Program-made: the position numbers and the translations under genes
DNA from: an uncultured Flavobacteriia bacterium
GTDB taxonomy: Bacteria; Bacteroidota; Bacteroidia; Flavobacteriales_D; Crocinitomicaceae
DNA: 64,000 bases
Assembly (NCBI GenBank): GCA_903873915.1
Contig: CAIQQH010000008.1
Location: forward strand, 24,844 to 88,843
Direction of reading: 5' to 3'
Notes under the pieces: generated by a model
What the model was told of the DNA's origin: nothing
Seen by the model: only the letters and a program-made list of their open reading frames with translations
Database searches by the model: none
Shown: one piece after another, positions 1 through 64,000 of the stretch
Position numbering within the stretch: position 1 is the first letter of the stretch
Layout of the letters: every line of letters starts with the position of its first letter

Positions 1-1234
1 GAAGTTCTGCTATTTTTTTGTGGTCCAAATAAATGTTTTGATTCTCTTCACACAAAACCAATGGAGCACCAAATTTTTCAGCACTCGCCTTTTTCAACAA
101 TTCAAGTGGCTCTTTGACGAACATGTAACCGCCAGGCAACTTTTTATCGACCAAATATTGAGGCACAGGAACCACCGCATGGTCAGCCGTTAAGAACAAT
201 ACAAATCCATCTTTGCCATATTGTTTTTCTAAGCTACAAATCAATCGTGCAATCTCAATGTCCAATCGCAAGTACATATCTTCCAATTCAACTGAGCGCA
301 AACCAAACGAATGTCCGGCAATGTCGGGGGTAGAATAGGAAATACAGAGCATGTCGGTTTGGTTATCCGCACCAAGATTCTCTGAAGACATGGCTTGTAA
401 GGCGAAATTTGTTAGGTAAGTATTGGCAAAAGGTGTTGCCGTAAAAAGGGAGAAGTTGTTTTTTCCAGCAGCGAGTGAAGAAGCATTCATTTGCCCTAAA
501 TCATAGGGAAATGTAGGGGTTGTCTTCCCTGAAAGAACTTGTTCGTAGGGAGAATCATCGGGCCCTGACGCCGTGTAACTTGAGATATCGTAGAGTGTAT
601 TCCACGACTGTTTCATGTACTTTTCCGCGTTGTCACTGGCATTAAAGTCCTGCACCCATTTGGGCAATTCACTTTTAAAAAACGTACTTGTGATGAATTT
701 CCCTGTCGCATAATCAAACCAATACGAGCCATCGCTCAAATGTCCACCTGGCAAAATGGCACTGCGGTCCTTGATGGAAATGGAAACCACTTTTGCACTT
801 GGATACGTCATTTTGAGTTGATCCGTTATGGTGTAAGTTTTTAAATTTTTTGGTGAACACATGCCGCCAGAAGCACTTGTTCCTACAGACTTCTCTGTTG
901 AGTCATAGACACAATTCAATACTTTTCCTGAGTTGCGGTCATACCATTCATTCCCAACAATCCCATGATTCGCTGGTGTAGTACCTGTGTAAATACTGGC
1001 ATGCCCAGGTCCAGTAAATGTTGGAACATAATTGTATAGCGTTGTGCGGCAGTTGGTGCCATTTTTCATAATTTTCCTGAACCCATTTTCTCCAAAGCGC
1101 TCTTGATAGCGATAGAGGTATTCGTAACACATTTGGTCCACTACGATTCCAACAACAAGTTTGGGTTGTTCTGATTTTTGATTGAAGGCAAAAAGTGGTA
1201 AACTAAGTGCTATATAAACGAGCAGATTTTTCAT
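1..1234 (-). CDS. PafA-type alkaline phosphatase, partial (C-terminus outside window)
   Basis: This minus-strand gene starts at ATG 1234 and runs off the window, so only about 411 N-terminal codons are seen; it is absent from the ORF track because it is open-ended. A signal peptide (MKNLLVYIALSLPLFAF) is followed by DQMCYEYLYRY, the nucleophile region PTFTGPGHASIYTG and GNEWYDRNSG, and further on by LTADHA, a metal-ligand motif. These are hallmarks of the alkaline phosphatase superfamily branch that contains PafA, which uses a Thr nucleophile (the Thr before GPGH here) and two zinc ions to hydrolyse phosphate monoesters in the periplasm. It is divergent from miaE with an 80-bp gap. The family call is firm; substrate preference is inferred. 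Confidence 0.85.
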   Translation of the reverse strand, partial: MKNLLVYIALSLPLFAFNQKSEQPKLVVGIVVDQMCYEYLYRYQERFGENGFRKIMKNGTNCRTTLYNYVPTFTGPGHASIYTGTTPANHGIVGNEWYDRNSGKVLNCVYDSTEKSVGTSASGGMCSPKNLKTYTITDQLKMTYPSAKVVSISIKDRSAILPGGHLSDGSYWFDYATGKFITSTFFKSELPKWVQDFNASDNAEKYMKQSWNTLYDISSYTASGPDDSPYEQVLSGKTTPTFPYDLGQMNASSLAAGKNNFSLFTATPFANTYLTNFALQAMSSENLGADNQTDMLCISYSTPDIAGHSFGLRSVELEDMYLRLDIEIARLICSLEKQYGKDGFVLFLTADHAVVPVPQYLVDKKLPGGYMFVKEPLELLKKASAEKFGAPLVLCEENQNIYLDHKKIAEL

Positions 1235-1293
1235 GCGATAAAATTTGATGTTTAAAATTAGTCAAAGCAATACATTCGCGTTCAATTCACCAT

Positions 1294-1301
1294 TAACTTT
1301 G
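1294..1301 (+). promoter_or_regulatory. Bacteroidota -7 box for miaE
   Basis: TAACTTTG matches the TAnnTTTG consensus used by the Bacteroidota primary sigma factor. It predicts a transcript start near 1307, which leaves only a few bases before ATG 1314 and about 22 before ATG 1329, so the second ATG may be the real start. No clear -33 TTTG is visible. Confidence 0.45.
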
Positions 1302-1313
1302 CAATAAAAAAAG

Positions 1314-1904
1314 ATGCTCGGATTGAAAATGGCAACTGATCCTCGATGGGTAAATCTCGTCGAAAAGAACATTCAAGAAATTCTCATTGACCATGCGTTT
1401 TGTGAGCAAAAGGCTGCAAGCAATGCTATTTCGATGATTGTGCAATACCCGCAATACCCAGATTTAGTAGATGCCATGACGGCCATTTGCCAAGAAGAGA
1501 TGGAGCATTTCCACATGGTACATCAAAAACTTCAAGAACGAGGATTCACCCTAGGGTTTGAGCGCAAAGACCCCTATGTACATGATTTATCTGATTATTT
1601 AAAAAAGTCCAAAAATACGGGGTCACGCGCCAGCCATTTTGTCAATCAGATGTTGTTTGCTGCAATGATTGAGGCGCGCAGCTGCGAGCGGTTTAAAATA
1701 CTCTCAGAAGAAATAAACGATGAGGACTTGCGAGCATTCTATCGATCACTGATGGAAAGTGAAGCAAGGCATTATACAACCTTCTTGGGGTTTGCACGAA
1801 AATATGGCGAAGGAATTCCTGTGGAAGAGCGTTGGAACGACTTCTTAGAATTTGAATCTTCTCTGATGGAGAAGTATGGTAAAAATGAAACGATGCACGG
1901 ATAA
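1314..1904 (+). CDS. miaE: tRNA-(ms2io6A)-hydroxylase MiaE
   Basis: The 196-residue product matches the ferritin-like diiron monooxygenase MiaE, which hydroxylates the isopentenyl chain of ms2i6A at tRNA position 37. The diiron ligands are visible as E31 (CEQKA), E62xxH65 (QEEMEHFH), E120 (IEARS) and E150xxH153 (ESEARHY). Length is usual for the family. Starts at 1314 (MLGLKMATD) and 1329 (MATDPRW) are both possible; the promoter position favours 1329. It is monocistronic and convergent with the M14 peptidase gene. Its substrate is made by MiaB, whose gene lies at 60458 in the same window, so the pathway is complete apart from MiaA, which is not seen here. Confidence 0.88.
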   Translation: MLGLKMATDPRWVNLVEKNIQEILIDHAFCEQKAASNAISMIVQYPQYPDLVDAMTAICQEEMEHFHMVHQKLQERGFTLGFERKDPYVHDLSDYLKKSKNTGSRASHFVNQMLFAAMIEARSCERFKILSEEINDEDLRAFYRSLMESEARHYTTFLGFARKYGEGIPVEERWNDFLEFESSLMEKYGKNETMHG

Positions 1905-1931
1905 AAAAAGGGCGAATGTATATCCGCCCTT
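1903..1931 (-). terminator. Intrinsic terminator of the M14 peptidase gene
   Basis: The 7-bp stem AAGGGCG/CGCCCTT lies between the convergent genes. On the minus strand it is followed by a run of seven T, so it fits the peptidase transcript best; on the plus strand the T-run is poor, and it may act weakly for miaE. Confidence 0.7.
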
Positions 1932-1954
1932 CCAATATTATTTGTTGTATTTCC

Positions 1955-4792
1955 TTAGAGCACTGCAAATTTGAGTTGTCCTACTTTTCCGTTTTTCACC
2001 GTTTGAAGGTAGAATACTCCGCTACTTACATGCTCGAGTTCAATCAAATGAGTGCTTGTCACAATATTCTGCGACAAAACAACCTTCCCATTCATATCGT
2101 ATACTTTTAATTCTTGTCCAATTTCTAAACCTGAAACAATAAACTGACCATTGTTCGGGTTAGGCATCATTTTCACTCCATTGTAAATCAAATTGTCGAT
2201 CGACGCACAATCTTGAACAGAAAGCACCAATGTAGATGTTCCGACACAACCGTTAGCATCAGTGAATGTCGCTGTTAATGTTTGATTGCCCAATCCCGAA
2301 ATTATTGGATCAAATGATGCACCTGAAACACCTACCCCAGTAACGATCGTGTTCGCAGGCGATACTGTCAATTGAATTGTTCCATCATTGATACAAACAA
2401 TGTTGTTTGCTGCAGAACTTACAATTGTCACAACAGGTAAGGCATTCACTGTGATGTAGTTCGTCAATGTTGACGTGTTTGATCCTGCAGCATTCGTTAC
2501 AGTCAATGTTACAGTATATGTACCTGGAGTGGCGTAAACATGCGAGGGTGACTGATTGGTAGCAGTAGTACCGTCACCAAAATCCCAAGCCCATGTTGTT
2601 GGTTGATTCGCTGAAAGGTCATTGAATAATACTGTGCTATTGATACAAACAGAAGCAGACGACGTATTGAACGATGCCGTTGGTGCTACGACTTGTCCCG
2701 CATCATTAAACATAATTTTGAAGTCGTCGAAATAGAAGCCATCCCCAGTTGTACCATTGTCAGACCCCAATTTGAATCGCACTTTAATCACCTGTCCGAT
2801 GTAATCGCTTAAGCTAATCTCCTCAAGCACCCAATTCGACTGCACACCTTCGTAGACAGGTTGATTGTTGGGTTGAACGCTTCCGTTTGCGTTTGTGCCA
2901 GGCACTGTATAGTTTCCACATTGACCAATCCATGTTGTTCCACCGTCTGTCGATACTTGAAATTGCACGTAATCGTAATCTGCTTCAATGTTCCATTTTG
3001 CGAAATACGAAATCCCTGCAGAAATGGCATTGGTCAAATCGATATTGGGAACATACGAATATGTTTTTGATGCGACGTTATTCGCATAGTTACCTGTTGG
3101 GCTGTCTGTGTAAGATGTTGAGGCAGAAACGAAGGTGGAAGTCGTTGTTCCCCATGTTCCCGTCCAGTTGGCATTCGAACCGTCTTCAATCACCTGAACA
3201 GTAAGTGCACCATAGGTTTTAACAATGGTATCTTTCTTTACCCACATTCCATTGTCGGTTTTCAAAATGTACTTGATTTGATCGCCATATTGTATTGCCG
3301 GATTCAACACGTAAGATATTGCACCTGAAGTATTCGTCATCAAAGGAACATTGTACACCATTGGCGCACCGACAGACTGGACGTTCAACAAGGGTTGAAT
3401 GGATACCGTAATTGCACCATTTTCACGCCCTAAGCGTTGTGCAGTGTGAGAAAAATTACCTGTTAATGTTGCCACCGTTGAAGGATCGGCATCTTTCACA
3501 ACCAAGTACTTTCGGCTGATGTGTGCAAGCACTAAATTCGGGAACATCATGTCTTTGCAGGTAGCATCGATTTCAGATGAAGGTTGCCAAAACGCAGTTC
3601 CCACCTCTGGGGTATGCACAAACATGGTGTCTTTTACACCGACACCAATGTCCAATTTGTACATGTAATCGTCTGAATCACCCGATGCTGGGTAGAGCGC
3701 TGAACTTTTCATTGCCGTATATCCGTTGTACTGCACCATGTGGTTTGTTTCCGCTTGGAAATAGTTGTGGTGTGGTGCAAATTCGGCAGTTGTTGTTCCG
3801 ATTGGGAACAAGATGTCTTTGGCATAAGTGTGAGCATTGAAGGCAGAAATAAAGTGGTTGTTTTGTACCAACCATCTGATTGCTTGTACTTCAGGCTCAG
3901 AATAAGCCGCAGTTCCGCAATAGGTATCATTGCTTGTGGTTGTGCTCGTCCCTGTTGTCCCCCAGCCATAGCCGTAATTACGATTTAAGTCAACTCCATA
4001 AACTCCACCACCATTGTTGCGGCGATTCTTTCGCCACATACCTCCTCCGTTCGCATTGGTTGATTCATTGTAGAGGTATCCATCCACGTTTATGCATGGC
4101 ACAAAGTACAACTGCATGTTGTCAACGATGTATTTCACCTCATCATTGGTGTTGTAGTTTTCGAGCATGTACCACATGAAGAAAACCGTTTCCATCAAAC
4201 TCATTGGTTCACGTGCATGGTGAATTGCCGTGTAAAGCACCTTGGTCTCTGTACTTTCGTCAGTGTTTGGATTGTCAGAAATTCGCACATAATAAATTGG
4301 GCGATTCTCACGGGAGAGAAACGTTGAGATAGGCGCTTTTGTGGTAATTAAATTTGGATAAAGCGTTGCCATTTGATCCAATTCGGCAAGCATCTCGTTG
4401 TATTTGAGATAGCCTCCCATTGTTCCTTGGTTGAAGTTTGTTGGGGTCGCAGGATTAAATCCAGTGCTTCCACCATTTCCTCCTGCACAAGTTGCATTTT
4501 TGGGTACATACCCACTTGGGTCTGACATGTGTTCAATGTAATAGGCTTGAACATCCTCAATCAACACTTCATAATCGAAGTTGTTTTCATTCATAATTGC
4601 TATTTCCAGATTGGAGAAATCGGAAATAAAGAATACACCTTCCTTGTAGGTGCCATGGTCTACTGTAACACCAAGATCACCCAAGCGCTTCAATTCTAGC
4701 GCATCGGCAAAAACTTTGATGCGTGAATAAGAAGATTGAGAAAAGCTGATTGTACTTAAAACAGTAAAAAGGAGAGTTATTAGTTTTTTCAT
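1955..4792 (-). CDS. Secreted M14 zinc carboxypeptidase with PKD domain and T9SS type A sorting domain
   Basis: The ORF track starts at TTG 4801; ATG 4792 (MKKLITLLFTVLSTISFSQ) gives a proper signal peptide and is preferred. The catalytic M14 domain (about residues 100-430) shows HHAREP (zinc His and Glu), the substrate-binding stretch GVDLNRNYGYGWG, the third zinc ligand in FNAHTYAKDILFP, and the general base in HTPEVGTAFW. A jelly-roll-like region follows, then a PKD domain (TWAWDFGDGTTA and HVYATPGTYTVTLTV), then a C-terminal MMPNPNNGQFIVSG...LKVYDMNGKVV type A sorting domain. It is therefore predicted to be exported by the T9SS encoded at 50-56 kb and to trim peptides outside the cell. 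Exact specificity (carboxypeptidase A- or B-like) is not evident. Confidence 0.9.
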   Translation of the reverse strand: MKKLITLLFTVLSTISFSQSSYSRIKVFADALELKRLGDLGVTVDHGTYKEGVFFISDFSNLEIAIMNENNFDYEVLIEDVQAYYIEHMSDPSGYVPKNATCAGGNGGSTGFNPATPTNFNQGTMGGYLKYNEMLAELDQMATLYPNLITTKAPISTFLSRENRPIYYVRISDNPNTDESTETKVLYTAIHHAREPMSLMETVFFMWYMLENYNTNDEVKYIVDNMQLYFVPCINVDGYLYNESTNANGGGMWRKNRRNNGGGVYGVDLNRNYGYGWGTTGTSTTTSNDTYCGTAAYSEPEVQAIRWLVQNNHFISAFNAHTYAKDILFPIGTTTAEFAPHHNYFQAETNHMVQYNGYTAMKSSALYPASGDSDDYMYKLDIGVGVKDTMFVHTPEVGTAFWQPSSEIDATCKDMMFPNLVLAHISRKYLVVKDADPSTVATLTGNFSHTAQRLGRENGAITVSIQPLLNVQSVGAPMVYNVPLMTNTSGAISYVLNPAIQYGDQIKYILKTDNGMWVKKDTIVKTYGALTVQVIEDGSNANWTGTWGTTTSTFVSASTSYTDSPTGNYANNVASKTYSYVPNIDLTNAISAGISYFAKWNIEADYDYVQFQVSTDGGTTWIGQCGNYTVPGTNANGSVQPNNQPVYEGVQSNWVLEEISLSDYIGQVIKVRFKLGSDNGTTGDGFYFDDFKIMFNDAGQVVAPTASFNTSSASVCINSTVLFNDLSANQPTTWAWDFGDGTTATNQSPSHVYATPGTYTVTLTVTNAAGSNTSTLTNYITVNALPVVTIVSSAANNIVCINDGTIQLTVSPANTIVTGVGVSGASFDPIISGLGNQTLTATFTDANGCVGTSTLVLSVQDCASIDNLIYNGVKMMPNPNNGQFIVSGLEIGQELKVYDMNGKVVLSQNIVTSTHLIELEHVSSGVFYLQTVKNGKVGQLKFAVL

Positions 4793-5005
4793 TTCTGGCA
4801 AAGTTTGCAGCCAATTTACTGCTTTTTTTATCCATACAGCACTAGTTTTTTATTTACTTACCAAGCCATTTAAAAGCCTTTAAACTAAACACCTAATAAA
4901 CAGGAATTAAAACACTTAAATTGATGCCGACATGATCAATAAATTACTTTTCAATGATACATTTCACAATGACTGAGAAGACAAGATTATGTCAACATAA
5001 AAGTC

Positions 5006-5013
5006 TATTTTTG
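5006..5013 (+). promoter_or_regulatory. Bacteroidota -7 box for sppA
   Basis: TATTTTTG matches TAnnTTTG and lies 16 bp before the sppA ATG. No convincing -33 TTTG element is found at the usual spacing. Confidence 0.4.
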
Positions 5014-5029
5014 ATAAAAATTCTAAGCT

Positions 5030-6826
5030 ATGACTGAAAATAAAATCACCTTCGGAAAAATCTTTTGGCCGAGTTTATTGGCCATATTCATCATGTCCAT
5101 CATTGGGTTGTTCATTTTTGTATTGATCATCGGCGGAATCATTGGGAGTTTTGGTGAATTCGGTCCAAAACCATTGTCCATTAAAAACAACACCGTATTG
5201 CACATGACCTTAAACGGTGAGATTGCAGAAAAGTCAAGTAGTACGTTTGATCCAACTTCATTTAACTTGAACCGTACGATTGGCTTGAGCGACCTGCTTT
5301 TTGGCATTGAAACAGCAAAAAACGACGAGAAGGTAAAGGGAATTTTCCTTGAAGTAGGTGATTTAAATTGCGGGTATTCCAGCACGCGCGAGATTCGTCA
5401 AGCACTCATTGATTTTAAATCATCTGGAAAATTTATCGTTGCCTATAATGCGGGGGAGGTCATTACGCAAAAAGAGTATTATTTAAGTTCTGTTGCCAAC
5501 GAAGTGTATGCGTTTCCATCCTCAGCAATGGAGTTTTTTGGACTCGGTGCTGAGCTCATGTATTTCAAAAACACCTTGGATAAATTGGATGTTGAAGTGG
5601 AAATTATCCGCGGAAGCAACAATGATTTTAAAAGTGCAGTGGAGCCGTTTTTTCGCACGGACATGAGTGATTCTAGTCGTGTTCAAATTGAGCGTTATCT
5701 GACATCTATGTGGGAAGATATTCGACAGGACATTTCAACGGAGCGACAAGTATCCATTCTAAAGTTGAACGATATTGCAGAAAATGCTAGCATAAGAAGA
5801 GCCAACGATGCTGTTAAACTCAAGCTCATTGATGGTGTAATGTACAGAGATGAGGTCATCGATTTGATATCGAAGAAAATTGGCTTAGACCAAGGTGAGG
5901 AACCAGAATTTCAAGCATTTGAAAAGTATGCGCGCAAAAAATTCTATTCGGAGCAAACATTGACCAAAAAAGATGACCCCAATATTGCTGTCATTTTAGC
6001 AGAAGGTGAAATCTCTACCGATGGTGATGGCTTAAGCTCCAAAGAAATCTGTAAGTTATTTCAAGCGGTACGTAAAAACAGTTCAATTAAAACCGTTGTT
6101 TTCCGTGTCAATAGTCCAGGTGGAAGCGCATTGGCAAGTGATGAAATTTGGCGGGAAGTGGTCTTGACAAATAAAACAAAGAAAGTCATTGTATCCATGG
6201 GTGATGTCGCTGCTTCTGGCGGGTATTACGTTTCGGCTCCAGGAACATTGATCTTTGCTGAACCGACGACAATCACGGGATCCATCGGTGTTTTTGGAAT
6301 GATTCCCTACGTTGGGAAAATGCTTGAAAACAAATTGGGCATCACCTTCGATCGAGCTGGAACAAACGCCCATTCGATCATGTCACTCATGAAGAAACTG
6401 ACACCTGAAGAGTTGAAAATGATTCAAAAAGAAGTTGACTACACCTATATGGAATTCCTAAATCGTGTTTCTGTCGGGCGAAATTTATCTGTTGAACAAG
6501 TGAACATGATTGCGCGAGGACGTGTGTGGACAGGCAGAGATGCACTTGAAATAGGCCTTGTCGACCGCTTAGGAGGTCTTTATGATGCGATTCAATTTGC
6601 CTCTAAAAAAGCGGGTATCAAAGACAAAAAAGTATTGTATTATCCCTTGAAAGAAGAAGACATGTGGCAAGAATTACTTGAGGACTATGAAGAAGACAAT
6701 GGAAATCTGGTGATGACACGAAGCAAGCTACCGGAGGTTCTTAGCTCTTCGTACGAATCATTGTTGCGTATGAGCAATCGATTTGGAATTCAAATGCGTT
6801 TACCTTACGAAATTACTATCCATTAA
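5030..6826 (+). CDS. sppA: Signal peptide peptidase SppA, 67-kDa type
   Basis: The 598-residue product is a membrane-bound Ser/Lys protease that degrades cleaved signal peptides. One N-terminal transmembrane helix (about residues 12-38) is followed by two tandem ClpP-fold halves as in the 67K type. The catalytic lysine sits in FKSAVEPFFR (K201) in the first half and the nucleophilic serine in VAASGGYYVSAPG (S396) in the second. TGSIGVFG follows. Length is normal. It is a single gene, convergent with the next gene, the stop codons overlapping by 4 bp. Confidence 0.93.
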   Translation: MTENKITFGKIFWPSLLAIFIMSIIGLFIFVLIIGGIIGSFGEFGPKPLSIKNNTVLHMTLNGEIAEKSSSTFDPTSFNLNRTIGLSDLLFGIETAKNDEKVKGIFLEVGDLNCGYSSTREIRQALIDFKSSGKFIVAYNAGEVITQKEYYLSSVANEVYAFPSSAMEFFGLGAELMYFKNTLDKLDVEVEIIRGSNNDFKSAVEPFFRTDMSDSSRVQIERYLTSMWEDIRQDISTERQVSILKLNDIAENASIRRANDAVKLKLIDGVMYRDEVIDLISKKIGLDQGEEPEFQAFEKYARKKFYSEQTLTKKDDPNIAVILAEGEISTDGDGLSSKEICKLFQAVRKNSSIKTVVFRVNSPGGSALASDEIWREVVLTNKTKKVIVSMGDVAASGGYYVSAPGTLIFAEPTTITGSIGVFGMIPYVGKMLENKLGITFDRAGTNAHSIMSLMKKLTPEELKMIQKEVDYTYMEFLNRVSVGRNLSVEQVNMIARGRVWTGRDALEIGLVDRLGGLYDAIQFASKKAGIKDKKVLYYPLKEEDMWQELLEDYEEDNGNLVMTRSKLPEVLSSSYESLLRMSNRFGIQMRLPYEITIH

Positions 6827-7533
6827 CCATTGTTTCTACGGCGATAATTCCGTTTTTTACTGGTCCAATTGTACTGACGTTTTTTGCTAAAATTACTCTT
6901 GTAAACGGGTTTTATTCGATAAACCAATCCTACCGTATGTTGTACATAATCCGTTTTGGATGTCCAAATGTTACTTACCAAACCAAGTTTCCCTGCTGTT
7001 TGAAAGCGCAAGCCCCAACTTTTGGAAAACCATAAATTTACACCCAAGCTTAGACTGACCATTGGTGTCAGTGGTGCTGACATTGTTTGTCGGTAGGTCA
7101 TTCCAGCTCCAAAAGCAAAATACAGATCCAACCATTGGGCATAATAAGCCATACGCGGCAAAAAACTGTATTTAAACGAAGCATCTGCAGCGGCAAAAAC
7201 TCCTTTTACCCCAGTTGAGTCATTGATCAACTTTGAAGTCGAGTAGCGGTTGTAGGAAAGAGCTCCATCAAAACTCCACCCTTTCTTTAAGTACTTATCC
7301 ATTGACAAGGTCGTTGGATAATAAAGATAATTCCACGAGTTTTTATAATCGAGCAGTTTAGAAAATGCCAGTCCATCATCATCGACGACGTTCCATCCAA
7401 GGCCAATCATCCATCGATATGGATCATTTTTTCGACGAAGATATTGCGATTGAGCATTTGCAGGAGCCATCCACCCACACAGACAAAGTGTGACAAGAAG
7501 GAAAGCAAATTTTCTTGTGTTCAATCTCGACAT
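6823..7533 (-). CDS. Putative outer-membrane beta-barrel protein
   Basis: The product is not assigned to a named family. ATG 7533 (MSRLNTRKFAFLLVTLCLCG) is preferred to the track start because it puts a signal peptide at the N-terminus, cleaved after ANAQS. The rest (about 200 residues) alternates short hydrophobic and polar stretches rich in Tyr, Trp and Gly (GWSFDGALSYNRYS, YAQWLDLYFAFGAG, SLSLGVNLWF), as in small 8-strand barrels. The last 25 residues are very basic (KKRQYNWTSKKRNYRRRNNG), which is unusual for a barrel C-terminus. It is convergent with sppA, and the trigger factor gene lies upstream behind a terminator, so it is likely monocistronic. Confidence 0.6.
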   Translation of the reverse strand: MSRLNTRKFAFLLVTLCLCGWMAPANAQSQYLRRKNDPYRWMIGLGWNVVDDDGLAFSKLLDYKNSWNYLYYPTTLSMDKYLKKGWSFDGALSYNRYSTSKLINDSTGVKGVFAAADASFKYSFLPRMAYYAQWLDLYFAFGAGMTYRQTMSAPLTPMVSLSLGVNLWFSKSWGLRFQTAGKLGLVSNIWTSKTDYVQHTVGLVYRIKPVYKSNFSKKRQYNWTSKKRNYRRRNNG

Positions 7534-7581
7534 AAATTCTTGTTCTCGATGATTTAATGATTGCAAAGGTAAGGAAGTCCA

Positions 7582-7615
7582 TGAAAAAAAGAAGCCCCCG
7601 AAAATTCGAGGGCTT
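7582..7615 (-). terminator. Intrinsic terminator of tig
   Basis: On the minus strand AAGCCCTCG-AATTTT-CGGGGGCTT forms a 9-bp stem with one G-T wobble, followed by CTTTTTTTC. It lies 17 bp after the tig stop codon. Confidence 0.8.
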
Positions 7616-7631
7616 GCACTACATATTTTAA

Positions 7632-8984
7632 TTATTTCGAAGCGAGCTCAACGAAGTCATCGTAAGAAATTTCTTTCTCCGACAATTTCACGGTGCTTTT
7701 AAAATAATCTGTTAATTTTTGCTCTGCGAGCATGTCGTAAATTCGAGTTGCTTCCTCTTTGTTTCCAAGAACTTGAAGAGCTGATTGCGTCAATTCGTTA
7801 TCGTCAGGCGCAGGAATTCCGTACTGCGCATAATTGCTCACCAACAATCCTTTTGTGAACTGGATTACCTCTTGATTATCCAACTTGATTTCGTTGTTTT
7901 TGAAGATACTTGTTTGTATCAATTGCCATTTTAAGCTTTTCGCATAGCCCTCGTATTCTGCAGTCAATTGTTCGTCAGAAATTGGTTTATCATTGGACAA
8001 TTTAATCCAGCGCTTCAAGAATGCATCCGGCAATTGAATGGCCGTTTTCTCCAACAACTCATCATAAATCGTGCGTGTCAACAAGCGATCTGAATCATTT
8101 GCAAACATATTCCGAAGATCAGCAGCAATGCGTTCTTTCAATTCTTTTTCAGACGAAATAGCACCTTCACCAAACAAACGGTCAAAAAGTTCTTGATTGA
8201 GTTCAGCCGCTTCCATGTGTTTGATCTCATTGATGGTCATTTGGAATTGATCAGAGATAGTATCCAATGCAGATTCTTGGATACCAAGCATTGATGCCGT
8301 ATCGCTTCCACCGCGAGAAACATGCGCTGGATTTACACGAACTTTGTCTCCAATTGCTTTGCCCTCTAATCCTTTTTTCGTCTCAGCATCCTTCACAAAT
8401 TCCATGGAGATGGTTGAAGAATGAAGAATTCCTCCTTCTTTAATTTCTCCCTCTGCATTTAGTTCAACGAATTGTGCCAAGATCATGTCTTTTTCCCCAA
8501 CAGTATCTGATGAGATTAGCTTACCATAGCGACGCGAAAGATCTTCGATTTGTTTTGAAATGAGCGCATCATCAATTTTCACTTTCACATGGTCGAATTT
8601 GCTTTTCGAAGACAAGGGAAGTTCAAATTTCGGGCTCAAGCCAATTTCAAACTGAAAAGTGAAATTTTCTGGTTTTTCAAAATTACCATCCACATCAGCT
8701 CCAGCTTTTGGAATAGGATTACCAAGAATATCGATTTTGTTCTCTGCGATAAACTTGTATAGACCATCGTTGACAATTTTATTCAACTCATCTGCAAGGA
8801 CGCCTTTTCCGTATTGCTTTTGCACAATTCCGAAAGGCACATGACCCGGACGGAAACCAGGAATCTTTGCCGTTTTTCGGTGTTTTTCCAATGTTGATTT
8901 CACCTTGTCCTGATAATCTCCAGGCACGATTTCAACTTTCAACAATGCATTCAATGCATCGACATCTTGACGAGTTACATTCAT
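7632..8984 (-). CDS. tig: Trigger factor, ribosome-bound chaperone
   Basis: The 450-residue product has the ribosome-binding N-terminal domain with the signature KIPGFRPGHVP around residue 40, followed by GKGVLADELNK. The family has a central FKBP-like domain and a helical substrate-cradle C-terminal domain; the central part is hard to recognise here, as is common in Bacteroidota trigger factors. It binds nascent chains at the ribosome exit tunnel. It sits downstream of tRNA-Leu but is separated from it by a strong hairpin terminator, so it probably has its own promoter or depends on readthrough. Confidence 0.92.
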   Translation of the reverse strand: MNVTRQDVDALNALLKVEIVPGDYQDKVKSTLEKHRKTAKIPGFRPGHVPFGIVQKQYGKGVLADELNKIVNDGLYKFIAENKIDILGNPIPKAGADVDGNFEKPENFTFQFEIGLSPKFELPLSSKSKFDHVKVKIDDALISKQIEDLSRRYGKLISSDTVGEKDMILAQFVELNAEGEIKEGGILHSSTISMEFVKDAETKKGLEGKAIGDKVRVNPAHVSRGGSDTASMLGIQESALDTISDQFQMTINEIKHMEAAELNQELFDRLFGEGAISSEKELKERIAADLRNMFANDSDRLLTRTIYDELLEKTAIQLPDAFLKRWIKLSNDKPISDEQLTAEYEGYAKSLKWQLIQTSIFKNNEIKLDNQEVIQFTKGLLVSNYAQYGIPAPDDNELTQSALQVLGNKEEATRIYDMLAEQKLTDYFKSTVKLSEKEISYDDFVELASK

Positions 8985-9004
8985 TTTAATCTCATTTATA
9001 GCTT

Positions 9005-9041
9005 AAACAAAAATGGTCTCGCTTTTCAACGAGACCATTTT
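9005..9041 (-). terminator. Intrinsic terminator of tRNA-Leu
   Basis: A perfect 12-bp inverted repeat AAAATGGTCTCG/CGAGACCATTTT with an 8-nt loop begins 3 bp after the tRNA 3' end and is followed on the minus strand by TGTTT. It separates the tRNA from tig. Confidence 0.82.
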
Positions 9042-9044
9042 CAG

Positions 9045-9126
9045 TGCGGATGGAGGGACTCGAACCCGCATACCTCTCGGCACCAGATCCTAAGTCTGGC
9101 GTGTCTACCAATTTCACCACATCCGC
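9045..9126 (-). tRNA. tRNA-Leu(TAG)
   Basis: On the minus strand, GCGGATG pairs with CATCCGC as acceptor stem, GTGGTGAAATTGGTAGACAC forms the D arm, CCAGA-CTTAGGA-TCTGG forms the anticodon arm with anticodon TAG, a short variable arm follows, and GCGGGTTCGAGTCCCTC forms the T arm. The discriminator base is A and CCA is not encoded. The 82-nt length fits a class II tRNA-Leu. The ORF at 8967-9209 on the plus strand is a false translation of this gene. Confidence 0.95.
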
Positions 9127-9180
9127 AAATTTATTTCAAATTAGGAGGTCCGACTGACGCTACCTACCCTTTCGGGATTG

Positions 9181-9188
9181 CAAAGATA
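9181..9188 (-). promoter_or_regulatory. Likely -7 box for tRNA-Leu
   Basis: Read on the minus strand the sequence is TATCTTTG, matching TAnnTTTG, about 55 bp before the mature tRNA 5' end. A -33 element is not evident. Confidence 0.4.
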
Positions 9189-9309
9189 ATGGTTTTATTT
9201 AGAGAATGAAAAATCAACGCTGGAAAAAATGAATTTTGCCGTGAACACTTCTTTGTTTTTTTGTGGAAAAGTCGTGATAACTGAATTCACAGCGCATCGG
9301 TGTTCGATG

Positions 9310-9317
9310 TAAATTTG
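9310..9317 (+). promoter_or_regulatory. Bacteroidota -7 box for the flavin reductase gene
   Basis: TAAATTTG matches TAnnTTTG and lies 18 bp before the ATG at 9336. Confidence 0.42.
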
Positions 9318-9335
9318 TAGAATTCAATTTTATCA

Positions 9336-10232
9336 ATGATTACATTAGACCCTAAAACGCTTCCTGTACCCAAATTCCACCAGTATCTATTAGGTGCTAT
9401 TGGACCACGACCAATTGCGTTTGCCTCTACTGTAGATGCAGAAGGGAATCAGAACCTTGCGCCATTCAGCTTTTTCAATGTGTTTAGTGCCAATCCACCT
9501 ATACTGATTTTCTCTCCTGCACGGGCGGGACGAAGTAATACCACCAAAGACACCTACAACAATGTGAAAGTTGTTTCTGAAGTGGTCATCAATGTGGTAA
9601 ATTTTGACATGGTGCATCAGATGAGTTTGGCCAGTTCACCTTATCCATCCGGAACAAGTGAATTTACGAAGGCAGGATTTACAGCTTTAGCCTCCGAGAC
9701 GATTAAACCAATGCGCGTAGCAGAAGCACCTGTTCAATTTGAATGCAAGGTCAATCAAGTGATTGAGCTTGGTACAGAAGGTGGCGCTGGAAATTTGATT
9801 ATTTGCGAAGTAACGCGCATACACATTCGTGAAGAAGTGTTGGATGAAAACGGCATGATTGACCAGAAAAAAATAGATTTGGTGGCCCGCATGGGCGGCA
9901 ATTGGTATTGTCGCGCCGATGAACAATCCATGTTTGAAATCACAAAGCCGATAACAACATGTGGGATTGGATTCGACCATTTGCCTTCAGATCTTCTCGC
10001 AAGTAGTGTTTTAAGCCGAAATGACCTTGGTCAGCTTGCCGGCATCGAAGCACTTCCAGATGAGACCGATGTAAATGAATACAAATTGTTAGAACTAAGC
10101 GAATTGTTCGTATCTTTAGAAGACGACGCAACGGCCTTGGAAAACGCCCTTCATGAGCGTGCGAAAGGTTTGCTTAAGGAAAATAAATTGAATGAAGCGT
10201 GGATGACGCTTTTGGCTTTTAATAATGGATGA
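9336..10232 (+). CDS. Flavin reductase-like FMN-binding family protein
   Basis: The 298-residue product has the flavin reductase-like split-barrel domain in its first 200 residues: LLGAIGPRPIAFASTVDAEG, the NLAPFSFFNVFSANPP stretch that contacts FMN, and HEVVINVV-like VVINVVNFDMVHQ. This DIM6/NTAB type is common in Bacteroidota. The last 80 residues form an extra acidic helical extension seen in the longer subfamily. It probably binds FMN and reduces or uses flavin with NAD(P)H in the cytoplasm; the physiological substrate cannot be read from sequence. The DUF3127 gene follows after 26 bp and may be cotranscribed. Confidence 0.8.
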   Translation: MITLDPKTLPVPKFHQYLLGAIGPRPIAFASTVDAEGNQNLAPFSFFNVFSANPPILIFSPARAGRSNTTKDTYNNVKVVSEVVINVVNFDMVHQMSLASSPYPSGTSEFTKAGFTALASETIKPMRVAEAPVQFECKVNQVIELGTEGGAGNLIICEVTRIHIREEVLDENGMIDQKKIDLVARMGGNWYCRADEQSMFEITKPITTCGIGFDHLPSDLLASSVLSRNDLGQLAGIEALPDETDVNEYKLLELSELFVSLEDDATALENALHERAKGLLKENKLNEAWMTLLAFNNG

Positions 10233-10258
10233 AACAATAACAATTAAAATAAATCAAC

Positions 10259-10675
10259 ATGTTTAAACTCACGGGATCCGTAAAAATGGTGGGCAATACC
10301 GTTCAAGTATCGGAAAAATTTTCAAAGCGCGAATTTGTGGTAACAGATGCTTCTGGCATGTATCCGCAGGACATTATGTTTCAAGCAACACAAGATAAAT
10401 GTGTTTTGCTAGAAGGGTTTCAAGCCGGCGATCAAGTAGATGTTTCGTTTAACTTGCGTGGACGCGAATGGACGAGCCCAACAGGTGAAGTGAAATATTT
10501 CAACACACTTGAGGCATGGCGAATTGAACGTTCCAACCAAGGAGCTACTGCTGGTCAAATGGGTGGACAAATGGGTGGAATGGCACCAGTAAATTTGAAT
10601 CCTATTGCCGCTCCAGCAGCATCAGCCCCTGCCGCAATTTCTGAAAGCGTTGCAGATGATGATCTTCCTTTCTAA
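10259..10675 (+). CDS. DUF3127 OB-fold-like protein with SSB-type acidic C-terminal tip
   Basis: The 138-residue product has the DUF3127 domain over residues 1-95 (FKLTGSVKMVGNTVQVSEKF, then REWTSPTGEVKYFNTLEAWR), a small beta-rich domain resembling a single-stranded DNA-binding OB fold. A Gly/Met- and Ala/Pro-rich linker follows and the protein ends in VADDDLPF. That ending matches the acidic tip by which bacterial SSB recruits repair proteins, and the true SSB of this genome (34054) ends in DEVLPF. A nucleic-acid-binding role is therefore an inference with good architectural support; the domain has no established function. A strong terminator follows. Confidence 0.85.
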   Translation: MFKLTGSVKMVGNTVQVSEKFSKREFVVTDASGMYPQDIMFQATQDKCVLLEGFQAGDQVDVSFNLRGREWTSPTGEVKYFNTLEAWRIERSNQGATAGQMGGQMGGMAPVNLNPIAAPAASAPAAISESVADDDLPF

Positions 10676-10696
10676 GGAATAGTAAATAGATAATTT

Positions 10697-10723
10697 AAAA
10701 GCCGGTGCTCCCGGCTTTTTTTT
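10697..10723 (+). terminator. Intrinsic terminator after the DUF3127 gene
   Basis: AAAAGCCGG-TGCTC-CCGGC followed by eight T; a 5-bp GC stem extended by A-T pairs. The A-rich left side makes it usable on both strands. Confidence 0.85.
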
Positions 10724-10752
10724 GTGCTTAAAAATGATTGTATTATACGGGC

Positions 10753-11112
10753 CTAAAGAATAGTGATATACCCTGTCACGTCGATGTATTCCTGTGAATT
10801 GTATTTGCGGTAGCGAATTTTGTACACATAAGTACCTTCACCAAACACCTGAACTTCCTGGTTTTTCTTTCCCGTTCGTGCATTCAAATCCAAATCAAAG
10901 GGTGTTATGAATGTTTTTGCTTCGTAGACCAACTGTCCCCAACGGGAGTAGATTTGAATTGAAAATTCAGCCAAATCACACGAACAAGCAATTACCAATT
11001 TGTCCGCATTCACTTTTGAAAGGGATGAGGGCAGTGTCATGCAAGTGTCCTTTTGCTGCGCAGAAGCAGAAAATCCAAGGAAGAACAAGCAAGCGAAAAG
11101 AAAAAGTCTCAT
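10753..11112 (-). CDS. Small secreted protein consisting almost only of a T9SS type B sorting domain
   Basis: The 119-residue product starts with a clear signal peptide (MRLFLFACLFFLGFSASAQ). The remaining 100 residues align in pattern with the gliding motility-associated C-terminal (type B) sorting domain: FSIQIYSRWGQLVYEAK, then GEGTYVYKIRYR and the terminal GYITIL. Type B domains normally sit at the end of very large adhesins and work with a PorP/SprF-type partner; such a partner is encoded at 55552. Here there is no passenger beyond some 20 residues. It could be a tiny cargo, a shuttle or competitor, or the relic of a longer gene, although the signal peptide and start are intact. Confidence 0.72.
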   Translation of the reverse strand: MRLFLFACLFFLGFSASAQQKDTCMTLPSSLSKVNADKLVIACSCDLAEFSIQIYSRWGQLVYEAKTFITPFDLDLNARTGKKNQEVQVFGEGTYVYKIRYRKYNSQEYIDVTGYITIL

Positions 11113-11163
11113 CTTTTTTTTCTCAAAAATAACTATAAACCAACTTCACACGCACCAAGGGAC

Positions 11164-11171
11164 TATCTTTG
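11164..11171 (+). promoter_or_regulatory. Bacteroidota -7 box for the ABC-F gene
   Basis: TATCTTTG matches TAnnTTTG and ends 19 bp before the ATG at 11191. Confidence 0.42.
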
Positions 11172-11190
11172 CGCCCTTAAATAATAAGTT

Positions 11191-12822
11191 ATGGTTTCAG
11201 TTGATGGTCTTTCCGTAGAGTTCAGTGGAAAAATCCTGTTTAGTGATGTAAACTTTGTCATCAATGACAATGATAAGATTGCACTAATGGGAAAAAATGG
11301 TGCAGGAAAATCTACCCTACTGAAAATTCTTGCAGGTCAAAGCAAGCCAACAAAAGGAGGAGTTTCTTCACCAAAAGGTACCGTCATCGCATACTTACCG
11401 CAGCATTTGCTTACCGCAGACGATTGTACCGTATTCGAAGAAACCTCAAAGGCTTTTCAAGAAATTTTTGCCATGAAAGCAGAAATGGATGAAATTAATC
11501 ATCAGCTAACTGTTCGCACTGACTACGATTCTGATGATTACATGAAGTTGATAGAGCAGGTTTCAGAACTCAGCGAAAAATACTATTCAATAGAAGAAAT
11601 CAATTACGACGGTGAAGTCGAAAAAACACTCAAAGGCCTTGGATTTGAACGTGAAGATTTTGACCGCTCGACCTCAGAATTTAGTGGCGGATGGAGAATG
11701 CGTATAGAATTGGCGAAAATCCTACTGCGCCAACCCGACCTCATCCTGTTGGATGAGCCAACCAATCACCTAGATATTGAATCCATTCAGTGGTTGGAAA
11801 ACTTCCTCACCGAACAAGCCAAAGCAGTGGTTGTGATTTCCCACGACCGCGCCTTTGTGGACAACATTACGACCCGTACGATTGAAGTGACAATGGGGCG
11901 AATTTACGACTACAAAGCAAAATACTCCCATTACCTCGAATTGCGCAAAGAACGGCGCGAGCAACAACAAAAGCAATACGACGAGCAGCAAAAATTCATC
12001 GCTGAGACAACAGAATTTATTGAACGTTTCAAGGGTACCTATTCAAAAACATTGCAAGTGCAATCGCGCGTAAAAATGATTGAGAAACTCGACATCATTG
12101 AAGTCGACGAGGTCGATACATCTGCATTACGTCTTCGCTTTCCCCCTGCCCCACGTTCGGGGAATTATCCCGTAATTGTTGAAGATTTAGGTAAAAAATA
12201 CGGCAATCATGTGGTCTTCAACAATGCCTCAATGAGCATCGAACGTGGTCAGAAATTGGCGTTTGTTGGCAAGAACGGTGAAGGAAAATCGACCATGATC
12301 AAAGCCATCATGAACGAAATCGACTTCACGGGAACACTTCAACTTGGACACAACATTAAAATTGGATATTTCGCTCAAAACCAGGCCGCACTGCTTGATG
12401 AGGAACTGTCTATTTTTGAAACCATAGACTACATTGCCGTTGGCGATATTCGCACCAAAATCAAGGATATCTTGGGTGCATTTATGTTCGGTGGAGAAAC
12501 GAGCGCAAAGAAAGTAAAGGTTCTTTCTGGTGGAGAACGCACACGGTTGGCGATGATCAAACTCCTTTTAGAGCCAGTGAACCTGTTGATTCTCGATGAG
12601 CCCACCAATCACCTCGACATGAAAACCAAAGACATCATCAAAGATGCTTTGCGCAATTTCGATGGTACACTGATCATCGTTTCACACGACCGCGATTTCT
12701 TGGATGGTTTAGTCACGAAAGTGTTTGAATTTGGTCAAAAGCGCGTGAAAGAGCATTTCGAAGACATCAAAGGATTCTTGGAAAAGAAAAAGATGGAGTC
12801 GCTTCGAGAAATTGAAAAGTAA
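11191..12822 (+). CDS. ABC-F family ATPase
   Basis: The 543-residue soluble protein has two ABC nucleotide-binding domains and no transmembrane segment. Domain 1 shows Walker A GKNGAGKST, signature FSGGWRMRIEL and Walker B LILLDEPTNHLD; domain 2 shows GKNGEGKST, LSGGERTRLAM and LLILDEPTNHLD. The charged interdomain linker (about residues 240-320) is the P-site tRNA interaction motif region of ABC-F translation factors that act on the ribosome E site. It looks closest to the YbiT-like housekeeping branch rather than to antibiotic-resistance ABC-Fs, but that is a length- and context-based guess. A second, different ABC-F is at 48114. Confidence 0.88.
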   Translation: MVSVDGLSVEFSGKILFSDVNFVINDNDKIALMGKNGAGKSTLLKILAGQSKPTKGGVSSPKGTVIAYLPQHLLTADDCTVFEETSKAFQEIFAMKAEMDEINHQLTVRTDYDSDDYMKLIEQVSELSEKYYSIEEINYDGEVEKTLKGLGFEREDFDRSTSEFSGGWRMRIELAKILLRQPDLILLDEPTNHLDIESIQWLENFLTEQAKAVVVISHDRAFVDNITTRTIEVTMGRIYDYKAKYSHYLELRKERREQQQKQYDEQQKFIAETTEFIERFKGTYSKTLQVQSRVKMIEKLDIIEVDEVDTSALRLRFPPAPRSGNYPVIVEDLGKKYGNHVVFNNASMSIERGQKLAFVGKNGEGKSTMIKAIMNEIDFTGTLQLGHNIKIGYFAQNQAALLDEELSIFETIDYIAVGDIRTKIKDILGAFMFGGETSAKKVKVLSGGERTRLAMIKLLLEPVNLLILDEPTNHLDMKTKDIIKDALRNFDGTLIIVSHDRDFLDGLVTKVFEFGQKRVKEHFEDIKGFLEKKKMESLREIEK

Positions 12823-12828
12823 GGCCTC

Positions 12829-13938
12829 TTAGAAATTTCGGTTCAATTTTCTACCCTTCCATTTCGGTTTAAACCAGTACATCATACTCAAAATAAGCAG
12901 GGTGTAAAACGGAAACAGAAACTCATAAATAGGAATAAAACACCAGGAAGTCAATCGTTTAATGCGATGGAAATAGGGATAGAAGAGGAGCATATCAATG
13001 GCCGTCTTGACTGCGAAAATTGAACAAAAAGATCGCCATTCTCTGGCCATTCCTTTTGAAACGAGGAGTGCCACAAATGCGAAAGTCAATACTGCTTGAA
13101 TGATGGCCAAGGAAGTGCTCAAATGATCTTTTACATCACCTGTCTTTGCCAACCATCTTAAGCGTTGATGAATGAATTCCGAAAATGACTGAGGCGTTTC
13201 AGTGTGAATGGCCAGCGCTGGATCCGTCATTAATCGCACGTCTGCCGCACCTTCCCGAAAGTCCCTTAACAGATAAATATCATCCCCACTTGGCATGTGC
13301 TTGTGACGTTCAATGCGATCAAGACGTACAAATGTCTCTCTGCTGTATAAGAGATTCGCACCACTCGCCATGATTGGACGTTTCCACCCTGCCAATCCAC
13401 AATTTGCGGCGTTGACCAAAATCAAATCCACTTCATACAGATGCTCGTACCAACGTTGGGCAACCATAACGGCTGGAAGAATGTACATATCTGTGTGTTC
13501 CAAGGTTGAAAGTGTCGAGAAATAGTCATTGGAAAAAGACACATCGGCATCCATCGACAAAATCCATTGGCCTTCACTTTCTTGAATGCCGCGACGGATG
13601 GCCACCTTCTTCCCTTGTTCATTCGCCTCCAATACAATTGCCTTCCAATTTGAGCCTGAAAGATTTTTTCGAAGAATAGCCATCGAATCGTCTTCGGAAT
13701 GATCATCCACAAAAACATAACTCTTCGCTTGGATTTTAGCTCCACGAATGGAATCTAACAATTGAAATAGGCGCTGCGCTTCATTTCGAAATGGAATAAT
13801 AACTGAGAGTTCTTCGCTCGAAACCAGTTGCTTTCCGCTCGTGTACGACCTTTCCTTTTTGCGCTGCTTGAAGTATCCTATTCCTACAATACCGGCCATG
13901 ATGGCGCCATAAACGATGAAAAATAGGCACTCCATCAT
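12829..13938 (-). CDS. Membrane glycosyltransferase family 2
   Basis: ATG 13938 overlaps the TGA of the upstream gene (ATGA), which together with the membrane start MMECLFFIVYGAIMAG makes it the likely start rather than the track start. One N-terminal helix is followed by a GT-A domain: SVIIPFRNEAQRL, VFVDDHSEDDS, the DxD motif in SMDADVSF, an acceptor-binding SGDDIYLL and the QRLRW motif near residue 250. Three C-terminal hydrophobic helices follow. Such enzymes transfer sugars from nucleotide-sugars onto lipids or exported glycans. It is translationally coupled to the flippase-like gene before it. Confidence 0.85.
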   Translation of the reverse strand: MMECLFFIVYGAIMAGIVGIGYFKQRKKERSYTSGKQLVSSEELSVIIPFRNEAQRLFQLLDSIRGAKIQAKSYVFVDDHSEDDSMAILRKNLSGSNWKAIVLEANEQGKKVAIRRGIQESEGQWILSMDADVSFSNDYFSTLSTLEHTDMYILPAVMVAQRWYEHLYEVDLILVNAANCGLAGWKRPIMASGANLLYSRETFVRLDRIERHKHMPSGDDIYLLRDFREGAADVRLMTDPALAIHTETPQSFSEFIHQRLRWLAKTGDVKDHLSTSLAIIQAVLTFAFVALLVSKGMAREWRSFCSIFAVKTAIDMLLFYPYFHRIKRLTSWCFIPIYEFLFPFYTLLILSMMYWFKPKWKGRKLNRNF

Positions 13939-14858
13939 GCTTTCGCCCGTTTTAAAATGAACAAAGAAACAAGTGTTGGAAGAAACAAATTCATCACCCA
14001 AATTGAAAATGCAGCGAGAACGACGCTGATTTCAGCCATTCCTGCAGCAGCAAAAACCCATACCGCAATAGATTCCCGAACGCCCAATTTCCCTAAAAAT
14101 AAAGATGGCGCCAAAGTAATCCAGAAGTAGAATTGCCAAATCCACAAGATGCTCGTTGCATTTATTTCACTGCCAAAAGCATAAAGTACACAGCCGAATT
14201 GAAGCGTAAACACGACATGCCTGAAAAAGGCCAAAGTCAACATCCGAAGTCGTATGAATTTATGGGCAATTAGAATTGCGAGCAAGCCATTCGCGAAAGT
14301 GCGTTTCTTAAGAAATTTGAGCAGCCATTCCAAACGAAAATAAAAGACCAAGGACAGCAAAGAGATCAAAGAGATCATGATGTAGGTAAGAAGCCCAAGA
14401 TCGTTCGCGAAAGGCATTTTTTGGAGTAGTGTAATTCCAATTGCACCTACAAGCATGGTAATAACAAACTGCGACATGCTTCCGACGAACGTCAATAAGG
14501 TGAGTTGGACTCGGTATCTCCGCTCGAAATAAAGCACTCTGCCGATAAAATTTCCGAGCATATTTGGTGTCAGCATACCAGTGACCATTCCAGCCAAAAA
14601 ACTATGAAAGGTGGTTGATTTTTCACTCTTAACATCTGCACAATGCAGAGACAAGGTCCATTTTCTCCATTCCGCCCACCAATTAAGCGGCATCAATAGT
14701 AAGCCAAGGAATAAAAATGCCGGATGCTTTAGATTCAAAATCTGATGATCCAAATCCTGATTTTTAAAGCGTTGAATCAAGAAAAAAAGGAGCGTGACAA
14801 GCGCAAGCAATTTGAGGAAATTGAAGATTGTCTGCCTATTTTTTATAGCTTTAGCCAA
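13935..14858 (-). CDS. Lysylphosphatidylglycerol synthase transmembrane-domain (UPF0104) family protein
   Basis: The 307-residue product is almost wholly hydrophobic with about eight predicted helices. The layout and motifs such as MPLNWWAEWRKW, FLAGMVTGMLTPNMLGNFIGR, and LAPSLFLGKLGVRESIAVW are typical of the LPG-synthase TM region family, related to MprF flippase domains. It has no catalytic lysyltransferase domain, so lipid flipping or polyisoprenoid-linked glycan export is more likely than lipid lysination. It overlaps the GT2 gene by 4 bp, which suggests a joint role in a glycolipid. It is divergent from ruvC, with only 14 bp between the starts. Confidence 0.82.
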   Translation of the reverse strand: MAKAIKNRQTIFNFLKLLALVTLLFFLIQRFKNQDLDHQILNLKHPAFLFLGLLLMPLNWWAEWRKWTLSLHCADVKSEKSTTFHSFLAGMVTGMLTPNMLGNFIGRVLYFERRYRVQLTLLTFVGSMSQFVITMLVGAIGITLLQKMPFANDLGLLTYIMISLISLLSLVFYFRLEWLLKFLKKRTFANGLLAILIAHKFIRLRMLTLAFFRHVVFTLQFGCVLYAFGSEINATSILWIWQFYFWITLAPSLFLGKLGVRESIAVWVFAAAGMAEISVVLAAFSIWVMNLFLPTLVSLFILKRAKA

Positions 14859-14872
14859 CGAAGAAATTTTGA

Positions 14873-15430
14873 ATGGTTGAAGATAAGATTATTCTCGGAA
14901 TTGACCCCGGAACCACGATTATGGGATATGGACTTGTTCATGTAAAAAAAAATGAATTGACCATGCTCAACTTCGGCATTGTGCGACTCAACAAGTTGCC
15001 CACGCACCCCGACAAGCTCAAACGGATCTTCGACCGAGTGTCGGAAATCATTCTAGAATATCATCCCGATGAATTGGCCATTGAAGCACCATTCTTTGGG
15101 AAAAATGTACAATCCATGTTAAAGCTTGGACGGGCTCAAGGAGTAGCAATCGCTGCAGGACTGAGTCACAACATTCCTTTCGAAGAGTATTCGCCAAAGC
15201 GCGTAAAGCAGGCCATTACAGGCAGCGGTAGCGCTTCAAAGGAACAAGTAGCGGCCATGTTGCAAAAGTTGCTCAAATTTGAAGAGATGCCCAAGTACCT
15301 CGATGCAACGGACGGATTGGCCGTAGCTGTATGTCACCATTTCTCGAAAGGCATTGGTGAACACAATAAGTCGAAGGGTGGTGGATGGGATTCATTCATT
15401 CGCCAAAATCCCGACCGTAAAAAGGAATAG
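14873..15430 (+). CDS. ruvC: Holliday junction endonuclease RuvC
   Basis: The 185-residue product carries the RNase H-fold catalytic acids of RuvC: D11 in ILGIDPGT, E71 in AIEAPFFGKN, and D144 and D147 in YLDATDGLAVAVCH. It resolves Holliday junctions as a dimer together with RuvAB. Length is slightly above the E. coli protein owing to a basic tail. It is followed after 1 bp by a membrane protein gene, apparently in one transcript. Confidence 0.95.
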   Translation: MVEDKIILGIDPGTTIMGYGLVHVKKNELTMLNFGIVRLNKLPTHPDKLKRIFDRVSEIILEYHPDELAIEAPFFGKNVQSMLKLGRAQGVAIAAGLSHNIPFEEYSPKRVKQAITGSGSASKEQVAAMLQKLLKFEEMPKYLDATDGLAVAVCHHFSKGIGEHNKSKGGGWDSFIRQNPDRKKE

Positions 15431-15431
15431 C

Positions 15432-16076
15432 ATGAGCGGGGAACAGCAATCCAAATTTATGCTTTGGTCCCTTTTCTCAATCGGAGGGATCTTTTTATTT
15501 GTGGTGTTCTTTCTATTGGCAGCATTTCATTATCCAGGTGGTTCAAATGCACACGTGCAAGAAGTTGGATTCAGTTGGGCTAACAATTATTGGTGCGAAT
15601 TATTGGGTGAAAACGCGAAAAATGGCCTTAAAAATCTTGCGCGTCCATACGCTATGGCCGGTATGATCATACTATCTCTTTCGGTTTCCATCTTTTGGTG
15701 GAACATTCCTGCAATGGTCTATGAAAAAAGCCAAAATATCCGCGGTATGACGCGTTATTGTGGCCTATTATCTATGCTTTTCTCTGCATTAATTTTTACA
15801 GATTGGCATGATGGAATCATCTACGTCGCAGTCATTACAGGCGCTGTTTCTTTCACACTTTTATTCTATGAACTATTCCGCAACAAGCGCGACTTCCTCT
15901 CCTACTTTGGTATTGTTTGCTTGGCCTTTATTTTCGCGAATTGCATCATCTATGTGAGTAATTTCGGCATTGACTACCTACCAATTCTTCAAAAAATCAC
16001 CTTCGGAATTACTTTAATTTGGATCGTCCTTGTCATTTTACAATTCAAAAAACACCCCTATTTGCAAAAGCCATGA
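15432..16076 (+). CDS. Six-helix membrane protein, DUF998-like
   Basis: ATG 15432 (MSGEQQSKFMLW) is chosen because it begins just after the ruvC stop; the track start lies inside ruvC. The 214-residue product has about six transmembrane helices, with a conserved-looking extracytoplasmic segment HYPGGSNAHVQEVGFSWANNYWCELLG after the first helix. The overall pattern resembles DUF998/Frag1-like membrane proteins, none of which has a settled function in bacteria. It overlaps the next gene by 4 bp (ATGA), so the two are translationally coupled. Confidence 0.68.
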   Translation: MSGEQQSKFMLWSLFSIGGIFLFVVFFLLAAFHYPGGSNAHVQEVGFSWANNYWCELLGENAKNGLKNLARPYAMAGMIILSLSVSIFWWNIPAMVYEKSQNIRGMTRYCGLLSMLFSALIFTDWHDGIIYVAVITGAVSFTLLFYELFRNKRDFLSYFGIVCLAFIFANCIIYVSNFGIDYLPILQKITFGITLIWIVLVILQFKKHPYLQKP

Positions 16077-16438
16077 TAAAAAAGCGCAAACCCAACAAGA
16101 ATATTCTTTCTCCGAAAGACTTTACAATAAGACTGATCAAATTCTTTTTGATTTCCATGATTTTCATGGGTATTTCTTTATTCATTGGAGTTATTGGCTA
16201 CCGGCATTATGCCAATCTTTCATGGATTGACAGTTTCTACAATGCATCAATGATCCTTACGGGTATGGGGCCTGGGAATGTGCTAACGACGACAGGGGGC
16301 AAAGTGTTTTCATCCCTCTATGCCCTATTCAGTGGTATTGTTTTCTTAACGACGGCAGCTATTTTCATTTCGCCAATTGCGCATCGACTGCTGCATTTGA
16401 TGCACGTAGATGATGAAGATGCAACAGTAGAAAATTAG
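16073..16438 (+). CDS. Small two-helix pore-loop protein resembling a potassium channel, atypical filter
   Basis: ATG 16073 overlaps the preceding stop; the track start is inside the previous gene. The 121-residue product has a basic N-terminus, helix 1 (FFLISMIFMGISLFIGVIGY), a pore-like segment LSWIDSFYNASMILTGMGPG, and helix 2 (SSLYALFSGIVFLTTAAIFI), ending in a His/acid-rich cytoplasmic tail. Order and spacing are those of a two-TM K+ channel subunit, but the selectivity filter TVGYG is replaced by TGMGP. I recall similar proteins annotated only as hypothetical or two-pore-domain-like. Channel activity is unproven. Confidence 0.7.
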   Translation: MIKKRKPNKNILSPKDFTIRLIKFFLISMIFMGISLFIGVIGYRHYANLSWIDSFYNASMILTGMGPGNVLTTTGGKVFSSLYALFSGIVFLTTAAIFISPIAHRLLHLMHVDDEDATVEN

Positions 16439-16476
16439 AGGAAATGCATTTGATTTTTCAAGCCAAAACAACCTTT

Positions 16477-19400
16477 TTATTTAAAGGAAAAAGCTGATTT
16501 GACATTGTTTTTCACTTCCAACACTTCCTTTTCGATCCATTCAGGAAAGTCGAGAAGCACTTGATCATTTAAAGGTAGCCATTTCGATGCACTTATTGAA
16601 TAGTCGGGTGCATCACCATAAAGCACATCTGCGCGCATGCTAATCCACTGGTGCCAAGATGTCGGTTGAAAACGAACGAAACGCGTTAATTGAGGTGCGT
16701 CGAAAAGGAATTCTGACAAGCCATCTCGGTCAAAATTGGCAACTATATTTTCTCCGACACAATCCCAGTTTTTACCATCACTCGAAATCAAAAGACCGTA
16801 TGACTTCACCCATTGATCACTATTGTAACTGCCTTGCGTACAAACGCCCCAAATTGTTTTAACTTCACCTAAATCAATTTGAACCCATTGATTTTCATCA
16901 CATTTCTTACTTGACCAATTTGCGTACTTCGGCTCACTGTTCAAACGCGCTAATTTCGCGGAATGATTTTTATTGAACTCACTAGAAGCTGAAAAAGCAT
17001 CATCACTCAACACTCCTCTTCCCCATTGTGCATCAGCGAGCTCAGGTTTATTTCCGTTTTCAGTCAACTCCCAACCCTCGTACTCGGATACAAACCGTTG
17101 AAAATCGTTGGCCAATTCAGGTCCCTTTTTTACACTTACCATTTTCATGATTAAGCCTAGTGAAAGGGCAGTTGGTTCGGTTGCATTTACCCCCCAACCT
17201 ATCCAATGATATCCTTGTTTTTTATTCGAAGCGGCAACATAATCGAGGTAATAAAGTCCTTTTGCATTCTCCCGTTCTACTTTTATGGCGTTAGAAAACG
17301 TATTTTTCAATTCAGAATTTAACACGTTATCCATGACCTCATCCACCCTAGCCTGAATGTTATTGAAGTTATCCAAAACAGGCGATAAACCTAAATAATC
17401 GAGATAATTCCTTGAAGTGACTATTGAAAATTCAGCGATGAAAAGCTGAGCGATTTGCGCCAAATTTGTTTCTATTTCTTCCGAACTGACTGCTTTTCTA
17501 AACACCAGATGTCCTGGACGATGGTTTCGTTCAAAATCGGTATTGGAAAAATGAAATTGTTGGAGGACATCATCAATAGACGAGTGATAGTCATTCGTTC
17601 GTCCAGCACTGCTTAAAGTCAAGTGCAAATAGACCTCATTGGTGATGTAATCCGAAATAAAATCAAAAGAAAGCCGAACAATGTAACCATCCACAGTAGA
17701 AACTATCCTGTAACACATTTTTCCACCTTGAGGGGTACCTGCAATATCTTTCGTTACCTTACCGGATTGTTTAAAATAGCGCTCTACACCTGTTTCAATT
17801 TCCTTGAGACATGAACGAATTGCCTCCTCGTTGTTTGCAAGCGGATCAATGATGTCAATTAAGCTATTTTCATAATCCTGAATAATTTCAGGGATTAGCA
17901 CGTTGAATAAATTGAACGTAATATCGAAGGATTCAACGATTAATTCTGGATTATGAATGGTTTGTTGCACGTCAAAAATGAACTGAATTTGCTCAAATTC
18001 ATAGTCAAAATGAAAGGTCCATGGGTATTTTTCCATCACCTCACTTATTGTCCCGTAACTGGCGTTTCCATTGCTATTCCAAAGCACAAGATTTTTATAT
18101 TTTTTGAACTCTTTTTCATATTTCAACAAGAACTGAAATAGATTTCTTCGGGTGATCGCGAGCAATAAACCGAAGTGTTCAATCGATTTTTGGTCCTTCC
18201 AATCAGGTAAAAAGCCTACTGCCATCGATCCTGAGCCATACAAGGAAAGATGCAATGACAGCGCTGCTTTTGTAACTGCATTTTTCGGAAAAATACTGCA
18301 CCATGCATAGCTTGCCATGTTTCCAATTTGCCATTGATTTTGCTTTGTTCCCCACTCTAAGCCACCTTCTGTTTGAAGTGTTTGAAGTCGCAACTTTACA
18401 AATTGTTCCAAACTGGTAAAGGCGAATTTGTGCCAATATTCTTTCGACCCCGCATTCGATGAATCACCAACAATTTTGTAATTGCTCGTTCCTCCTCCAC
18501 TGTTCAAGCGCTCCATACTCATGATCCAAGTACGTGCAATCGTTAAAGAATGAAAGGCTGATAATTCTTCTTTCGAAAAGGAGACCGTTTCAGATTTTCT
18601 GGCTTCCATAGAATCCACTCCTAGAGCATAAGCCCTTGAATCCACTATTTTATCGAATTCATTTGGATGAACGCCGTATTGTTCTCCCATTAATTTTAGC
18701 ACCAACTCATTGAATGTCTTGTTTCGAATTGCACTATCGATTGCCTCAACAAACCGTGTATCTATCTCAGGAAAAGGATCTTCTATCCCTAGTTCATTAG
18801 CAGTTTCGAGAATAATTTCTTTCACCTGCGCTGAGTTCAATCCCAACTTTGTCCTAGAGACAGACTCCAAAAAACGAAATTCCTCCATACTGATCTGCTT
18901 ATCCTCCAAAGCAACAATGACATGCTCTTTAAATTCAGATAGTGACGTCATTTTTCTCAGTTCCTCTTGCTCCAACTTGATGCGTTCAACAGCCATTGGG
19001 TCGGGTTGAAGCAAGACCTTCCAATCAGCAGGCAATAAATGCTCGTTGGAATTCAATAAAACACGCACACCTTCGGGCAGTTCAAGATTTATATTGATCC
19101 GCTTTAATTGGTCACCATCTTCAATGTTGAGCACAATGACATTCATTTCGTTCTCAGAAACGATGTACTGATCGTAATCCCAGAGTGGATTTAATTGATC
19201 GAGAACGCCCTGTATAGCCAACTCTAATGGCTCCAAAATGAAACGGTAACAATCGTCAGTAAATGGCCAATTGATGGTTTTTCCTTTGACTTCATAAATG
19301 GGATGAGCAATTTTATTTCGAAGTTCCACGAACTTGCTAAAAAACTGATTTAAATTACACTTCTTTAAGCTTACGCCCTTCCTTGCCTGAATACATCTGT

Positions 19401-19788
19401 CATAAAGATTGTCTTTGTCATCAGACTCAACAACCTTCTTCAGGATATCCATGCAGGCGATGAAGTTGGCCAAGACCTCATTTTGTTGCTCTTTGCGAAT
19501 TAAATCATCCAGCAAAGAAGGCTTTTGACTATCCGCGAGGTATTGACTGGTATTTCTGACCCAACCCACATAGGTTCCGACGGAAAGCGACTTTTTGCTG
19601 TTGATGATCTCTTTTTCAAGCGACATAAGATGCGTACCTGTCTCTTTATATTCCGCCAAGACGAAGGAGCACACATGCATGATTAAACTCTCACCTAGAT
19701 GCAAAAGGTAACGCTGACGTGCTTCGTAAAACTTTGCTTTGGCAATGTCATCCAAGGATTTGATGAATGATTGAGGGAGTCTAGACAT
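16477..19788 (-). CDS. Large cytoplasmic HEPN / TerB-like / discoidin multidomain protein, unknown function
   Basis: ATG 19788 (MSRLPQSFIKSLDD) is preferred over the track's GTG. The 1103-residue product has no signal peptide or clear membrane helix. Residues 1-190 are helical and carry LRNKIAHP (R157-x4-H162), the Rx4-6H signature of HEPN RNases. Residues ~280-334 (VIVALEDKQISMEEFRFLES...LGLNSAQVKEIILETANELG) look like a TerB-like helical domain. A long unrecognised middle (~400-900) follows. Residues ~960-1055 (ANWSSKKCDENQWVQIDLGEVKTIWGV, then TRFVRFQPTSWHQWISMRADVLYG) form an F5/8 type C discoidin domain, normally extracellular. The combination suggests a biological-conflict protein; the function is not known. 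Confidence 0.75.
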   Translation of the reverse strand: MSRLPQSFIKSLDDIAKAKFYEARQRYLLHLGESLIMHVCSFVLAEYKETGTHLMSLEKEIINSKKSLSVGTYVGWVRNTSQYLADSQKPSLLDDLIRKEQQNEVLANFIACMDILKKVVESDDKDNLYDRCIQARKGVSLKKCNLNQFFSKFVELRNKIAHPIYEVKGKTINWPFTDDCYRFILEPLELAIQGVLDQLNPLWDYDQYIVSENEMNVIVLNIEDGDQLKRININLELPEGVRVLLNSNEHLLPADWKVLLQPDPMAVERIKLEQEELRKMTSLSEFKEHVIVALEDKQISMEEFRFLESVSRTKLGLNSAQVKEIILETANELGIEDPFPEIDTRFVEAIDSAIRNKTFNELVLKLMGEQYGVHPNEFDKIVDSRAYALGVDSMEARKSETVSFSKEELSAFHSLTIARTWIMSMERLNSGGGTSNYKIVGDSSNAGSKEYWHKFAFTSLEQFVKLRLQTLQTEGGLEWGTKQNQWQIGNMASYAWCSIFPKNAVTKAALSLHLSLYGSGSMAVGFLPDWKDQKSIEHFGLLLAITRRNLFQFLLKYEKEFKKYKNLVLWNSNGNASYGTISEVMEKYPWTFHFDYEFEQIQFIFDVQQTIHNPELIVESFDITFNLFNVLIPEIIQDYENSLIDIIDPLANNEEAIRSCLKEIETGVERYFKQSGKVTKDIAGTPQGGKMCYRIVSTVDGYIVRLSFDFISDYITNEVYLHLTLSSAGRTNDYHSSIDDVLQQFHFSNTDFERNHRPGHLVFRKAVSSEEIETNLAQIAQLFIAEFSIVTSRNYLDYLGLSPVLDNFNNIQARVDEVMDNVLNSELKNTFSNAIKVERENAKGLYYLDYVAASNKKQGYHWIGWGVNATEPTALSLGLIMKMVSVKKGPELANDFQRFVSEYEGWELTENGNKPELADAQWGRGVLSDDAFSASSEFNKNHSAKLARLNSEPKYANWSSKKCDENQWVQIDLGEVKTIWGVCTQGSYNSDQWVKSYGLLISSDGKNWDCVGENIVANFDRDGLSEFLFDAPQLTRFVRFQPTSWHQWISMRADVLYGDAPDYSISASKWLPLNDQVLLDFPEWIEKEVLEVKNNVKSAFSFK

Positions 19789-19842
19789 GTATTGTAAATT
19801 GAAAGGTATTTTGAAAATTCCTTTAAAAATAAGCACATTAAA

Positions 19843-20077
19843 TCAATCTAGCACTTCAGTCACGAACTGCGCACTCACTTCTGTTTTCAGCAAGGCCCAA
19901 ATGGCAAAGCGGCGTAAGAGCTTTTGTCTATCTACTGCTGAGCTGCGGTCATAGAAAGCATCTTCGTACAATCCAATTAAACCTTGAGGAAGTTCTGATA
20001 TATTTTCGGGCTGTTTGCTTCCCTTGAATAAGTCAATCGTAGATGTAACGCAGGTAGGTGAGATCGAGGTGGGGCAT
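19843..20077 (-). pseudogene. Frameshifted, truncated N-terminal remnant of a conflict-locus protein
   Basis: The track shows an 84-residue ORF with a GTG start. A better start is ATG 20077, which encodes MPHLDLTYLRYIYD and then hits TGA; one base further on, the neighbouring frame continues smoothly with DLFKGSKQPENISELPQGLIGLYEDAF and RFAIWALLKTEVSAQFVTEVLD before a stop. Joined by a single-base shift, the text reads as the first ~78 residues of a larger Bacteroidota protein family I partly recall (N-terminus MPHLDLTYLR..., with a winged-helix-like LPxGLxGLYE segment). That recollection is not a database result. It sits directly upstream of the HEPN gene and is probably the stump of a former partner gene. 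Confidence 0.5.
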
Positions 20078-20210
20078 GGTTTATTTGTCAATTGCACATT
20101 ACTTATTTCAATAATAACTTAGTGGATAGCTAAGTTTTTATCGACGGCAAAATAGCATTAAAACAGGAAGATCATCGACTAATCCACATACAAGATTTCG
20201 GCTCAACCTT

Positions 20211-20417
20211 TTAGATCATTGGGTAACCACAAAAATACAATCCAATTAAAAAGACAATGACTTTCGTTAATTCCGTCATGAATGTTGGAAATTCCTCTAT
20301 GCCTTTCATTTGTCGTTCTATGCCAGTTCCCACTGAAAGGTGGTGCAAACAACGAAAAAACTTTTCTTCATGATTGCCAAGAATTAAGGTAACTATGTAT
20401 TCCTTTTTCAATTGCAC
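20211..20417 (-). pseudogene. Truncated copy of the PPP-type phosphatase gene
   Basis: The 68-residue ORF contains EYIVTLILGNHEEKFFR and ERQMKGIEEFPTFMTELTK, almost identical to an internal part of the phosphatase at 24060-24815, then diverges into an unrelated hydrophobic tail. The GDVHG metal site and the C-terminal half are missing, so it cannot be active. The region 20098-20526 otherwise holds no gene I can support. Confidence 0.85.
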
Positions 20418-20429
20418 GTAGTGCCTTAC
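20261..20429 (-). repeat. Direct repeat copy A (internal phosphatase segment)
   Basis: About 169 bp that match 24503-24671 in the same orientation with only a handful of mismatches (for example CCCACTGAAAGG versus CCCGCTGAAACG). The two copies bracket the NUDIX, 2H and 637-residue genes, about 4.2 kb apart. Confidence 0.88.
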
Positions 20430-20526
20430 TAATCTCTACATTCAAAATCAAGTAAAATCACAATTTGAATATTTCAGTTTAATCTTTTGTTAGCATTTTA
20501 ACAAAATGATAAATTGAATGTTGTCA

Positions 20527-21396
20527 CTACACATCCCTAGGGTCTTCATTCTTGTTCAATAATAATTTTGATGTTTTAGAAATCACTGTTTTTTTGTCAT
20601 TTCGAAGTGCAAATCCTTGTTTTATTTCATCGGCTGAAACCCATATTATTCGCTCATCATTTGTTGTTTTTAAAATTTGAATCGCTTCTAAATGGATTTT
20701 GTTTGACCAATTCATCTCATAAACATGAAAAACTTTTAATGATTCTTGACCATCTCTATATTGATCTTTATAAATACCCGTATTACAAATCCACTTTTTT
20801 GAATAGTCTATATAATAGAATTGATTTCCATCCAATATTCCTGAAGATACTAATTCTTCATGAAATTCTCTCCATGGATCAGACTCTCTATCTTCATCCA
20901 TATCAAACCAAGACAAAAACTTTCGTAACTTAAATCGATCATAAATAAAAAGTCTAAGGTCATACAAACCATTTTCTACTTTTGTATTTGTATCTCGCTC
21001 AATTGACCAAGTTGCAAACCGATCAGACATTTTTTGCTGGTCATACTTAAAAACACCACCCACTGGTTGATATTGGTTTCGCAGACTATTATAAATTAAT
21101 AAATAGTTTTCATCATGAATTTTAAGTAAATATGAAAATGACAGCCTCAATTTTTGACGTCTCTTATGAGGAAGGTAAGAAACAACAATCGTAATGAAAC
21201 GTTTTCGATTATCAATGAAGAAAATAACAAAATCTAACAACAAAAGTAAACCAGAGGTTATTCCGGTAAACTTCAATTCATTGTCCAAACCATCTAAAAA
21301 AGTCAAATCAAAATTCTTGAACCAAATAAGTCCGAAACATCCAGTTAATGTAACTAACTTTATATAAACACCTACAGATTGTTTAGAATTTTCCAT
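20527..21396 (-). CDS. 2TM SMODS-associated NUDIX (S-NUDIX) protein
   Basis: ATG 21396 (MENSKQSVGVYIKL) is preferred over the track's TTG. The 289-residue product has two N-terminal membrane helices (around residues 10-30 and 40-60), then a domain that starts RLSFSYLLKIHDENYLLIYNS and contains RNQYQPVGGVFKYDQQ and DPWREFHEELVSSGIL. These match the SMODS-associated NUDIX pattern described by Burroughs, Aravind and colleagues for CD-NTase-linked conflict systems, where it is thought to sense or process nucleotide signals at the membrane. No CD-NTase gene is present in this window, so the protein is an orphan here or acts with other island genes. The gene is visibly AT-rich and divergent from the 2H-like gene with a 20-bp gap. 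Confidence 0.78.
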   Translation of the reverse strand: MENSKQSVGVYIKLVTLTGCFGLIWFKNFDLTFLDGLDNELKFTGITSGLLLLLDFVIFFIDNRKRFITIVVSYLPHKRRQKLRLSFSYLLKIHDENYLLIYNSLRNQYQPVGGVFKYDQQKMSDRFATWSIERDTNTKVENGLYDLRLFIYDRFKLRKFLSWFDMDEDRESDPWREFHEELVSSGILDGNQFYYIDYSKKWICNTGIYKDQYRDGQESLKVFHVYEMNWSNKIHLEAIQILKTTNDERIIWVSADEIKQGFALRNDKKTVISKTSKLLLNKNEDPRDV

Positions 21397-21416
21397 GTTC
21401 AAATTTAATTAATTCC

Positions 21417-21803
21417 ATGTATACAAAAAAAATATGTCGCACTTATGTTCTTTTAGACGAGCAATCAAAAAAAGCAGTTTATTCGCTCATAACAGAATTT
21501 GATTTGGAAGAATGGAAGTTCTATGGTGAACACATGACAGTTGTTTATGGTAGACAATATAATACGTTAAATCTTGATTACCAATTAGGAGATGAAGTAC
21601 AACTTACTGGGACACATTTAGGCAAAAGTGAAAATTGTGTGGCGCTCAAAGTAAATGGGTTTTATTCCTTTAATGAAATTCCCCATGTTACACTTCTCGT
21701 CAATCAAACGAACAATAGTACCCCTGTAATGTCGAATAAAATTAAAAATTGGGACGAGCTAAAAAACCAAATTATTTTAACGGGTAAATTGATTGAATTG
21801 TAG
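21417..21803 (+). CDS. Small 2H phosphoesterase-like protein (tRNA ligase phosphodiesterase-like)
   Basis: The 128-residue product contains two HxT motifs, GEHMTVVYG near residue 40 and PHVTLLVN near residue 90, plus a C-terminal PVMSNKIKNWDEL...LTGKLIEL stretch. This fits the compact 2H phosphoesterase fold found in the cyclic-phosphodiesterase domain of fungal/plant tRNA ligases. Family members open 2',3'-cyclic phosphates, and related 2H enzymes (for example phage Acb1) cleave cyclic oligonucleotides. It has no export signal. Its start lies 20 bp from that of the S-NUDIX gene, so the pair share a control region. RNA-end repair, cyclic nucleotide cleavage or an antitoxin-like role are all possible. 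Confidence 0.65.
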   Translation: MYTKKICRTYVLLDEQSKKAVYSLITEFDLEEWKFYGEHMTVVYGRQYNTLNLDYQLGDEVQLTGTHLGKSENCVALKVNGFYSFNEIPHVTLLVNQTNNSTPVMSNKIKNWDELKNQIILTGKLIEL

Positions 21804-22133
21804 TTGTTTAATTCGTATTCATTATTACTTGAATCACTGTCATTTGTTAATTGAAATCATTGTTGTCCGACTACATCCACCTTCATGTTTTATCTAATCG
21901 CTACTAGTCTGGTTTATGTACCCCATCGGGGTCAAACCTCTGTAACCATAAGCCCTCCCGAAAGACCAATGACCCCATCGGGGTCAAACAGTTTAAATAC
22001 TAAATGACTAAATCACATAAAATAAAAACCACCCCCTTACTTTAAAATCACTTCTTAAAACCAATGATTTCAATGGCTTCAAGAAGTGTAGTTAATTTTT
22101 ATCGGACAACAGTAAATTAAAGTTCTGACCTAA
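21804..22133. other. Intergenic region of 330 bp with palindromic repeats
   Basis: No ORF of substance is seen. The stretch is AT-rich at both ends and carries two copies of a GC-rich palindrome described separately. The 22050-22130 part contains TTTAAAATCACTTCTTAAAACCAATGATTTCAATGGCTTCAAGAAGTG, with AAGAAGTG/CACTTCTT arms that could form a hairpin ending the 2H-like gene or the 637-residue gene. Confidence 0.5.
21919..21989. repeat. Pair of palindromic repeats ACCCCATCGGGGTCAAAC
   Basis: The unit (T/G)ACCCCATCGGGGTCAAAC occurs at 21919-21937 and again at 21971-21989, 52 bp apart. GACCCC-ATC-GGGGTC is an inverted repeat, so each unit can form a short hairpin. No T-run follows. The form resembles REP-type extragenic palindromes; no cognate transposase is seen in the window. 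Confidence 0.7.
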
Positions 22134-24047
22134 TCAAATATCTGTTTTTTTCTTAAGATAATTCAATATTTTCTGTAAAAGGCTCTTTTCATTAAACAAA
22201 GCATCTAGCGAAAGAATCAAAACGAGTGTCACTAAACTCAAGAACACGATTTTAAAGTCATCAACAATTGCAAAATATATCGCGATCACCTGAGCAAAAG
22301 TCAGGAGAATAACAGCATTATCAATTCTCTCGCTGCGCAGTTTTTCCCTGTCCTCTGACTCTAATTTTTCCTTTTTTTCTTTTTTCTCAGCCTCCAAGGA
22401 CGCCAATTTTTCCAAGCCATTGATGCTGTCCAAGTATTCTTCTTTCAATTCTTTGATATTGAATTTTGCTCTTAAATTTTGAAAGAAAGAATCGATTTCA
22501 TTGTAATTACTTATTAGTGTAAACACTTGATAAAATTCACCTTTGATCATCATTGCTTTCATTGATTTTAGCGATTCTGCTTCAAAATCTTCTCCGTTCA
22601 CCTTTAGATCTCCGATTTTTCCTTGAAAATGATGAAATAAGTATTTTTGATTTAGCGCGAACAATACCGCTGGATAATATTTATTAATTAACTCTTTACT
22701 TCGACTTTTTGGGTTTTCGTCGTTCTTGCCTTCTAAAATAAAAGCACCTTCGTTCAAAGTATACATAGAAACGTAAGCATCCGGGGTATCAGGTATAAAT
22801 TCCCAATTATTGATGACTTCATTTTTTAAGTCTGGAATGCGCAAAACATCAAAAATAAGTTGTTTATCCAACTTATTTTCTAATGAATTTTTCTGTTGAA
22901 TTGAAAGATGAAGAAAATGCGGTTTTACATATCCAGCATCATGAGAAAAATTCAAAAATGATTTCGGATCTTTTTGTTTAAAGAGTGTTCGCAAAAGCTC
23001 TTCGATGAGTGTATTAAACCTCAGTCCAAAAATTTCCTTTATAGATTTTGTGGAATTCGTCAAATCATCATGCCCTTCTAATCCCTTATCCGTCCGCAAC
23101 GGTTTGAAATCCAGCTTTAAATTTCCCATTGATTCAACCCTTAATAATTTATCACTTTCGGAAAGTTTAAAATACTTCTCTTCGTCACCGGGATAAAAAG
23201 GACTAGTTGTTAAAAGCTCTGAATTTAATTGAAGTTTGTTTTCGTTCGATCTGTAAAATTCAAATGTACTTCCTTTTAATTGATTCTTAATAGTGACATT
23301 TTTCTTAGAAATCGTGCAGTTGAATGACTCGCACTTATCCTCCATTTCAATGGGCGTATCGACCAAAGAGAAAGCGTATCGTTTCAAATGATCATTAAAC
23401 AAATCATTGGTGCTTAAGTAAAAATTAAAACTCGACTCTTTTTTGTTGGCAAAATATCTTAAATTATTTTTGACTTTTGATAAAGTCTTGAGCATGTCAT
23501 AGGCATTGTCCGCATCCCATTCTAAAACAATAGACGCGAAACCAAAGCCCACCTGAGGATTGAACGCTGAGCGATTGAAAAAAAGTTTAATTGAATCAAT
23601 TTTAAACATATCCGCGACAGCCTCATCGTCAGGTCTATCAAACGAAAACTTAATTTTTCTACTCAATAACCTGCCGGCAATAGACCCAACACTATCCGTC
23701 TTGTCGGGTTGGGTTTTCTGATCTTTCAGAACAAGACTATCCGTAAAATCAATAATATGGTCCAAATACTTTTGATCCCTAAAAGAGCTATCTTTAAAAA
23801 CAACCTTATGGTTATCGTTTATAAAATCAGGTGTTTGCGTAAGGTCAAGTGCATTCGGTTTTGCAATATTTTTTAAAAAAACACACACTAAAGCCCTAGC
23901 TATTTCCGTTGTATCAAATTCCCCATGATGAAGAAAAGCGCTGCTTTTGGACTTCTGGCTCTTCTCAAAATCAAAAAACTCATCTATTGCAAATTTCCCA
24001 TTTGTTTCCTCAAGATTAAAGGGAATCGTCAAAATCGTATAACTCAT
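22134..24047 (-). CDS. Unknown 637-residue protein with C-terminal coiled coil and membrane hairpin
   Basis: I do not recognise the family. The first ~520 residues are a soluble mixed alpha/beta region without a nuclease, ATPase or protease motif that I can see. Residues ~530-575 (GLEKLASLEAEKKEKKEKLESEDREKLRSER) form a strongly charged coiled coil, directly followed by two membrane helices (NAVILLTFAQVIAIYFAIV and IVFLSLVTLVLILSLDALF) and a short basic tail. This order, soluble domain then coiled coil then TM hairpin, recalls CorA-type and other membrane effectors, but no GMN motif is present. The gene is AT-rich, starts 12 bp after the phosphatase stop and is probably cotranscribed with it. 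Confidence 0.7.
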   Translation of the reverse strand: MSYTILTIPFNLEETNGKFAIDEFFDFEKSQKSKSSAFLHHGEFDTTEIARALVCVFLKNIAKPNALDLTQTPDFINDNHKVVFKDSSFRDQKYLDHIIDFTDSLVLKDQKTQPDKTDSVGSIAGRLLSRKIKFSFDRPDDEAVADMFKIDSIKLFFNRSAFNPQVGFGFASIVLEWDADNAYDMLKTLSKVKNNLRYFANKKESSFNFYLSTNDLFNDHLKRYAFSLVDTPIEMEDKCESFNCTISKKNVTIKNQLKGSTFEFYRSNENKLQLNSELLTTSPFYPGDEEKYFKLSESDKLLRVESMGNLKLDFKPLRTDKGLEGHDDLTNSTKSIKEIFGLRFNTLIEELLRTLFKQKDPKSFLNFSHDAGYVKPHFLHLSIQQKNSLENKLDKQLIFDVLRIPDLKNEVINNWEFIPDTPDAYVSMYTLNEGAFILEGKNDENPKSRSKELINKYYPAVLFALNQKYLFHHFQGKIGDLKVNGEDFEAESLKSMKAMMIKGEFYQVFTLISNYNEIDSFFQNLRAKFNIKELKEEYLDSINGLEKLASLEAEKKEKKEKLESEDREKLRSERIDNAVILLTFAQVIAIYFAIVDDFKIVFLSLVTLVLILSLDALFNEKSLLQKILNYLKKKTDI

Positions 24048-24059
24048 AAATCTTTGTAT

Positions 24060-24815
24060 TTAATGCACAGAGGCATATGTTTTCAATGCTTTGATGCTGC
24101 AAAAAGAGTCTTTTCCATTTTCCAAAACGACTGCTGTTAACCATCCACCGAAAACACAGCCTGTATCGAGTCCTGTGGCAAATGGGAATCTTTTCGGCTC
24201 TGGCTGTATAAACGGTTGGTGACCAAAATACACATGTCCAAATTTTCCAGTGTAGCGCTCTGCCCAATAGGTGTCCTCGGGGCCCTCCTCTCCTAGCCCA
24301 ACAAATTTATCATTGGGGTTCAAAAACCTGATTTTGGTGATCAATTCCAATCCTTTAAATTGTTTGGCCGCTTTTTCATTGTACGGATAATTTTCTGGGA
24401 AAGGAAATTTAACCACATTTGAAATTCCACCATGCAAAAGTACAATCCCCAAATTTTCAACCTTGAACGTATAAAAGGCTTCCTTTAATTTATCAATTTC
24501 CTCTTTCGTTAATTCCGTCATGAATGTTGGAAATTCCTCTATGCCTTTCATTTGTCGTTCTATGCCAGTTCCCGCTGAAACGTGGTGCAGATAACGAAAA
24601 AACTTTTCTTCATGATTGCCAAGAATTAAGGTAACGATGTATTCCTTTGTCAATTGCACGTATCGCCTTACAACATCAACGGAATGAGGTCCCTTGTCAA
24701 TGAGATCTCCAATAAAACAAATGTGATCATCAGATCGAAGAATGAGCTTTTCGAGTAACAAATCGAGTTCCTCAATGCATCCATGCACATCACCAATAAT
24801 GATTACTCTCCCCAT
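24060..24815 (-). CDS. PPP-type metallophosphoesterase / serine-threonine protein phosphatase
   Basis: The 251-residue product has the binuclear metal motifs of PPP phosphatases: GDVHGCIEE at residue ~7, GDLIDKGPHS at ~36 and GNHEEKFF at ~65, with later His ligands in LLHGGI and FGHQPF. Bacterial members dephosphorylate Ser/Thr-phosphoproteins or hydrolyse diadenosine tetraphosphate (PrpA/PrpE/ApaH-like); the sequence does not decide between these. It is the first gene of a likely two-gene unit with the 637-residue membrane protein, which makes a regulatory or defence role possible. An internal 169-bp segment is duplicated at 20261. Confidence 0.85.
   Translation of the reverse strand: MGRVIIIGDVHGCIEELDLLLEKLILRSDDHICFIGDLIDKGPHSVDVVRRYVQLTKEYIVTLILGNHEEKFFRYLHHVSAGTGIERQMKGIEEFPTFMTELTKEEIDKLKEAFYTFKVENLGIVLLHGGISNVVKFPFPENYPYNEKAAKQFKGLELITKIRFLNPNDKFVGLGEEGPEDTYWAERYTGKFGHVYFGHQPFIQPEPKRFPFATGLDTGCVFGGWLTAVVLENGKDSFCSIKALKTYASVH
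24503..24671 (-). repeat. Direct repeat copy B (inside the phosphatase gene)
   Basis: Intact counterpart of copy A at 20261-20429; it codes for the region around the GNHE motif. Being in-frame in a full gene, this is the source copy. Confidence 0.88.
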
Positions 24816-24940
24816 GCTTCTTCAGAAATTTTAAGAGTCTTTAAGTACTTGAAATTAAAGCGTAAATAGTTGTAAATATAAATCTTCATGAGCATATATT
24901 TATTTCCTATGATTACATTTATCCAACTAAACTGAACAGT

Positions 24941-25990
24941 ATGATGTTTTTATGGAATGTTTTGGCGTGGTTGGGAATAATCTTTTTAATTGTCATCGCA
25001 CTGGCTACAATTGGAATTGTGCTAAACAAACAGTCGAAAAGTAAAAAAGCCAATTTAAATGGAATAGAATCAGATGATCAAGACAATCCAAATAATCAGC
25101 TAAATTTAGATACGAATCGCTTTAATCAAGAAATCCTAGACGAAGCCCTTTCAAAATTGAATGCTCTAGAAGGACTTGTTATTCTCAAAAATGAAGTGAA
25201 TGAATTGGTCAAATTGGTCAAATACGAAATGGAAGAAGGTGAATTTGACCATAAAACCAATGCATTTCACATGGTTTTTCTAGGAAACCCCGGTACTGGA
25301 AAAACCACTGTTGCTCGTTTACTAGCAGACATATTGAAAGGGCTTGGCCTACTAGGTAGTGGTCATCTTGTAGAAGTTGACCGCACTGCGCTCGTTGCGG
25401 GTTATATTGGACAAACCGCAGATAAAACAAAAAGTAAAGTGAATGAGGCAATGGGAGGCGTCCTATTTATTGATGAAGCGTATTCATTGGCAGGAAGAGG
25501 ATCTCAAGATTTTGGAAATGAAGCTATTGAAGCCTTACTCACCGAAATGGAAAATCAACGCGGAAAATTTATTGTCATCGTCGCGGGATATGAAAAACCA
25601 ATGCAACAATTTTTAAAATCCAATATTGGTTTAAAATCGCGCTTTGATAAGTTTTTCACCTTTGAAGATTACAACGCCAAAGAACTTTGGACTATTTTCA
25701 ACAATCTAATCGATCAAAACAAGAAAGAACTCGCGCCAAAAGCGAAAGACATCCTTGAATCTTATATTAAAAACATTTCTGAAAATAGATATGAAGGATT
25801 TGGTAATGCGCGTGAAATCCGAAAGGTCATCGCTGAAACCTTGAAAAATCAGAAACTGCGACTTGCTGATGTGGAAAAATCAGAACGTTCCGAAGACATG
25901 AAACGTCTCATTATTGAGAAAGATGTTGAGGAATTTAAAGACTTTGAAAAGAAATATAAGCCAATGTTGGGTTACGTTCAAGTTGATTGA
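24941..25990 (+). CDS. CbbX/CfxQ-like AAA+ ATPase with N-terminal membrane anchor
   Basis: The 349-residue product begins with a hydrophobic helix (WNVLAWLGIIFLIVIALATIGIV), an acidic Asn-rich linker to about residue 65, and then a CbbX/CfxQ-type AAA domain: LEGLVILKNEVNELVKLVKYE, Walker A FLGNPGTGKTTVAR, the pore-region VAGYIGQTADKT, Walker B GGVLFIDEAYSL, and arginine finger region GLKSRFDKFF. Relatives remodel Rubisco (CbbX) or drive type VII secretion (EccA), and many serve in conflict loci. No Rubisco or ESX gene is near. The membrane anchor is atypical for CbbX. It is divergent from the phosphatase gene with 125 bp between the starts. Confidence 0.85.
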   Translation: MMFLWNVLAWLGIIFLIVIALATIGIVLNKQSKSKKANLNGIESDDQDNPNNQLNLDTNRFNQEILDEALSKLNALEGLVILKNEVNELVKLVKYEMEEGEFDHKTNAFHMVFLGNPGTGKTTVARLLADILKGLGLLGSGHLVEVDRTALVAGYIGQTADKTKSKVNEAMGGVLFIDEAYSLAGRGSQDFGNEAIEALLTEMENQRGKFIVIVAGYEKPMQQFLKSNIGLKSRFDKFFTFEDYNAKELWTIFNNLIDQNKKELAPKAKDILESYIKNISENRYEGFGNAREIRKVIAETLKNQKLRLADVEKSERSEDMKRLIIEKDVEEFKDFEKKYKPMLGYVQVD

Positions 25991-26050
25991 TCGAATTTGA
26001 CAAACATTAGCTTTGGTAGACTATTGAATCTAGGGAAATTATACTATTCT

Positions 26051-26259
26051 TCTCTGAGTCTTTGCAGTAAAAAGGGTTGAGCATTGCACCGTTTAAGTCA
26101 TTTAACCTCAGAGCCACAGAGGACAAAAAACTTATTCGTTCCTATTATTGTCGGGTAGAATATTGAATGAAGGGGGTTTATTCTTTACCATTCTGCTGCT
26201 CTGCTGCAAAAAAAGAGGGGTGCCAATTTCAACAATTAACCACAGATCCACGAAGGACA
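26051..26259. repeat. Degenerate dispersed repeats of the AACCACAGAGNCACAGAGG type
   Basis: Two forward copies, TTAACCTCAGAGCCACAGAGGACA (26102-26124) and TTAACCACAGATCCACGAAGGACA (26236-26259), and one inverted copy, TCTCTGAGTCTTTGCAGTAAAA (26051-26071). This sequence type occurs as extragenic repeats in many unrelated bacterial genomes. The 274-bp gap 25991-26264 holds no gene I can support; the 63-residue ORF in it is probably spurious. Confidence 0.6.
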
Positions 26260-26264
26260 TGGTG

Positions 26265-26666
26265 TTACCTTACATTCAACACAACAGGCAGAGCTGTATC
26301 TTGTTGTACGACAGCTGCACTACCGTCGAGTTTGCCTGATTCCTGATTGAGTAGCTCGAGTACCTCCGCATAGATTTCTTGCATTTGCGTTTGATGAGAG
26401 GCATAGTAATCCATGCTCATTTCAAATTGCTTTGGCGTTACCTTGTACTTCTTGAAAATCGCCTTCCCAGACAGGATCATTGTTTCTTGAAAACGTGAAA
26501 CATGACCATACTTGAGCTGAACATGCGATTCGACCAAGCTCAACTCTTTGATGATGTTTACAAATTTGTCTTTTTCAATCAGATTATTCGGTACAGGTTT
26601 TGAACCGATTTGATCCGTGCAAGAAAATAGCACAACCCACAAAAATATCCCTAGGTACTTTTTCAT
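26265..26666 (-). CDS. DUF4296 lipoprotein
   Basis: The 133-residue product has a lipoprotein signal with lipobox LFSC (MKKYLGIFLWVVLFSC), followed by a helical domain in the DUF4296 pattern: VPNNLIEKDKFVNIIKELSLVES and FKKYKVTPKQFEMSMDYYASH. This family is largely confined to Bacteroidota and has no known function. Its ATG overlaps the stop of pyrC by 4 bp, making it the last gene of a ppm-like/pyrC/DUF4296 operon, an arrangement I recall as common in Flavobacteriales. Confidence 0.82.
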   Translation of the reverse strand: MKKYLGIFLWVVLFSCTDQIGSKPVPNNLIEKDKFVNIIKELSLVESHVQLKYGHVSRFQETMILSGKAIFKKYKVTPKQFEMSMDYYASHQTQMQEIYAEVLELLNQESGKLDGSAAVVQQDTALPVVLNVR

Positions 26667-28009
26667 CCTGGATACTCAAACATAAGTCGATCACCCAATG
26701 AGTGTTCAATGAGCTTTCCATTGCTGTAGACCAAGTTTCCATTGACAAAGGTTTTACTTATTCGATAAGGAAAAGTATGTCCTTCAAATGGTGACCAGCC
26801 ACATTGGTACAAAATATTTTCTTTGGTAACTGTGAAAGCACTGTTCTCGACAACCACTAAATCCGCGAAATATCCTTCACGAATATAGCCACGCTCTTTG
26901 ATTCGGAATAATTCGGCTGGCGAATGGGCCATTTTCTCTACTATTTTCTCGATCGAAATCTTTCCTTGCTCCATTTTATCGAGCATGGCCATCAGTGCAT
27001 GCTGAACCAAAGGCCCGCCGGATGGAGCATCAAGGTATTTACGCGATTTTTCTTCGAGCGTATGCGGTGCATGGTCTGTAGCAATGACGTCAATTCGGTT
27101 GTCCAATACCGCTTGAAAAATGGCCTCTCGGTCAATTGCTGTTTTTACCGCTGGATTCCACTTTATGGAGTTTCCTTTTTCAGCATAGTCTGCATCGGAA
27201 AACCACAAGTGGTGAATACATGCTTCCGCTGTAATTTTCTTTTGAGCAAGTGGGATCGTGTTATCAAAAAGCGACAATTCCTTCGCTGTAGAAATGTGTA
27301 GGACATGCAAGCGTGCACCGTGTTTTTTCGCCAAGCGCACCGCCAATTCCGACGAACGGTAACACGCCTCTTCACTGCGAATCAAGGGATGCATTTCTAT
27401 AGGAATATCTTCACCGTATTTTTCTTTAGAGGCTGCCAAATTTGCACGCACTGTCGCTTCGTCTTCGCAATGCGTTGCAATCAAAATGGGCGGAACGCGT
27501 TCGAACAAACCGCGCAAAGTGTCTTCATTGTCGACGAGCATGTTTCCAGTTGATGACCCCATAAACACCTTTACCCCGCATACTTTTGTTCCATCCGTTT
27601 TAAGTACTTCCTCCAGGTTGTCGTTGGACGCACCCATGAAGAACGAAAAATTCGCAATGGACGATCGTGCTGCAATTTGATATTTATCTTCAAGCAATCC
27701 CTGTGTCAAGGCATTCGGAACAGTATTCGGCATCTCCATAAAGGAAGTGATTCCGCCTGCAACTGCAGCGCGAGCTTCAGAAGCAATTGTTGCTTTGTGG
27801 GTTAAGCCAGGCTCACGGAAATGCACCTGATCATCGATACATCCTGGCAATAAGTAGTTTCCATTTAACTCAATATCGATAGCTCTGCCATCGTAAGAAA
27901 TTTGGGGAGAGATACGCTCTATCCGACCATTTTTGACCAATACATCAGCAATTGTATCTGTACCTTCGTTAATTATGCGTGCGTTTCGTAGAATGGTTGT
28001 AGTGCTCAT
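26663..28009 (-). CDS. pyrC: Dihydroorotase, class I
   Basis: The 448-residue amidohydrolase cyclises carbamoyl aspartate in pyrimidine synthesis. Visible motifs are DDQVHFREPGLTHK, the carboxylated-lysine segment GVKVFMGSSTGNM, metal His in IATHCEDE and LHVLHIST, and the catalytic Asp in IATDHAPHTLEEK. The first metal motif is DxQxH rather than the textbook HxH; I recall this as normal in Bacteroidota class I enzymes. It overlaps both neighbours by 4 bp, so it is translationally coupled within a three-gene operon. Confidence 0.92.
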   Translation of the reverse strand: MSTTTILRNARIINEGTDTIADVLVKNGRIERISPQISYDGRAIDIELNGNYLLPGCIDDQVHFREPGLTHKATIASEARAAVAGGITSFMEMPNTVPNALTQGLLEDKYQIAARSSIANFSFFMGASNDNLEEVLKTDGTKVCGVKVFMGSSTGNMLVDNEDTLRGLFERVPPILIATHCEDEATVRANLAASKEKYGEDIPIEMHPLIRSEEACYRSSELAVRLAKKHGARLHVLHISTAKELSLFDNTIPLAQKKITAEACIHHLWFSDADYAEKGNSIKWNPAVKTAIDREAIFQAVLDNRIDVIATDHAPHTLEEKSRKYLDAPSGGPLVQHALMAMLDKMEQGKISIEKIVEKMAHSPAELFRIKERGYIREGYFADLVVVENSAFTVTKENILYQCGWSPFEGHTFPYRISKTFVNGNLVYSNGKLIEHSLGDRLMFEYPG

Positions 28010-28716
28010 ATTTTCATTTTGCGCATTTTCCAGACACCAAAAAATGCTTCTTTAAAGATCCCTGAACTCATTTTCGATTCACCGTATTGGCGATCGATAA
28101 AGGTAATTGGAACCTCTTTGACTTTGAATCCATGTTTTACCGCAGCGTATTTCATGCAAATTTGAAATGCATAACCTACAAATGGAATGGAGTCAAGGTG
28201 AATCGTTTCCAATACTTTTCTTCTGTAGCATTTAAATCCGGCAGTGGTATCACGAATACCAATCCACAAGATCAATCGGACGTAAACACTGGCGAAGTAA
28301 GACATCAAGATGCGCTTTAAAGGCCAATTCGACACTTTTCCACCCTTACAGTAACGCGATCCGATACTCACATCTGCACCATCCACACAGGCCTGATATA
28401 AGCGAATCAAATCTTCGGGGTTGTGCGAAAAATCACAATCCATCTCAAACAAGAAATCGTATCCCTTGGAGATGCCCCATTTGAATCCATGAATATACGC
28501 TGTCCCAAGACCTAGTTTTCCTTGACGTTCCTCGATGAACACACGACCTGGAAATTCTTCTTGGAGCGATTTAATTTTTTGAGCCGTACCATCCGGTGAA
28601 TTGTCATCTACGTATAAAATATGGAAGTCTTTTTCAAAAGCCATAACTACACGTGTCATTCGTTCGACATTATCGATTTCGTTGTATGTTGGAATTATAA
28701 CGAGTGCGTCAGACAT
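28006..28716 (-). CDS. Polyprenol-phosphate sugar synthase, glycosyltransferase family 2
   Basis: The 236-residue soluble GT-A enzyme matches dolichol-/polyprenol-phosphate mannosyltransferases: ALVIIPTYNEIDNVERM at the N-terminus, LYVDDNSPDGTA, the metal-binding FEMDCDFSHNPED and a conserved GSRYCKGG, with VPITFIDRQYGESKM near the end. It lacks the C-terminal membrane helices seen in longer relatives. It would load a sugar, probably mannose or a relative, from a nucleotide donor onto a polyprenyl phosphate at the inner membrane. It is the first gene of the operon with pyrC. Confidence 0.85.
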   Translation of the reverse strand: MSDALVIIPTYNEIDNVERMTRVVMAFEKDFHILYVDDNSPDGTAQKIKSLQEEFPGRVFIEERQGKLGLGTAYIHGFKWGISKGYDFLFEMDCDFSHNPEDLIRLYQACVDGADVSIGSRYCKGGKVSNWPLKRILMSYFASVYVRLILWIGIRDTTAGFKCYRRKVLETIHLDSIPFVGYAFQICMKYAAVKHGFKVKEVPITFIDRQYGESKMSSGIFKEAFFGVWKMRKMKI

Positions 28717-28818
28717 GGTAAATTAAATGCGCAACTAAAATACGGATTATTGACTGAATCAATGTTAATTTATGTCAAATGCCGTGAGATTTGTACTTTT
28801 ACAAGAACGGCAAACCAC

Positions 28819-30207
28819 ATGAAATCTATCCTGACGGTCCTACTTTCTTTTTATACCCTCGTTGCCATCACGCAGGAGCAAAAGAACATTGAATTACTGG
28901 ATCATTGGTTCACGGATACCCTGGTCACCTCATCCACTTCCGTTAGGTATAGTGGCTGTTGGGGGTTCACACGAAATGGGATCGAATATGCCATAATTGG
29001 TTCTACGGAAGGTACTCATTTCTTTCGATTAAGTTCCTCAAACACCTTGGTTCCTTGTGGTTTTATCGAAGGGAGATTTTCTTCGCCACAAGTTATCCAC
29101 CGCGAATTTAAAACCTATGGCAACTATGCCTATTCCGTTTGTGATGAAGGCAATAGCTCTCTGCAAATCATCGACTTGAATTATTTACCTGATTCTGTTG
29201 TGAAGGTTGCTGACCTGCAAGATGCTCGTTTTGGAAAAACACACAACCTCACTATGGATACCGCAAATGCGCTTCTTTATGCCTGTCTTGTTACGCCGAT
29301 CAGCAGCGGAATAAATTTATCACTGGTTCCCTTGCGCGTATTTTCTCTTCAAGACCCTTTGAATCCGGTTTTACTATGGGAAGGTCCTGGAGACATCCCA
29401 GAAGTGCACGACTGTTACGTGCGCAATAATATGGCCATATTGAATTGCGGAATGGATGGGCTTCGCGTATATGATTTTGCCAATCCTAGTGCACCCATCT
29501 ACAAAAGCAATCTCACCTTCTATCAAGACCAAGGTTACAATCACCAAGGGTGCTTAAGTCCTGATGGTTTAACGTATGTTTTTGCCGATGAAACCAATGG
29601 CAAACGCATAAAGAAATGTAGCGTATCTGCTAACTTTGACATAGAAGTCAATGGCTATTTCGGAACAAAATGGCAAGAAGGAAGCGTGCCTCACAACTTA
29701 ATGATTACAAATGAATTTGCCTTTGTTGCTCACTACAATGAAGGGCTTCGTATTTACGACATTCGCGCTACGTTTCCGCGTGAAATAGGTTCTTACGACA
29801 CCTATACGACGGAGTCAACATTCAAAATGAATGGCGCTTGGGGTGTTTACTCGGACTATCCATCTCAACGTATTGTGGTATCAGACCGTCAAAATGGATT
29901 GTTTCTATTTCAATTCAATCGTGCACTCTTTGAAGTACCCTCTGACACCACATTCATCCTCTACCCCAATCCAATTCGAACAGGAGAGAGTTTTACCGTG
30001 CGAACGCCGGGAGACCAACTGTCAGAATTTAGTGTTCAGGTATATGATCAATTGGGGCAGATTCTTGCGGAACAAGCGGTGAGCAAGGCCAGTTTTTTAG
30101 CCTTCGATGCTCCAGCTACAGCGGGGATTTATTGCATTAAAATTGCCTACACCAATTACCTAGGAGAAGCTGATTGTGCCGTTCGATGGCTTACCGTAAC
30201 GAATTAA
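28819..30207 (+). CDS. Choice-of-anchor B family protein with T9SS type A sorting domain
   Basis: ATG 28819 (MKSILTVLLSFYTLVAITQ) gives a signal peptide; the track start lies upstream in the divergent gene. The 462-residue product consists of beta-propeller-like repeats (SVRYSGCWGFTRNGIEYAIIGS, YNHQGCLSPDGLTYVFADE, SVPHNLMITNEFAFVAHY) of the choice-of-anchor B/LVIVD type. The last ~80 residues (FILYPNPIRTGESFTV...VQVYDQLGQILAEQ) form a type A sorting domain, so export by the T9SS and attachment to the cell surface are expected. The binding partner is unknown. Its 3' end overlaps recX by 17 bp on the opposite strand. Confidence 0.85.
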   Translation: MKSILTVLLSFYTLVAITQEQKNIELLDHWFTDTLVTSSTSVRYSGCWGFTRNGIEYAIIGSTEGTHFFRLSSSNTLVPCGFIEGRFSSPQVIHREFKTYGNYAYSVCDEGNSSLQIIDLNYLPDSVVKVADLQDARFGKTHNLTMDTANALLYACLVTPISSGINLSLVPLRVFSLQDPLNPVLLWEGPGDIPEVHDCYVRNNMAILNCGMDGLRVYDFANPSAPIYKSNLTFYQDQGYNHQGCLSPDGLTYVFADETNGKRIKKCSVSANFDIEVNGYFGTKWQEGSVPHNLMITNEFAFVAHYNEGLRIYDIRATFPREIGSYDTYTTESTFKMNGAWGVYSDYPSQRIVVSDRQNGLFLFQFNRALFEVPSDTTFILYPNPIRTGESFTVRTPGDQLSEFSVQVYDQLGQILAEQAVSKASFLAFDAPATAGIYCIKIAYTNYLGEADCAVRWLTVTN

Positions 30208-30697
30208 ATGCGGAGTTAACAGCATCCATGATTAAATCCTGCTCAAATCCACGTGAGCTCAAAAAGCGAATAATCTTTGCTTTGCGTTTCCACACATCGT
30301 TTTCACGTTCTGTTTCTCGAAATTTTCTCTCGGCCAAGGCAATGATGGTCTGTCCATAAACATCCAAATCAATCGATTGAATGGCATCTTTGATTAACTC
30401 ATCATTGATTCTTCGCAGACGCAGCTCCATTCGTATGCGGATGCGTCCCCACTGATTGAAACGAAATTTACCCGATACAAAGGAATGTGCGAAGCGAACA
30501 TCATCCAAGAATTGGCTGCTGCGCAACTCCTCAATAATTTCCGACGACTGAACATCCGTAAGTACATATTCACGGAGTTTGGCTTCGACCTCGGAGGTAC
30601 AACGATCTCTGTAGGCGCAATACACTTCCATTCGGACCTTGATTTCCGGGACAGTAAAAGTTGATTTATCCTTTGGTTCAGATCGAGATTTCCTCAT
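30191..30697 (-). CDS. recX: RecX family regulator of RecA
   Basis: ATG 30697 (MRKSRSEPKDKSTF) is preferred over the track start. The 168-residue product is made of RecX three-helix repeats: CAYRDRCTSEVEAKLREY, FAHSFVSGKFRFNQWGRIRIRMELRLRRI, and the GFEQDLIMDAV ending. RecX binds RecA filaments and limits their growth. The start overlaps the end of rng by 20 bp, which indicates coupling. RecA is not seen in the window. Confidence 0.85.
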   Translation of the reverse strand: MRKSRSEPKDKSTFTVPEIKVRMEVYCAYRDRCTSEVEAKLREYVLTDVQSSEIIEELRSSQFLDDVRFAHSFVSGKFRFNQWGRIRIRMELRLRRINDELIKDAIQSIDLDVYGQTIIALAERKFRETERENDVWKRKAKIIRFLSSRGFEQDLIMDAVNSAFNSLR

Positions 30698-32225
30698 TCT
30701 GCTTATCCACAAAAGTGTATTGGAGCAAGTGATTGTTGGTTACTCCGCGCACAGGAATCCACTTCTTGTAGGCAAAGAACCATTTCAATTGACGTGAGAA
30801 CAATCCCTTTTTGAAATATGCTTCCAAGTAGGGGTGCACATGAAGGGTCAAATGAGGTACTTTTCGGTCTGAAATCAAGTACTTCAAGTTCGACTCAATT
30901 TCTTCGGCGAACAAAATACTTGCTTGAACCTCACCCGTTCCGTTGCATGTTGGACATTTTTCAGACGTTTTGATGTCAGTTTCTGGACGAACACGTTGAC
31001 GCGTAATTTCAATCACCCCGAATTTTGATGGAGGAAGGATGTTGTGTTTCGCTCGATCAGAAAGCATCAATGACTTAAGTTTGTCAAACAAGGCCTTGTT
31101 GTTTTCACGGTCGTGCATATCGATAAAGTCGATGCAGATGATGCCGCCCATATCCCGCAATTGCAGTACGCGAGCGATTTCTTCCGCAGCTTCCAAATTC
31201 GTTAGTACGGCATTGTTTTCCTGACCTTCAGCACCTTTTCTGTTCCCACTATTGACATCGATTACATGCATTGCCTCCGTGTGCTCAATAATGAGGTAAC
31301 CTCCACTTGGAAGTGGCACCTTCTTGCCGAACAAGGCTTTGATTTGCTTGTTGATTCCGAAACGCTCAAAAATCTTTATTTTGCTGTCGTAAAAGCGAAT
31401 AATATTCTCCCTTCCCGGAGCAATTCCAGCCACATAATCCTTTAAGTCGGCAAACAGCTTCTCATCGTTGACATGAATGTTGGAGAAATCGGCATTCAAC
31501 AAGTCCCTAAGGATAGATGACGTTTTATTGATTTCGCCCAATACTCTGCGAGGAGGAGTCGCATCTTTTAGCGTTGCATGCATGGTTTTCCACTTCTCGA
31601 GCAAGTTTTTTAAATCTTGATCGAGTTGTTCAACCTTTTTATTCTCTGCCACCGTGCGAATAATCACCCCAAAGTTTTTTGGTTTGATCGATTCCATCAA
31701 ATCTTTTAAGCGATCTTTTTCATCTGCTTCTTTGATTTTCTGTGACACAGAAATTTTATCCGAAAATGGCACAAGTACAAGGTACCTTCCTGCAAGAGTT
31801 ATTTCCGCACAGAGGCGCGGGCCTTTGCTGGAGATAGGCTCCTTAGCGATTTGTACAAGAATAGGTTGTGAAGATGAAATAATTTGATCAATTTTTCCAT
31901 CTTTAGGAATGTCCTTTTCACCTTTAAAATAAAGGAGATCAGAGACATTCTGCTTGCCATGCAAGGTGTCTTTTGTAAATTTATTGAGCGAGCTGAATTG
32001 AGGACCTAAATCGAGGTAATGCAAGAATGCATCCTTTTCGTATCCGACATCAACAAACGCCGCGTTGAGACTGGGAACAACCTTTCTTACCTTACCTAGG
32101 TATATATCGCCAACGGCGAAATCGGTATTTCCCTGTTCTTCGTGTAATTCAATAAGCTTACCGTCCCGTAACAAAGCAAGCCAAATACCTCCAGGTCGGG
32201 CATCGACTACCAGTTCTAAACTCAC
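30678..32225 (-). CDS. rng: Ribonuclease G/E
   Basis: The 515-residue product has an S1 domain (GDIYLGKVRKVVPSLNAAFVDVGYEKDAFLHY), the DNase I-like catalytic core with ICIDFIDMHDRENN carrying the metal-binding acids, and the CPTCNGTGEV zinc link that joins the dimer. It lacks the long unstructured degradosome scaffold of E. coli RNase E, as is usual in Bacteroidota. It processes rRNA precursors and turns over mRNA. A terminator separates it from the small gene upstream. Confidence 0.93.
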   Translation of the reverse strand: MSLELVVDARPGGIWLALLRDGKLIELHEEQGNTDFAVGDIYLGKVRKVVPSLNAAFVDVGYEKDAFLHYLDLGPQFSSLNKFTKDTLHGKQNVSDLLYFKGEKDIPKDGKIDQIISSSQPILVQIAKEPISSKGPRLCAEITLAGRYLVLVPFSDKISVSQKIKEADEKDRLKDLMESIKPKNFGVIIRTVAENKKVEQLDQDLKNLLEKWKTMHATLKDATPPRRVLGEINKTSSILRDLLNADFSNIHVNDEKLFADLKDYVAGIAPGRENIIRFYDSKIKIFERFGINKQIKALFGKKVPLPSGGYLIIEHTEAMHVIDVNSGNRKGAEGQENNAVLTNLEAAEEIARVLQLRDMGGIICIDFIDMHDRENNKALFDKLKSLMLSDRAKHNILPPSKFGVIEITRQRVRPETDIKTSEKCPTCNGTGEVQASILFAEEIESNLKYLISDRKVPHLTLHVHPYLEAYFKKGLFSRQLKWFFAYKKWIPVRGVTNNHLLQYTFVDKQNEEISI

Positions 32226-32253
32226 GAAAGCTGTTTTAAGTTAATGAAATAGG

Positions 32254-32281
32254 AAAAACTTAGCGGGCACCTCCCGCTAAG
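32254..32281 (-). terminator. Intrinsic terminator after the 29-residue gene
   Basis: CTTAGCGGG-AGGTG-CCCGCTAAG, a perfect 9-bp stem, followed by TTTTTCC on the minus strand, lies between the small gene and rng. Confidence 0.85.
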
Positions 32282-32313
32282 CTCCTAAAAAAATATGAAT
32301 GTCGTAACAGGTG

Positions 32314-32403
32314 TTACTTCTTCTTGTGACGATTCTTCCGCAATCTTTTCTTGCGTTTGTGCGTCGCCATCTTATGTCTTTTTCTCTTTTTACCGCTTGG
32401 CAT
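32314..32403 (-). CDS. AURKAIP1/COX24-domain small basic ribosomal protein (mS38/bS22-like)
   Basis: This gene is too short for the ORF track. Read from ATG 32403 it encodes 29 residues starting MPSGKKRKRHKMATHKRKKR and ending in HKKK, nearly all Lys, Arg and His. The RKRHKMATHKRKKRLRKNRH pattern is the one annotated AURKAIP1/COX24 in Bacteroidota; its relatives are mitochondrial mS38 and the mycobacterial small-subunit protein bS22, which bind near the decoding centre. It has its own terminator below and the HU terminator above, so it is expressed alone. The identification rests on sequence pattern; ribosome binding is inferred. Confidence 0.85.
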   Translation of the reverse strand: MPSGKKRKRHKMATHKRKKRLRKNRHKKK

Positions 32404-32453
32404 AATCTTATATTTAAGTTATTATATTCGAATGTATTCGGTGCTTTTCACTT

Positions 32454-32487
32454 AAAAAAAACACTCCCGCTAGTTAAAACGGGAGTG
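32454..32487 (-). terminator. Intrinsic terminator of the HU gene
   Basis: CACTCCCG/CGGGAGTG 8-bp perfect stem with a 10-nt loop, followed on the minus strand by a run of eight T, 52 bp after the HU stop. Confidence 0.87.
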
Positions 32488-32538
32488 CAAAGATAAGGAT
32501 TTCATCCGAATTTCAAACAACTCGAACAAAGAACATTT

Positions 32539-32829
32539 TTATTTCACAACAACTTTACTTTTCACTTCCTCAACAAAAGTTTTTGCTGGCTTGAATGATG
32601 GGATGTTGTGTGCGGGAATAATGATGGTCGTGTTTTTCGAAATGTTACGGCCAGTTTTTTCAGCACGCTCTTTCACGATAAAACTACCGAAACCTCTCAA
32701 GTACACATTTTGACCATCTGCTAAAGATGATTTGATGGATGTCATAAACGCTTCCACAGCCTTTAAGGCCTCTGCTCTTTCAAGCCCAGTAGTGTCAGCA
32801 ATATCCGCTACGATGTCTGCTTTAGTCAT
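32539..32829 (-). CDS. HU-family DNA-binding protein
   Basis: The 96-residue product has the HU/IHF fold: helical dimerisation part MTKADIVADIADTTGLERAEALKAVEAF, then NVYLRGFGSFIVKERAEKTGRNISKNTTIIIPAHNIPSFKPAKTF, in which the beta-arm tip proline motif is present in IPAHNIPSFKP. It compacts and bends DNA. It is monocistronic with its own -7 box and terminator. Confidence 0.93.
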   Translation of the reverse strand: MTKADIVADIADTTGLERAEALKAVEAFMTSIKSSLADGQNVYLRGFGSFIVKERAEKTGRNISKNTTIIIPAHNIPSFKPAKTFVEEVKSKVVVK

Positions 32830-32877
32830 GTTGTTTTAATTTTAGTTTTTATTTTTTTGTTTATTGCAGTTATGCTA

Positions 32878-32885
32878 CAAATGTA
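32878..32885 (-). promoter_or_regulatory. Likely -7 box for the HU gene
   Basis: Read on the minus strand the sequence is TACATTTG, matching TAnnTTTG, about 50 bp before the HU ATG, leaving a short AT-rich leader. Confidence 0.45.
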
Positions 32886-32901
32886 ACTTACTTAAAGATT
32901 A

Positions 32902-32909
32902 TACCTTTG
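32902..32909 (+). promoter_or_regulatory. Likely -7 box for mutY
   Basis: TACCTTTG matches TAnnTTTG, 33 bp before the mutY ATG. It lies only 17 bp from the divergent HU -7 box, so the two promoters must overlap. Confidence 0.42.
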
Positions 32910-32942
32910 TTATGACTCGTTTAAATTTAGATTTTTCCCCTA

Positions 32943-33965
32943 ATGACTGATTTTCATCTACTAATAGCCGATTGGTATAGACAAACAAAACGAGACTTGC
33001 CTTGGAGAGAGACAAATGACCCCTATTTCATCTGGTTATCGGAGGTTATTTTACAGCAAACACGTGTTGATCAAGGTATTTCCTATTACTACCGCTTCAT
33101 TGAACGCTTTCCCACCTTAAAAGATTTGGCAGATGCGGATTTACAAACCATTCTGAATCATTGGCAAGGCTTGGGCTATTACAGTAGAGCGCGAAACTTG
33201 CATCAAACGGCAAAATTTATTTCCTCCGAACTCAATGGTGTTTTCCCGGAATCTTACGCCGAACTCATCAAGCTTAAAGGAATAGGTCCGTATACAGCAG
33301 CAGCGGTTGCCTCATTTGCCTTTAATGAAAATGTGCCTGTTGTCGATGGCAATGTGTACCGCGTCCTTTCTAGACATTTTGACATTGAGGCAGCTATAAA
33401 TTCTACAACAGGCGTAAAACTGTTTAAATCATTGGCGGAAACCTTGATTGACCCAAAGCGGCCTGCACTGCACAACCAAGCCATTATGGAGTTTGGTGCA
33501 CTCCATTGCACCCCGAAAAAACCAAAATGCTCCACGTGCGTATTGCAAGGAAGCTGCCTCACCTTTGCCAACAAAACCATCAACGAACGTCCAGTGAAAA
33601 CAAAGAAACAAGCCGTAAGAAATCGCTTTTTTCACTACCTAATTTTCAACATAGAAGGAAATACATACCTTCAGCAACGCAAAGGACGCGATATCTGGGA
33701 GGAACTTTATCAATTTCCATTGGTTGAAACGGAAAGCGACGGCCCTTTAGACGTTTCGCACAGTGCGCACCTCGACCATATTGTTGAGATTTCATCCCCC
33801 CTCACCCACTTGCTCTCACACCAACGCATTACTGCCCGGTTTTACCACATCGTTCCTTCCGAAGTCAAACCCGAAACCGACTGGATATTGATTCAAAATT
33901 CTGCCATTCAAGATTTTCCAATTCCTCGTCTCATCGACAAATACCTCGAAGCACATCCGCTGTGA
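32943..33965 (+). CDS. mutY: A/G-specific adenine glycosylase MutY
   Basis: The 340-residue product removes adenine mispaired with 8-oxoguanine. It shows the catalytic Glu in SEVILQQTRVDQ (E34), the helix-hairpin-helix LKGIGPYTAAAVASFAF with catalytic Asp in VVDGNVYRVLSR (D135), and the 4Fe-4S loop C-x6-C-x2-C-x5-C (HCTPKKPKCSTCVLQGSC). The C-terminal third is the NUDIX-like domain that reads 8-oxoG. It heads the mutY-ssb-gldE-gldD region, an order I recall as conserved in Flavobacteriia. Confidence 0.94.
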   Translation: MTDFHLLIADWYRQTKRDLPWRETNDPYFIWLSEVILQQTRVDQGISYYYRFIERFPTLKDLADADLQTILNHWQGLGYYSRARNLHQTAKFISSELNGVFPESYAELIKLKGIGPYTAAAVASFAFNENVPVVDGNVYRVLSRHFDIEAAINSTTGVKLFKSLAETLIDPKRPALHNQAIMEFGALHCTPKKPKCSTCVLQGSCLTFANKTINERPVKTKKQAVRNRFFHYLIFNIEGNTYLQQRKGRDIWEELYQFPLVETESDGPLDVSHSAHLDHIVEISSPLTHLLSHQRITARFYHIVPSEVKPETDWILIQNSAIQDFPIPRLIDKYLEAHPL

Positions 33966-34027
33966 TCACCAACAAATCTGTGTGTTGAATTATTCATGAT
34001 ACGCCAAAAAACTCTCAGTGATTAATG

Positions 34028-34035
34028 TATATTTG
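34028..34035 (+). promoter_or_regulatory. Bacteroidota -7 box for ssb
   Basis: TATATTTG matches TAnnTTTG and ends 18 bp before the ssb ATG at 34054. Confidence 0.5.
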
Positions 34036-34053
34036 TGATTCAAAGCAAATCTT

Positions 34054-34509
34054 ATGGCAGGAAGTGTAAATAAAGTGATTTTAATTGGCAACGTTGGAAA
34101 GGATCCTGAGGTTCACCGCTTACAAAACGGAACCGTGAAGGCCACTTTTTCCATGGCCACATCTGAAACCTACACCGATAAAGAAACGGGCGAGAAAAAG
34201 GAAATCACTGATTGGCATGACATCGTATTGTGGCGTCGTCTGGCAGAAATCACAGAAAAATATGTAAAAAAGGGATATAAAATTTATGTTGAGGGCAAAT
34301 TAAAAAAGAGGACGTATCAGGACAAAGAAGGAAATACAAGGTATGCCTTAGATATTGTTGCCGATGAGATGACCATACTCTCAAAGCCGGACAATGTACA
34401 TACTCAAACAAGTCAAGCTCCATATTCAAATGAAGGAACACCTCCTGCACTCCCTCCAATGAGCGACAATTCGCAAAGTGAAGGTCCAGATGAGGTACTT
34501 CCTTTTTAA
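34054..34509 (+). CDS. ssb: Single-stranded DNA-binding protein
   Basis: The 151-residue product has the SSB OB fold in residues 1-110 (SVNKVILIGNVGKDPEVHRL, TDWHDIVLWRRLAEITEKYVKKGYKIYVEGKL) and a flexible Gln/Pro/Ser linker that ends in the acidic tip PDEVLPF, used to recruit replication and repair partners. It is followed after about 60 bp by gldE. The tip differs slightly from the DDDLPF ending of the DUF3127 protein at 10259. Confidence 0.95.
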   Translation: MAGSVNKVILIGNVGKDPEVHRLQNGTVKATFSMATSETYTDKETGEKKEITDWHDIVLWRRLAEITEKYVKKGYKIYVEGKLKKRTYQDKEGNTRYALDIVADEMTILSKPDNVHTQTSQAPYSNEGTPPALPPMSDNSQSEGPDEVLPF

Positions 34510-34570
34510 TTCTTTTACTGCACACATTGAATACCACAACACATTGGCAACCTTTCATTTTTAACGTACA

Positions 34571-35839
34571 ATGATTTACTTAATTGTCATCATCATTGTA
34601 TTGCTTTGTATGTCGGCACTGGCATCCGGATCCGAAAGCGCATTCTTTTCGCTTAGTCCAACAGAGAAAGAGGCATTGAGGCAAGATGAAAGCAAATCTG
34701 CAAAAATTGCATTGGAACTGCTGGATGACCCAAAAGAGATTTTGGCGACTTTATTAATTGCCAACAACTTCGTCAATATTGGAATTGTCATCATCTCAAC
34801 AGCGCTGTTAAATGACTTCTTTCCGAACACCAGCACAAATCCTTCGATTCGTTTTCTGATCGAAGTGGTCGGGATCACCTTGACGATCTTGTTGTTTGGC
34901 GAAGTGGTGCCAAAAATTTACTCAACGAAGAACGCCTTGTTCATGGCGCGAACCATGGCGCAACCAATCAACTTTATTCGCAGATTACCCCCCATCTCAT
35001 GGTTGAAATGGCTTTTGGTGAATGGAACGAAAATCATTCAGAAACGTGCGCGCAAACATGGTATCAACATCTCATCCGATGAACTCGAACAGGCCATTGC
35101 CTTGACAAAAGAAGAGCATACAAGTGAGGAAGAACATAAGATCTTGGAAGGCATCATTCGTTTTGGAAGTACCGAATGTTGTCAGATCATGTGTCCGCGT
35201 CTCGATATCATTGCATTAAAGGAAACACAACCCTTCTCGGAAGTACTCAAGGTGATCCAAGAAAATGGGTATTCTAGGGTTCCAGTTTATAAAGATTCTG
35301 TGGACAATGTGATTGGAATCCTATATATAAAAGATCTGCTTCCACATTTAGATAAATCTGAAGAATTTGAATGGAATACGCTTTTGCGCAAACCTATGTT
35401 TGTTCCGGAAAATAAAAAAATTGACGACTTGCTAAAAGATTTTCAGGAAGTGAAAATGCACATGGCGGTGGTTGTCGATGAATATGGGGGTGCAAGTGGT
35501 ATTATTACCTTGGATGACATCTTAGAGGAAATTGTTGGAGACATCACCGACGAATACGATGTGGCAGATGTCGTTTACACAAAAATAGATGAACAAACTT
35601 ACCTGTTTGAAGGAAGGACCTCTTTGGTTGATTTCTATAAGGTAATGGACATCGACGGACGAGAATTCGATGCGCTGAAAGGCGAATCTGAAACCTTGGG
35701 AGGATTTATCGTTGAAAACGCTGAACGCATTTTGCGGAACAATGAATTCATTACGGTCGGACCAATTAAACTTATTGTTGACTCCTCCGACAAACGTCGC
35801 ATAAAACTGGTTAAAGCAATCGTTCCTAAAGAAGATTAA
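34571..35839 (+). CDS. gldE: Gliding motility-associated membrane protein GldE (CNNM/CorC family)
   Basis: The 422-residue product has an N-terminal DUF21/CNNM transmembrane domain (MIYLIVIIIVLLCMSALASGSESAFFSLSP, then helices to about residue 130), two CBS domains (about 190-320, with IMCPRLDIIALKET and MHMAVVVDEYGGASGIITLDDILEEIVGDI), and a C-terminal CorC_HlyC domain (LGGFIVENAERI). Position directly before gldD identifies it as GldE, a factor that supports gliding and can partly compensate for GldD loss in Flavobacterium johnsoniae. Its transport activity, if any, is unknown. Only 1 bp separates it from gldD. Confidence 0.9.
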   Translation: MIYLIVIIIVLLCMSALASGSESAFFSLSPTEKEALRQDESKSAKIALELLDDPKEILATLLIANNFVNIGIVIISTALLNDFFPNTSTNPSIRFLIEVVGITLTILLFGEVVPKIYSTKNALFMARTMAQPINFIRRLPPISWLKWLLVNGTKIIQKRARKHGINISSDELEQAIALTKEEHTSEEEHKILEGIIRFGSTECCQIMCPRLDIIALKETQPFSEVLKVIQENGYSRVPVYKDSVDNVIGILYIKDLLPHLDKSEEFEWNTLLRKPMFVPENKKIDDLLKDFQEVKMHMAVVVDEYGGASGIITLDDILEEIVGDITDEYDVADVVYTKIDEQTYLFEGRTSLVDFYKVMDIDGREFDALKGESETLGGFIVENAERILRNNEFITVGPIKLIVDSSDKRRIKLVKAIVPKED

Positions 35840-35840
35840 C

Positions 35841-36419
35841 ATGAAAGTATTTGCATTAATGATGGTCATCTTGCTTTTTATTACCTCATGTGGAGACGAG
35901 TTGCTGATTCCAAAGCCCCCTACCTACTTAAGGTCAGAGCTACCTTCACATGAATATGTACATTATACGAGTGGCTGTGGATATCACTTTGACATTTCAA
36001 AACAATATGAAGTGAAAGATGTTGCAGCGCAGCCAGGCCAAACCAACTTCACGTGCCATAAAGACATTGATTTGGGTCCCTTAAATGGAATGATCCATTT
36101 TTCCTACATAAGCATGCAAGAACCACTTGCGAAGTATGTGAATTATGCCAATGACAAGGTAGAAGAACACAAACTCAAAGCAACGGCAATCAACGATTCG
36201 AATATCATCCGTTCAGATGCACGCGTCTTTGGGACCATTTTTGAGCTGCAGGGAGATGTCGCATCACCCTTTCAATTTTACCTGACAGACTCAACGACAA
36301 CCTTTGTGAGTGGTGTTGTCTATTTCAACACACCCCCAAACTACGATTCACTGCGGCCAAGTTTAAACTATTTAAAGACAGACTTGCTTCGCATGATCAA
36401 TACCTTTGAATGGAAATGA
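35841..36419 (+). CDS. gldD: Gliding motility lipoprotein GldD
   Basis: The 192-residue product has a lipoprotein signal with lipobox ITSC (MKVFALMMVILLFITSC) and the GldD pattern: IPKPPTYLRSELP, YHFDISKQYEV and CHKDIDLGPLNGMIHFSY, ending FYLTDSTTTFVSGVVYFNTPPNYDS. GldD is essential for gliding and type IX secretion in F. johnsoniae, though its mechanism is unknown. It sits between gldE and folK with a 4-bp overlap into folK. Confidence 0.93.
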   Translation: MKVFALMMVILLFITSCGDELLIPKPPTYLRSELPSHEYVHYTSGCGYHFDISKQYEVKDVAAQPGQTNFTCHKDIDLGPLNGMIHFSYISMQEPLAKYVNYANDKVEEHKLKATAINDSNIIRSDARVFGTIFELQGDVASPFQFYLTDSTTTFVSGVVYFNTPPNYDSLRPSLNYLKTDLLRMINTFEWK

Positions 36420-36910
36420 ATAACGTAACCATTGCATTGGGTAGCAATCAAGGTAATCGCGAACATTTTATAAAAGAAGCAATTCAAGGCATTACTGAAA
36501 AAATTGGGCAGCTCCAATTGTGTTCGCCTTTCTACGAAAACAAAGCACAAGGATTTGAATCAAAAAACCTGTTTCTAAATGGGTGCATCGTTGTTCAAAC
36601 GACAATGGAACCAAAGGACATTTTGATTGCGCTTAAAGAGATTGAAAGTCATCTTGGTCGAGTAAAAAACCCAAGCCGTGCTTACGTCTCACGCCCAATA
36701 GATTTGGACATCATCCTATTTGAAAATAAAATTTTGCAGCATAGCGATTTGTGCATTCCGCATCCTCGATTTCGCGAGAGAATCTTCGTGTTAAGGCCGC
36801 TTTGCGACATTCAACCCAATGCAATTGACCCGGTTAGTTGTAAATCAGTCATGGAACTGACCTTAGAGTGCTCAGACAAAAGCGAATTAACTATTTATGA
36901 ATTAAAATAG
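36416..36910 (+). CDS. folK: 2-amino-4-hydroxy-6-hydroxymethyldihydropteridine diphosphokinase
   Basis: ATG 36416 overlaps the gldD TGA (ATGA); ATG 36410, two codons upstream and inside gldD, is the alternative in the track. The 164-residue product is HPPK of folate synthesis: NVTIALGSNQGNREHFI, the pterin-binding FYENKAQGF, and RPIDLDIILFENKIL with metal-binding aspartates. It transfers pyrophosphate from ATP to hydroxymethyl-dihydropterin. It ends the ssb-gldE-gldD-folK set. Confidence 0.9.
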   Translation: MNNVTIALGSNQGNREHFIKEAIQGITEKIGQLQLCSPFYENKAQGFESKNLFLNGCIVVQTTMEPKDILIALKEIESHLGRVKNPSRAYVSRPIDLDIILFENKILQHSDLCIPHPRFRERIFVLRPLCDIQPNAIDPVSCKSVMELTLECSDKSELTIYELK

Positions 36911-37001
36911 AACAATTAATAAATATGCTCTACAAATTATACAACATCAATTTTATTGCGTAATATTGTCCCGAAATTTAGTAAAGAACAAATAAAACAC
37001 T

Positions 37002-38702
37002 ATGAAAAATCAAAGCATTAAAGTCTTGGCTTTCGCGGTGGTTGCAGGTAGCCTTCTATCGAGCTGTGACCTTTTGAAAGACCTTCAATACAAAGTAACG
37101 CCAAGCCCACTTGAAATGCACGGAGATTCTGTCCGTGTGAGAGTTGAAGTAACTTTCCCGGAGAAAGGGATTAAGAAAAAAGCGAGTGCTGAAATCACTC
37201 CAATGTTAGGAAGTACAGCGTTAAAAACTGTTACTGTACTTGGAGAAAAAGCGACTGGTAACGGATCGGTTATTCAGTATAAGCCAGGAGGAAAAATGGT
37301 TTACGAAGATGTTACCGTTTACAAAGCAGACATGGAAAATGCTGATTTGAAAGTAACTGGAAAAGTATATAAAGGAGGTAAAGAAAAAGAAGGTGCATTT
37401 ACAGACACTAAAATTGCTGATGCAACGATTATCACTCCATACCTTGTAAACAAAGATTTCAAAGTGATTTTCGCTAAAGACGAATTCAAGCGAGTAACTC
37501 CAGAAATTTTTGTTTCTCAATTGAACTTTGACAAAGGGAAATCTTTGGTGAAAGCGACTGAGTTGAAAGAGAAAGACATCACTGATTACGCTGCTTGGTT
37601 GGTTGCTGCACAAGCGAATGCCCGTATTGCAATCAAAACAATTGACGTCGTGGGTTATGCTTCACCTGAAGGAGAAGAAGATAAAAACAATTCATTGTCT
37701 ACAGAGCGTGCTGAGGCAGGAAAGAAAGCAATGATTGATCTTGCGAAAAAAGCAAAGAACACAATTGCACAAGGTGAAGTATACGTATTGAATGGTAAAG
37801 GAGAAGACTTCATTGGTTTCAAAAAAGAGTTGAGTACTTCTACAATGAACGAAGACGAGAAGAACTTGGTGATCCGCGTTCTTGAAAAAGTGGCGGATCC
37901 AGCTCAACGTGAGATTGAAATGCGCAACATGGCGGTAACATTTACTTACCTAGACAAAAACATCTTCCCGAAATTGAGAAGAAGTGAAGTGATCGTAAAC
38001 TACGATCTTACTGGTTATACTGACGAAGAATTGAAAGCACTTGCTGCTTCAACTCCAGATTCATTGGATCTTGAAGAATTGTTGTTCACTGCTACATTGG
38101 TGAAAGACATGAACCAGAAGTTGGCGATCTACAACGTAGCTTGTAAAAACTATCCAAATGACAACCGCGCATACAACAATGCAGGAGCTGTATTGTACAT
38201 GCAAAACAAAATGGATGAAGCAAAAGCGAAGTTTGAGAAAGCAAACAGCATCAAAGACAATGCGATTTCTAAAAACAACTTGGCCGCAATCGCTGGAGTT
38301 AAAGGTGACCGAGCTAAAGCAAAACAATTGCTTGGACAAGCGAAAGGTGCTGGATCAGAAGTGAACTACAATATGGGGATTATTCACATCCAAAACGGAA
38401 GCTATGCTGATGCGGTTTCAAGCTTTGGTTCTGAAAAATCATTCAACTCATCACTTGCTCAACTCTTGAACGGGAACGCAGAAGGAGCAATGAAATCAAT
38501 CGATGCTTCATCTGACAAAGATTCAGCTCAAGGGTACTACTTGAAAGCTGTTGCTGCTGCACGTTCTAACAATGCAGACGCAGCTGCAAGCAACTTGAAA
38601 AATGCCATCGCGAAAGACGGTTCAATGAAAGGCAAAGCAGCAAACGATCGTGAATTCTTGAAATTCGCTGACAACGCAGCATTTATGGCAGTGGTGAAAT
38701 AA
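37002..38702 (+). CDS. Outer-membrane lipoprotein with OmpA-like and TPR domains
   Basis: The 566-residue product starts with a lipoprotein signal (lipobox LLSSC in VVAGSLLSSCDLLKD). Residues 30-180 are beta-rich, residues ~180-300 include SQLNFDKGKSLVKATELKEKD and VVGYASPEGEEDKNNSLSTERA, the pattern of an OmpA-type peptidoglycan-binding domain, and residues ~370-566 form TPR repeats (NDNRAYNNAGAVLYMQNKMDEAKAKFEKAN). Codons are markedly uniform (AAA, GAA, CCA), so high expression is likely. Bacteroidota T9SS accessory proteins such as PorE also mix lipoprotein, OmpA and TPR parts, so a link to T9SS or to envelope anchoring is possible but unproven. Confidence 0.8.
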   Translation: MKNQSIKVLAFAVVAGSLLSSCDLLKDLQYKVTPSPLEMHGDSVRVRVEVTFPEKGIKKKASAEITPMLGSTALKTVTVLGEKATGNGSVIQYKPGGKMVYEDVTVYKADMENADLKVTGKVYKGGKEKEGAFTDTKIADATIITPYLVNKDFKVIFAKDEFKRVTPEIFVSQLNFDKGKSLVKATELKEKDITDYAAWLVAAQANARIAIKTIDVVGYASPEGEEDKNNSLSTERAEAGKKAMIDLAKKAKNTIAQGEVYVLNGKGEDFIGFKKELSTSTMNEDEKNLVIRVLEKVADPAQREIEMRNMAVTFTYLDKNIFPKLRRSEVIVNYDLTGYTDEELKALAASTPDSLDLEELLFTATLVKDMNQKLAIYNVACKNYPNDNRAYNNAGAVLYMQNKMDEAKAKFEKANSIKDNAISKNNLAAIAGVKGDRAKAKQLLGQAKGAGSEVNYNMGIIHIQNGSYADAVSSFGSEKSFNSSLAQLLNGNAEGAMKSIDASSDKDSAQGYYLKAVAAARSNNADAAASNLKNAIAKDGSMKGKAANDREFLKFADNAAFMAVVK

Positions 38703-38724
38703 TCCACTCCTCACAATACAAAAG

Positions 38725-38754
38725 AATCCCGCTGGAATAGCGGGATTTTTTTTT
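38725..38754 (+). terminator. Intrinsic terminator of the OmpA/TPR lipoprotein gene
   Basis: AATCCCGCT-GGAAT-AGCGGGATT, a 9-bp perfect stem followed by a run of nine to ten T, starts 22 bp after the stop codon. Confidence 0.9.
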
Positions 38755-38769
38755 GTGTTCATTTTTGAA

Positions 38770-39483
38770 TTAGCGACTCACAACGTGAAGGCAGGTTTGC
38801 CAGACCTCATAGGTTACCCAACATTTTTTCTCTTTTCGAAGTTCAAACAAGGAGTGCATGAGCATTTGTCCTAAATAATGTACTTCCCCTTCCGATAGTG
38901 GATGTTCGGCGAAAAATGTCTTATAGGACAGGTCAAATGTTGTTCCGTGAAGGTGCGGGCTATTGCGCACCGAGTTTCTATTTCTGCGTTGTAAACGACG
39001 AATGGATTCCTCTGTTCGCAGCACTGAAGTAACAGTAAAACGGGTGCATTCCAATCCCGTATTTTCCAATTTCCGCTGAAAGCGTTCCCCAATTTCTATC
39101 AACAGCTCATGAGCATCCTGAACCAAATAGGGGTATGAGTAATACATGGTATCAAGAACATAATAGTCGTTCTGTTTCAATTCCTTCAAGATTCCTTGAC
39201 TCACTAATCTATCAATGTCTCTTTTATTTTTTAGAATCAATGGAATGCCATGTTGCCTTGAATGTTCTACATAAGTCCAAAGCTGATCGCGCAATTCTCG
39301 CTCGTACTGAACATCTGGAATACACTTCTTAAAACCCCTGTTTTGAAGAAGTCTTTTGTTCCCATGAGTAAACTTTCGCCACCGTAAAAAACTATGACTG
39401 CCATTTAATGCTATCACAAGTCCACCTGCTAGCGCGAGAACTGCAATACCACCAAATAGAAACTTACGTGTAGAATGCTTCAC
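38770..39483 (-). CDS. DUF5715 family protein, M15-peptidase-like
   Basis: The track ORF begins 118 bp inside the preceding gene; GTG 39483, just 23 bp past the upstream stop and before a hydrophobic helix (KFLFGGIAVLALAGGLVIAL), is a better start, giving 237 residues. The conserved core is FTVTSVLRTEESIRRLQRRNRNS followed by SPHLHGTTFDLSY, the SxHxxGxxxD zinc site of M15/VanY-type D-Ala-D-Ala peptidases, and a last His in CLHVVSR. A periplasmic, membrane-anchored peptidoglycan-trimming role is inferred. The start choice is uncertain. Confidence 0.72.
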   Translation of the reverse strand: MKHSTRKFLFGGIAVLALAGGLVIALNGSHSFLRWRKFTHGNKRLLQNRGFKKCIPDVQYERELRDQLWTYVEHSRQHGIPLILKNKRDIDRLVSQGILKELKQNDYYVLDTMYYSYPYLVQDAHELLIEIGERFQRKLENTGLECTRFTVTSVLRTEESIRRLQRRNRNSVRNSPHLHGTTFDLSYKTFFAEHPLSEGEVHYLGQMLMHSLFELRKEKKCWVTYEVWQTCLHVVSR

Positions 39484-39506
39484 AAAATTCGTTTCAGATT
39501 CGTGTG

Positions 39507-40439
39507 CTATAACTTGCTTGCCCAAAAGCGATACAAGTACTCTTGTTCGCGTTGACCGGGTGTTGGCGTTAGCGAAAATGGAATCTTGAGGATCGATAAA
39601 TCCATCAGTGTTGAATACCCGCAACGTGAAATCACCTTTTTCGCTTTTCCGATTTCAATATCACATCTCTTCCAATCCGACGAACTTAGTACTGGAATAG
39701 TCAATTCACCAAAGTTCTTTAAGACATCCGGAGCAGCGATGACGAGCATATTTACCGAATCTTGACTATTCTTCGTTTGTTCACGGATAAATTGTTCGGC
39801 ATACACCTGCGGACCACTTGCAATGATGACAGTATCAATTGTTTTGACGACCGAGATTGGATTCAGTTGAAAACGAGACAAGGCACCGATGTAGGAGCAG
39901 TTGAAGCCCTTTGTGTTCCGGCTCAAATCTCCCGCAAGTGAAGAATCTGTCGTATCAGGAATCCAGATTTCGTCAAAGTTCCTTAACAATTTTTCATGCA
40001 TTTTCTGAACCCATCCTTCATACCACCGAACAGGTAGATTGAGTTGATGAGTAAGAAAAATTGAGGACACCTGTTTCGAACGAAAACCATAACGTTGATC
40101 TGAAATCACAACATCAATGGCCAACTCCTTGACCAATTGCTCCGTTTGTTCATGTTCGTCTAACAAACGTTTTTTTAACCGTTTAAATTGTCTTGCCAAA
40201 TCAAGTGAAAAGTTTCCTTTTCCATGAAATACAAAGGGGTATCCTTCATGATTCACCAATTCAATCGATGGGAAATAAGCGCGTAAAATATCGCCTTGTT
40301 CCGCTGAAACTGCAGCGAAAACAGTATTTCCATTTTCCAGAAAAGTATTGATTAAAGGAATACACCGCGCGACATGTCCTAAGCCCCAATTGAGAGGAGA
40401 AATAAGAATTCTTTTTTGCTGAATCGCATTTGGAAGCAT
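39507..40439 (-). CDS. Glycosyltransferase, GT28/MurG-like fold
   Basis: ATG 40439 (MLPNAIQQKRILISPLNWGLGHV) is preferred over the track start. The 310-residue product has the GT-B pattern of glycosyltransferase family 28-like proteins: the N-terminal GLGHVARCIPLI glycine loop, IDVVISDQRYGF, and a C-terminal donor-binding part ending in KKVISRCGYSTLMDLSILKIPFSLTPTPGQREQEY. It probably transfers a sugar from a nucleotide donor; acceptor unknown. It lies immediately upstream of the DUF5715 gene in the same direction, consistent with a joint cell-envelope function. Confidence 0.8.
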   Translation of the reverse strand: MLPNAIQQKRILISPLNWGLGHVARCIPLINTFLENGNTVFAAVSAEQGDILRAYFPSIELVNHEGYPFVFHGKGNFSLDLARQFKRLKKRLLDEHEQTEQLVKELAIDVVISDQRYGFRSKQVSSIFLTHQLNLPVRWYEGWVQKMHEKLLRNFDEIWIPDTTDSSLAGDLSRNTKGFNCSYIGALSRFQLNPISVVKTIDTVIIASGPQVYAEQFIREQTKNSQDSVNMLVIAAPDVLKNFGELTIPVLSSSDWKRCDIEIGKAKKVISRCGYSTLMDLSILKIPFSLTPTPGQREQEYLYRFWASKL

Positions 40440-40572
40440 GCAACGAAGATACAAAAACACGCTGTTATCCGATGATTCGCTATGGAATAGAAGAAATTAT
40501 CCCCTACTTTTTCATTCTCATACTCAACTTTATGTATCTTTAACCTTCAAATAATTGAAACCATCACAAACT

Positions 40573-41241
40573 ATGTCAGATAACAACGAATTCAGCAAAT
40601 TTGCCACGAAGCACCTCGGATTAACGAGCATGCACGTCGGTCATTACATTGAGTCATCAATGACCCCATACATTATCGAGGAACGTCCGATGAATATGAC
40701 ACAAATGGATGTGTTCTCGCGTTTGATGATGGATAGAATCATCTTCCTTGGAACAGGAATCAATGACAACATCGCCAACATCATCAACGCACAGTTGTTG
40801 TTTTTGGAATCTGTTGATCCAAAAAAAGACATTCAAATTTACTTGAACTCACCAGGCGGATCTGTTTATGCAGGATTGGGTATTTATGATACGATACAAT
40901 ACATCAAGCCAGATGTTGCAACAATTTGCACAGGAATGGCAGCATCAATGGGTGCTGTGCTTATGTGCGCAGGAACTGAAGGTAAGCGTTCGATCTTGAA
41001 ACATGCACGGGTGATGATTCACCAGCCATTGGGAGGTGCACAAGGACAAGCATCTGACATTGAAATCACAGCGCGAGAAATTCAAAAGTTGAAAAAAGAA
41101 TTGTACGACATTATTGCGTTCCATTCACACCAAACATACGATAAAGTATGGGCAGATTCAGACCGTGACTACTGGATGACGGCTGAAGAAGCAAAGGCCT
41201 ACGGAATGGTTGACGAAGTTTTGACACGCAATCCTAAGTAA
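40573..41241 (+). CDS. clpP: ATP-dependent Clp protease proteolytic subunit
   Basis: ATG 40573 (MSDNNEFSKF) is chosen over the track's TTG. The 222-residue product has the Ser-His-Asp triad: S125 in TGMAASMGAVL, H150 in RVMIHQPLGGAQGQ and D199 in DSDRDYWMTAEEAKAYGMVDEVL. It forms the tetradecameric degradation chamber that works with ClpX, encoded 54 bp downstream. The weak hairpin between the two genes may set their ratio. Confidence 0.96.
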   Translation: MSDNNEFSKFATKHLGLTSMHVGHYIESSMTPYIIEERPMNMTQMDVFSRLMMDRIIFLGTGINDNIANIINAQLLFLESVDPKKDIQIYLNSPGGSVYAGLGIYDTIQYIKPDVATICTGMAASMGAVLMCAGTEGKRSILKHARVMIHQPLGGAQGQASDIEITAREIQKLKKELYDIIAFHSHQTYDKVWADSDRDYWMTAEEAKAYGMVDEVLTRNPK

Positions 41242-41253
41242 TAACCGATTTAT

Positions 41254-41281
41254 AACACCTCCCGAAAAAGTGGTGTTTTTT
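41254..41281 (+). terminator. Weak hairpin between clpP and clpX
   Basis: AACACC/GGTGTT, a 6-bp stem with a 12-nt loop, followed by TTTTTT. Weak compared with others in the window, so partial readthrough into clpX is likely. Confidence 0.5.
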
Positions 41282-41295
41282 CTGACTTATATTCT

Positions 41296-42525
41296 ATGTC
41301 AAAAAAAAATGAAACAAATTGTTCATTCTGTGGACGATCAAGAAGTGAAGTAGGTATTCTGATTGCAGGGGTTTCTGGGCATATATGCGATAGTTGCGTA
41401 AAGCAAGCGCACACCATCATTCGCGAGGAAGATGTGAACGAGAAAAGTATTCCCAGCGATTCGAAAGTAACCATCCTCAAGCCGATAGAAATCAAAGGAA
41501 AACTAGACGAGTATGTCATCGGACAGGATGATGCTAAAAAGGTACTTTCCGTTGCCGTATACAACCATTACAAGCGCTTGAATCAGGTCGTTGACAAAAA
41601 TGAAATTGAAATTGAAAAATCAAATGTCATCTTGGTCGGTCGCACAGGTACAGGAAAAACCCTATTGGCGAAGACCATTGCCAAGATGCTCAATGTTCCA
41701 TTTTGTATCGCTGATGCGACCGTGCTCACGGAAGCAGGATATGTAGGTGAAGATGTTGAAAGTATTCTGTCTCGATTGTTACAGTCGGCCGACTACAATG
41801 TCACTGCCGCGCAACAAGGGATTGTTTTCATTGACGAAATTGACAAGATTGCACGTAAAAGTGACAACCCATCAATCACGAGAGATGTTTCGGGTGAAGG
41901 GGTTCAACAAGCACTTTTGAAATTATTGGAGGGTGCAACAGTAAACGTACCGCCTCAAGGAGGTCGCAAGCACCCTGAGCAAAAGATGATTCAAATTGAC
42001 ACCAAGAATATACTCTTCATTTGTGGAGGTGCATTTGATGGGATTGAAAAGATCATCGCGAACCGCGTGAACCGCCAGACTATTGGGTTTTCGGCTGTTG
42101 AAGAAGAACTTGTAGAACAAGACAGTTTACTCAAATACCTCAATCCAACGGACGTGAAGACATTTGGATTGATTCCCGAATTAATTGGTCGTTTCCCCGT
42201 GTTGACCTACTTAGAGCCATTGGACATTGCCAGTTTGAAACGCATCTTGACTGAACCGAAAAATGCGCTCGTGAAGCAATATGTTTCTTTGTTCAAAATT
42301 GATAGTGTAAAACTGCAATTTGATGCAGATGTATTGGATTTCATTGTGACCAAAGCAATTGAGTTCAAACTTGGTGCACGTGGACTGCGATCGATTTGCG
42401 AAGCAATTCTCACTGATGCCATGTACGAATTGCCTTCTGGAAATGATACTGAATTCCGTGTCACCTTGGAATACGCAAAAGCCCAATTTTTGAAATCAAA
42501 ATTGGCAAAATTGCGGGTTGCTTAA
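41296..42525 (+). CDS. clpX: ATP-dependent Clp protease ATP-binding subunit ClpX
   Basis: The 409-residue AAA+ unfoldase has the N-terminal zinc domain with C9, C12, C31 and C34 (CSFCGRS...HICDSC), Walker [15 protein letters not shown], Walker [13 protein letters not shown], and LIGRFPVL in the arginine finger region. It unfolds tagged proteins and feeds them to ClpP. It is convergent with trmB. Confidence 0.97.
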
Positions 42526-42541
42526 AGATGAAATCGTTTCT

Positions 42542-43210
42542 TTAAGAAAACTGAAATTTACAGTACTTGATCACACTCCCGCGAGCAGTAAACAACTGTT
42601 CATAGTGCGTTTTAATGTGAAAGATTTCACGCGTAACAGGATCGATTGTTTCAGGAAGACTTCCGTATAAATCCCAAGTCAATTCAAGGCATTTGTACCC
42701 CTGCTCCTTGATTTGCTCTTCTGTATATTCAAACAAGATATCAGAATCCGTTTTCATATGGACGATGCCTCCAGGCTTTAGAATTCGGCGATAACGTTCA
42801 ATGAAAATGGGTGATGAAAGTCTCTTTCGCGGTTTTTTTGGTTGAGGATCTGAAAAGGTCAACCAGATTTCATCCACTTCATTTTCAAGGAAATAATCGT
42901 GTATGAAATCAATCTTCATTCTCAAAAAGGCCACATTCGTTTTATTCTGGTCCAAGGCTTCCTTTGCTCCGATGTACATTCGAGCACCTTTAATATCGAC
43001 ACCGATGAAATTTTTATTCGGAAAATGATTCGCTAAACCGAGGCTATACTCCCCTTTACCACAACCCAACTCCAAGACAATTGGATTGTCATTTTTAAAC
43101 ACTTCTGAGCGCCATTTCCCTTTTAAATCCGACGCTACACCTACCTCAGGCTCGAAGACATTGGAAAATCCCTTCATCAATTCAAACCGACGTAACTTAT
43201 CCTTTCCCAT
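42542..43210 (-). CDS. trmB: tRNA (guanine-N7-)-methyltransferase TrmB
   Basis: The 222-residue product carries the SAM-binding motif VLELGCGKGEYSLGLA, then NFIGVDIKGARMYIGAKEAL, and the TrmB signature ELWLTF-like DEIWLTFSDPQPKKPRKRLS. It methylates G46 of tRNAs. It is the last gene of a gldB-gldC-DUF2797-trmB run and starts 9 bp after the DUF2797 stop. Confidence 0.94.
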   Translation of the reverse strand: MGKDKLRRFELMKGFSNVFEPEVGVASDLKGKWRSEVFKNDNPIVLELGCGKGEYSLGLANHFPNKNFIGVDIKGARMYIGAKEALDQNKTNVAFLRMKIDFIHDYFLENEVDEIWLTFSDPQPKKPRKRLSSPIFIERYRRILKPGGIVHMKTDSDILFEYTEEQIKEQGYKCLELTWDLYGSLPETIDPVTREIFHIKTHYEQLFTARGSVIKYCKFQFS

Positions 43211-43219
43211 GGCACAAAG

Positions 43220-44017
43220 TTACACAGAGACCGTTAAATGAATCACGTATCCTGTATGTTTTCGCATGTTCATTACCGTTCCACCTTCAAAAATCAAGTA
43301 TTGTCCACGAATTCCTTTTAGTGCTAATGAAATCGATGGTGCCTTGTCAAATCCGATGCTTTTCACCTTTTCCGGATATTGGTCCACAGGGTAATTCAAC
43401 GAAATCAGGGTGTCATCTTCCGAAAAGTAGGTCGTTAAATCGGATGGTAACTCATCGTGCAAGCGCCATTTTTCGTCCAGCAAATCAATGGTCTCATCGG
43501 TTTCATTCTTTAGCATGCGTTGCCAATTTGTTTTGTCCGTGAAAAAATCCTTCAGCGCCACTTCCAGCATTCCTGCCTCATAGCGATTTGGTGTTTCGGC
43601 CAGAATAATTGCTTGTGCTGCACCTTGATCAATCCATCTTGTTGGCACTTGTGTGCCTCTTGTTACGCCCACCTTTACAGCATCTGTAGCGGCTAAATAG
43701 ACGATATGAGGCACATTGTGGTGTTTTTCTTCCCATTCAGGATCGCGGCCTTCCCCTAAGTGTGCGCGACACAATTCGGGGCGAATGATACACTCGGCAG
43801 CATCTGGTGAAGAGGTAAAACAGGGATAGCAAAAGCCATCACCAAAAGACTTATTCGTGTTTTTACCACAAGAAGAGCAAATGATTTGACCATTCCATTC
43901 GAAATGCAATGTCTTTCCGATCAGGGCATTCATGTCTACGTCCTCATTCAGCGACAAGGTATACTTCACCTTTTCACCCAAGGAGACGCGCATTTTTTTC
44001 AGCGTACCCGAATACAT
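43220..44017 (-). CDS. DUF2797 family protein with zinc site and GIY-YIG-like motif
   Basis: The 265-residue product matches DUF2797: a zinc-ribbon-like ICSSCGKNTNKSFGDGFCYPCF near residue 50, LCRAHLGEGRDPEWEEKHH, and HIVYLAATDAVKVGVTRGTQVPTRWIDQGA, which resembles the GIY-YIG nuclease-like motif found in the family. No activity is established. Its ATG overlaps the last base of the gldC stop, so it is cotranscribed with gldB-gldC, but no direct gliding link is known. Confidence 0.85.
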   Translation of the reverse strand: MYSGTLKKMRVSLGEKVKYTLSLNEDVDMNALIGKTLHFEWNGQIICSSCGKNTNKSFGDGFCYPCFTSSPDAAECIIRPELCRAHLGEGRDPEWEEKHHNVPHIVYLAATDAVKVGVTRGTQVPTRWIDQGAAQAIILAETPNRYEAGMLEVALKDFFTDKTNWQRMLKNETDETIDLLDEKWRLHDELPSDLTTYFSEDDTLISLNYPVDQYPEKVKSIGFDKAPSISLALKGIRGQYLIFEGGTVMNMRKHTGYVIHLTVSV

Positions 44018-44364
44018 TACTTCTCTGGAAGGATTTGCATTTTGTCCGCGAAATGGTAGCAGTAATCCCGAAGATCTTCCGCGATCAAATGTTCTCCAGT
44101 CGCTTTTTCGAAGGTATCGGCCATCGTCAATAGGGTTTGATGGAAAAATTGCTTCATTTCATCAATGGTCAATTCCTTCGTCCAAAGGTCAATTTTCATT
44201 GTGTTGTTTTGCGCCGGATCCCAAATCGATAGCATGAACGCTTTCGCCGCAGCATCTTTTACTCCACCATCGCTGGCACTCCATTTCATTGCCACGGGCA
44301 AATTGTTCTCATTCAATCCAACCTTGATATCGATTTCCGAGGTTTTCACGATTTTGTCCTCCAT
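44017..44364 (-). CDS. gldC: Gliding motility protein GldC
   Basis: The 115-residue soluble product matches GldC: KTSEIDIKVGLNENNLPVAMKWSASDG, MLSIWDPAQNNTMKIDLWTKELTIDEMKQFF and a C-terminal LRDYCYHFADKM. GldC improves gliding but is not essential in Flavobacterium. It follows gldB by 4 bp, as in F. johnsoniae. Confidence 0.93.
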   Translation of the reverse strand: MEDKIVKTSEIDIKVGLNENNLPVAMKWSASDGGVKDAAAKAFMLSIWDPAQNNTMKIDLWTKELTIDEMKQFFHQTLLTMADTFEKATGEHLIAEDLRDYCYHFADKMQILPEK

Positions 44365-44368
44365 GATT

Positions 44369-45376
44369 TTAATCTATTTCGTATTCTACAATAATTTCCG
44401 TGTACGGAATATTCATCAACTCCTCCACAGTAATGTCTTTCACTTCCATGTACTTACGCACCATTCTCCACCCAAGAAACTGACCGAGACGATCCGGACC
44501 TTTTTCAGGTAAACCAGGCGTGAAAGGCCCTTCATTCAAGAGATTCGTTTTATTGAGTTCATCTATTTTGAAGAGCATTTTTTGATCCACCAAATACTTC
44601 CAAAGTGAATATTCATTTTCCAAGGCCCACGTGTAGTCTACTTCTGAATATCTAGGAATAATGGATTCTGGAGCATCAGGAAGAGCTGCTTCTGTGAGGT
44701 AAAGGATTTTACCCCAACGAATAATGTGTTCGGCAAGATTGCCATCCGTTTCCGCAATGTAATGTGTCATGATCCATGAAGAAAAAGCATCGCGTACAAG
44801 ATAACGGCGGTCCATTCCTTCTTTGATCCAAGCAAAGAACATATCATTTGGCAAATCCTTAATCACAGTAGACTTTTCACCAAGGTAGCGTTCCAAGCCA
44901 ATACCGATTTCATTTTGTGAACTGAAGGCACTTGACGTAAATACCGAATTCATAAAAACGATGTTTGATGGTGTTCTCGCCTTGTGCAAGTGGTATTTGA
45001 TGTGGCGAAATCCATCGATGATTTCTTCTTTGACGCCAGATAAATCCTTGAACTCACGTTGAATGGCCTTTTCAACACGAGTCATGAATGGATCATTGAC
45101 GAATTGAGTCAAACTGTTGACGAGTGCAGTATCGCTGATTCGCCCTACCCGCAAGCAATAGCCTAACTCATACTCATACATTTCAGGAATTCGAGAGCGA
45201 AAATCGGCATCTGCTTTCAAAAATTCTCGGCCTTGAGAAGATGCCCAGATAGAATCCATGTTGACAAAACCAATATTGACCTTCACATCAGACGCATCAA
45301 CATCCAAGGGATCATTCGAACAAGAGGATATCAGTAGGGCAATAGAACCTGCAAGAAAAAAGCTTTTGATACTCAT
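44369..45376 (-). CDS. gldB: Gliding motility lipoprotein GldB
   Basis: The 335-residue product starts with a lipoprotein signal (lipobox LISSC in GSIALLISSCSNDP) and follows the GldB pattern: NIGFVNMDSIW, IGLERYLGEKSTVIKDLPNDMFFAWIKEGMDRRYL and a large M1/gluzincin-like helical body with IMTHYIAETDGNLAEHIIRWGKILYL. GldB is required for gliding and for type IX secretion; its mechanism is unknown. It heads the gldB-gldC-DUF2797-trmB unit. Confidence 0.93.
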   Translation of the reverse strand: MSIKSFFLAGSIALLISSCSNDPLDVDASDVKVNIGFVNMDSIWASSQGREFLKADADFRSRIPEMYEYELGYCLRVGRISDTALVNSLTQFVNDPFMTRVEKAIQREFKDLSGVKEEIIDGFRHIKYHLHKARTPSNIVFMNSVFTSSAFSSQNEIGIGLERYLGEKSTVIKDLPNDMFFAWIKEGMDRRYLVRDAFSSWIMTHYIAETDGNLAEHIIRWGKILYLTEAALPDAPESIIPRYSEVDYTWALENEYSLWKYLVDQKMLFKIDELNKTNLLNEGPFTPGLPEKGPDRLGQFLGWRMVRKYMEVKDITVEELMNIPYTEIIVEYEID

Positions 45377-45394
45377 TGATATTCCTTATTTTTG
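45365..45394 (+). promoter_or_regulatory. Promoter for the PorT-like gene (-33 TTTG, -7 TATTTTTG)
   Basis: TTTG at 45365-45368 and TATTTTTG at 45387-45394 are 18 bp apart, close to the Bacteroidota optimum. The -33 lies inside the start of the divergent gldB gene. The leader to ATG 45463 is about 60 nt. Confidence 0.5.
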
Positions 45395-45462
45395 ACCTCA
45401 AAAGTACGCAAAATCAAACGAGTTGAAGCGGACTGATGAACAAGAATTAAACGCAAAACGAT

Positions 45463-46272
45463 ATGAAAAAAATCTTACTCCTTATTGCAGGAATATCATT
45501 TGGAATGAATACGATGGCACAAGATGCCGAAGGGAAAGAAGTACAAGCAGGTTTGGTCTTCGGAACAAGCATCTTAATGCAAAACGTGACTTCTGATTAT
45601 TTTCAGAAAGATGGATTGAGTTCGGACCTGTCCATCGGGATGAATGTAAACTTCAGCTTAACGGAATCCTTGGCTTTCTGCACTGGAGTTGAGTTTGATT
45701 TTGAGACCTTGAAGTACAAGGCCACAAATAATAATCTCTACTACGTTTACGAAGGAAAGAATATCATTCCACAAAGTGATGTCAACCTGAGTGGTGGCCA
45801 ACAATCCGTTTATCAGCTCGATTCACGCGTTCAAAAAGCGACCTATTTGACCATTCCTACGATGTTGCAGTTCAGGACGAATTTTATCGGGTACTTCCGC
45901 TACTTTGGGAAATTTGGCTTAAGAAATAGCTTCTTGGTTAAAAGCGCCATTAATGACATGGGCGGTACACTTGACCCACTTTTAGGACAAGGTTCAGATT
46001 CACGCGAAGACATGAAAGCTAAAAATGATTTGTTCTTCATGAAATCAGCTGTAGGAATGTCGCTAGGTGCTGAATGGAATTTTGTGGGTACGACATGCCT
46101 TGTGGCTGAATTGGGCTACTATTACGGATTTACACCATTGCATACCCAGTGGAATACTGACAAACAAAAGAATTACTATTATGCAGCGCCTTCTTCTCAA
46201 TTGGGTCCCACTCAAATAAACAACTCCGCGCAGCAAGGTCAATTGCAGTTCAAATTGTCAATCCTCTTTTAA
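45463..46272 (+). CDS. PorT-like outer-membrane beta-barrel protein
   Basis: The 269-residue product has a signal peptide (MKKILLLIAGISFGMNTMAQ) and then a beta-barrel of about eight strands with Tyr/Phe-rich girdles: SIGMNVNFSLTESLAFCTGVEF, YLTIPTMLQFRTNFIGYFRYFGKFGLRNSF, GMSLGAEWNFVGTTCLVAELGYYYGF, ending LQFKLSILF, a terminal aromatic strand. The pattern is that of PorT-family porin-like proteins, common in Bacteroidota. Whether it is the T9SS subunit PorT itself or a paralogue is unclear, since it is not next to the usual neighbours. nadE follows with no gap. Confidence 0.7.
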   Translation: MKKILLLIAGISFGMNTMAQDAEGKEVQAGLVFGTSILMQNVTSDYFQKDGLSSDLSIGMNVNFSLTESLAFCTGVEFDFETLKYKATNNNLYYVYEGKNIIPQSDVNLSGGQQSVYQLDSRVQKATYLTIPTMLQFRTNFIGYFRYFGKFGLRNSFLVKSAINDMGGTLDPLLGQGSDSREDMKAKNDLFFMKSAVGMSLGAEWNFVGTTCLVAELGYYYGFTPLHTQWNTDKQKNYYYAAPSSQLGPTQINNSAQQGQLQFKLSILF

Positions 46273-47052
46273 GTGAATTGCGAAGCCATTGGATCACACA
46301 TTCAAGAGTGGCTTTCCGCGTATTGCGATGAGGCACGAATGGATGGATTTATCGTAGGAATTTCTGGTGGAATAGATTCCGCGTTGACATCTACACTATG
46401 TGCCATGACTGGCAAAGCTACCTTGATTGTGACCATGCCCATTCGTCAAACGTCGGCGGAATATGGTCGCGCGATTGAACACATCGACGATTTAAAGAAA
46501 CGTTTTCCCAATGTGCGTGGAATGGAAGTCAACTTGACCGCTATTTTCGAGCAAATGGAAAAAGATTATCCAGCGGATGTGGTAGCGAACCATCTCGCAA
46601 TGGCCAATACACGGGCTCGCTTGCGCATGTCGACCTTGTATGCTTTGGGTCAGGCACACAAACGCTTAGTCGCAGGTACAGGAAATCGCGTGGAGGACTT
46701 TGGCGTTGGATTCTATACAAAATATGGTGACGGAGGTGTCGATTTAAGTCCGATTGCCGATTTAACAAAAACCGAAGTTCGCGCAGTCGCAGCTCATTTG
46801 GGTATTGTTGATTCCATTATTGTTGCCAAGCCTACGGATGGCTTGTGGGCAGATGGCCGCAGTGACGAAGATCAGCTTGGCGCGAGTTATCCTGAGTTGG
46901 AATGGGCCATGGATTTTACGGGAGATGAACGTACACTTTCTGACCGCCAGAAGACCGTACTTGCTTTATACCGCCGTTTGCATGCCGTGAACAAACACAA
47001 AATGGAAGCTATTCCCGTGTGTTTGATTCCTGGAGAATGGAAAGTGAATTAA
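46273..47052 (+). CDS. nadE: NH3-dependent NAD+ synthetase
   Basis: Start GTG 46273 directly after the previous TAA. The 259-residue product has the PP-loop FIVGISGGIDSALTSTLC, TMPIRQTS, and the substrate-binding AGTGNRVEDFGVGFYTKYGDGGVDLSPIADLTKTEV and KPTDGLWADGRSDEDQLG. It amidates deamido-NAD+ using free ammonia; no glutaminase domain is present. Its stop overlaps that of the convergent ferredoxin gene. Confidence 0.95.
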   Translation: MNCEAIGSHIQEWLSAYCDEARMDGFIVGISGGIDSALTSTLCAMTGKATLIVTMPIRQTSAEYGRAIEHIDDLKKRFPNVRGMEVNLTAIFEQMEKDYPADVVANHLAMANTRARLRMSTLYALGQAHKRLVAGTGNRVEDFGVGFYTKYGDGGVDLSPIADLTKTEVRAVAAHLGIVDSIIVAKPTDGLWADGRSDEDQLGASYPELEWAMDFTGDERTLSDRQKTVLALYRRLHAVNKHKMEAIPVCLIPGEWKVN

Positions 47053-47372
47053 TCTACCTCTGGCGCTAAACGCAACACAATCCCATCAATTTCACTTGCA
47101 ATGTGAATCTGGCAACCCAAGCGGCTGTTTGATTTCACATAGAATGCTTGATCGAGCATGTCCAATTCTGCATCACTTTGTTCTGGAAGTTCAGTGTCCG
47201 ACTCAAGGTAACATTGACATGTGGCACACATGGCCATACCACCGCACTCGCCTTTCACTGGAAGCTCATAGGATTTGCACAACTCCATGACATTCAAATT
47301 CATGTCGGTAGGGGCAATTAACTCATGTGCTGTTCCTTCGCGGTCGATGATGGTGACTGTAATCTCGTTCAT
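47049..47372 (-). CDS. [2Fe-2S] ferredoxin, adrenodoxin type
   Basis: The 107-residue product binds one 2Fe-2S cluster through the ligands in ECGGMAMCATC (C-x5-C-x2-C) and RLGCQI. Length and motif match adrenodoxin/Isc-type ferredoxins. It carries electrons in biosynthetic or hydroxylation reactions; the partner is not evident from context. It ends against nadE with a 4-bp overlap of stops. Confidence 0.92.
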   Translation of the reverse strand: MNEITVTIIDREGTAHELIAPTDMNLNVMELCKSYELPVKGECGGMAMCATCQCYLESDTELPEQSDAELDMLDQAFYVKSNSRLGCQIHIASEIDGIVLRLAPEVD

Positions 47373-47395
47373 TGGTGAAAATTGATGTGGCGAAA

Positions 47396-47824
47396 CTAAT
47401 TAAAAATCCTCAATTGATTTGTACCGTTATAGATGGTTTGGTACATCCGCAAGCCGAAATCGGAGCCTGTAATTGGTGATCCATCGTAAAGCGAGAAACG
47501 AGCAGTTGAGCAACTGTCGATCAAGGTCAAGAAATTATTCGGATCTGGATAAAGTGGTTGTCCGCAGGTTCCAGCAGGATCCATGGGCGAATGGCGGTCA
47601 AAAGCGATGAACTCATCAATGCTGCGACGATATACAATAATTCCGCGGGATCCGCCATTCACATAGGCATAGGTCCCAACGCTAATCAGCGCATTGTAAC
47701 TCGGTAAATTGATGTCGATAGTGATGTCAAAAGGGATACTTGGCACCGGGTTTTTCTTGTTTTTATTGCACGCTACAAACAGCAAAGAAAGTGAGAATAG
47801 TAAAATTAGCCGTAACTTCATCAT
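47396..47824 (-). CDS. Rieske-like lipoprotein lacking the usual cluster ligands
   Basis: The 142-residue product has a lipoprotein signal with lipobox LFVAC. The rest follows the sequence order of Bacteroidota Rieske-type proteins (EFIAFDRHSPMDP, then CSTARFSLYDGSPITGSDFGLRMY), but of the canonical CxH...CxxH ligands the histidines of both pairs are absent, leaving only cysteines. A 2Fe-2S cluster is therefore unlikely, and the cysteines may form a disulfide. Role unknown. It is transcribed toward the ferredoxin gene and divergent from the next small lipoprotein. Confidence 0.62.
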   Translation of the reverse strand: MMKLRLILLFSLSLLFVACNKNKKNPVPSIPFDITIDINLPSYNALISVGTYAYVNGGSRGIIVYRRSIDEFIAFDRHSPMDPAGTCGQPLYPDPNNFLTLIDSCSTARFSLYDGSPITGSDFGLRMYQTIYNGTNQLRIFN

Positions 47825-47844
47825 CGATATTGTATTACAAAAGT

Positions 47845-48117
47845 ATGAATAGTAAAACGTTTTTTATCGTCTTCCTATTGTTGCTCGGAATATTTTCTTC
47901 TTGCGGTAGCACAAAACCAGGAAAAACAGCCGCTTCAGTTGAAGAAGCTGAATCCATTATCGCTAAAGAACGGAAGAAAAAGGGTCGTATTGCCAAAAAG
48001 CAAAAGCGTGCCGCTGAGAAGCATTATTGGTCCTTGCAAAGTAAAGAGGCGAAGAAATCAATTAAACGCAACAAAAGGCGTCATAAACGCGAAAAAAGGG
48101 GTGCTATTCATCTTTAA
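47845..48117 (+). CDS. Small highly basic lipoprotein
   Basis: ATG 47845 (MNSKTFFIVFLLLLGIFSSC) is preferred over the track start, which overlaps the divergent gene. The 90-residue product has a lipoprotein signal with lipobox FSSC and then a mature part of about 70 residues rich in Lys and Arg (AKERKKKGRIAKKQKRAAEKHYW, RNKRRHKREKRGAIHL), probably helical. Not a recognised family. The basic helix could contact lipopolysaccharide, peptidoglycan or a secretion partner. Its stop overlaps the convergent ABC-F gene by 4 bp. Confidence 0.65.
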   Translation: MNSKTFFIVFLLLLGIFSSCGSTKPGKTAASVEEAESIIAKERKKKGRIAKKQKRAAEKHYWSLQSKEAKKSIKRNKRRHKREKRGAIHL

Positions 48118-50033
48118 TCCTCCAAAGAATCCATTTCAAGGGTCAAATTTTCCCATTCTTCCATAAATTGATCGAGCGATTCTTTCTTTTCGGCAAAAAC
48201 GGCGAGTGCCTTGTTGGCTGCAACTTCATCTGAATAATCAAGCTCACTGATTTGGGCATTCAATTTTTCGATGGATTGTTCGTGCTCTTTGATCAAATCT
48301 TCCACCTTTTGAATGCGATTGCTCAATTGGTTTTTCCGACGCTTTAACTCCTTCGTCTCCTCGTGACTGCGTTCAGATTTCACCTCTTGAATCACTTGAT
48401 TTTTTTGTTTGGTTTTTTCATTGTCAGGCTGAAACTGAATTTTGAGGTATTCTTTCACATCGAAATGATGAACACGCAAGAGCTTCGCTTGAATTTCCCA
48501 GATGCGATTTGTAAGTCCATCTAAAAATTCACGGTCGTGGGATACAACGATAAATGTTCCCTCATAATTTTTCAGTGCTTCCTTCAAGACCTCCTTGCTT
48601 TGAATGTCAAGATGGTTTGTTGGCTCATCGAGAATTAAAAAATTTGACGGACTCAACAACAGTTGACACAAAGCCAAACGCGTTCGTTCTCCACCCGACA
48701 AAACACCAACTTTCTTATCTACATCTTCACCAGAAAATAAGAAAGCCCCAAGAATACTTCTCAAATCACGACGGATTCCTCCTGTGGCTGCATATTCCAC
48801 CGTCTCTAGTACAGTTTTATTAGGATCAATTTTTTCCGCTTGATCTTGTGCAAAATACGTGATGTTTACATTGTGTCCAAGATGAACCTTTCCGTCTCCA
48901 TCCAACTTATCCAAAATCCGTTTCAGCAAGGTTGATTTCCCTACACCATTTGGTCCTAGCAGTGCAATCTTTTCACCTCGTCCTACCGTAAGATTCGTGC
49001 TATGAAACAATAAATTATCACCGAAAGATTTTCCAAGGTTTTCCATTTCCAATACCCACTTCCCTGGCTGAACAGAAAGCGGAAAAGCAATTTTCATTTT
49101 GGCAATCCCATCACTCTCCACTTCAATTCGCTCTGTTTTATCCAGTTTCTTAATGAGGGACTGAGCAAACGCTGCCTTGTTCTTCTTTGCTCGGAATTTA
49201 TCGATGAGCTCTTCCGCGTGTTTGATGTCCTTGTCCTGTTGTTTCTTCGCAGATTCCAAACGTTCTTTTTCTTCGGCGCGGACCACTTTATATTTCGAGT
49301 AGGCAAAGGGGAAATCATAGATTTTACCAAGGCTAATCTCCAAGGTACGTTTTGTGACATTGTCCAGAAACAATCTATCGTGAGAGATGAGGATAACTGC
49401 ACCTTCAAAACGTTGTAAATAGGTTTCCAACCAACTAATGGAAATGATGTCCAAGTGATTGGTTGGTTCATCCAGCAATAGGACATCCGGACGATTAACA
49501 AGGATTCGAGCCAACTCAGCGCGCATTTGCCATCCTCCTGAGAAGGTACTCAACTCCCGTTCAATCTCATCCGCAGAAAAGCCAAGTCCTGTAAGTGTAG
49601 TCATGATTTTCTCCTCCCATTGAAATCCTTCATTCAAGTTGAACGAATGATTCAACTCATTCACTTGATCGAGCAACGACGCATACTCATCCGATTCATA
49701 ATCGACGCGAACGGTCAATTGATGGTTGACATCATCTATTAGTATTCTAAGTGCATTTAATGTGTCATTCGAAAAAAACAGAAAGTTGAAGACTGTTTGT
49801 GAGGTGTCAATGCGAATGTCTTGAGAGAGGTAACCGACAGTACACTCTTTTGGTTTATGAATATTTCCTTCAGATGGTTTTTGAGTGCCCGCAATTAATT
49901 TAAGAAGAGTAGATTTTCCAGCGCCATTCTTTCCCACCAAACCTACTTTGTCACCTCTATTGATTTGTAGGCTTACATCTTTAAAAAGATATCCTTGCGG
50001 AAGGAACACCCCTAACTTTTCTAAATTAATCAT
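48114..50033 (-). CDS. ABC-F family ATPase, Uup-like
   Basis: ATG 50033 (MINLEKLGVFLPQG) is preferred over the track start. The 639-residue soluble product has two ABC domains: GKNGAGKSTLLKLIAG, FSGGWQMRAEL and VLLLDEPTNHLD, then LGPNGVGKSTLLKR, LSGGERTRLAL and FLILDEPTNHLD. A long C-terminal coiled coil (~560-639) marks it as Uup/YheS-like. ABC-F proteins act on stalled ribosomes or, for Uup, influence replication-repair intermediates. It differs from the shorter ABC-F at 11191. It is convergent with the small basic lipoprotein gene. Confidence 0.88.
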   Translation of the reverse strand: MINLEKLGVFLPQGYLFKDVSLQINRGDKVGLVGKNGAGKSTLLKLIAGTQKPSEGNIHKPKECTVGYLSQDIRIDTSQTVFNFLFFSNDTLNALRILIDDVNHQLTVRVDYESDEYASLLDQVNELNHSFNLNEGFQWEEKIMTTLTGLGFSADEIERELSTFSGGWQMRAELARILVNRPDVLLLDEPTNHLDIISISWLETYLQRFEGAVILISHDRLFLDNVTKRTLEISLGKIYDFPFAYSKYKVVRAEEKERLESAKKQQDKDIKHAEELIDKFRAKKNKAAFAQSLIKKLDKTERIEVESDGIAKMKIAFPLSVQPGKWVLEMENLGKSFGDNLLFHSTNLTVGRGEKIALLGPNGVGKSTLLKRILDKLDGDGKVHLGHNVNITYFAQDQAEKIDPNKTVLETVEYAATGGIRRDLRSILGAFLFSGEDVDKKVGVLSGGERTRLALCQLLLSPSNFLILDEPTNHLDIQSKEVLKEALKNYEGTFIVVSHDREFLDGLTNRIWEIQAKLLRVHHFDVKEYLKIQFQPDNEKTKQKNQVIQEVKSERSHEETKELKRRKNQLSNRIQKVEDLIKEHEQSIEKLNAQISELDYSDEVAANKALAVFAEKKESLDQFMEEWENLTLEMDSLED

Positions 50034-50103
50034 GGTGCAAAGATACAATTGCTATCAAGCATAGCAAGATTTGAACGAAGACATCTTGCGAAAATAACGA
50101 CAC

Positions 50104-50134
50104 AAAAAAAGCCCCGTCGGATGGACGGGGCTTT
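50104..50134 (-). terminator. Intrinsic terminator of the gldK-L-M-N operon
   Basis: AAAGCCCCGTC/GACGGGGCTTT is an 11-bp perfect stem with a 5-nt loop, followed by TTTTTTT on the minus strand, 13 bp after the gldN stop. Confidence 0.92.
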
Positions 50135-50146
50135 AGTGATTTCAGA

Positions 50147-51154
50147 TTAGAAACTCCAAACATCATGTTCGATGGTTCGAATTTCCTCTTTGATTTTTTC
50201 TGCTTCCATGAGTGCATCCGCACCCATACGATAGGATTCAATGTTACGATCGAAAGTATTGCTCTCTTTGTAAATTGTACTGCTAAATCTACGTTTCCAG
50301 AACAAGTCATCAAAACTCATCCATTGCGCATCATTTTGATCGTTGTAGACAAAATAGTTGTTCAATACAAAACGGCACTGTGGGAAGTACAACCAGAACT
50401 TTTCCTCTAGTTTCTGAATTGTTCCATCATCATCCTTCTGGAAAACCACTGGAGCAATAGCTATAATTCTCACATCAAGCACAGAACGCTCCTTATCGAA
50501 GAACCAATCCTCTTTTAAACGAAACTGAACAATATCTTTTGATGTGAACCAACTGGTATCGCGCGCTGGATATACATATTCAATAGTACCATCAGCTAAG
50601 GTTCTTGTACTATCTTCACCAAAGCTATTTGCCAAAGCTGTTGTAGACTGAGCACCCAATTTTCCAAAATAGCTAAACAATACATTTCTGTAAATACTAT
50701 CAGTATAAAAATTCAAACCAGGTTGAGTTGGATCAACAGGATATTTCAGTTGATCACCATCCAAGATATTGAAATCATTGGGATTATATGGAGAAAACAA
50801 TCGAATATCACCTGCCAAAATATGATGCTTTAGTACGGTCCACAAACTCCATCTACTGGAATTCTTTACCCAATTACCCGCTGCATCGTACTCATCCATA
50901 GGAAAATATAAGGGCAAATTAATTTTCTCACGAACATCAATGTATTCCCAAGCACGCTTGCTCCAAACCACATCTGCTTCACGCACATATTCGTAAGGAA
51001 TCAATCGTTTCGTAGGAATATGCTGTTGGATAAATACTCCATCAACGATTCCATCTACAGGAACATTTATTGGTCCTCCATTTATTCCTTCAGGCTGAGC
51101 CTGAGAAAAGAATGCAGCCACCAAAGCGCTTGAAACAATAACTAGCCTTTTCAT
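50147..51154 (-). CDS. gldN: Type IX secretion / gliding protein GldN
   Basis: The 335-residue periplasmic product has a signal peptide (MKRLVIVSSALVAAFFSQA) and the GldN pattern: HIPTKRLIPYEYVREADVVWSKRAWEYIDVREKINLPLYFP, DIVQFRLKEDWFFDKERSVLDVRIIAIAP and EKFWLYFPQCRFVLNN. With GldK it forms the large periplasmic ring of the T9SS, as in Porphyromonas PorN/PorK. It is the last gene of the operon before a strong terminator. Confidence 0.95.
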   Translation of the reverse strand: MKRLVIVSSALVAAFFSQAQPEGINGGPINVPVDGIVDGVFIQQHIPTKRLIPYEYVREADVVWSKRAWEYIDVREKINLPLYFPMDEYDAAGNWVKNSSRWSLWTVLKHHILAGDIRLFSPYNPNDFNILDGDQLKYPVDPTQPGLNFYTDSIYRNVLFSYFGKLGAQSTTALANSFGEDSTRTLADGTIEYVYPARDTSWFTSKDIVQFRLKEDWFFDKERSVLDVRIIAIAPVVFQKDDDGTIQKLEEKFWLYFPQCRFVLNNYFVYNDQNDAQWMSFDDLFWKRRFSSTIYKESNTFDRNIESYRMGADALMEAEKIKEEIRTIEHDVWSF

Positions 51155-51173
51155 ATTGCCTTAATTTAATTAT

Positions 51174-52940
51174 TTACTGAACTGTAATGATAGTTGCCAT
51201 GTTTCCTGAATACCCCATCCCTTTGTATTTGGCAGAGATACTCACTTTAGCTCCTGGACGTGTTTGCTTTAACAATGAAATTGCATCTGCAGTCAATGTT
51301 GGACCTGAACCCATAATTGATCTTGGCGCTCCCGAGACAGTAATCTCCCAAGATGCGACCTCAAAAGTTGCACTTAGAGGAATTTCCGGTGGGTATCTCG
51401 CAAACAATCGAGTCATTGAAGCAACAGCTGTTTTACTTACAGTTGAACCAGTTCCCAGCGTTCCAAGATATACTTGCGGCGGCGGCAGGTTAGAAACTCT
51501 AAATTTATAGGTACCTACCTTAGCATTTTTATTGCCTTTAGATGATTTTCCATAAATATCAATAGACGCTTCTCTACCCGTGGTCGTTACTGTTCCGATA
51601 TACTGACCAGATTTCTTGCCTGGTTTCAAGGTTACCCCTGTACCACGAAGGTCAGTTTTCTCGTATCCAGCGGCTACACCCTCAACTAGGTTGTTATATC
51701 CTCTGTAGAGAACGTTCATCTCCGGTAGAGATACAGTTCCCTGAGGTTTAACGATCACAATTTTCTTTTCCCAATTTTCTGTTTTCGTGCTTCCGAATTT
51801 ATTCGTAATTGAAACCGTACCTTTCAATACCATTTCGTTACCTCCTGAAGCTCTAGTACGGATAATACCCATACCATTCTTAGTTTCAGAAACAGATGCA
51901 CCTTGGGTTACATTAACCACTGGTTGTCTGTCAGAATCAAAAGCTGCCATCATTACTGATACTTCGATGTCTCCTCCTTCAGTTGCGACTTCGTCACCTA
52001 AGGCAATGGCCATGATTTTGTTAAACGAGTATTCACTGCCACCTACACGCTCTTGAATTAAAGCGATTGCCTCAGCACGTGCAGCGAGTATTTCATTTTG
52101 CATTGAAGACAAAGATGCAATCGCAGCTACAGATGGTGAGTGGTCGAAAGTTTTTCCAATCCAATGTACACCAGGAATTTCATGCACTGTGCTTTTTTCT
52201 TGCTTCGTCAATTTGGCATAGATCTTTTTAATTACATCTTTATCCGCATTGTTCACATTCGAAGCTTTAATCGCTTTGTCAATTTGCGCATTCAAATCTT
52301 CAAAATCTTTGAATGCGTTGATTTTAGGTGCCTTGAAAGAATACTTCTTTCCTCCATCCGGCATCCATGAATTCGCAATTTTCTCAGTCAATTCAGTGCG
52401 GTAGTCGTTGTAACTGTTCCACAACTTCATGCCTGCTCCACTGGCTTTCGGGTTTTTAATGTCCTCGCCAATCATGATTTCCATTGCCTCATCGTACTTG
52501 TCCTTACCAGCTACATGCTCTAGGTGCATACGTGTAGGTAAAAGCGGATCATTTGCTGAGTACTTTTTGAAGATAATACTTTCCTTACCACCTTTTGTAG
52601 TTACATCTTCACCACATTTTTTTAGAATCTCAATTTTGATGTCATCAATCATCTTGATTCTCTCTGCAGTCATTTTATCAATATCTTCGATAACCGCCAG
52701 GTAATATTTCGCTTTCTTTTGTTTTGCCGGTATAGTTTTATCCGCCGCCACTGATGAAATTTCACCTTTCTTTTCAGCTCCACGAGCATACTCACTAAGG
52801 TTTGCTACTTGGATGTTTTCCTCGATTGCAACGAATGCATCGAGTATTGATTTTGATACGTTAAGGGCTAGAAGTGCGGTAAGTACTAAGTACATCATAC
52901 CGATCATCTTCTGCCTAGGGGTTTCTTTTCCTCCTGCCAT
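51174..52940 (-). CDS. gldM: Type IX secretion motor protein GldM
   Basis: The 588-residue product starts MAGGKETPRQKMIGMMYLVLTALLALNVS, a single N-terminal helix with the arginine (R9) that pairs with the GldL glutamate in the proton-driven motor. The rest is a long periplasmic shaft of beta domains (for example GNEMVLKGTVSITNKFGSTKTENWEKK) reaching toward the GldKN ring. Slightly longer than the F. johnsoniae protein. It is transcribed between gldL and gldN. Confidence 0.96.
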   Translation of the reverse strand: MAGGKETPRQKMIGMMYLVLTALLALNVSKSILDAFVAIEENIQVANLSEYARGAEKKGEISSVAADKTIPAKQKKAKYYLAVIEDIDKMTAERIKMIDDIKIEILKKCGEDVTTKGGKESIIFKKYSANDPLLPTRMHLEHVAGKDKYDEAMEIMIGEDIKNPKASGAGMKLWNSYNDYRTELTEKIANSWMPDGGKKYSFKAPKINAFKDFEDLNAQIDKAIKASNVNNADKDVIKKIYAKLTKQEKSTVHEIPGVHWIGKTFDHSPSVAAIASLSSMQNEILAARAEAIALIQERVGGSEYSFNKIMAIALGDEVATEGGDIEVSVMMAAFDSDRQPVVNVTQGASVSETKNGMGIIRTRASGGNEMVLKGTVSITNKFGSTKTENWEKKIVIVKPQGTVSLPEMNVLYRGYNNLVEGVAAGYEKTDLRGTGVTLKPGKKSGQYIGTVTTTGREASIDIYGKSSKGNKNAKVGTYKFRVSNLPPPQVYLGTLGTGSTVSKTAVASMTRLFARYPPEIPLSATFEVASWEITVSGAPRSIMGSGPTLTADAISLLKQTRPGAKVSISAKYKGMGYSGNMATIITVQ

Positions 52941-53003
52941 GATAAATTAATTTTTATTGGTTTGCAATAAACTTAATGTTCAATAAATTAAAAGTAACAG
53001 ATG

Positions 53004-53819
53004 TTAACCTTTAGTTATCGTCATAGCTTTCAGCATATTTCCATACACGTTATTCAGATCCGTAAGGTTCCTAGACAACATTGCCATGTTTTCTTTGTAT
53101 ATACGTGTATCTTCCGCAGAGTCAGATAGATTTTTCATCATATTCACAACTTGTGCTTGGAATTTCTCAGTTGCCTCAAGATGTGAAGAAGAACCTTTCA
53201 ATTGAAGTTCGTACACATTGTTAAGTGCAGCAAGATTTTTAGATACTTTTTGCATTTGCTCACCAAATGACTCGCCTTCAGCAGTTGAAGAAGTCAATCC
53301 AGCAATCGATACAGACGCACGCTCATACGCTTCGGAGAGAGACGCTACTTTTACAGAAGCCGCCTGAAGGCTTGATACGTAATCGTCTGTTGCAGCTACA
53401 GCAGTAGTAATCCCTTTCAATTGAGATGCATTGTCTGCTAAAGTGCGCATTCCATCTCCTAAACGCTCTAGTAAAGCTCCATCGATTTTTGCCTCTGCAA
53501 GCATTTTGTCCAATTGGTCAGTGATCCCAGAACCACCGCGACCTCCACGTCCTCCGGCAGGAAGATTTTCGTGATCCAATTCATCTGAGTGACCTAGCGC
53601 CAATTCAGGATACACAAGTTCCCAATTTGGATCTTCATGAATCGGCTCAAATGCCGAGAATGCGAAGATTAATGCTTCTGTTCCTAAACCGATGATCAAC
53701 ATCAGTGATGCAAACGGCCAATGTTGAATCTTAAACAACGCCCCTACGATTACGACTGCTGCACCAAATCCATACAGCTTTGCCATAAACTTTTTCCATC
53801 CTTTACTTCCTGGTTTCAT
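53004..53819 (-). CDS. gldL: Type IX secretion motor protein GldL
   Basis: The 271-residue product has two N-terminal membrane helices (FMAKLYGFGAAVVIVGALFKIQ and SLMLIIGLGTEALIFAFSAFEP). The second carries the glutamate (E48 here) that corresponds to the essential motor Glu of GldL. A cytoplasmic helical tail of about 190 residues follows, with a Gly/Arg-rich linker (AGGRGGRGGSG). GldL forms the stator ring around two GldM chains. Confidence 0.96.
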   Translation of the reverse strand: MKPGSKGWKKFMAKLYGFGAAVVIVGALFKIQHWPFASLMLIIGLGTEALIFAFSAFEPIHEDPNWELVYPELALGHSDELDHENLPAGGRGGRGGSGITDQLDKMLAEAKIDGALLERLGDGMRTLADNASQLKGITTAVAATDDYVSSLQAASVKVASLSEAYERASVSIAGLTSSTAEGESFGEQMQKVSKNLAALNNVYELQLKGSSSHLEATEKFQAQVVNMMKNLSDSAEDTRIYKENMAMLSRNLTDLNNVYGNMLKAMTITKG

Positions 53820-53868
53820 AGTTTTCCTTTTTTTTGGTTTTAATTAATTTACTACTTTTTGTTTATTC

Positions 53869-55434
53869 TTAGCGAAGTTGGATGTCGCTTTGAATTTCTT
53901 CGCCTCCCTCACGAGTAAAATCTTTTCCTCCTCGTCCTAGGTGAGTCATTACGTTTCGGTAACCGATGTATGACTTGGCAGTGTCTTGGTATTCATACGT
54001 TCGTGATGCATTCTGGAGATAGAATCCGATGTCTTTCCAAGATCCTCCACGAAGCACTTTACGCTTCGCTGATGGCGGATCCCAATCCATCGCATCATAG
54101 CGATAATCTGTATTCATGTCGTGAGAGAATTCATACATTGACTCATCAAATGCAGTTTCACACCACTCGGAAACGTTTCCAGCCATACAATATAGACCCC
54201 ATCCGTTTGGATTGTATGTAAATACTTTCACCGTATGGAAACCTCCATCCTCGAAGTATCTTCCACGCATCGGCTTGAAGTTGCCTAAGAAACAACCATT
54301 TCCATTTCTAATATATGGTCCACCCCATGGGAATTGAGACATATTTAAATCTCCTCGTGAAGCGCGTTCCCACTCTGCCTCAGTTGGCAAACGGAAATCA
54401 TTCACAAACAAATCACCCATTGCAACCAACCAGTTGTTCAACAGCTGTGTTCTCCAAACAGAAAATGCTTTTGCTTGGAACCAAGTCACACCAACTACAG
54501 GGTAGTTGTCATACGCAGGATGCCAAAAATACATGTTCGTCATTGGGTCATGGAACGAGTAAGTAAAATCACGTACCCAACATAATGTATCCGGGTACAC
54601 ATTAATTACTTCGTCGATGATGAATCTATTTCTGTCAGTATGACCCCGTAAAGCATTGTTTTGTCCTTTCTTATTAAAGTACCCCATATCTAAATCCTGA
54701 CCTTGAGGCTCACCCGTAAATGGATGTTCAGGAGTATTTAGGTTACGGTGATCTTGAGACTGTTTTGAACCTGGATCTTGAACGGTTCCAGACGGTGCAA
54801 ATCCACCATTTTCAATTTCGATACGTCCACGTTTTGCGGCTTCGCGGTAATCAATCCAATAATAACGGAACATCAATTTACGTGTATCGATTTCTCTTCT
54901 TTTGTAGAAGCGTTCTGGTTGAGGATAATACATATCGGCCAAAATAGGAACGATGTCTGGATCGGCGTAATCAAAATTACGGTCCCAATTCAATGAGAAA
55001 ATTTGACGATTCATGTCACGCTCGGCCGGATCGTATTCCACATATTCCAAAGACCCTTCATCAAAATACATGTCGGAGTAGTTGATGTACTTTCCAGCAT
55101 CATCATCTTCAGTCAATTCTGACATGTAGATTTTATCGCGAGCAATTGAGTCACGCACCCATTCTACGAATTGGCGGTACTCGTTGTTCGAGATTTCCGT
55201 TTGGTCCATGTAAAAAGCCTGAATGGATACCGTCTTCGCCCTAGTTTGGTGAAGGAATGGTACATCTTGGTCATTTTCACCCATGGTATATGACCCCGCA
55301 GGAATATACACCATACCCAATGGAATTTCGGGTTGGTACACTGGTCTACCCATTGCACCGGTCAGATGGCCTGTTCTTGTACTACAAGAAACAAGCAGCG
55401 CACCTGCCATACCAATTAACAAAAGTTTTTTCAT
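53869..55434 (-). CDS. gldK: Type IX secretion lipoprotein GldK
   Basis: The 521-residue product has a lipoprotein signal (lipobox LLVSC in GALLVSCSTRTG) and a formylglycine-generating-enzyme-like fold: MVYIPAGSYTMGENDQD, FYMDQTEISNNEYRQFVEW, VGVTWFQAKAFSVWRTQLL, RLPTEAEWERASRG, VSEWCETAFD and VLRGGSWKD. The fold is used structurally, not catalytically, in the ring of the T9SS. It is the first gene of gldK-L-M-N and follows the PorP gene by 117 bp. Confidence 0.96.
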   Translation of the reverse strand: MKKLLLIGMAGALLVSCSTRTGHLTGAMGRPVYQPEIPLGMVYIPAGSYTMGENDQDVPFLHQTRAKTVSIQAFYMDQTEISNNEYRQFVEWVRDSIARDKIYMSELTEDDDAGKYINYSDMYFDEGSLEYVEYDPAERDMNRQIFSLNWDRNFDYADPDIVPILADMYYPQPERFYKRREIDTRKLMFRYYWIDYREAAKRGRIEIENGGFAPSGTVQDPGSKQSQDHRNLNTPEHPFTGEPQGQDLDMGYFNKKGQNNALRGHTDRNRFIIDEVINVYPDTLCWVRDFTYSFHDPMTNMYFWHPAYDNYPVVGVTWFQAKAFSVWRTQLLNNWLVAMGDLFVNDFRLPTEAEWERASRGDLNMSQFPWGGPYIRNGNGCFLGNFKPMRGRYFEDGGFHTVKVFTYNPNGWGLYCMAGNVSEWCETAFDESMYEFSHDMNTDYRYDAMDWDPPSAKRKVLRGGSWKDIGFYLQNASRTYEYQDTAKSYIGYRNVMTHLGRGGKDFTREGGEEIQSDIQLR

Positions 55435-55551
55435 TCTACCTCTTTTTTATCAACTTCCGGACACCAATTTCAACTATCTACAGGATCAATCAGTATGGTT
55501 GTAACGGAACTTACCTAATTGGGGTTACAAATATTGTTATTTTTTTTTATT

Positions 55552-56481
55552 CTACAACCATCTTGGATGCGCAGCCTTTGTTACAGGCGGCGGTGGAAGG
55601 AAGTAGCAATACTTCACCATGATCTCGTGTGAACCGCGAGAAACACTGGCTAATTTGTTCGTTGTAATATCGTATGAGTAGCCAACAGTCATGTTTTTAA
55701 TCGGCATAAATCCAAGCATTAGTCCGATGGCATCCACCGTTCTATAAGTTAAGCCACCATAAGCCATGCCTCTCCATAAATAGCGAACATTTAAGTCAGC
55801 ACTAAATTTAACCAAATCAGTTCTTAACAAAACTTGAGCATCGATGTCGCCTCCAAGCACGTTTGTAAACTTTTTACCTCCCATGATGAAGTAGTGACGC
55901 GCTGTTTGATACGATTGTGTCGCCGACCCACCTTGAAGTAAAGATTCGGAAACATGTGTAGAAGAGATTCCTGCATAATAGTTTTGAGTTCCTTTCCAGT
56001 ACAAACCGAAATTCAAATCTAAACTCGTGGCCGCAAAACCAACGGGCAGTGTATTGTCAAGAGTGGTCGTTGGTGGCACCCAAACTGGCGACATCCCAAA
56101 ATTTATTATTCCGACGCCTACCCCAATACCTAAGGTACCCGCGGAACCAATCTGCAATGGATATGAATAATTCAACAACAAGTTGTTTTGACGTGAAAAA
56201 CCAATGGCATCATGGAAGAAAGAAATACCCACTCCACCTGGAAAAAATCGATTTAAGTTTGCCTCCACATTCAACATTGCAGAATTTGGCGCTCCGTTCA
56301 CTTTATCCCATTGATTGCGGTACAAAGTTGTCGCACAGATACCTTCATCGATACCCGTTTCCCCTGGATTGAAAGTCATTTTATTGTATATAAAATGAGT
56401 CACAAGAGGGTCTTGTTGCGCATAAATCGATCCGTAAATCGATGAAACACAAGTAAATAACACAAGTAATATCTTCTTCAT
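55552..56481 (-). CDS. PorP/SprF family T9SS outer-membrane protein
   Basis: The 309-residue product has a signal peptide (MKKILLVLFTCVSSIYGSIYAQQ) and the PorP/SprF pattern: DPLVTHFIYNKMTFNPGETG, CATTLYRNQWDKVNGAPNSAMLNVEA, GVGISFFHDAIGFSRQNNLLLNYSY and GYSYDITTNKLA. Members are outer-membrane beta-barrels required for secretion of type B cargo such as SprB. It sits directly upstream of gldK and is probably cotranscribed. A dedicated type B cargo is not encoded next to it; the nearest candidate is at 10753. Confidence 0.92.
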   Translation of the reverse strand: MKKILLVLFTCVSSIYGSIYAQQDPLVTHFIYNKMTFNPGETGIDEGICATTLYRNQWDKVNGAPNSAMLNVEANLNRFFPGGVGISFFHDAIGFSRQNNLLLNYSYPLQIGSAGTLGIGVGVGIINFGMSPVWVPPTTTLDNTLPVGFAATSLDLNFGLYWKGTQNYYAGISSTHVSESLLQGGSATQSYQTARHYFIMGGKKFTNVLGGDIDAQVLLRTDLVKFSADLNVRYLWRGMAYGGLTYRTVDAIGLMLGFMPIKNMTVGYSYDITTNKLASVSRGSHEIMVKYCYFLPPPPVTKAAHPRWL

Positions 56482-56624
56482 AACAAGATTATTCTCATAA
56501 ATAGTTTGTATGGAAAATCACCCTACGGCAATCCCAATAGGCGACTAAAATAGTAATTTTTATTTAATTGTGAAATTTTTTTCCGCAAATGGACTTCGTT
56601 TGTTTTTCACAAAACGATTTTAAA

Positions 56625-57782
56625 TCAAGATAATTTCTGGTAAGTCTTCCACCACAAATCAGGAATTTCATTTTTCATTGCCAACTCATAATCCATTGCA
56701 TCGCAAGGAACTAAGTGATGTCTCTCATAAGAACTACCTTTTTGCGGAGGGTAAGGAATTTCCATCCACCAGCGTTCAGATCGGTTGCTTTTGTAGAAGA
56801 TCAACTCTTCCTTAAAATCATTTATGTGCACAATGAATTTTAGATAATCGCGCTTGCTGCCAATTGGAAAATCCCCCTTACGCTGAGAAACACCGTCTAA
56901 AAAATACCAAAGAATCTGGGCCAAGAGCGCAGAAGCACTTCCTGCTTCAAACTCAGGATAATAATTAAATACTCCCATTGAGGTCAGCTTGTCGCTAAGA
57001 CCTGCATATTTGGCGATTTGACAGATCTGATCTGCGTAAAAACCATTTGGTGACGTATACCATGGTTCGCGAAGTTCAGATCCACGGATGCTTGAGAAAT
57101 CGATGGAAAGAAGATCTGAATTTCGCAGATGTGGTTCAGCTTTTCTAAAATTCGCATTGTAATCACCAAGACGACAGATGTCAAAATACAACTTATCGAA
57201 CAAGTCGAATTCTTCTCTCGACACAAACGGCGACTGTGCACCGATGTTGGCATGGTTAAACAAATAGCACGGCCGCTGCATGAGTAATTGACTCAAGTAA
57301 CCTTCGGCATGCGATTCCGCTTCCGGACTACCGAGATCAAGTGAATAGTCGACAGAACAGATGTTAACGACTTGTTCAAGTGCCGCATAGCCTTTATACA
57401 TGGCGATAGTCAAATCCTGACTACCTCCAACCAACAAAGGGATCACGCCTAGCTTAACGCACTCTTGAATGATTTGTGAAACGGCAAAATAGGTATCATC
57501 CATAGTTGACCCTGGAAGCACATCACCCAAATCGTACAAGGGCATTTCCCAACCAACGCCGAGGTATAATGAGTTTAACAAATGTCTAAATTGCTCAGGA
57601 TTGTGGGGGCATGCTTTTTTATCTCCCCGGTACTCGGGAACATGAAAAATGGCAACACCACCTTTCTTTAATTCAGGGAATCCTGATGCTGTGTTAAACG
57701 ATTGAATAGCACTTCCGATCTGATTCGCGCGGTACTTTTCTTCACCACCGAGTGGCAACAAATAGATCGAAATGTCTTTCAT
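56625..57782 (-). CDS. Arginase/formimidoylglutamase-fold protein with degenerate metal site
   Basis: ATG 57782 (MKDISIYLLPLGG) is preferred over the track's TTG. The 385-residue product has the ureohydrolase fold signature but not its metal ligands: GGDHS is replaced by LLVGGSQDLTIAM, DAHxD by CSVDYSLDLGS, and SxDxDxxDP by LSIDFSSIRGSE. Without the His/Asp bridge, dinuclear manganese chemistry is not expected. The position upstream of PorP-gldK-L-M-N fits the gene that I recall as conserved near this operon in Bacteroidota, so an accessory role in T9SS assembly is plausible. Alternative: a retained enzyme with an unusual metal site. Confidence 0.8.
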   Translation of the reverse strand: MKDISIYLLPLGGEEKYRANQIGSAIQSFNTASGFPELKKGGVAIFHVPEYRGDKKACPHNPEQFRHLLNSLYLGVGWEMPLYDLGDVLPGSTMDDTYFAVSQIIQECVKLGVIPLLVGGSQDLTIAMYKGYAALEQVVNICSVDYSLDLGSPEAESHAEGYLSQLLMQRPCYLFNHANIGAQSPFVSREEFDLFDKLYFDICRLGDYNANFRKAEPHLRNSDLLSIDFSSIRGSELREPWYTSPNGFYADQICQIAKYAGLSDKLTSMGVFNYYPEFEAGSASALLAQILWYFLDGVSQRKGDFPIGSKRDYLKFIVHINDFKEELIFYKSNRSERWWMEIPYPPQKGSSYERHHLVPCDAMDYELAMKNEIPDLWWKTYQKLS

Positions 57783-57884
57783 TGATTTTTTTTTCAAATC
57801 TACTTGAAAGCATTCATCACTCGAAAGATGACTTAAAAAGTATTAAAGAACAAAAAGTGAATAACTGAAAACTGTGGTGCTCTT

Positions 57885-60203
57885 CTATTTCTTTTTCGCA
57901 CCTTTTTTTGGAGCTGTTTTTTGGTTTGCAGCAATATCCAAACACTCTTCAATCGTCAAGGTTTCAGGAACCGTTCCTTTTGGCAACTTAAAATTATCTT
58001 TCCCAATTTTAAGGTATGCACCATAGCGGCCATTAAGCAGTTGAACATCCGCGCGTCCATCAAATGTTTTGATCATTTTATTGGCCTCTTCCTCCTGCTT
58101 CACGGCGATAATCTCTAGAGCTCTCTCTAAGGTTATAGACATGGGGTCTTCTCCTTTCGGGATCGAAACAAAAAGTTTCCCGTACTGAACATATGGTCCA
58201 AAACGGCCTGCATTTGCACGAATTTCTTGGCCTTCTGATTCGCCTAAAACACGAGGTAATTTGAATAATTCCAAGGCATCTGCTAAAGTTACCGTAGAAA
58301 TAGATTGTTCCTTGCGCAAAGAAGCAAAGGTCGGTTTTTCGCCATCGACTTGCTCATCACCAATTTGTATCATTGGGCCGAAGCGGCCGATTCGGGCAAT
58401 TACATTTTTACCAGACACGGGGTGTTGACCGAGTTGTCTTTCTCCAGTTACACGGCTTGAATTTTCAAGTGTATCTTCTACATTTTTATGAAATGGGGTG
58501 TAAAAATCATGAAGCATCTGCGTCCAACCAATCAACCCATGCGCTATTTCATCGAATTCTTGTTCAACCTTCGCGGTGAATTGGTAATCCATGATTTGAC
58601 CAAAATGCTCTGATAAAAAATCTGTCACAAGTGAACCGATGTCTGTTGGAGACAATTTATTTTTTTCTTTTCCTGTCACTTCCTTTCGGACCTCAGTATG
58701 AATGGATCCGTTTTTCAAGGACAAATAGGCATACTTGCGTTCCTCACCCTCGCGCTCCATCTTTTCCACATACCCGCGCTTTTGAATTGCCGAAATCGTT
58801 GACGCATAGGTTGATGGGCGACCAATACCAAGCTCTTCCATTTTCTTCACAAGAGAGGCTTCCACATATCGGGCTGGAGGACGAGTAAATCGTTCGATAG
58901 ATGTAATTTCTGACACCTTCAACTCTTCTCCCACCGTTACCGCGGGCAAAAGCCCTTCAGTTTGTTCCTCGTCGTTGTCCAAGTCCTCAACATTCGACTC
59001 CATGTAAACGCGCAAGAAACCGTCAAAACGAATGACCTCTCCTTTTGCTTCAAACTTCCCAGATATAGGCGGGGATGTGATGGCAACAGTTGTTCTTTCC
59101 AATTTAGCCAAGGCCATTTGAGAGGCAATAGCTCGCTTCCAAACCAATTCATACAAGCGTTCTTCATCGCGCTCTCCTGTAATGCTGTGCGTGCCAAAAT
59201 CCGTCGGGCGTATGGCCTCGTGGGCTTCTTGTGCACTGGCGCTCTTTGTGGTGTATTTGGTTGGGCGCGAATAGTCTTCACCATAAGCACGAATAATTTC
59301 AGCTTTCGCCCCTTGAACAGCGGTTTCGGATAAATTCACCGAGTCCGTTCTCATGTATGTGATTTTCCCTGACTCATACAATTTCTGCGCAACCGTCATT
59401 GTGCGGGATACTGAAAAGCCAAGTTTTAAGCTCGCTTCTTGTTGCAAAGTTGAGGTAGTAAATGGTGCTGCAGGGGTTCGCGTTGCTGGCTTTGTTTGAA
59501 CATCTGCAACGGTAAATGTTGCGCCATTGCAGCTTTCCAAGAAACTTATTGACTCCTCTTCCGATTTTAATTGCGACGAATATTCTGTTTTCAACATTCC
59601 CTTTTGAGCACCAAAGATTCCGTTCACACGGAAAAAGTTATTCGATTTGTGGACCTCAATTTCTCGTTCTCGTTCAACAATCAAACGCACTGAAACAGAC
59701 TGTACACGTCCTGCGGACAAACTTGGTCGTACTTTCTTCCACAACACTGGGGACAATTCAAAACCCACCAAACGATCTAGCATTCTTCGCGCTTGCTGGG
59801 CATCAACGAGTTGTTTGTTTATTTCACGTGGATTTTCAATGGCTTTAAGAATCGCTGTCTTCGTGATTTCGTTAAATGTAATGCGTTTGGTGTCTTTTTT
59901 TGCAAGTCCCAAAGTCTCGTACAAGTGCCAAGAAATTGCTTCACCCTCCCGGTCCTCATCCGTTGCTAGCCATACCGTCTCGGCCTCCTTTGCTAATTTT
60001 TTCAATTCAGCAACCAATTGTTTTTTATCCGGTGATATTTCGTAATTGGGCTCAAAATTATTCTCCACGTCGATGGCCATTCCTTTTTTAGCAAGGTCAC
60101 GAACATGCCCGAAACTGGATTTTACGATAAAATCCTTTCCAAGATATCCTTCAATGGTTTTGGCTTTTGCTGGTGACTCGACTATTACAAGATTTTTTGC
60201 CAT
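57885..60203 (-). CDS. topA: DNA topoisomerase I
   Basis: The 772-residue type IA enzyme has the Toprim domain (NLVIVESPAKAKTIEGYLG, WLATDEDREGEAISWHL), core domains and the catalytic tyrosine Y283 in KITYMRTDSVN. The C-terminal part carries repeated domains (GKNVIARIGRFGPMIQIG, IRANAGRFGPYVQYG, LNGRYGAYLKIGK) in place of zinc fingers, and a Lys-rich tail APKKGAKKK. It relaxes negative supercoils. It begins the topA-arginase-PorP-gldKLMN stretch. Confidence 0.96.
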   Translation of the reverse strand: MAKNLVIVESPAKAKTIEGYLGKDFIVKSSFGHVRDLAKKGMAIDVENNFEPNYEISPDKKQLVAELKKLAKEAETVWLATDEDREGEAISWHLYETLGLAKKDTKRITFNEITKTAILKAIENPREINKQLVDAQQARRMLDRLVGFELSPVLWKKVRPSLSAGRVQSVSVRLIVEREREIEVHKSNNFFRVNGIFGAQKGMLKTEYSSQLKSEEESISFLESCNGATFTVADVQTKPATRTPAAPFTTSTLQQEASLKLGFSVSRTMTVAQKLYESGKITYMRTDSVNLSETAVQGAKAEIIRAYGEDYSRPTKYTTKSASAQEAHEAIRPTDFGTHSITGERDEERLYELVWKRAIASQMALAKLERTTVAITSPPISGKFEAKGEVIRFDGFLRVYMESNVEDLDNDEEQTEGLLPAVTVGEELKVSEITSIERFTRPPARYVEASLVKKMEELGIGRPSTYASTISAIQKRGYVEKMEREGEERKYAYLSLKNGSIHTEVRKEVTGKEKNKLSPTDIGSLVTDFLSEHFGQIMDYQFTAKVEQEFDEIAHGLIGWTQMLHDFYTPFHKNVEDTLENSSRVTGERQLGQHPVSGKNVIARIGRFGPMIQIGDEQVDGEKPTFASLRKEQSISTVTLADALELFKLPRVLGESEGQEIRANAGRFGPYVQYGKLFVSIPKGEDPMSITLERALEIIAVKQEEEANKMIKTFDGRADVQLLNGRYGAYLKIGKDNFKLPKGTVPETLTIEECLDIAANQKTAPKKGAKKK

Positions 60204-60401
60204 CGGTGAGTGTGTTGTTTTTATTTAAATTTAAAATCAGGACCGCAAAGTAAATTCAAATGTTCTCAATTTCCAATGACTTTTTTTGGAGTTTTTATCT
60301 TATATTCTATTTAACCATAGGTTAAAGAAAATTTTAAATAATTCAGCAACTTTTTAAAATTTAATTTTCAGGAGACTGTTCTCTTCATTTTTAACTGACA
60401 T

Positions 60402-60432
60402 TTTGACATACATGTCTTTTTCCGTATTTTTG
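60402..60432 (+). promoter_or_regulatory. Promoter of the miaB operon (-33 TTTG, -7 TATTTTTG)
   Basis: TTTG (60402-60405) and TATTTTTG (60425-60432) are separated by 19 bp, an exact match to the Bacteroidota TTTG/TAnnTTTG consensus, 25 bp before the ATG. Of the promoters noticed, this has the best fit. The rest of the 60204-60457 gap is AT-rich without a gene. Confidence 0.65.
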
Positions 60433-60457
60433 CAGCCATTCGAATTTATAAGATCAA

Positions 60458-61909
60458 ATGAAACCATCAACCCAAGAAGATAAAGTCATCGATGAAGGTC
60501 GCCAAGGTGAAGCTATTGAAAGCACAGCACCGGTGCAATCTAATGGAAAGAAACTCTATGTTGAGAGTTATGGCTGTCAGATGAATTTCTCAGACAGTGA
60601 GGTTGTTGCCTCAATCATGGCGTCTAAAGGATACGAAACGACCCGAAATGCGGATGACGCGGATGTGGTCTTCATCAATACATGCTCCATTCGTGAAAAT
60701 GCAGAAACAAGAGTTCGCAAGCGATTGGGGGACTTCAAGAAACGCAAAGAGGGCAATCCTGATCTTGTCGTCGGAATTTTGGGGTGCATGGCCGAGCGTT
60801 TGAAAAAGAGTTTGCTTGAAGAAGAAAAATTGGTCGATCTTGTCGCAGGACCCGATGCCTACCGTGATTTACCAAATCTTGTCGACGAGGTTGGAACGGG
60901 ACAAAAGGCAGTAAATGTTTTGCTGTCGAGGGATGAAACCTATGCTGATATTTCTCCTGTTCGCTTGGACCAAGGCGGCGTAAGTGCTTTTGTGACGATC
61001 ATGCGTGGTTGCGACAACATGTGTTCGTTTTGCGTTGTGCCTTTTACCCGAGGTCGCGAGCGCTCAAGAGACCCACACACCATTGTGGATGAATGCAAAG
61101 AATTGTTTGCCGCTGGCTACCGCGAAGTAACCTTGTTGGGCCAAAATGTTGACAGTTACAGTTGGAATTTAAGTTCAAAAGGAGAAATCAAAGATGCTAC
61201 CCAAGCCACAACCAATTTTGCACAATTGATGGAAATGGTCGCCTGGGTATCCCCAGATCTTCGGGTTCGCTTTTCTACCTCCCATCCAAAAGACATGACA
61301 GACGATGTGCTTGAGGTTATGGCGAAGTACGAAAACATCTGCGAATACATCCACCTTCCTGTTCAATCGGGTCATACGGATGTATTGCACCGCATGAACC
61401 GTGGCTATTCTCGTGAGTGGTACTTCGACCGTATCGCAGCCATCCGAAGAATTGTGGACAACTGTGCCATTTCAACGGACATAATCTCTGGATTTTGCGG
61501 CGAAACTGAAGAAGAGCACAAGGCAACATTAAGTCTAATGGATCAAGTACGCTACGAATATGCGTATATGTTCAAGTATTCTGAACGACCAAAAACCTTG
61601 GCTGAACGAAGATTTGAAGACGATGTTCCCGAAGAAGTGAAAAGTCGTCGTTTAATCGAAATCATTGACAAACAAAACAGCCATTCTTTGGAAACCAATA
61701 AAAAAGACATTGGCAAAGTTTATAAAGTTTTGGTAGAAGGTCCTTCAAGACGTTCTGCTGAGCAATACTGCGGAAGAAATGGCCGCAACAGCATGGTTAT
61801 TTTTGACCGAAATGGTGTGGAAAAAGGACAATATGTGATGGTGAAAATCACAGAGTGCACGTCTGCAACGCTTCTTGGCGAGTACATCGAAACATGTCTA
61901 CCAGCTTAA
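60458..61909 (+). CDS. miaB: tRNA-2-methylthio-N6-dimethylallyladenosine synthase MiaB
   Basis: The 483-residue product is a radical-SAM methylthiotransferase. The N-terminal domain carries cluster cysteines C40 (ESYGCQMN), C76 (NTCSIRE) and C110 (LGCMAER), the radical SAM motif is C185xxxC189xxC192 ([11 protein letters not shown]), and a TRAM domain ends the protein. It turns i6A37 into ms2i6A37 in tRNA. MiaE at 1314 then hydroxylates the product. It is followed after 10 bp by the sigma-54 activator. Confidence 0.95.
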
Positions 61910-61919
61910 TTTCAGAGCG

Positions 61920-63164
61920 ATGAATTTACAACAAGTAAAGCAACGATTTGGAATCATCGGAAATGCACCGCTGCTGAACCGAGCCCTTGAAGTGGCGATT
62001 CAGGTCGCACCGACAGATATTTCTGTACTTGTAACTGGTGAAAGTGGCACGGGAAAAGAAATTATCCCGCAGGTCATTCATCATTTAAGCTCGAGAAAAC
62101 ATGGTGAATACATCGCTGTGAACTGCGGTGCTATTCCAGAAGGAACGATTGACTCCGAATTGTTTGGGCATGAAAAAGGAAGTTTTACAGGAGCGCACGG
62201 AAGTCGTCAAGGCTATTTCGAAGTAGCGAATGGTGGAACAATCTTTCTAGATGAAGTGGCGGAACTTCCGATGCAAACACAAGTTCGTTTGTTGCGTGTT
62301 TTGGAAACAGGAGAATTCATCCGCGTGGGATCGTCCAAAGTCATTAAAACCAATGTTCGTGTGGTTGCTGCCACGAACGAAAACATGCAGCGCGCCATCG
62401 CCTCAGGAAAATTTAGGGAAGATTTATTCTATCGCTTAAGTACCGTTCCCATTGGCTTGCCCCCACTTCGCCAGCGCAAAGAAGACATCCATTTATTGTT
62501 CAGAAAATTTGCCAACGATTTTGCGGACAAATACAGAATGCCAGCGCTACGTTTGGATGACGATGCTGTGACCCTGTTGAACAATTACAGTTGGCCAGGA
62601 AATATTCGTCAGCTAAAGAATTTGGTTGAGCAAATCTCAGTGATTGAAACGGCGAGAGAAATCAATGCATCGACATTCATACATTACCTACCTGCAGAAA
62701 ACGAAAAACTTCCCACAGTTTTGGGAGAAACTGGAGGCGACAAATTTTCCGAGCGAGAATTGATGTACAAGTTCCTCTTCGACATGAAGAAAGATTTGAA
62801 CGATTTAAAAAAACTCGTTATCGAATTGATTGGTCAAGGGGGAAACATGACCTTAAATAACGATCAAGCGGCAATGCTTAATCGACTCTACCAGGATGTG
62901 ACGCCGGGCTTTACTCAACCTCGCCTTCCTAGTCCAGCAAACGAATCAGGCACCATTGCTTTTCATCATGACGATGACCAAACTGAAGACATCCAAAGTC
63001 ATATTGAAGTAGAAGAATCACTTTCACTAGAGGGCCGTGAAAAGGAACTGATTCAGAAAGCCTTGGAAAAACACCGCGGAAAACGAAAATATGCAGCAGC
63101 AGAACTGGGGATTTCAGAACGCACGCTTTACCGAAAAATTAAAGAATACAATTTACCCGATTAA
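61920..63164 (+). CDS. Sigma-54-dependent transcriptional activator without receiver domain
   Basis: ATG 61920 (MNLQQVKQRFGIIGN) is preferred; the track start lies in miaB. The 414-residue product is a bacterial enhancer-binding protein: AAA+ domain with Walker A VTGESGTGKE, the sigma-54 contact loop GSFTGA (residues 87-92), Walker B TIFLDEVAELP, and a Fis-type helix-turn-helix near the end (KRKYAAAELGISERTLYRKIKEY). There is no N-terminal receiver or GAF domain, so control must come from outside or from the ~290-375 linker region. It is cotranscribed with miaB and lptE, an order I recall as common in Flavobacteriia. Confidence 0.92.
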   Translation: MNLQQVKQRFGIIGNAPLLNRALEVAIQVAPTDISVLVTGESGTGKEIIPQVIHHLSSRKHGEYIAVNCGAIPEGTIDSELFGHEKGSFTGAHGSRQGYFEVANGGTIFLDEVAELPMQTQVRLLRVLETGEFIRVGSSKVIKTNVRVVAATNENMQRAIASGKFREDLFYRLSTVPIGLPPLRQRKEDIHLLFRKFANDFADKYRMPALRLDDDAVTLLNNYSWPGNIRQLKNLVEQISVIETAREINASTFIHYLPAENEKLPTVLGETGGDKFSERELMYKFLFDMKKDLNDLKKLVIELIGQGGNMTLNNDQAAMLNRLYQDVTPGFTQPRLPSPANESGTIAFHHDDDQTEDIQSHIEVEESLSLEGREKELIQKALEKHRGKRKYAAAELGISERTLYRKIKEYNLPD

Positions 63165-63673
63165 TGAAGATTCTTTCCGTCATAGCGATTCTTGTTCTGC
63201 TCACTGGTTGTTATCCATCAAGCATTTCCTTTATTGACAGCGGTTCAATGAATGAAGCGTGGAAAACATTTACAGTCAAAACATTAGAAAATAGAGCGCC
63301 CAATGCGCCGATTAGTTATACCGTTACCTTGTCTGAAAAGATCAAAGATGGCGTTCAGAACAACACACGTCTTTCATTGAATCCAAACCTCGGAAAAGGA
63401 GAAGTCAATATCGAAGGAACGATTTTAAGCTATTCAGTGATGCCAATTGCCCTGCAAGAAGGAGACAATGCGGCGAAGAACAGATTAACAGTTACCGTAA
63501 ATTTTACGATATTCGTCACCAAACCTGAAGAGGAGGAGATGACTTTAACAAGCACGCGCTTCGTGGATTACGATTCAAAAACAGATCTAGCATCCGTTGA
63601 ATCTACCTTATTGGAAGAAGTGACGACACAAGTGGTGCAAGATGTCATCAATAAATTGCTTTCCAACTGGTAA
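63164..63673 (+). CDS. lptE: LPS assembly lipoprotein LptE, Bacteroidota type
   Basis: The 169-residue product has a lipoprotein signal with lipobox LLTGC and the pattern of Bacteroidota LptE-like proteins: SISFIDSGSMNEAWKTFTVKTLENRAP, NPNLGKGEVNIEGTILSYSVMPIAL and a C-terminal QVVQDVINKLLSNW. It plugs and assists LptD in placing LPS in the outer leaflet. The ATG overlaps the last base of the sigma-54 activator stop region, so it is cotranscribed. Confidence 0.88.
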   Translation: MKILSVIAILVLLTGCYPSSISFIDSGSMNEAWKTFTVKTLENRAPNAPISYTVTLSEKIKDGVQNNTRLSLNPNLGKGEVNIEGTILSYSVMPIALQEGDNAAKNRLTVTVNFTIFVTKPEEEEMTLTSTRFVDYDSKTDLASVESTLLEEVTTQVVQDVINKLLSNW

Positions 63674-64000
63674 TGTTAAACTTGACGGACATAGCACAGC
63701 GTATTGCACATCCTGAAAAATGTGAAATATCCGATTTTGATGATTTAAAGTCTTTTGCAACACAATACCCCTATTGTCAACTCTTTCCTATTCTAAGTTT
63801 AAAGGCGCTAGCCAATAACAATGATCTTCGTTTTGATGTCGAATTGACACAATTTGCCTACCGCATCTCAGACCGGAGTCAGCTTTATGCATTGATACAT
63901 CAGAATGTAGCGGTGAAGTCTAGAGAAATTTCCACCCAAGAAATAGAGGAAATTGTTGAAAGCCCTGCCCCATTGCGAATCGTTAGAGCTGATGAAGCGA
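63673..64000 (+). CDS. Hypothetical protein, partial (3' end outside window)
   Basis: ATG 63673 overlaps the lptE TAA and opens a frame to the window end (about 109 codons), not listed in the track because it has no stop. It begins MLNLTDIAQRIAHPEKCEIS and continues with SFATQYPYCQLFPILSLKAL, a pattern I recall from the conserved gene after lptE in Flavobacteriia. No signal peptide. Function unknown; the C-terminus is not visible. Confidence 0.7.
   Translation, partial: MLNLTDIAQRIAHPEKCEISDFDDLKSFATQYPYCQLFPILSLKALANNNDLRFDVELTQFAYRISDRSQLYALIHQNVAVKSREISTQEIEEIVESPAPLRIVRADEA

Follow-up and report, generated by a model that had tools for sequence, protein, structure and literature searches.

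What does a protein with the predicted fold of a two-metal hydrolase, whose metal-binding motifs are all altered, do beside the genes for a secretion and gliding motor? This question is raised by an open reading frame at positions 56625 to 57782 of the window, by which we mean the whole 64,000-nucleotide stretch of DNA that was analyzed. The frame lies just upstream of the porP and gldKLMN genes for the type IX secretion system (T9SS) and gliding machinery of the Bacteroidia, a large class whose members glide and secrete proteins. The motor of this machinery is one of few proton-driven rotary machines, and its cytoplasmic control and assembly are poorly known. In what follows, the prefixes f, G, and L denote a family, a genome, and a locus, respectively.

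A predicted arginase fold with an incomplete metal center

The original prediction placed a gene at these coordinates, and this is borne out on the minus strand, where the frame encodes 385 amino acids from an ATG at position 57782 that aligns with the start of most orthologs. Comparison with two close relatives yields a dN/dS ratio of ∼0.04 at a dS of ∼0.57, whereas silent sites are saturated in the other two pairs compared. The frame is thus a genuine gene on which purifying selection acts. No signal peptide is visible in the 385-residue sequence, which suggests that the protein is cytoplasmic.

An AlphaFold2 model computed with 28 orthologs as input has a pLDDT of 89.6 and a pTM of 0.91. 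Foldseek matches this model to the formimidoylglutamase structures 3m1r and 4mxr with a probability of 1.00 and TM scores of 0.77 to 0.80 by target length, and its best matches include metformin hydrolase, formimidoylglutamases, and an arginase-like protein of Trypanosoma brucei. Sequence profiles agree with the structure search on this kinship. The Pfam Arginase model (PF00491) gives 26.6 bits (cut-off, 22 bits), and the HutG equivalog model of the curated NCBIfam set (TIGR01227) scores 35.4 bits against a cut-off of 229.15. By its predicted fold, the protein can be assigned to the arginase/ureohydrolase superfamily with high confidence. A search of a viral structure library returned viral arginases and deacetylases and gave no lead.

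Catalytic ureohydrolases use six metal ligands, two His and four Asp, which in HutG-like relatives fall in the pattern GGGHD / DAHLD / SFDxDS. In the window protein, one ligand is changed in each motif (all coordinates on the minus strand). Motif 1 reads GGSQD (57414 to 57428, residues 119 to 123), with Gln122 where catalytic relatives have His. Motif 2 reads DYSLD (57336 to 57350, residues 145 to 149), in which Asp145 and Asp149 are retained and Ser147 replaces His. Motif 3 reads SIDFSSIRGSE (57075 to 57107, residues 226 to 236), in which Asp228 is retained and Ser230 replaces Asp. The resulting ligand string is Q-D-S-D-D-S, as opposed to the H-D-H-D-D-D that catalytic relatives show with few exceptions. 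It was therefore right to claim that all three metal motifs are altered while the text of the fold remains, although it would be wrong to say that all ligands are lost.

Ligand strings in the family mostly follow [QH]DxDDx, and a search of the 103 aligned members for one with all six ligands found none. Of the 95 core members, 78 have Gln at position 122 and 10 have His; 94 retain Asp145, 88 retain Asp149, and 89 retain Asp228, and positions 147 and 230 vary freely. These counts indicate a second metal site that is disrupted across the whole family and a first site whose Asp ligands are intact in most lineages. The retained Asp triad may still form a metal or ligand site. Members from f16, f18, f65, and f71 have lost one or more of the retained Asp ligands, and the gene persists there. 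Several other polar residues (E50, R52, N176, Q183, D201, E216, R220, and D223) are invariant in our alignment A1. In A2, the alignment with diverged members, the columns that stay invariant are Q183, G247, W292, and W338 (numbering of the window protein), none of which is a metal ligand.

The protein also carries a C-terminal extension (residues 300 to 385; 56628 to 56885, minus strand) of four strands and two helices, with the signature FYKSxxSxRWWMExPYP...PCxxxDY...PxxWWKT. Searches of Pfam and the PDB with residues 300 to 385 gave no match. The extension occurs in one copy per genome, within the frame of this gene, and the possibility that it is also a separate domain of other proteins was rejected because none was found. 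W338, C360, and Y365 are invariant in the 95 core members and are kept in nine, eight, and six, respectively, of the nine strongly diverged members, including those from f16 and f18. Few residues stand out in this way, and the extension overall is conserved no better than the rest of the protein. It largely persists in lineages without even the Asp ligands. Members from f18 have a shortened N-terminal half, and their model still matches the arginase fold. Strongly decayed homologs are present in f103 (L213, 6205 to 7152; L214, 620 to 1546), in which the WW pair is intact and the Cys is lost. They were detected only by profiles that include diverged members, the family having first been scored as lacking the gene; thus, further absences could likewise be homologs that escaped detection.

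Of 120 genomes from the order, 116 have an ortholog, as do 233 of the 245 good Bacteroidia genomes (∼95%); a few of the class-wide matches are weak. The 83 sequences with the extension group together with a support of 100, apart from 15 catalytic-type sequences, in a quick tree that has SH-aLRT support only and some long branches. Matches examined outside Bacteroidia are catalytic-type proteins without the extension. As judged from these sequence comparisons, the extension arose once, and the protein is a class-wide pseudo-ureohydrolase of Bacteroidia. The fact that the arginase fold is confidently predicted, that no aligned member has all six ligands, and that the family forms its own clade upholds the pseudoenzyme reading, which we consider well supported. 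Low-scoring arginase-family proteins encoded at G287 C1:4466141, G287 C1:4282432, and G140 C6:75311 (f17) may be other atypical ureohydrolases.

Gene order and co-occurrence with the T9SS and gliding machinery

Translations of the neighboring frames, together with a family-model score for GldM, confirm the earlier observation that the gene sits just upstream of porP and gldK-L-M-N. All are on the minus strand, and the order of transcription is topA, the pseudo-ureohydrolase gene, porP, and gldK-L-M-N. DNA topoisomerase I (topA, 57885 to 60203) lies upstream across a gap of 102 bp, and a gene for a PorP/SprF-family outer-membrane protein (55552 to 56481) lies downstream across a gap of 143 bp. 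There follow the genes for the ring/track lipoprotein GldK (53869 to 55434), the motor proteins GldL (53004 to 53819) and GldM (51174 to 52940), and the ring protein GldN (50147 to 51154). Just after gldN, a strong terminator-like hairpin of 11 pairs with a T-tail occurs as a pattern match (50108 to 50134, minus strand). The same pattern scan, which reports six terminator-like sites in the region where shuffling predicts 8.4, finds none in the gaps on either side of the pseudo-ureohydrolase gene. The gene heads the porP-gldKLMN operon and is probably transcribed with it.

To count linkage, one genome was taken per family (59 representatives), and gldM was scored as linked when within 8 kb of the gene. 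By this measure, gldM is linked in 33 representatives and not linked in 26, with contig ends making a few of the negatives uncertain. Both topA and gldM are linked in 30, gldM only in 2, topA only in 3, and neither in 12; where topA was unscored, gldM is near in 1 and not near in 11. Linkage to topA is thus about as frequent as linkage to gldM. Random placement cannot explain linkage in 33 of 59 families. Vertical inheritance can, so that this count establishes an old gene order and not a function. The proposed conservation next to gldK-N is therefore real and old, although it does not hold in the 26 families that have lost it.

Several individual loci depart from this order or hold to it. Adjacency to the gldK operon is retained after topA has moved away in f74, in f100, and, at many loci, in the family to which the window belongs. 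At L195 (G456, f65; gene at 5733), the order topA-gene-porP-gldKLMN is intact and five of the six ligands are noncatalytic (R-D-Y-N-S-E), which indicates that the gene order survives the decay of the metal site. In f18 (L148, L150, and L151), where porU is next, and in f102 (L196), the gene is found next to murF-gldJ-porP; this is a T9SS/gliding neighborhood other than the gldKLMN operon. An HpnA-like SDR epimerase gene adjoins it in f14, f71, f83, and f104 (L156, L186, L191, L197, and L202) and is near it in f15, and these settings lie outside the T9SS operon. At L090, a second GldM-like gene is found past the gldKLMN operon, ∼8.8 kb downstream of the start of the pseudo-ureohydrolase gene. 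Several contigs that closely resemble this Crocinitomicaceae-like locus (including L035, L036, L065, and L069) belong to metagenome-assembled genomes titled Chitinophaga pinensis, Chryseobacterium gleum, and Candidatus Kuenenia; these titles look wrong or the bins mixed.

GldM is present in all 115 carriers of the gene that were tested, although this co-occurrence carries little weight because GldM is near-universal in the class. Apart from the two genomes of f103, which count as decayed carriers, 17 Bacteroidia genomes were scored as lacking the gene. GldM is present in 9 of these and absent from 8, and several of the 8 are incomplete or reduced genomes. No copy is detectable in the GldM-bearing f21, f77, f107, and f116, in part of f22 (g276), or in G112, and hence the protein is not found wherever the machinery is found. 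These lineages keep porP-gldK-L-M, which argues that it is not a core part. In G112, a member of the window's own family, the gene is absent, porP-gldK-L-M-N is intact, and topA is on another contig (L211 and L212). This genome is a possible natural deletion, and its operon demonstrates that the operon can exist without the gene.

Two candidate markers of gliding were rejected. GldB occurs in nearly all genomes, including GldM-less ones and the Bacteroides control, and is thus uninformative. GldJ is a weak marker. It is absent in the copy-less f22, f107, and f116; it is also undetectable, as is GldB, in the gene-bearing G121, and it is present in the copy-less f77. Over 15 complete loci, rate covariation of the pseudo-ureohydrolase with GldK, GldL, and GldM is weak (r of 0.16 to 0.29) and reveals no particular link to these proteins, and the highest residual rate correlations are with an LptE-like lipoprotein and then PorP. 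A literature search, with most subscription journals outside its scope, found no work on gliding or the T9SS that names the protein.

Possible roles of the protein

Our leading reading, to which we assign a probability of about 45%, is that this pseudo-ureohydrolase works in the cytoplasm as a soluble adaptor or binding protein that is made with the T9SS/gliding machinery and would serve it. A formimidoylglutamase-like protein with the arginase fold would have lost its two-metal hydrolase center in the ancestor of Bacteroidia, and the same ancestral protein would have gained the C-terminal extension, later to be among its most constant parts. The arginase fold would then act as a scaffold, and the extension around W338, C360, and Y365 would provide a contact or ligand surface. 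Cotranscription with the T9SS operon is presumed, and the partner might, as a guess, be the cytoplasmic side of GldL/GldM, where the motor is within reach of a protein in the cytoplasm. A bolder version is rather doubtful in our view, namely that the protein is an undescribed cytoplasmic component of the motor, ancestral to Bacteroidia and recruited from a dead metabolic enzyme, whose new C-terminal domain links the motor to its assembly or to a signal in the cytoplasm.

The observations on gene order also fit a general cytoplasmic pseudo-ureohydrolase, whether sensor, regulator, or structural protein, that is unrelated to secretion and whose place between topA and gldK is merely inherited. 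Linkage to topA and linkage to gldM decay about equally, the gene is retained in many families after its exit from the T9SS operon, an HpnA-like SDR neighborhood takes the operon's place in some of them, and GldM-bearing genomes without the gene exist. Against such a factor speak the second, different T9SS neighborhood around gldJ-porP, the lack of any carrier without GldM among the 115, and the persistence of gldK-operon adjacency after topA has left. We hold this explanation to be a tentative one that deserves serious consideration.

Three further explanations fare less well. The three Asp residues and Gln/His122 (the latter kept in 88 of 95 core members) could bind a single metal at the former site A of some other working enzyme or sensor, and their constancy beside the free variation of positions 147 and 230 would suit this idea, as would the other invariant polar residues. 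We nevertheless think it improbable, given that the gene persists in families whose members have lost one or more Asp, that the known two-metal hydrolase center is incomplete, and that no metabolic pathway is conserved as a neighbor. The protein could instead be a metal-free subunit that partners a catalytic ureohydrolase, like MetCb for MetCa; its ligand decay is of the kind seen in MetCb homologs, and metformin hydrolase chains are among the best fold matches. This candidate was rejected as very improbable, since the MetCa and MetCb genes are adjacent whereas no catalytic ureohydrolase gene adjoins this one in the window, paralogs in its own genome lie on other contigs, and the 98% complete genome G080 contains no further Arginase-family match. 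Finally, Arginase and HutG are the closest family models, as they would be for an ordinary active formimidoylglutamase or arginase. The shortfall against the curated HutG score, the three missing ligands, and the lack of any six-ligand member among 103 leave that prospect almost no credence, and it too was discarded.

A gene that heads a motor operon in many families, is carried by ∼95% of sampled Bacteroidia, and is apparently undescribed offers a candidate that can be tested directly. Independently of this, the family shows, across the whole class, a metabolic fold that is kept although its metal center is gone, and both intermediate and fully decayed stages can be seen. Database records presumably name the protein formimidoylglutamase through automatic annotation, and such records would mislead reconstructions of histidine metabolism.

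Relation to known systems

The porP-gldKLMN (porPKLMN) core operon provides the closest genomic setting, with the pseudo-ureohydrolase gene placed at its head. The protein is not a described component of this system and is not universal among GldM-bearing genomes. Among catalytic relatives, HutG (TIGR01227; 3m1r, 4mxr, and 1xfk) ranks first in sequence profiles and near the top in structure comparisons, and it shares the arginase fold, the motif spacing, and a third motif of the form SxDxxS(IV)(RK)xS(DE). The pseudo-ureohydrolase differs in having three of six ligands replaced, an extra C-terminal extension, a separate clade, and a score below the HutG cut-off.

The arginase-like protein TbARG of T. 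brucei (4rhk and 4rhm) is another natural arginase-fold protein with missing metal ligands. It is eukaryotic and has no secretion context, and we know of no C-terminal extension in it like that described here. A further natural parallel is MetCb/MfmB of metformin hydrolase (8ryi, 8x3g, and 8snf), likewise an arginase-fold pseudoenzyme. MetCb homologs have three to five of the six ligands changed and provide a precedent for an arginase fold that survives as a metal-free binding partner (PMC11271267). With three ligands lost, the window protein falls within this range of decay. MetCb works beside an adjacent catalytic MetCa, whereas the pseudo-ureohydrolase is encoded without such a partner.
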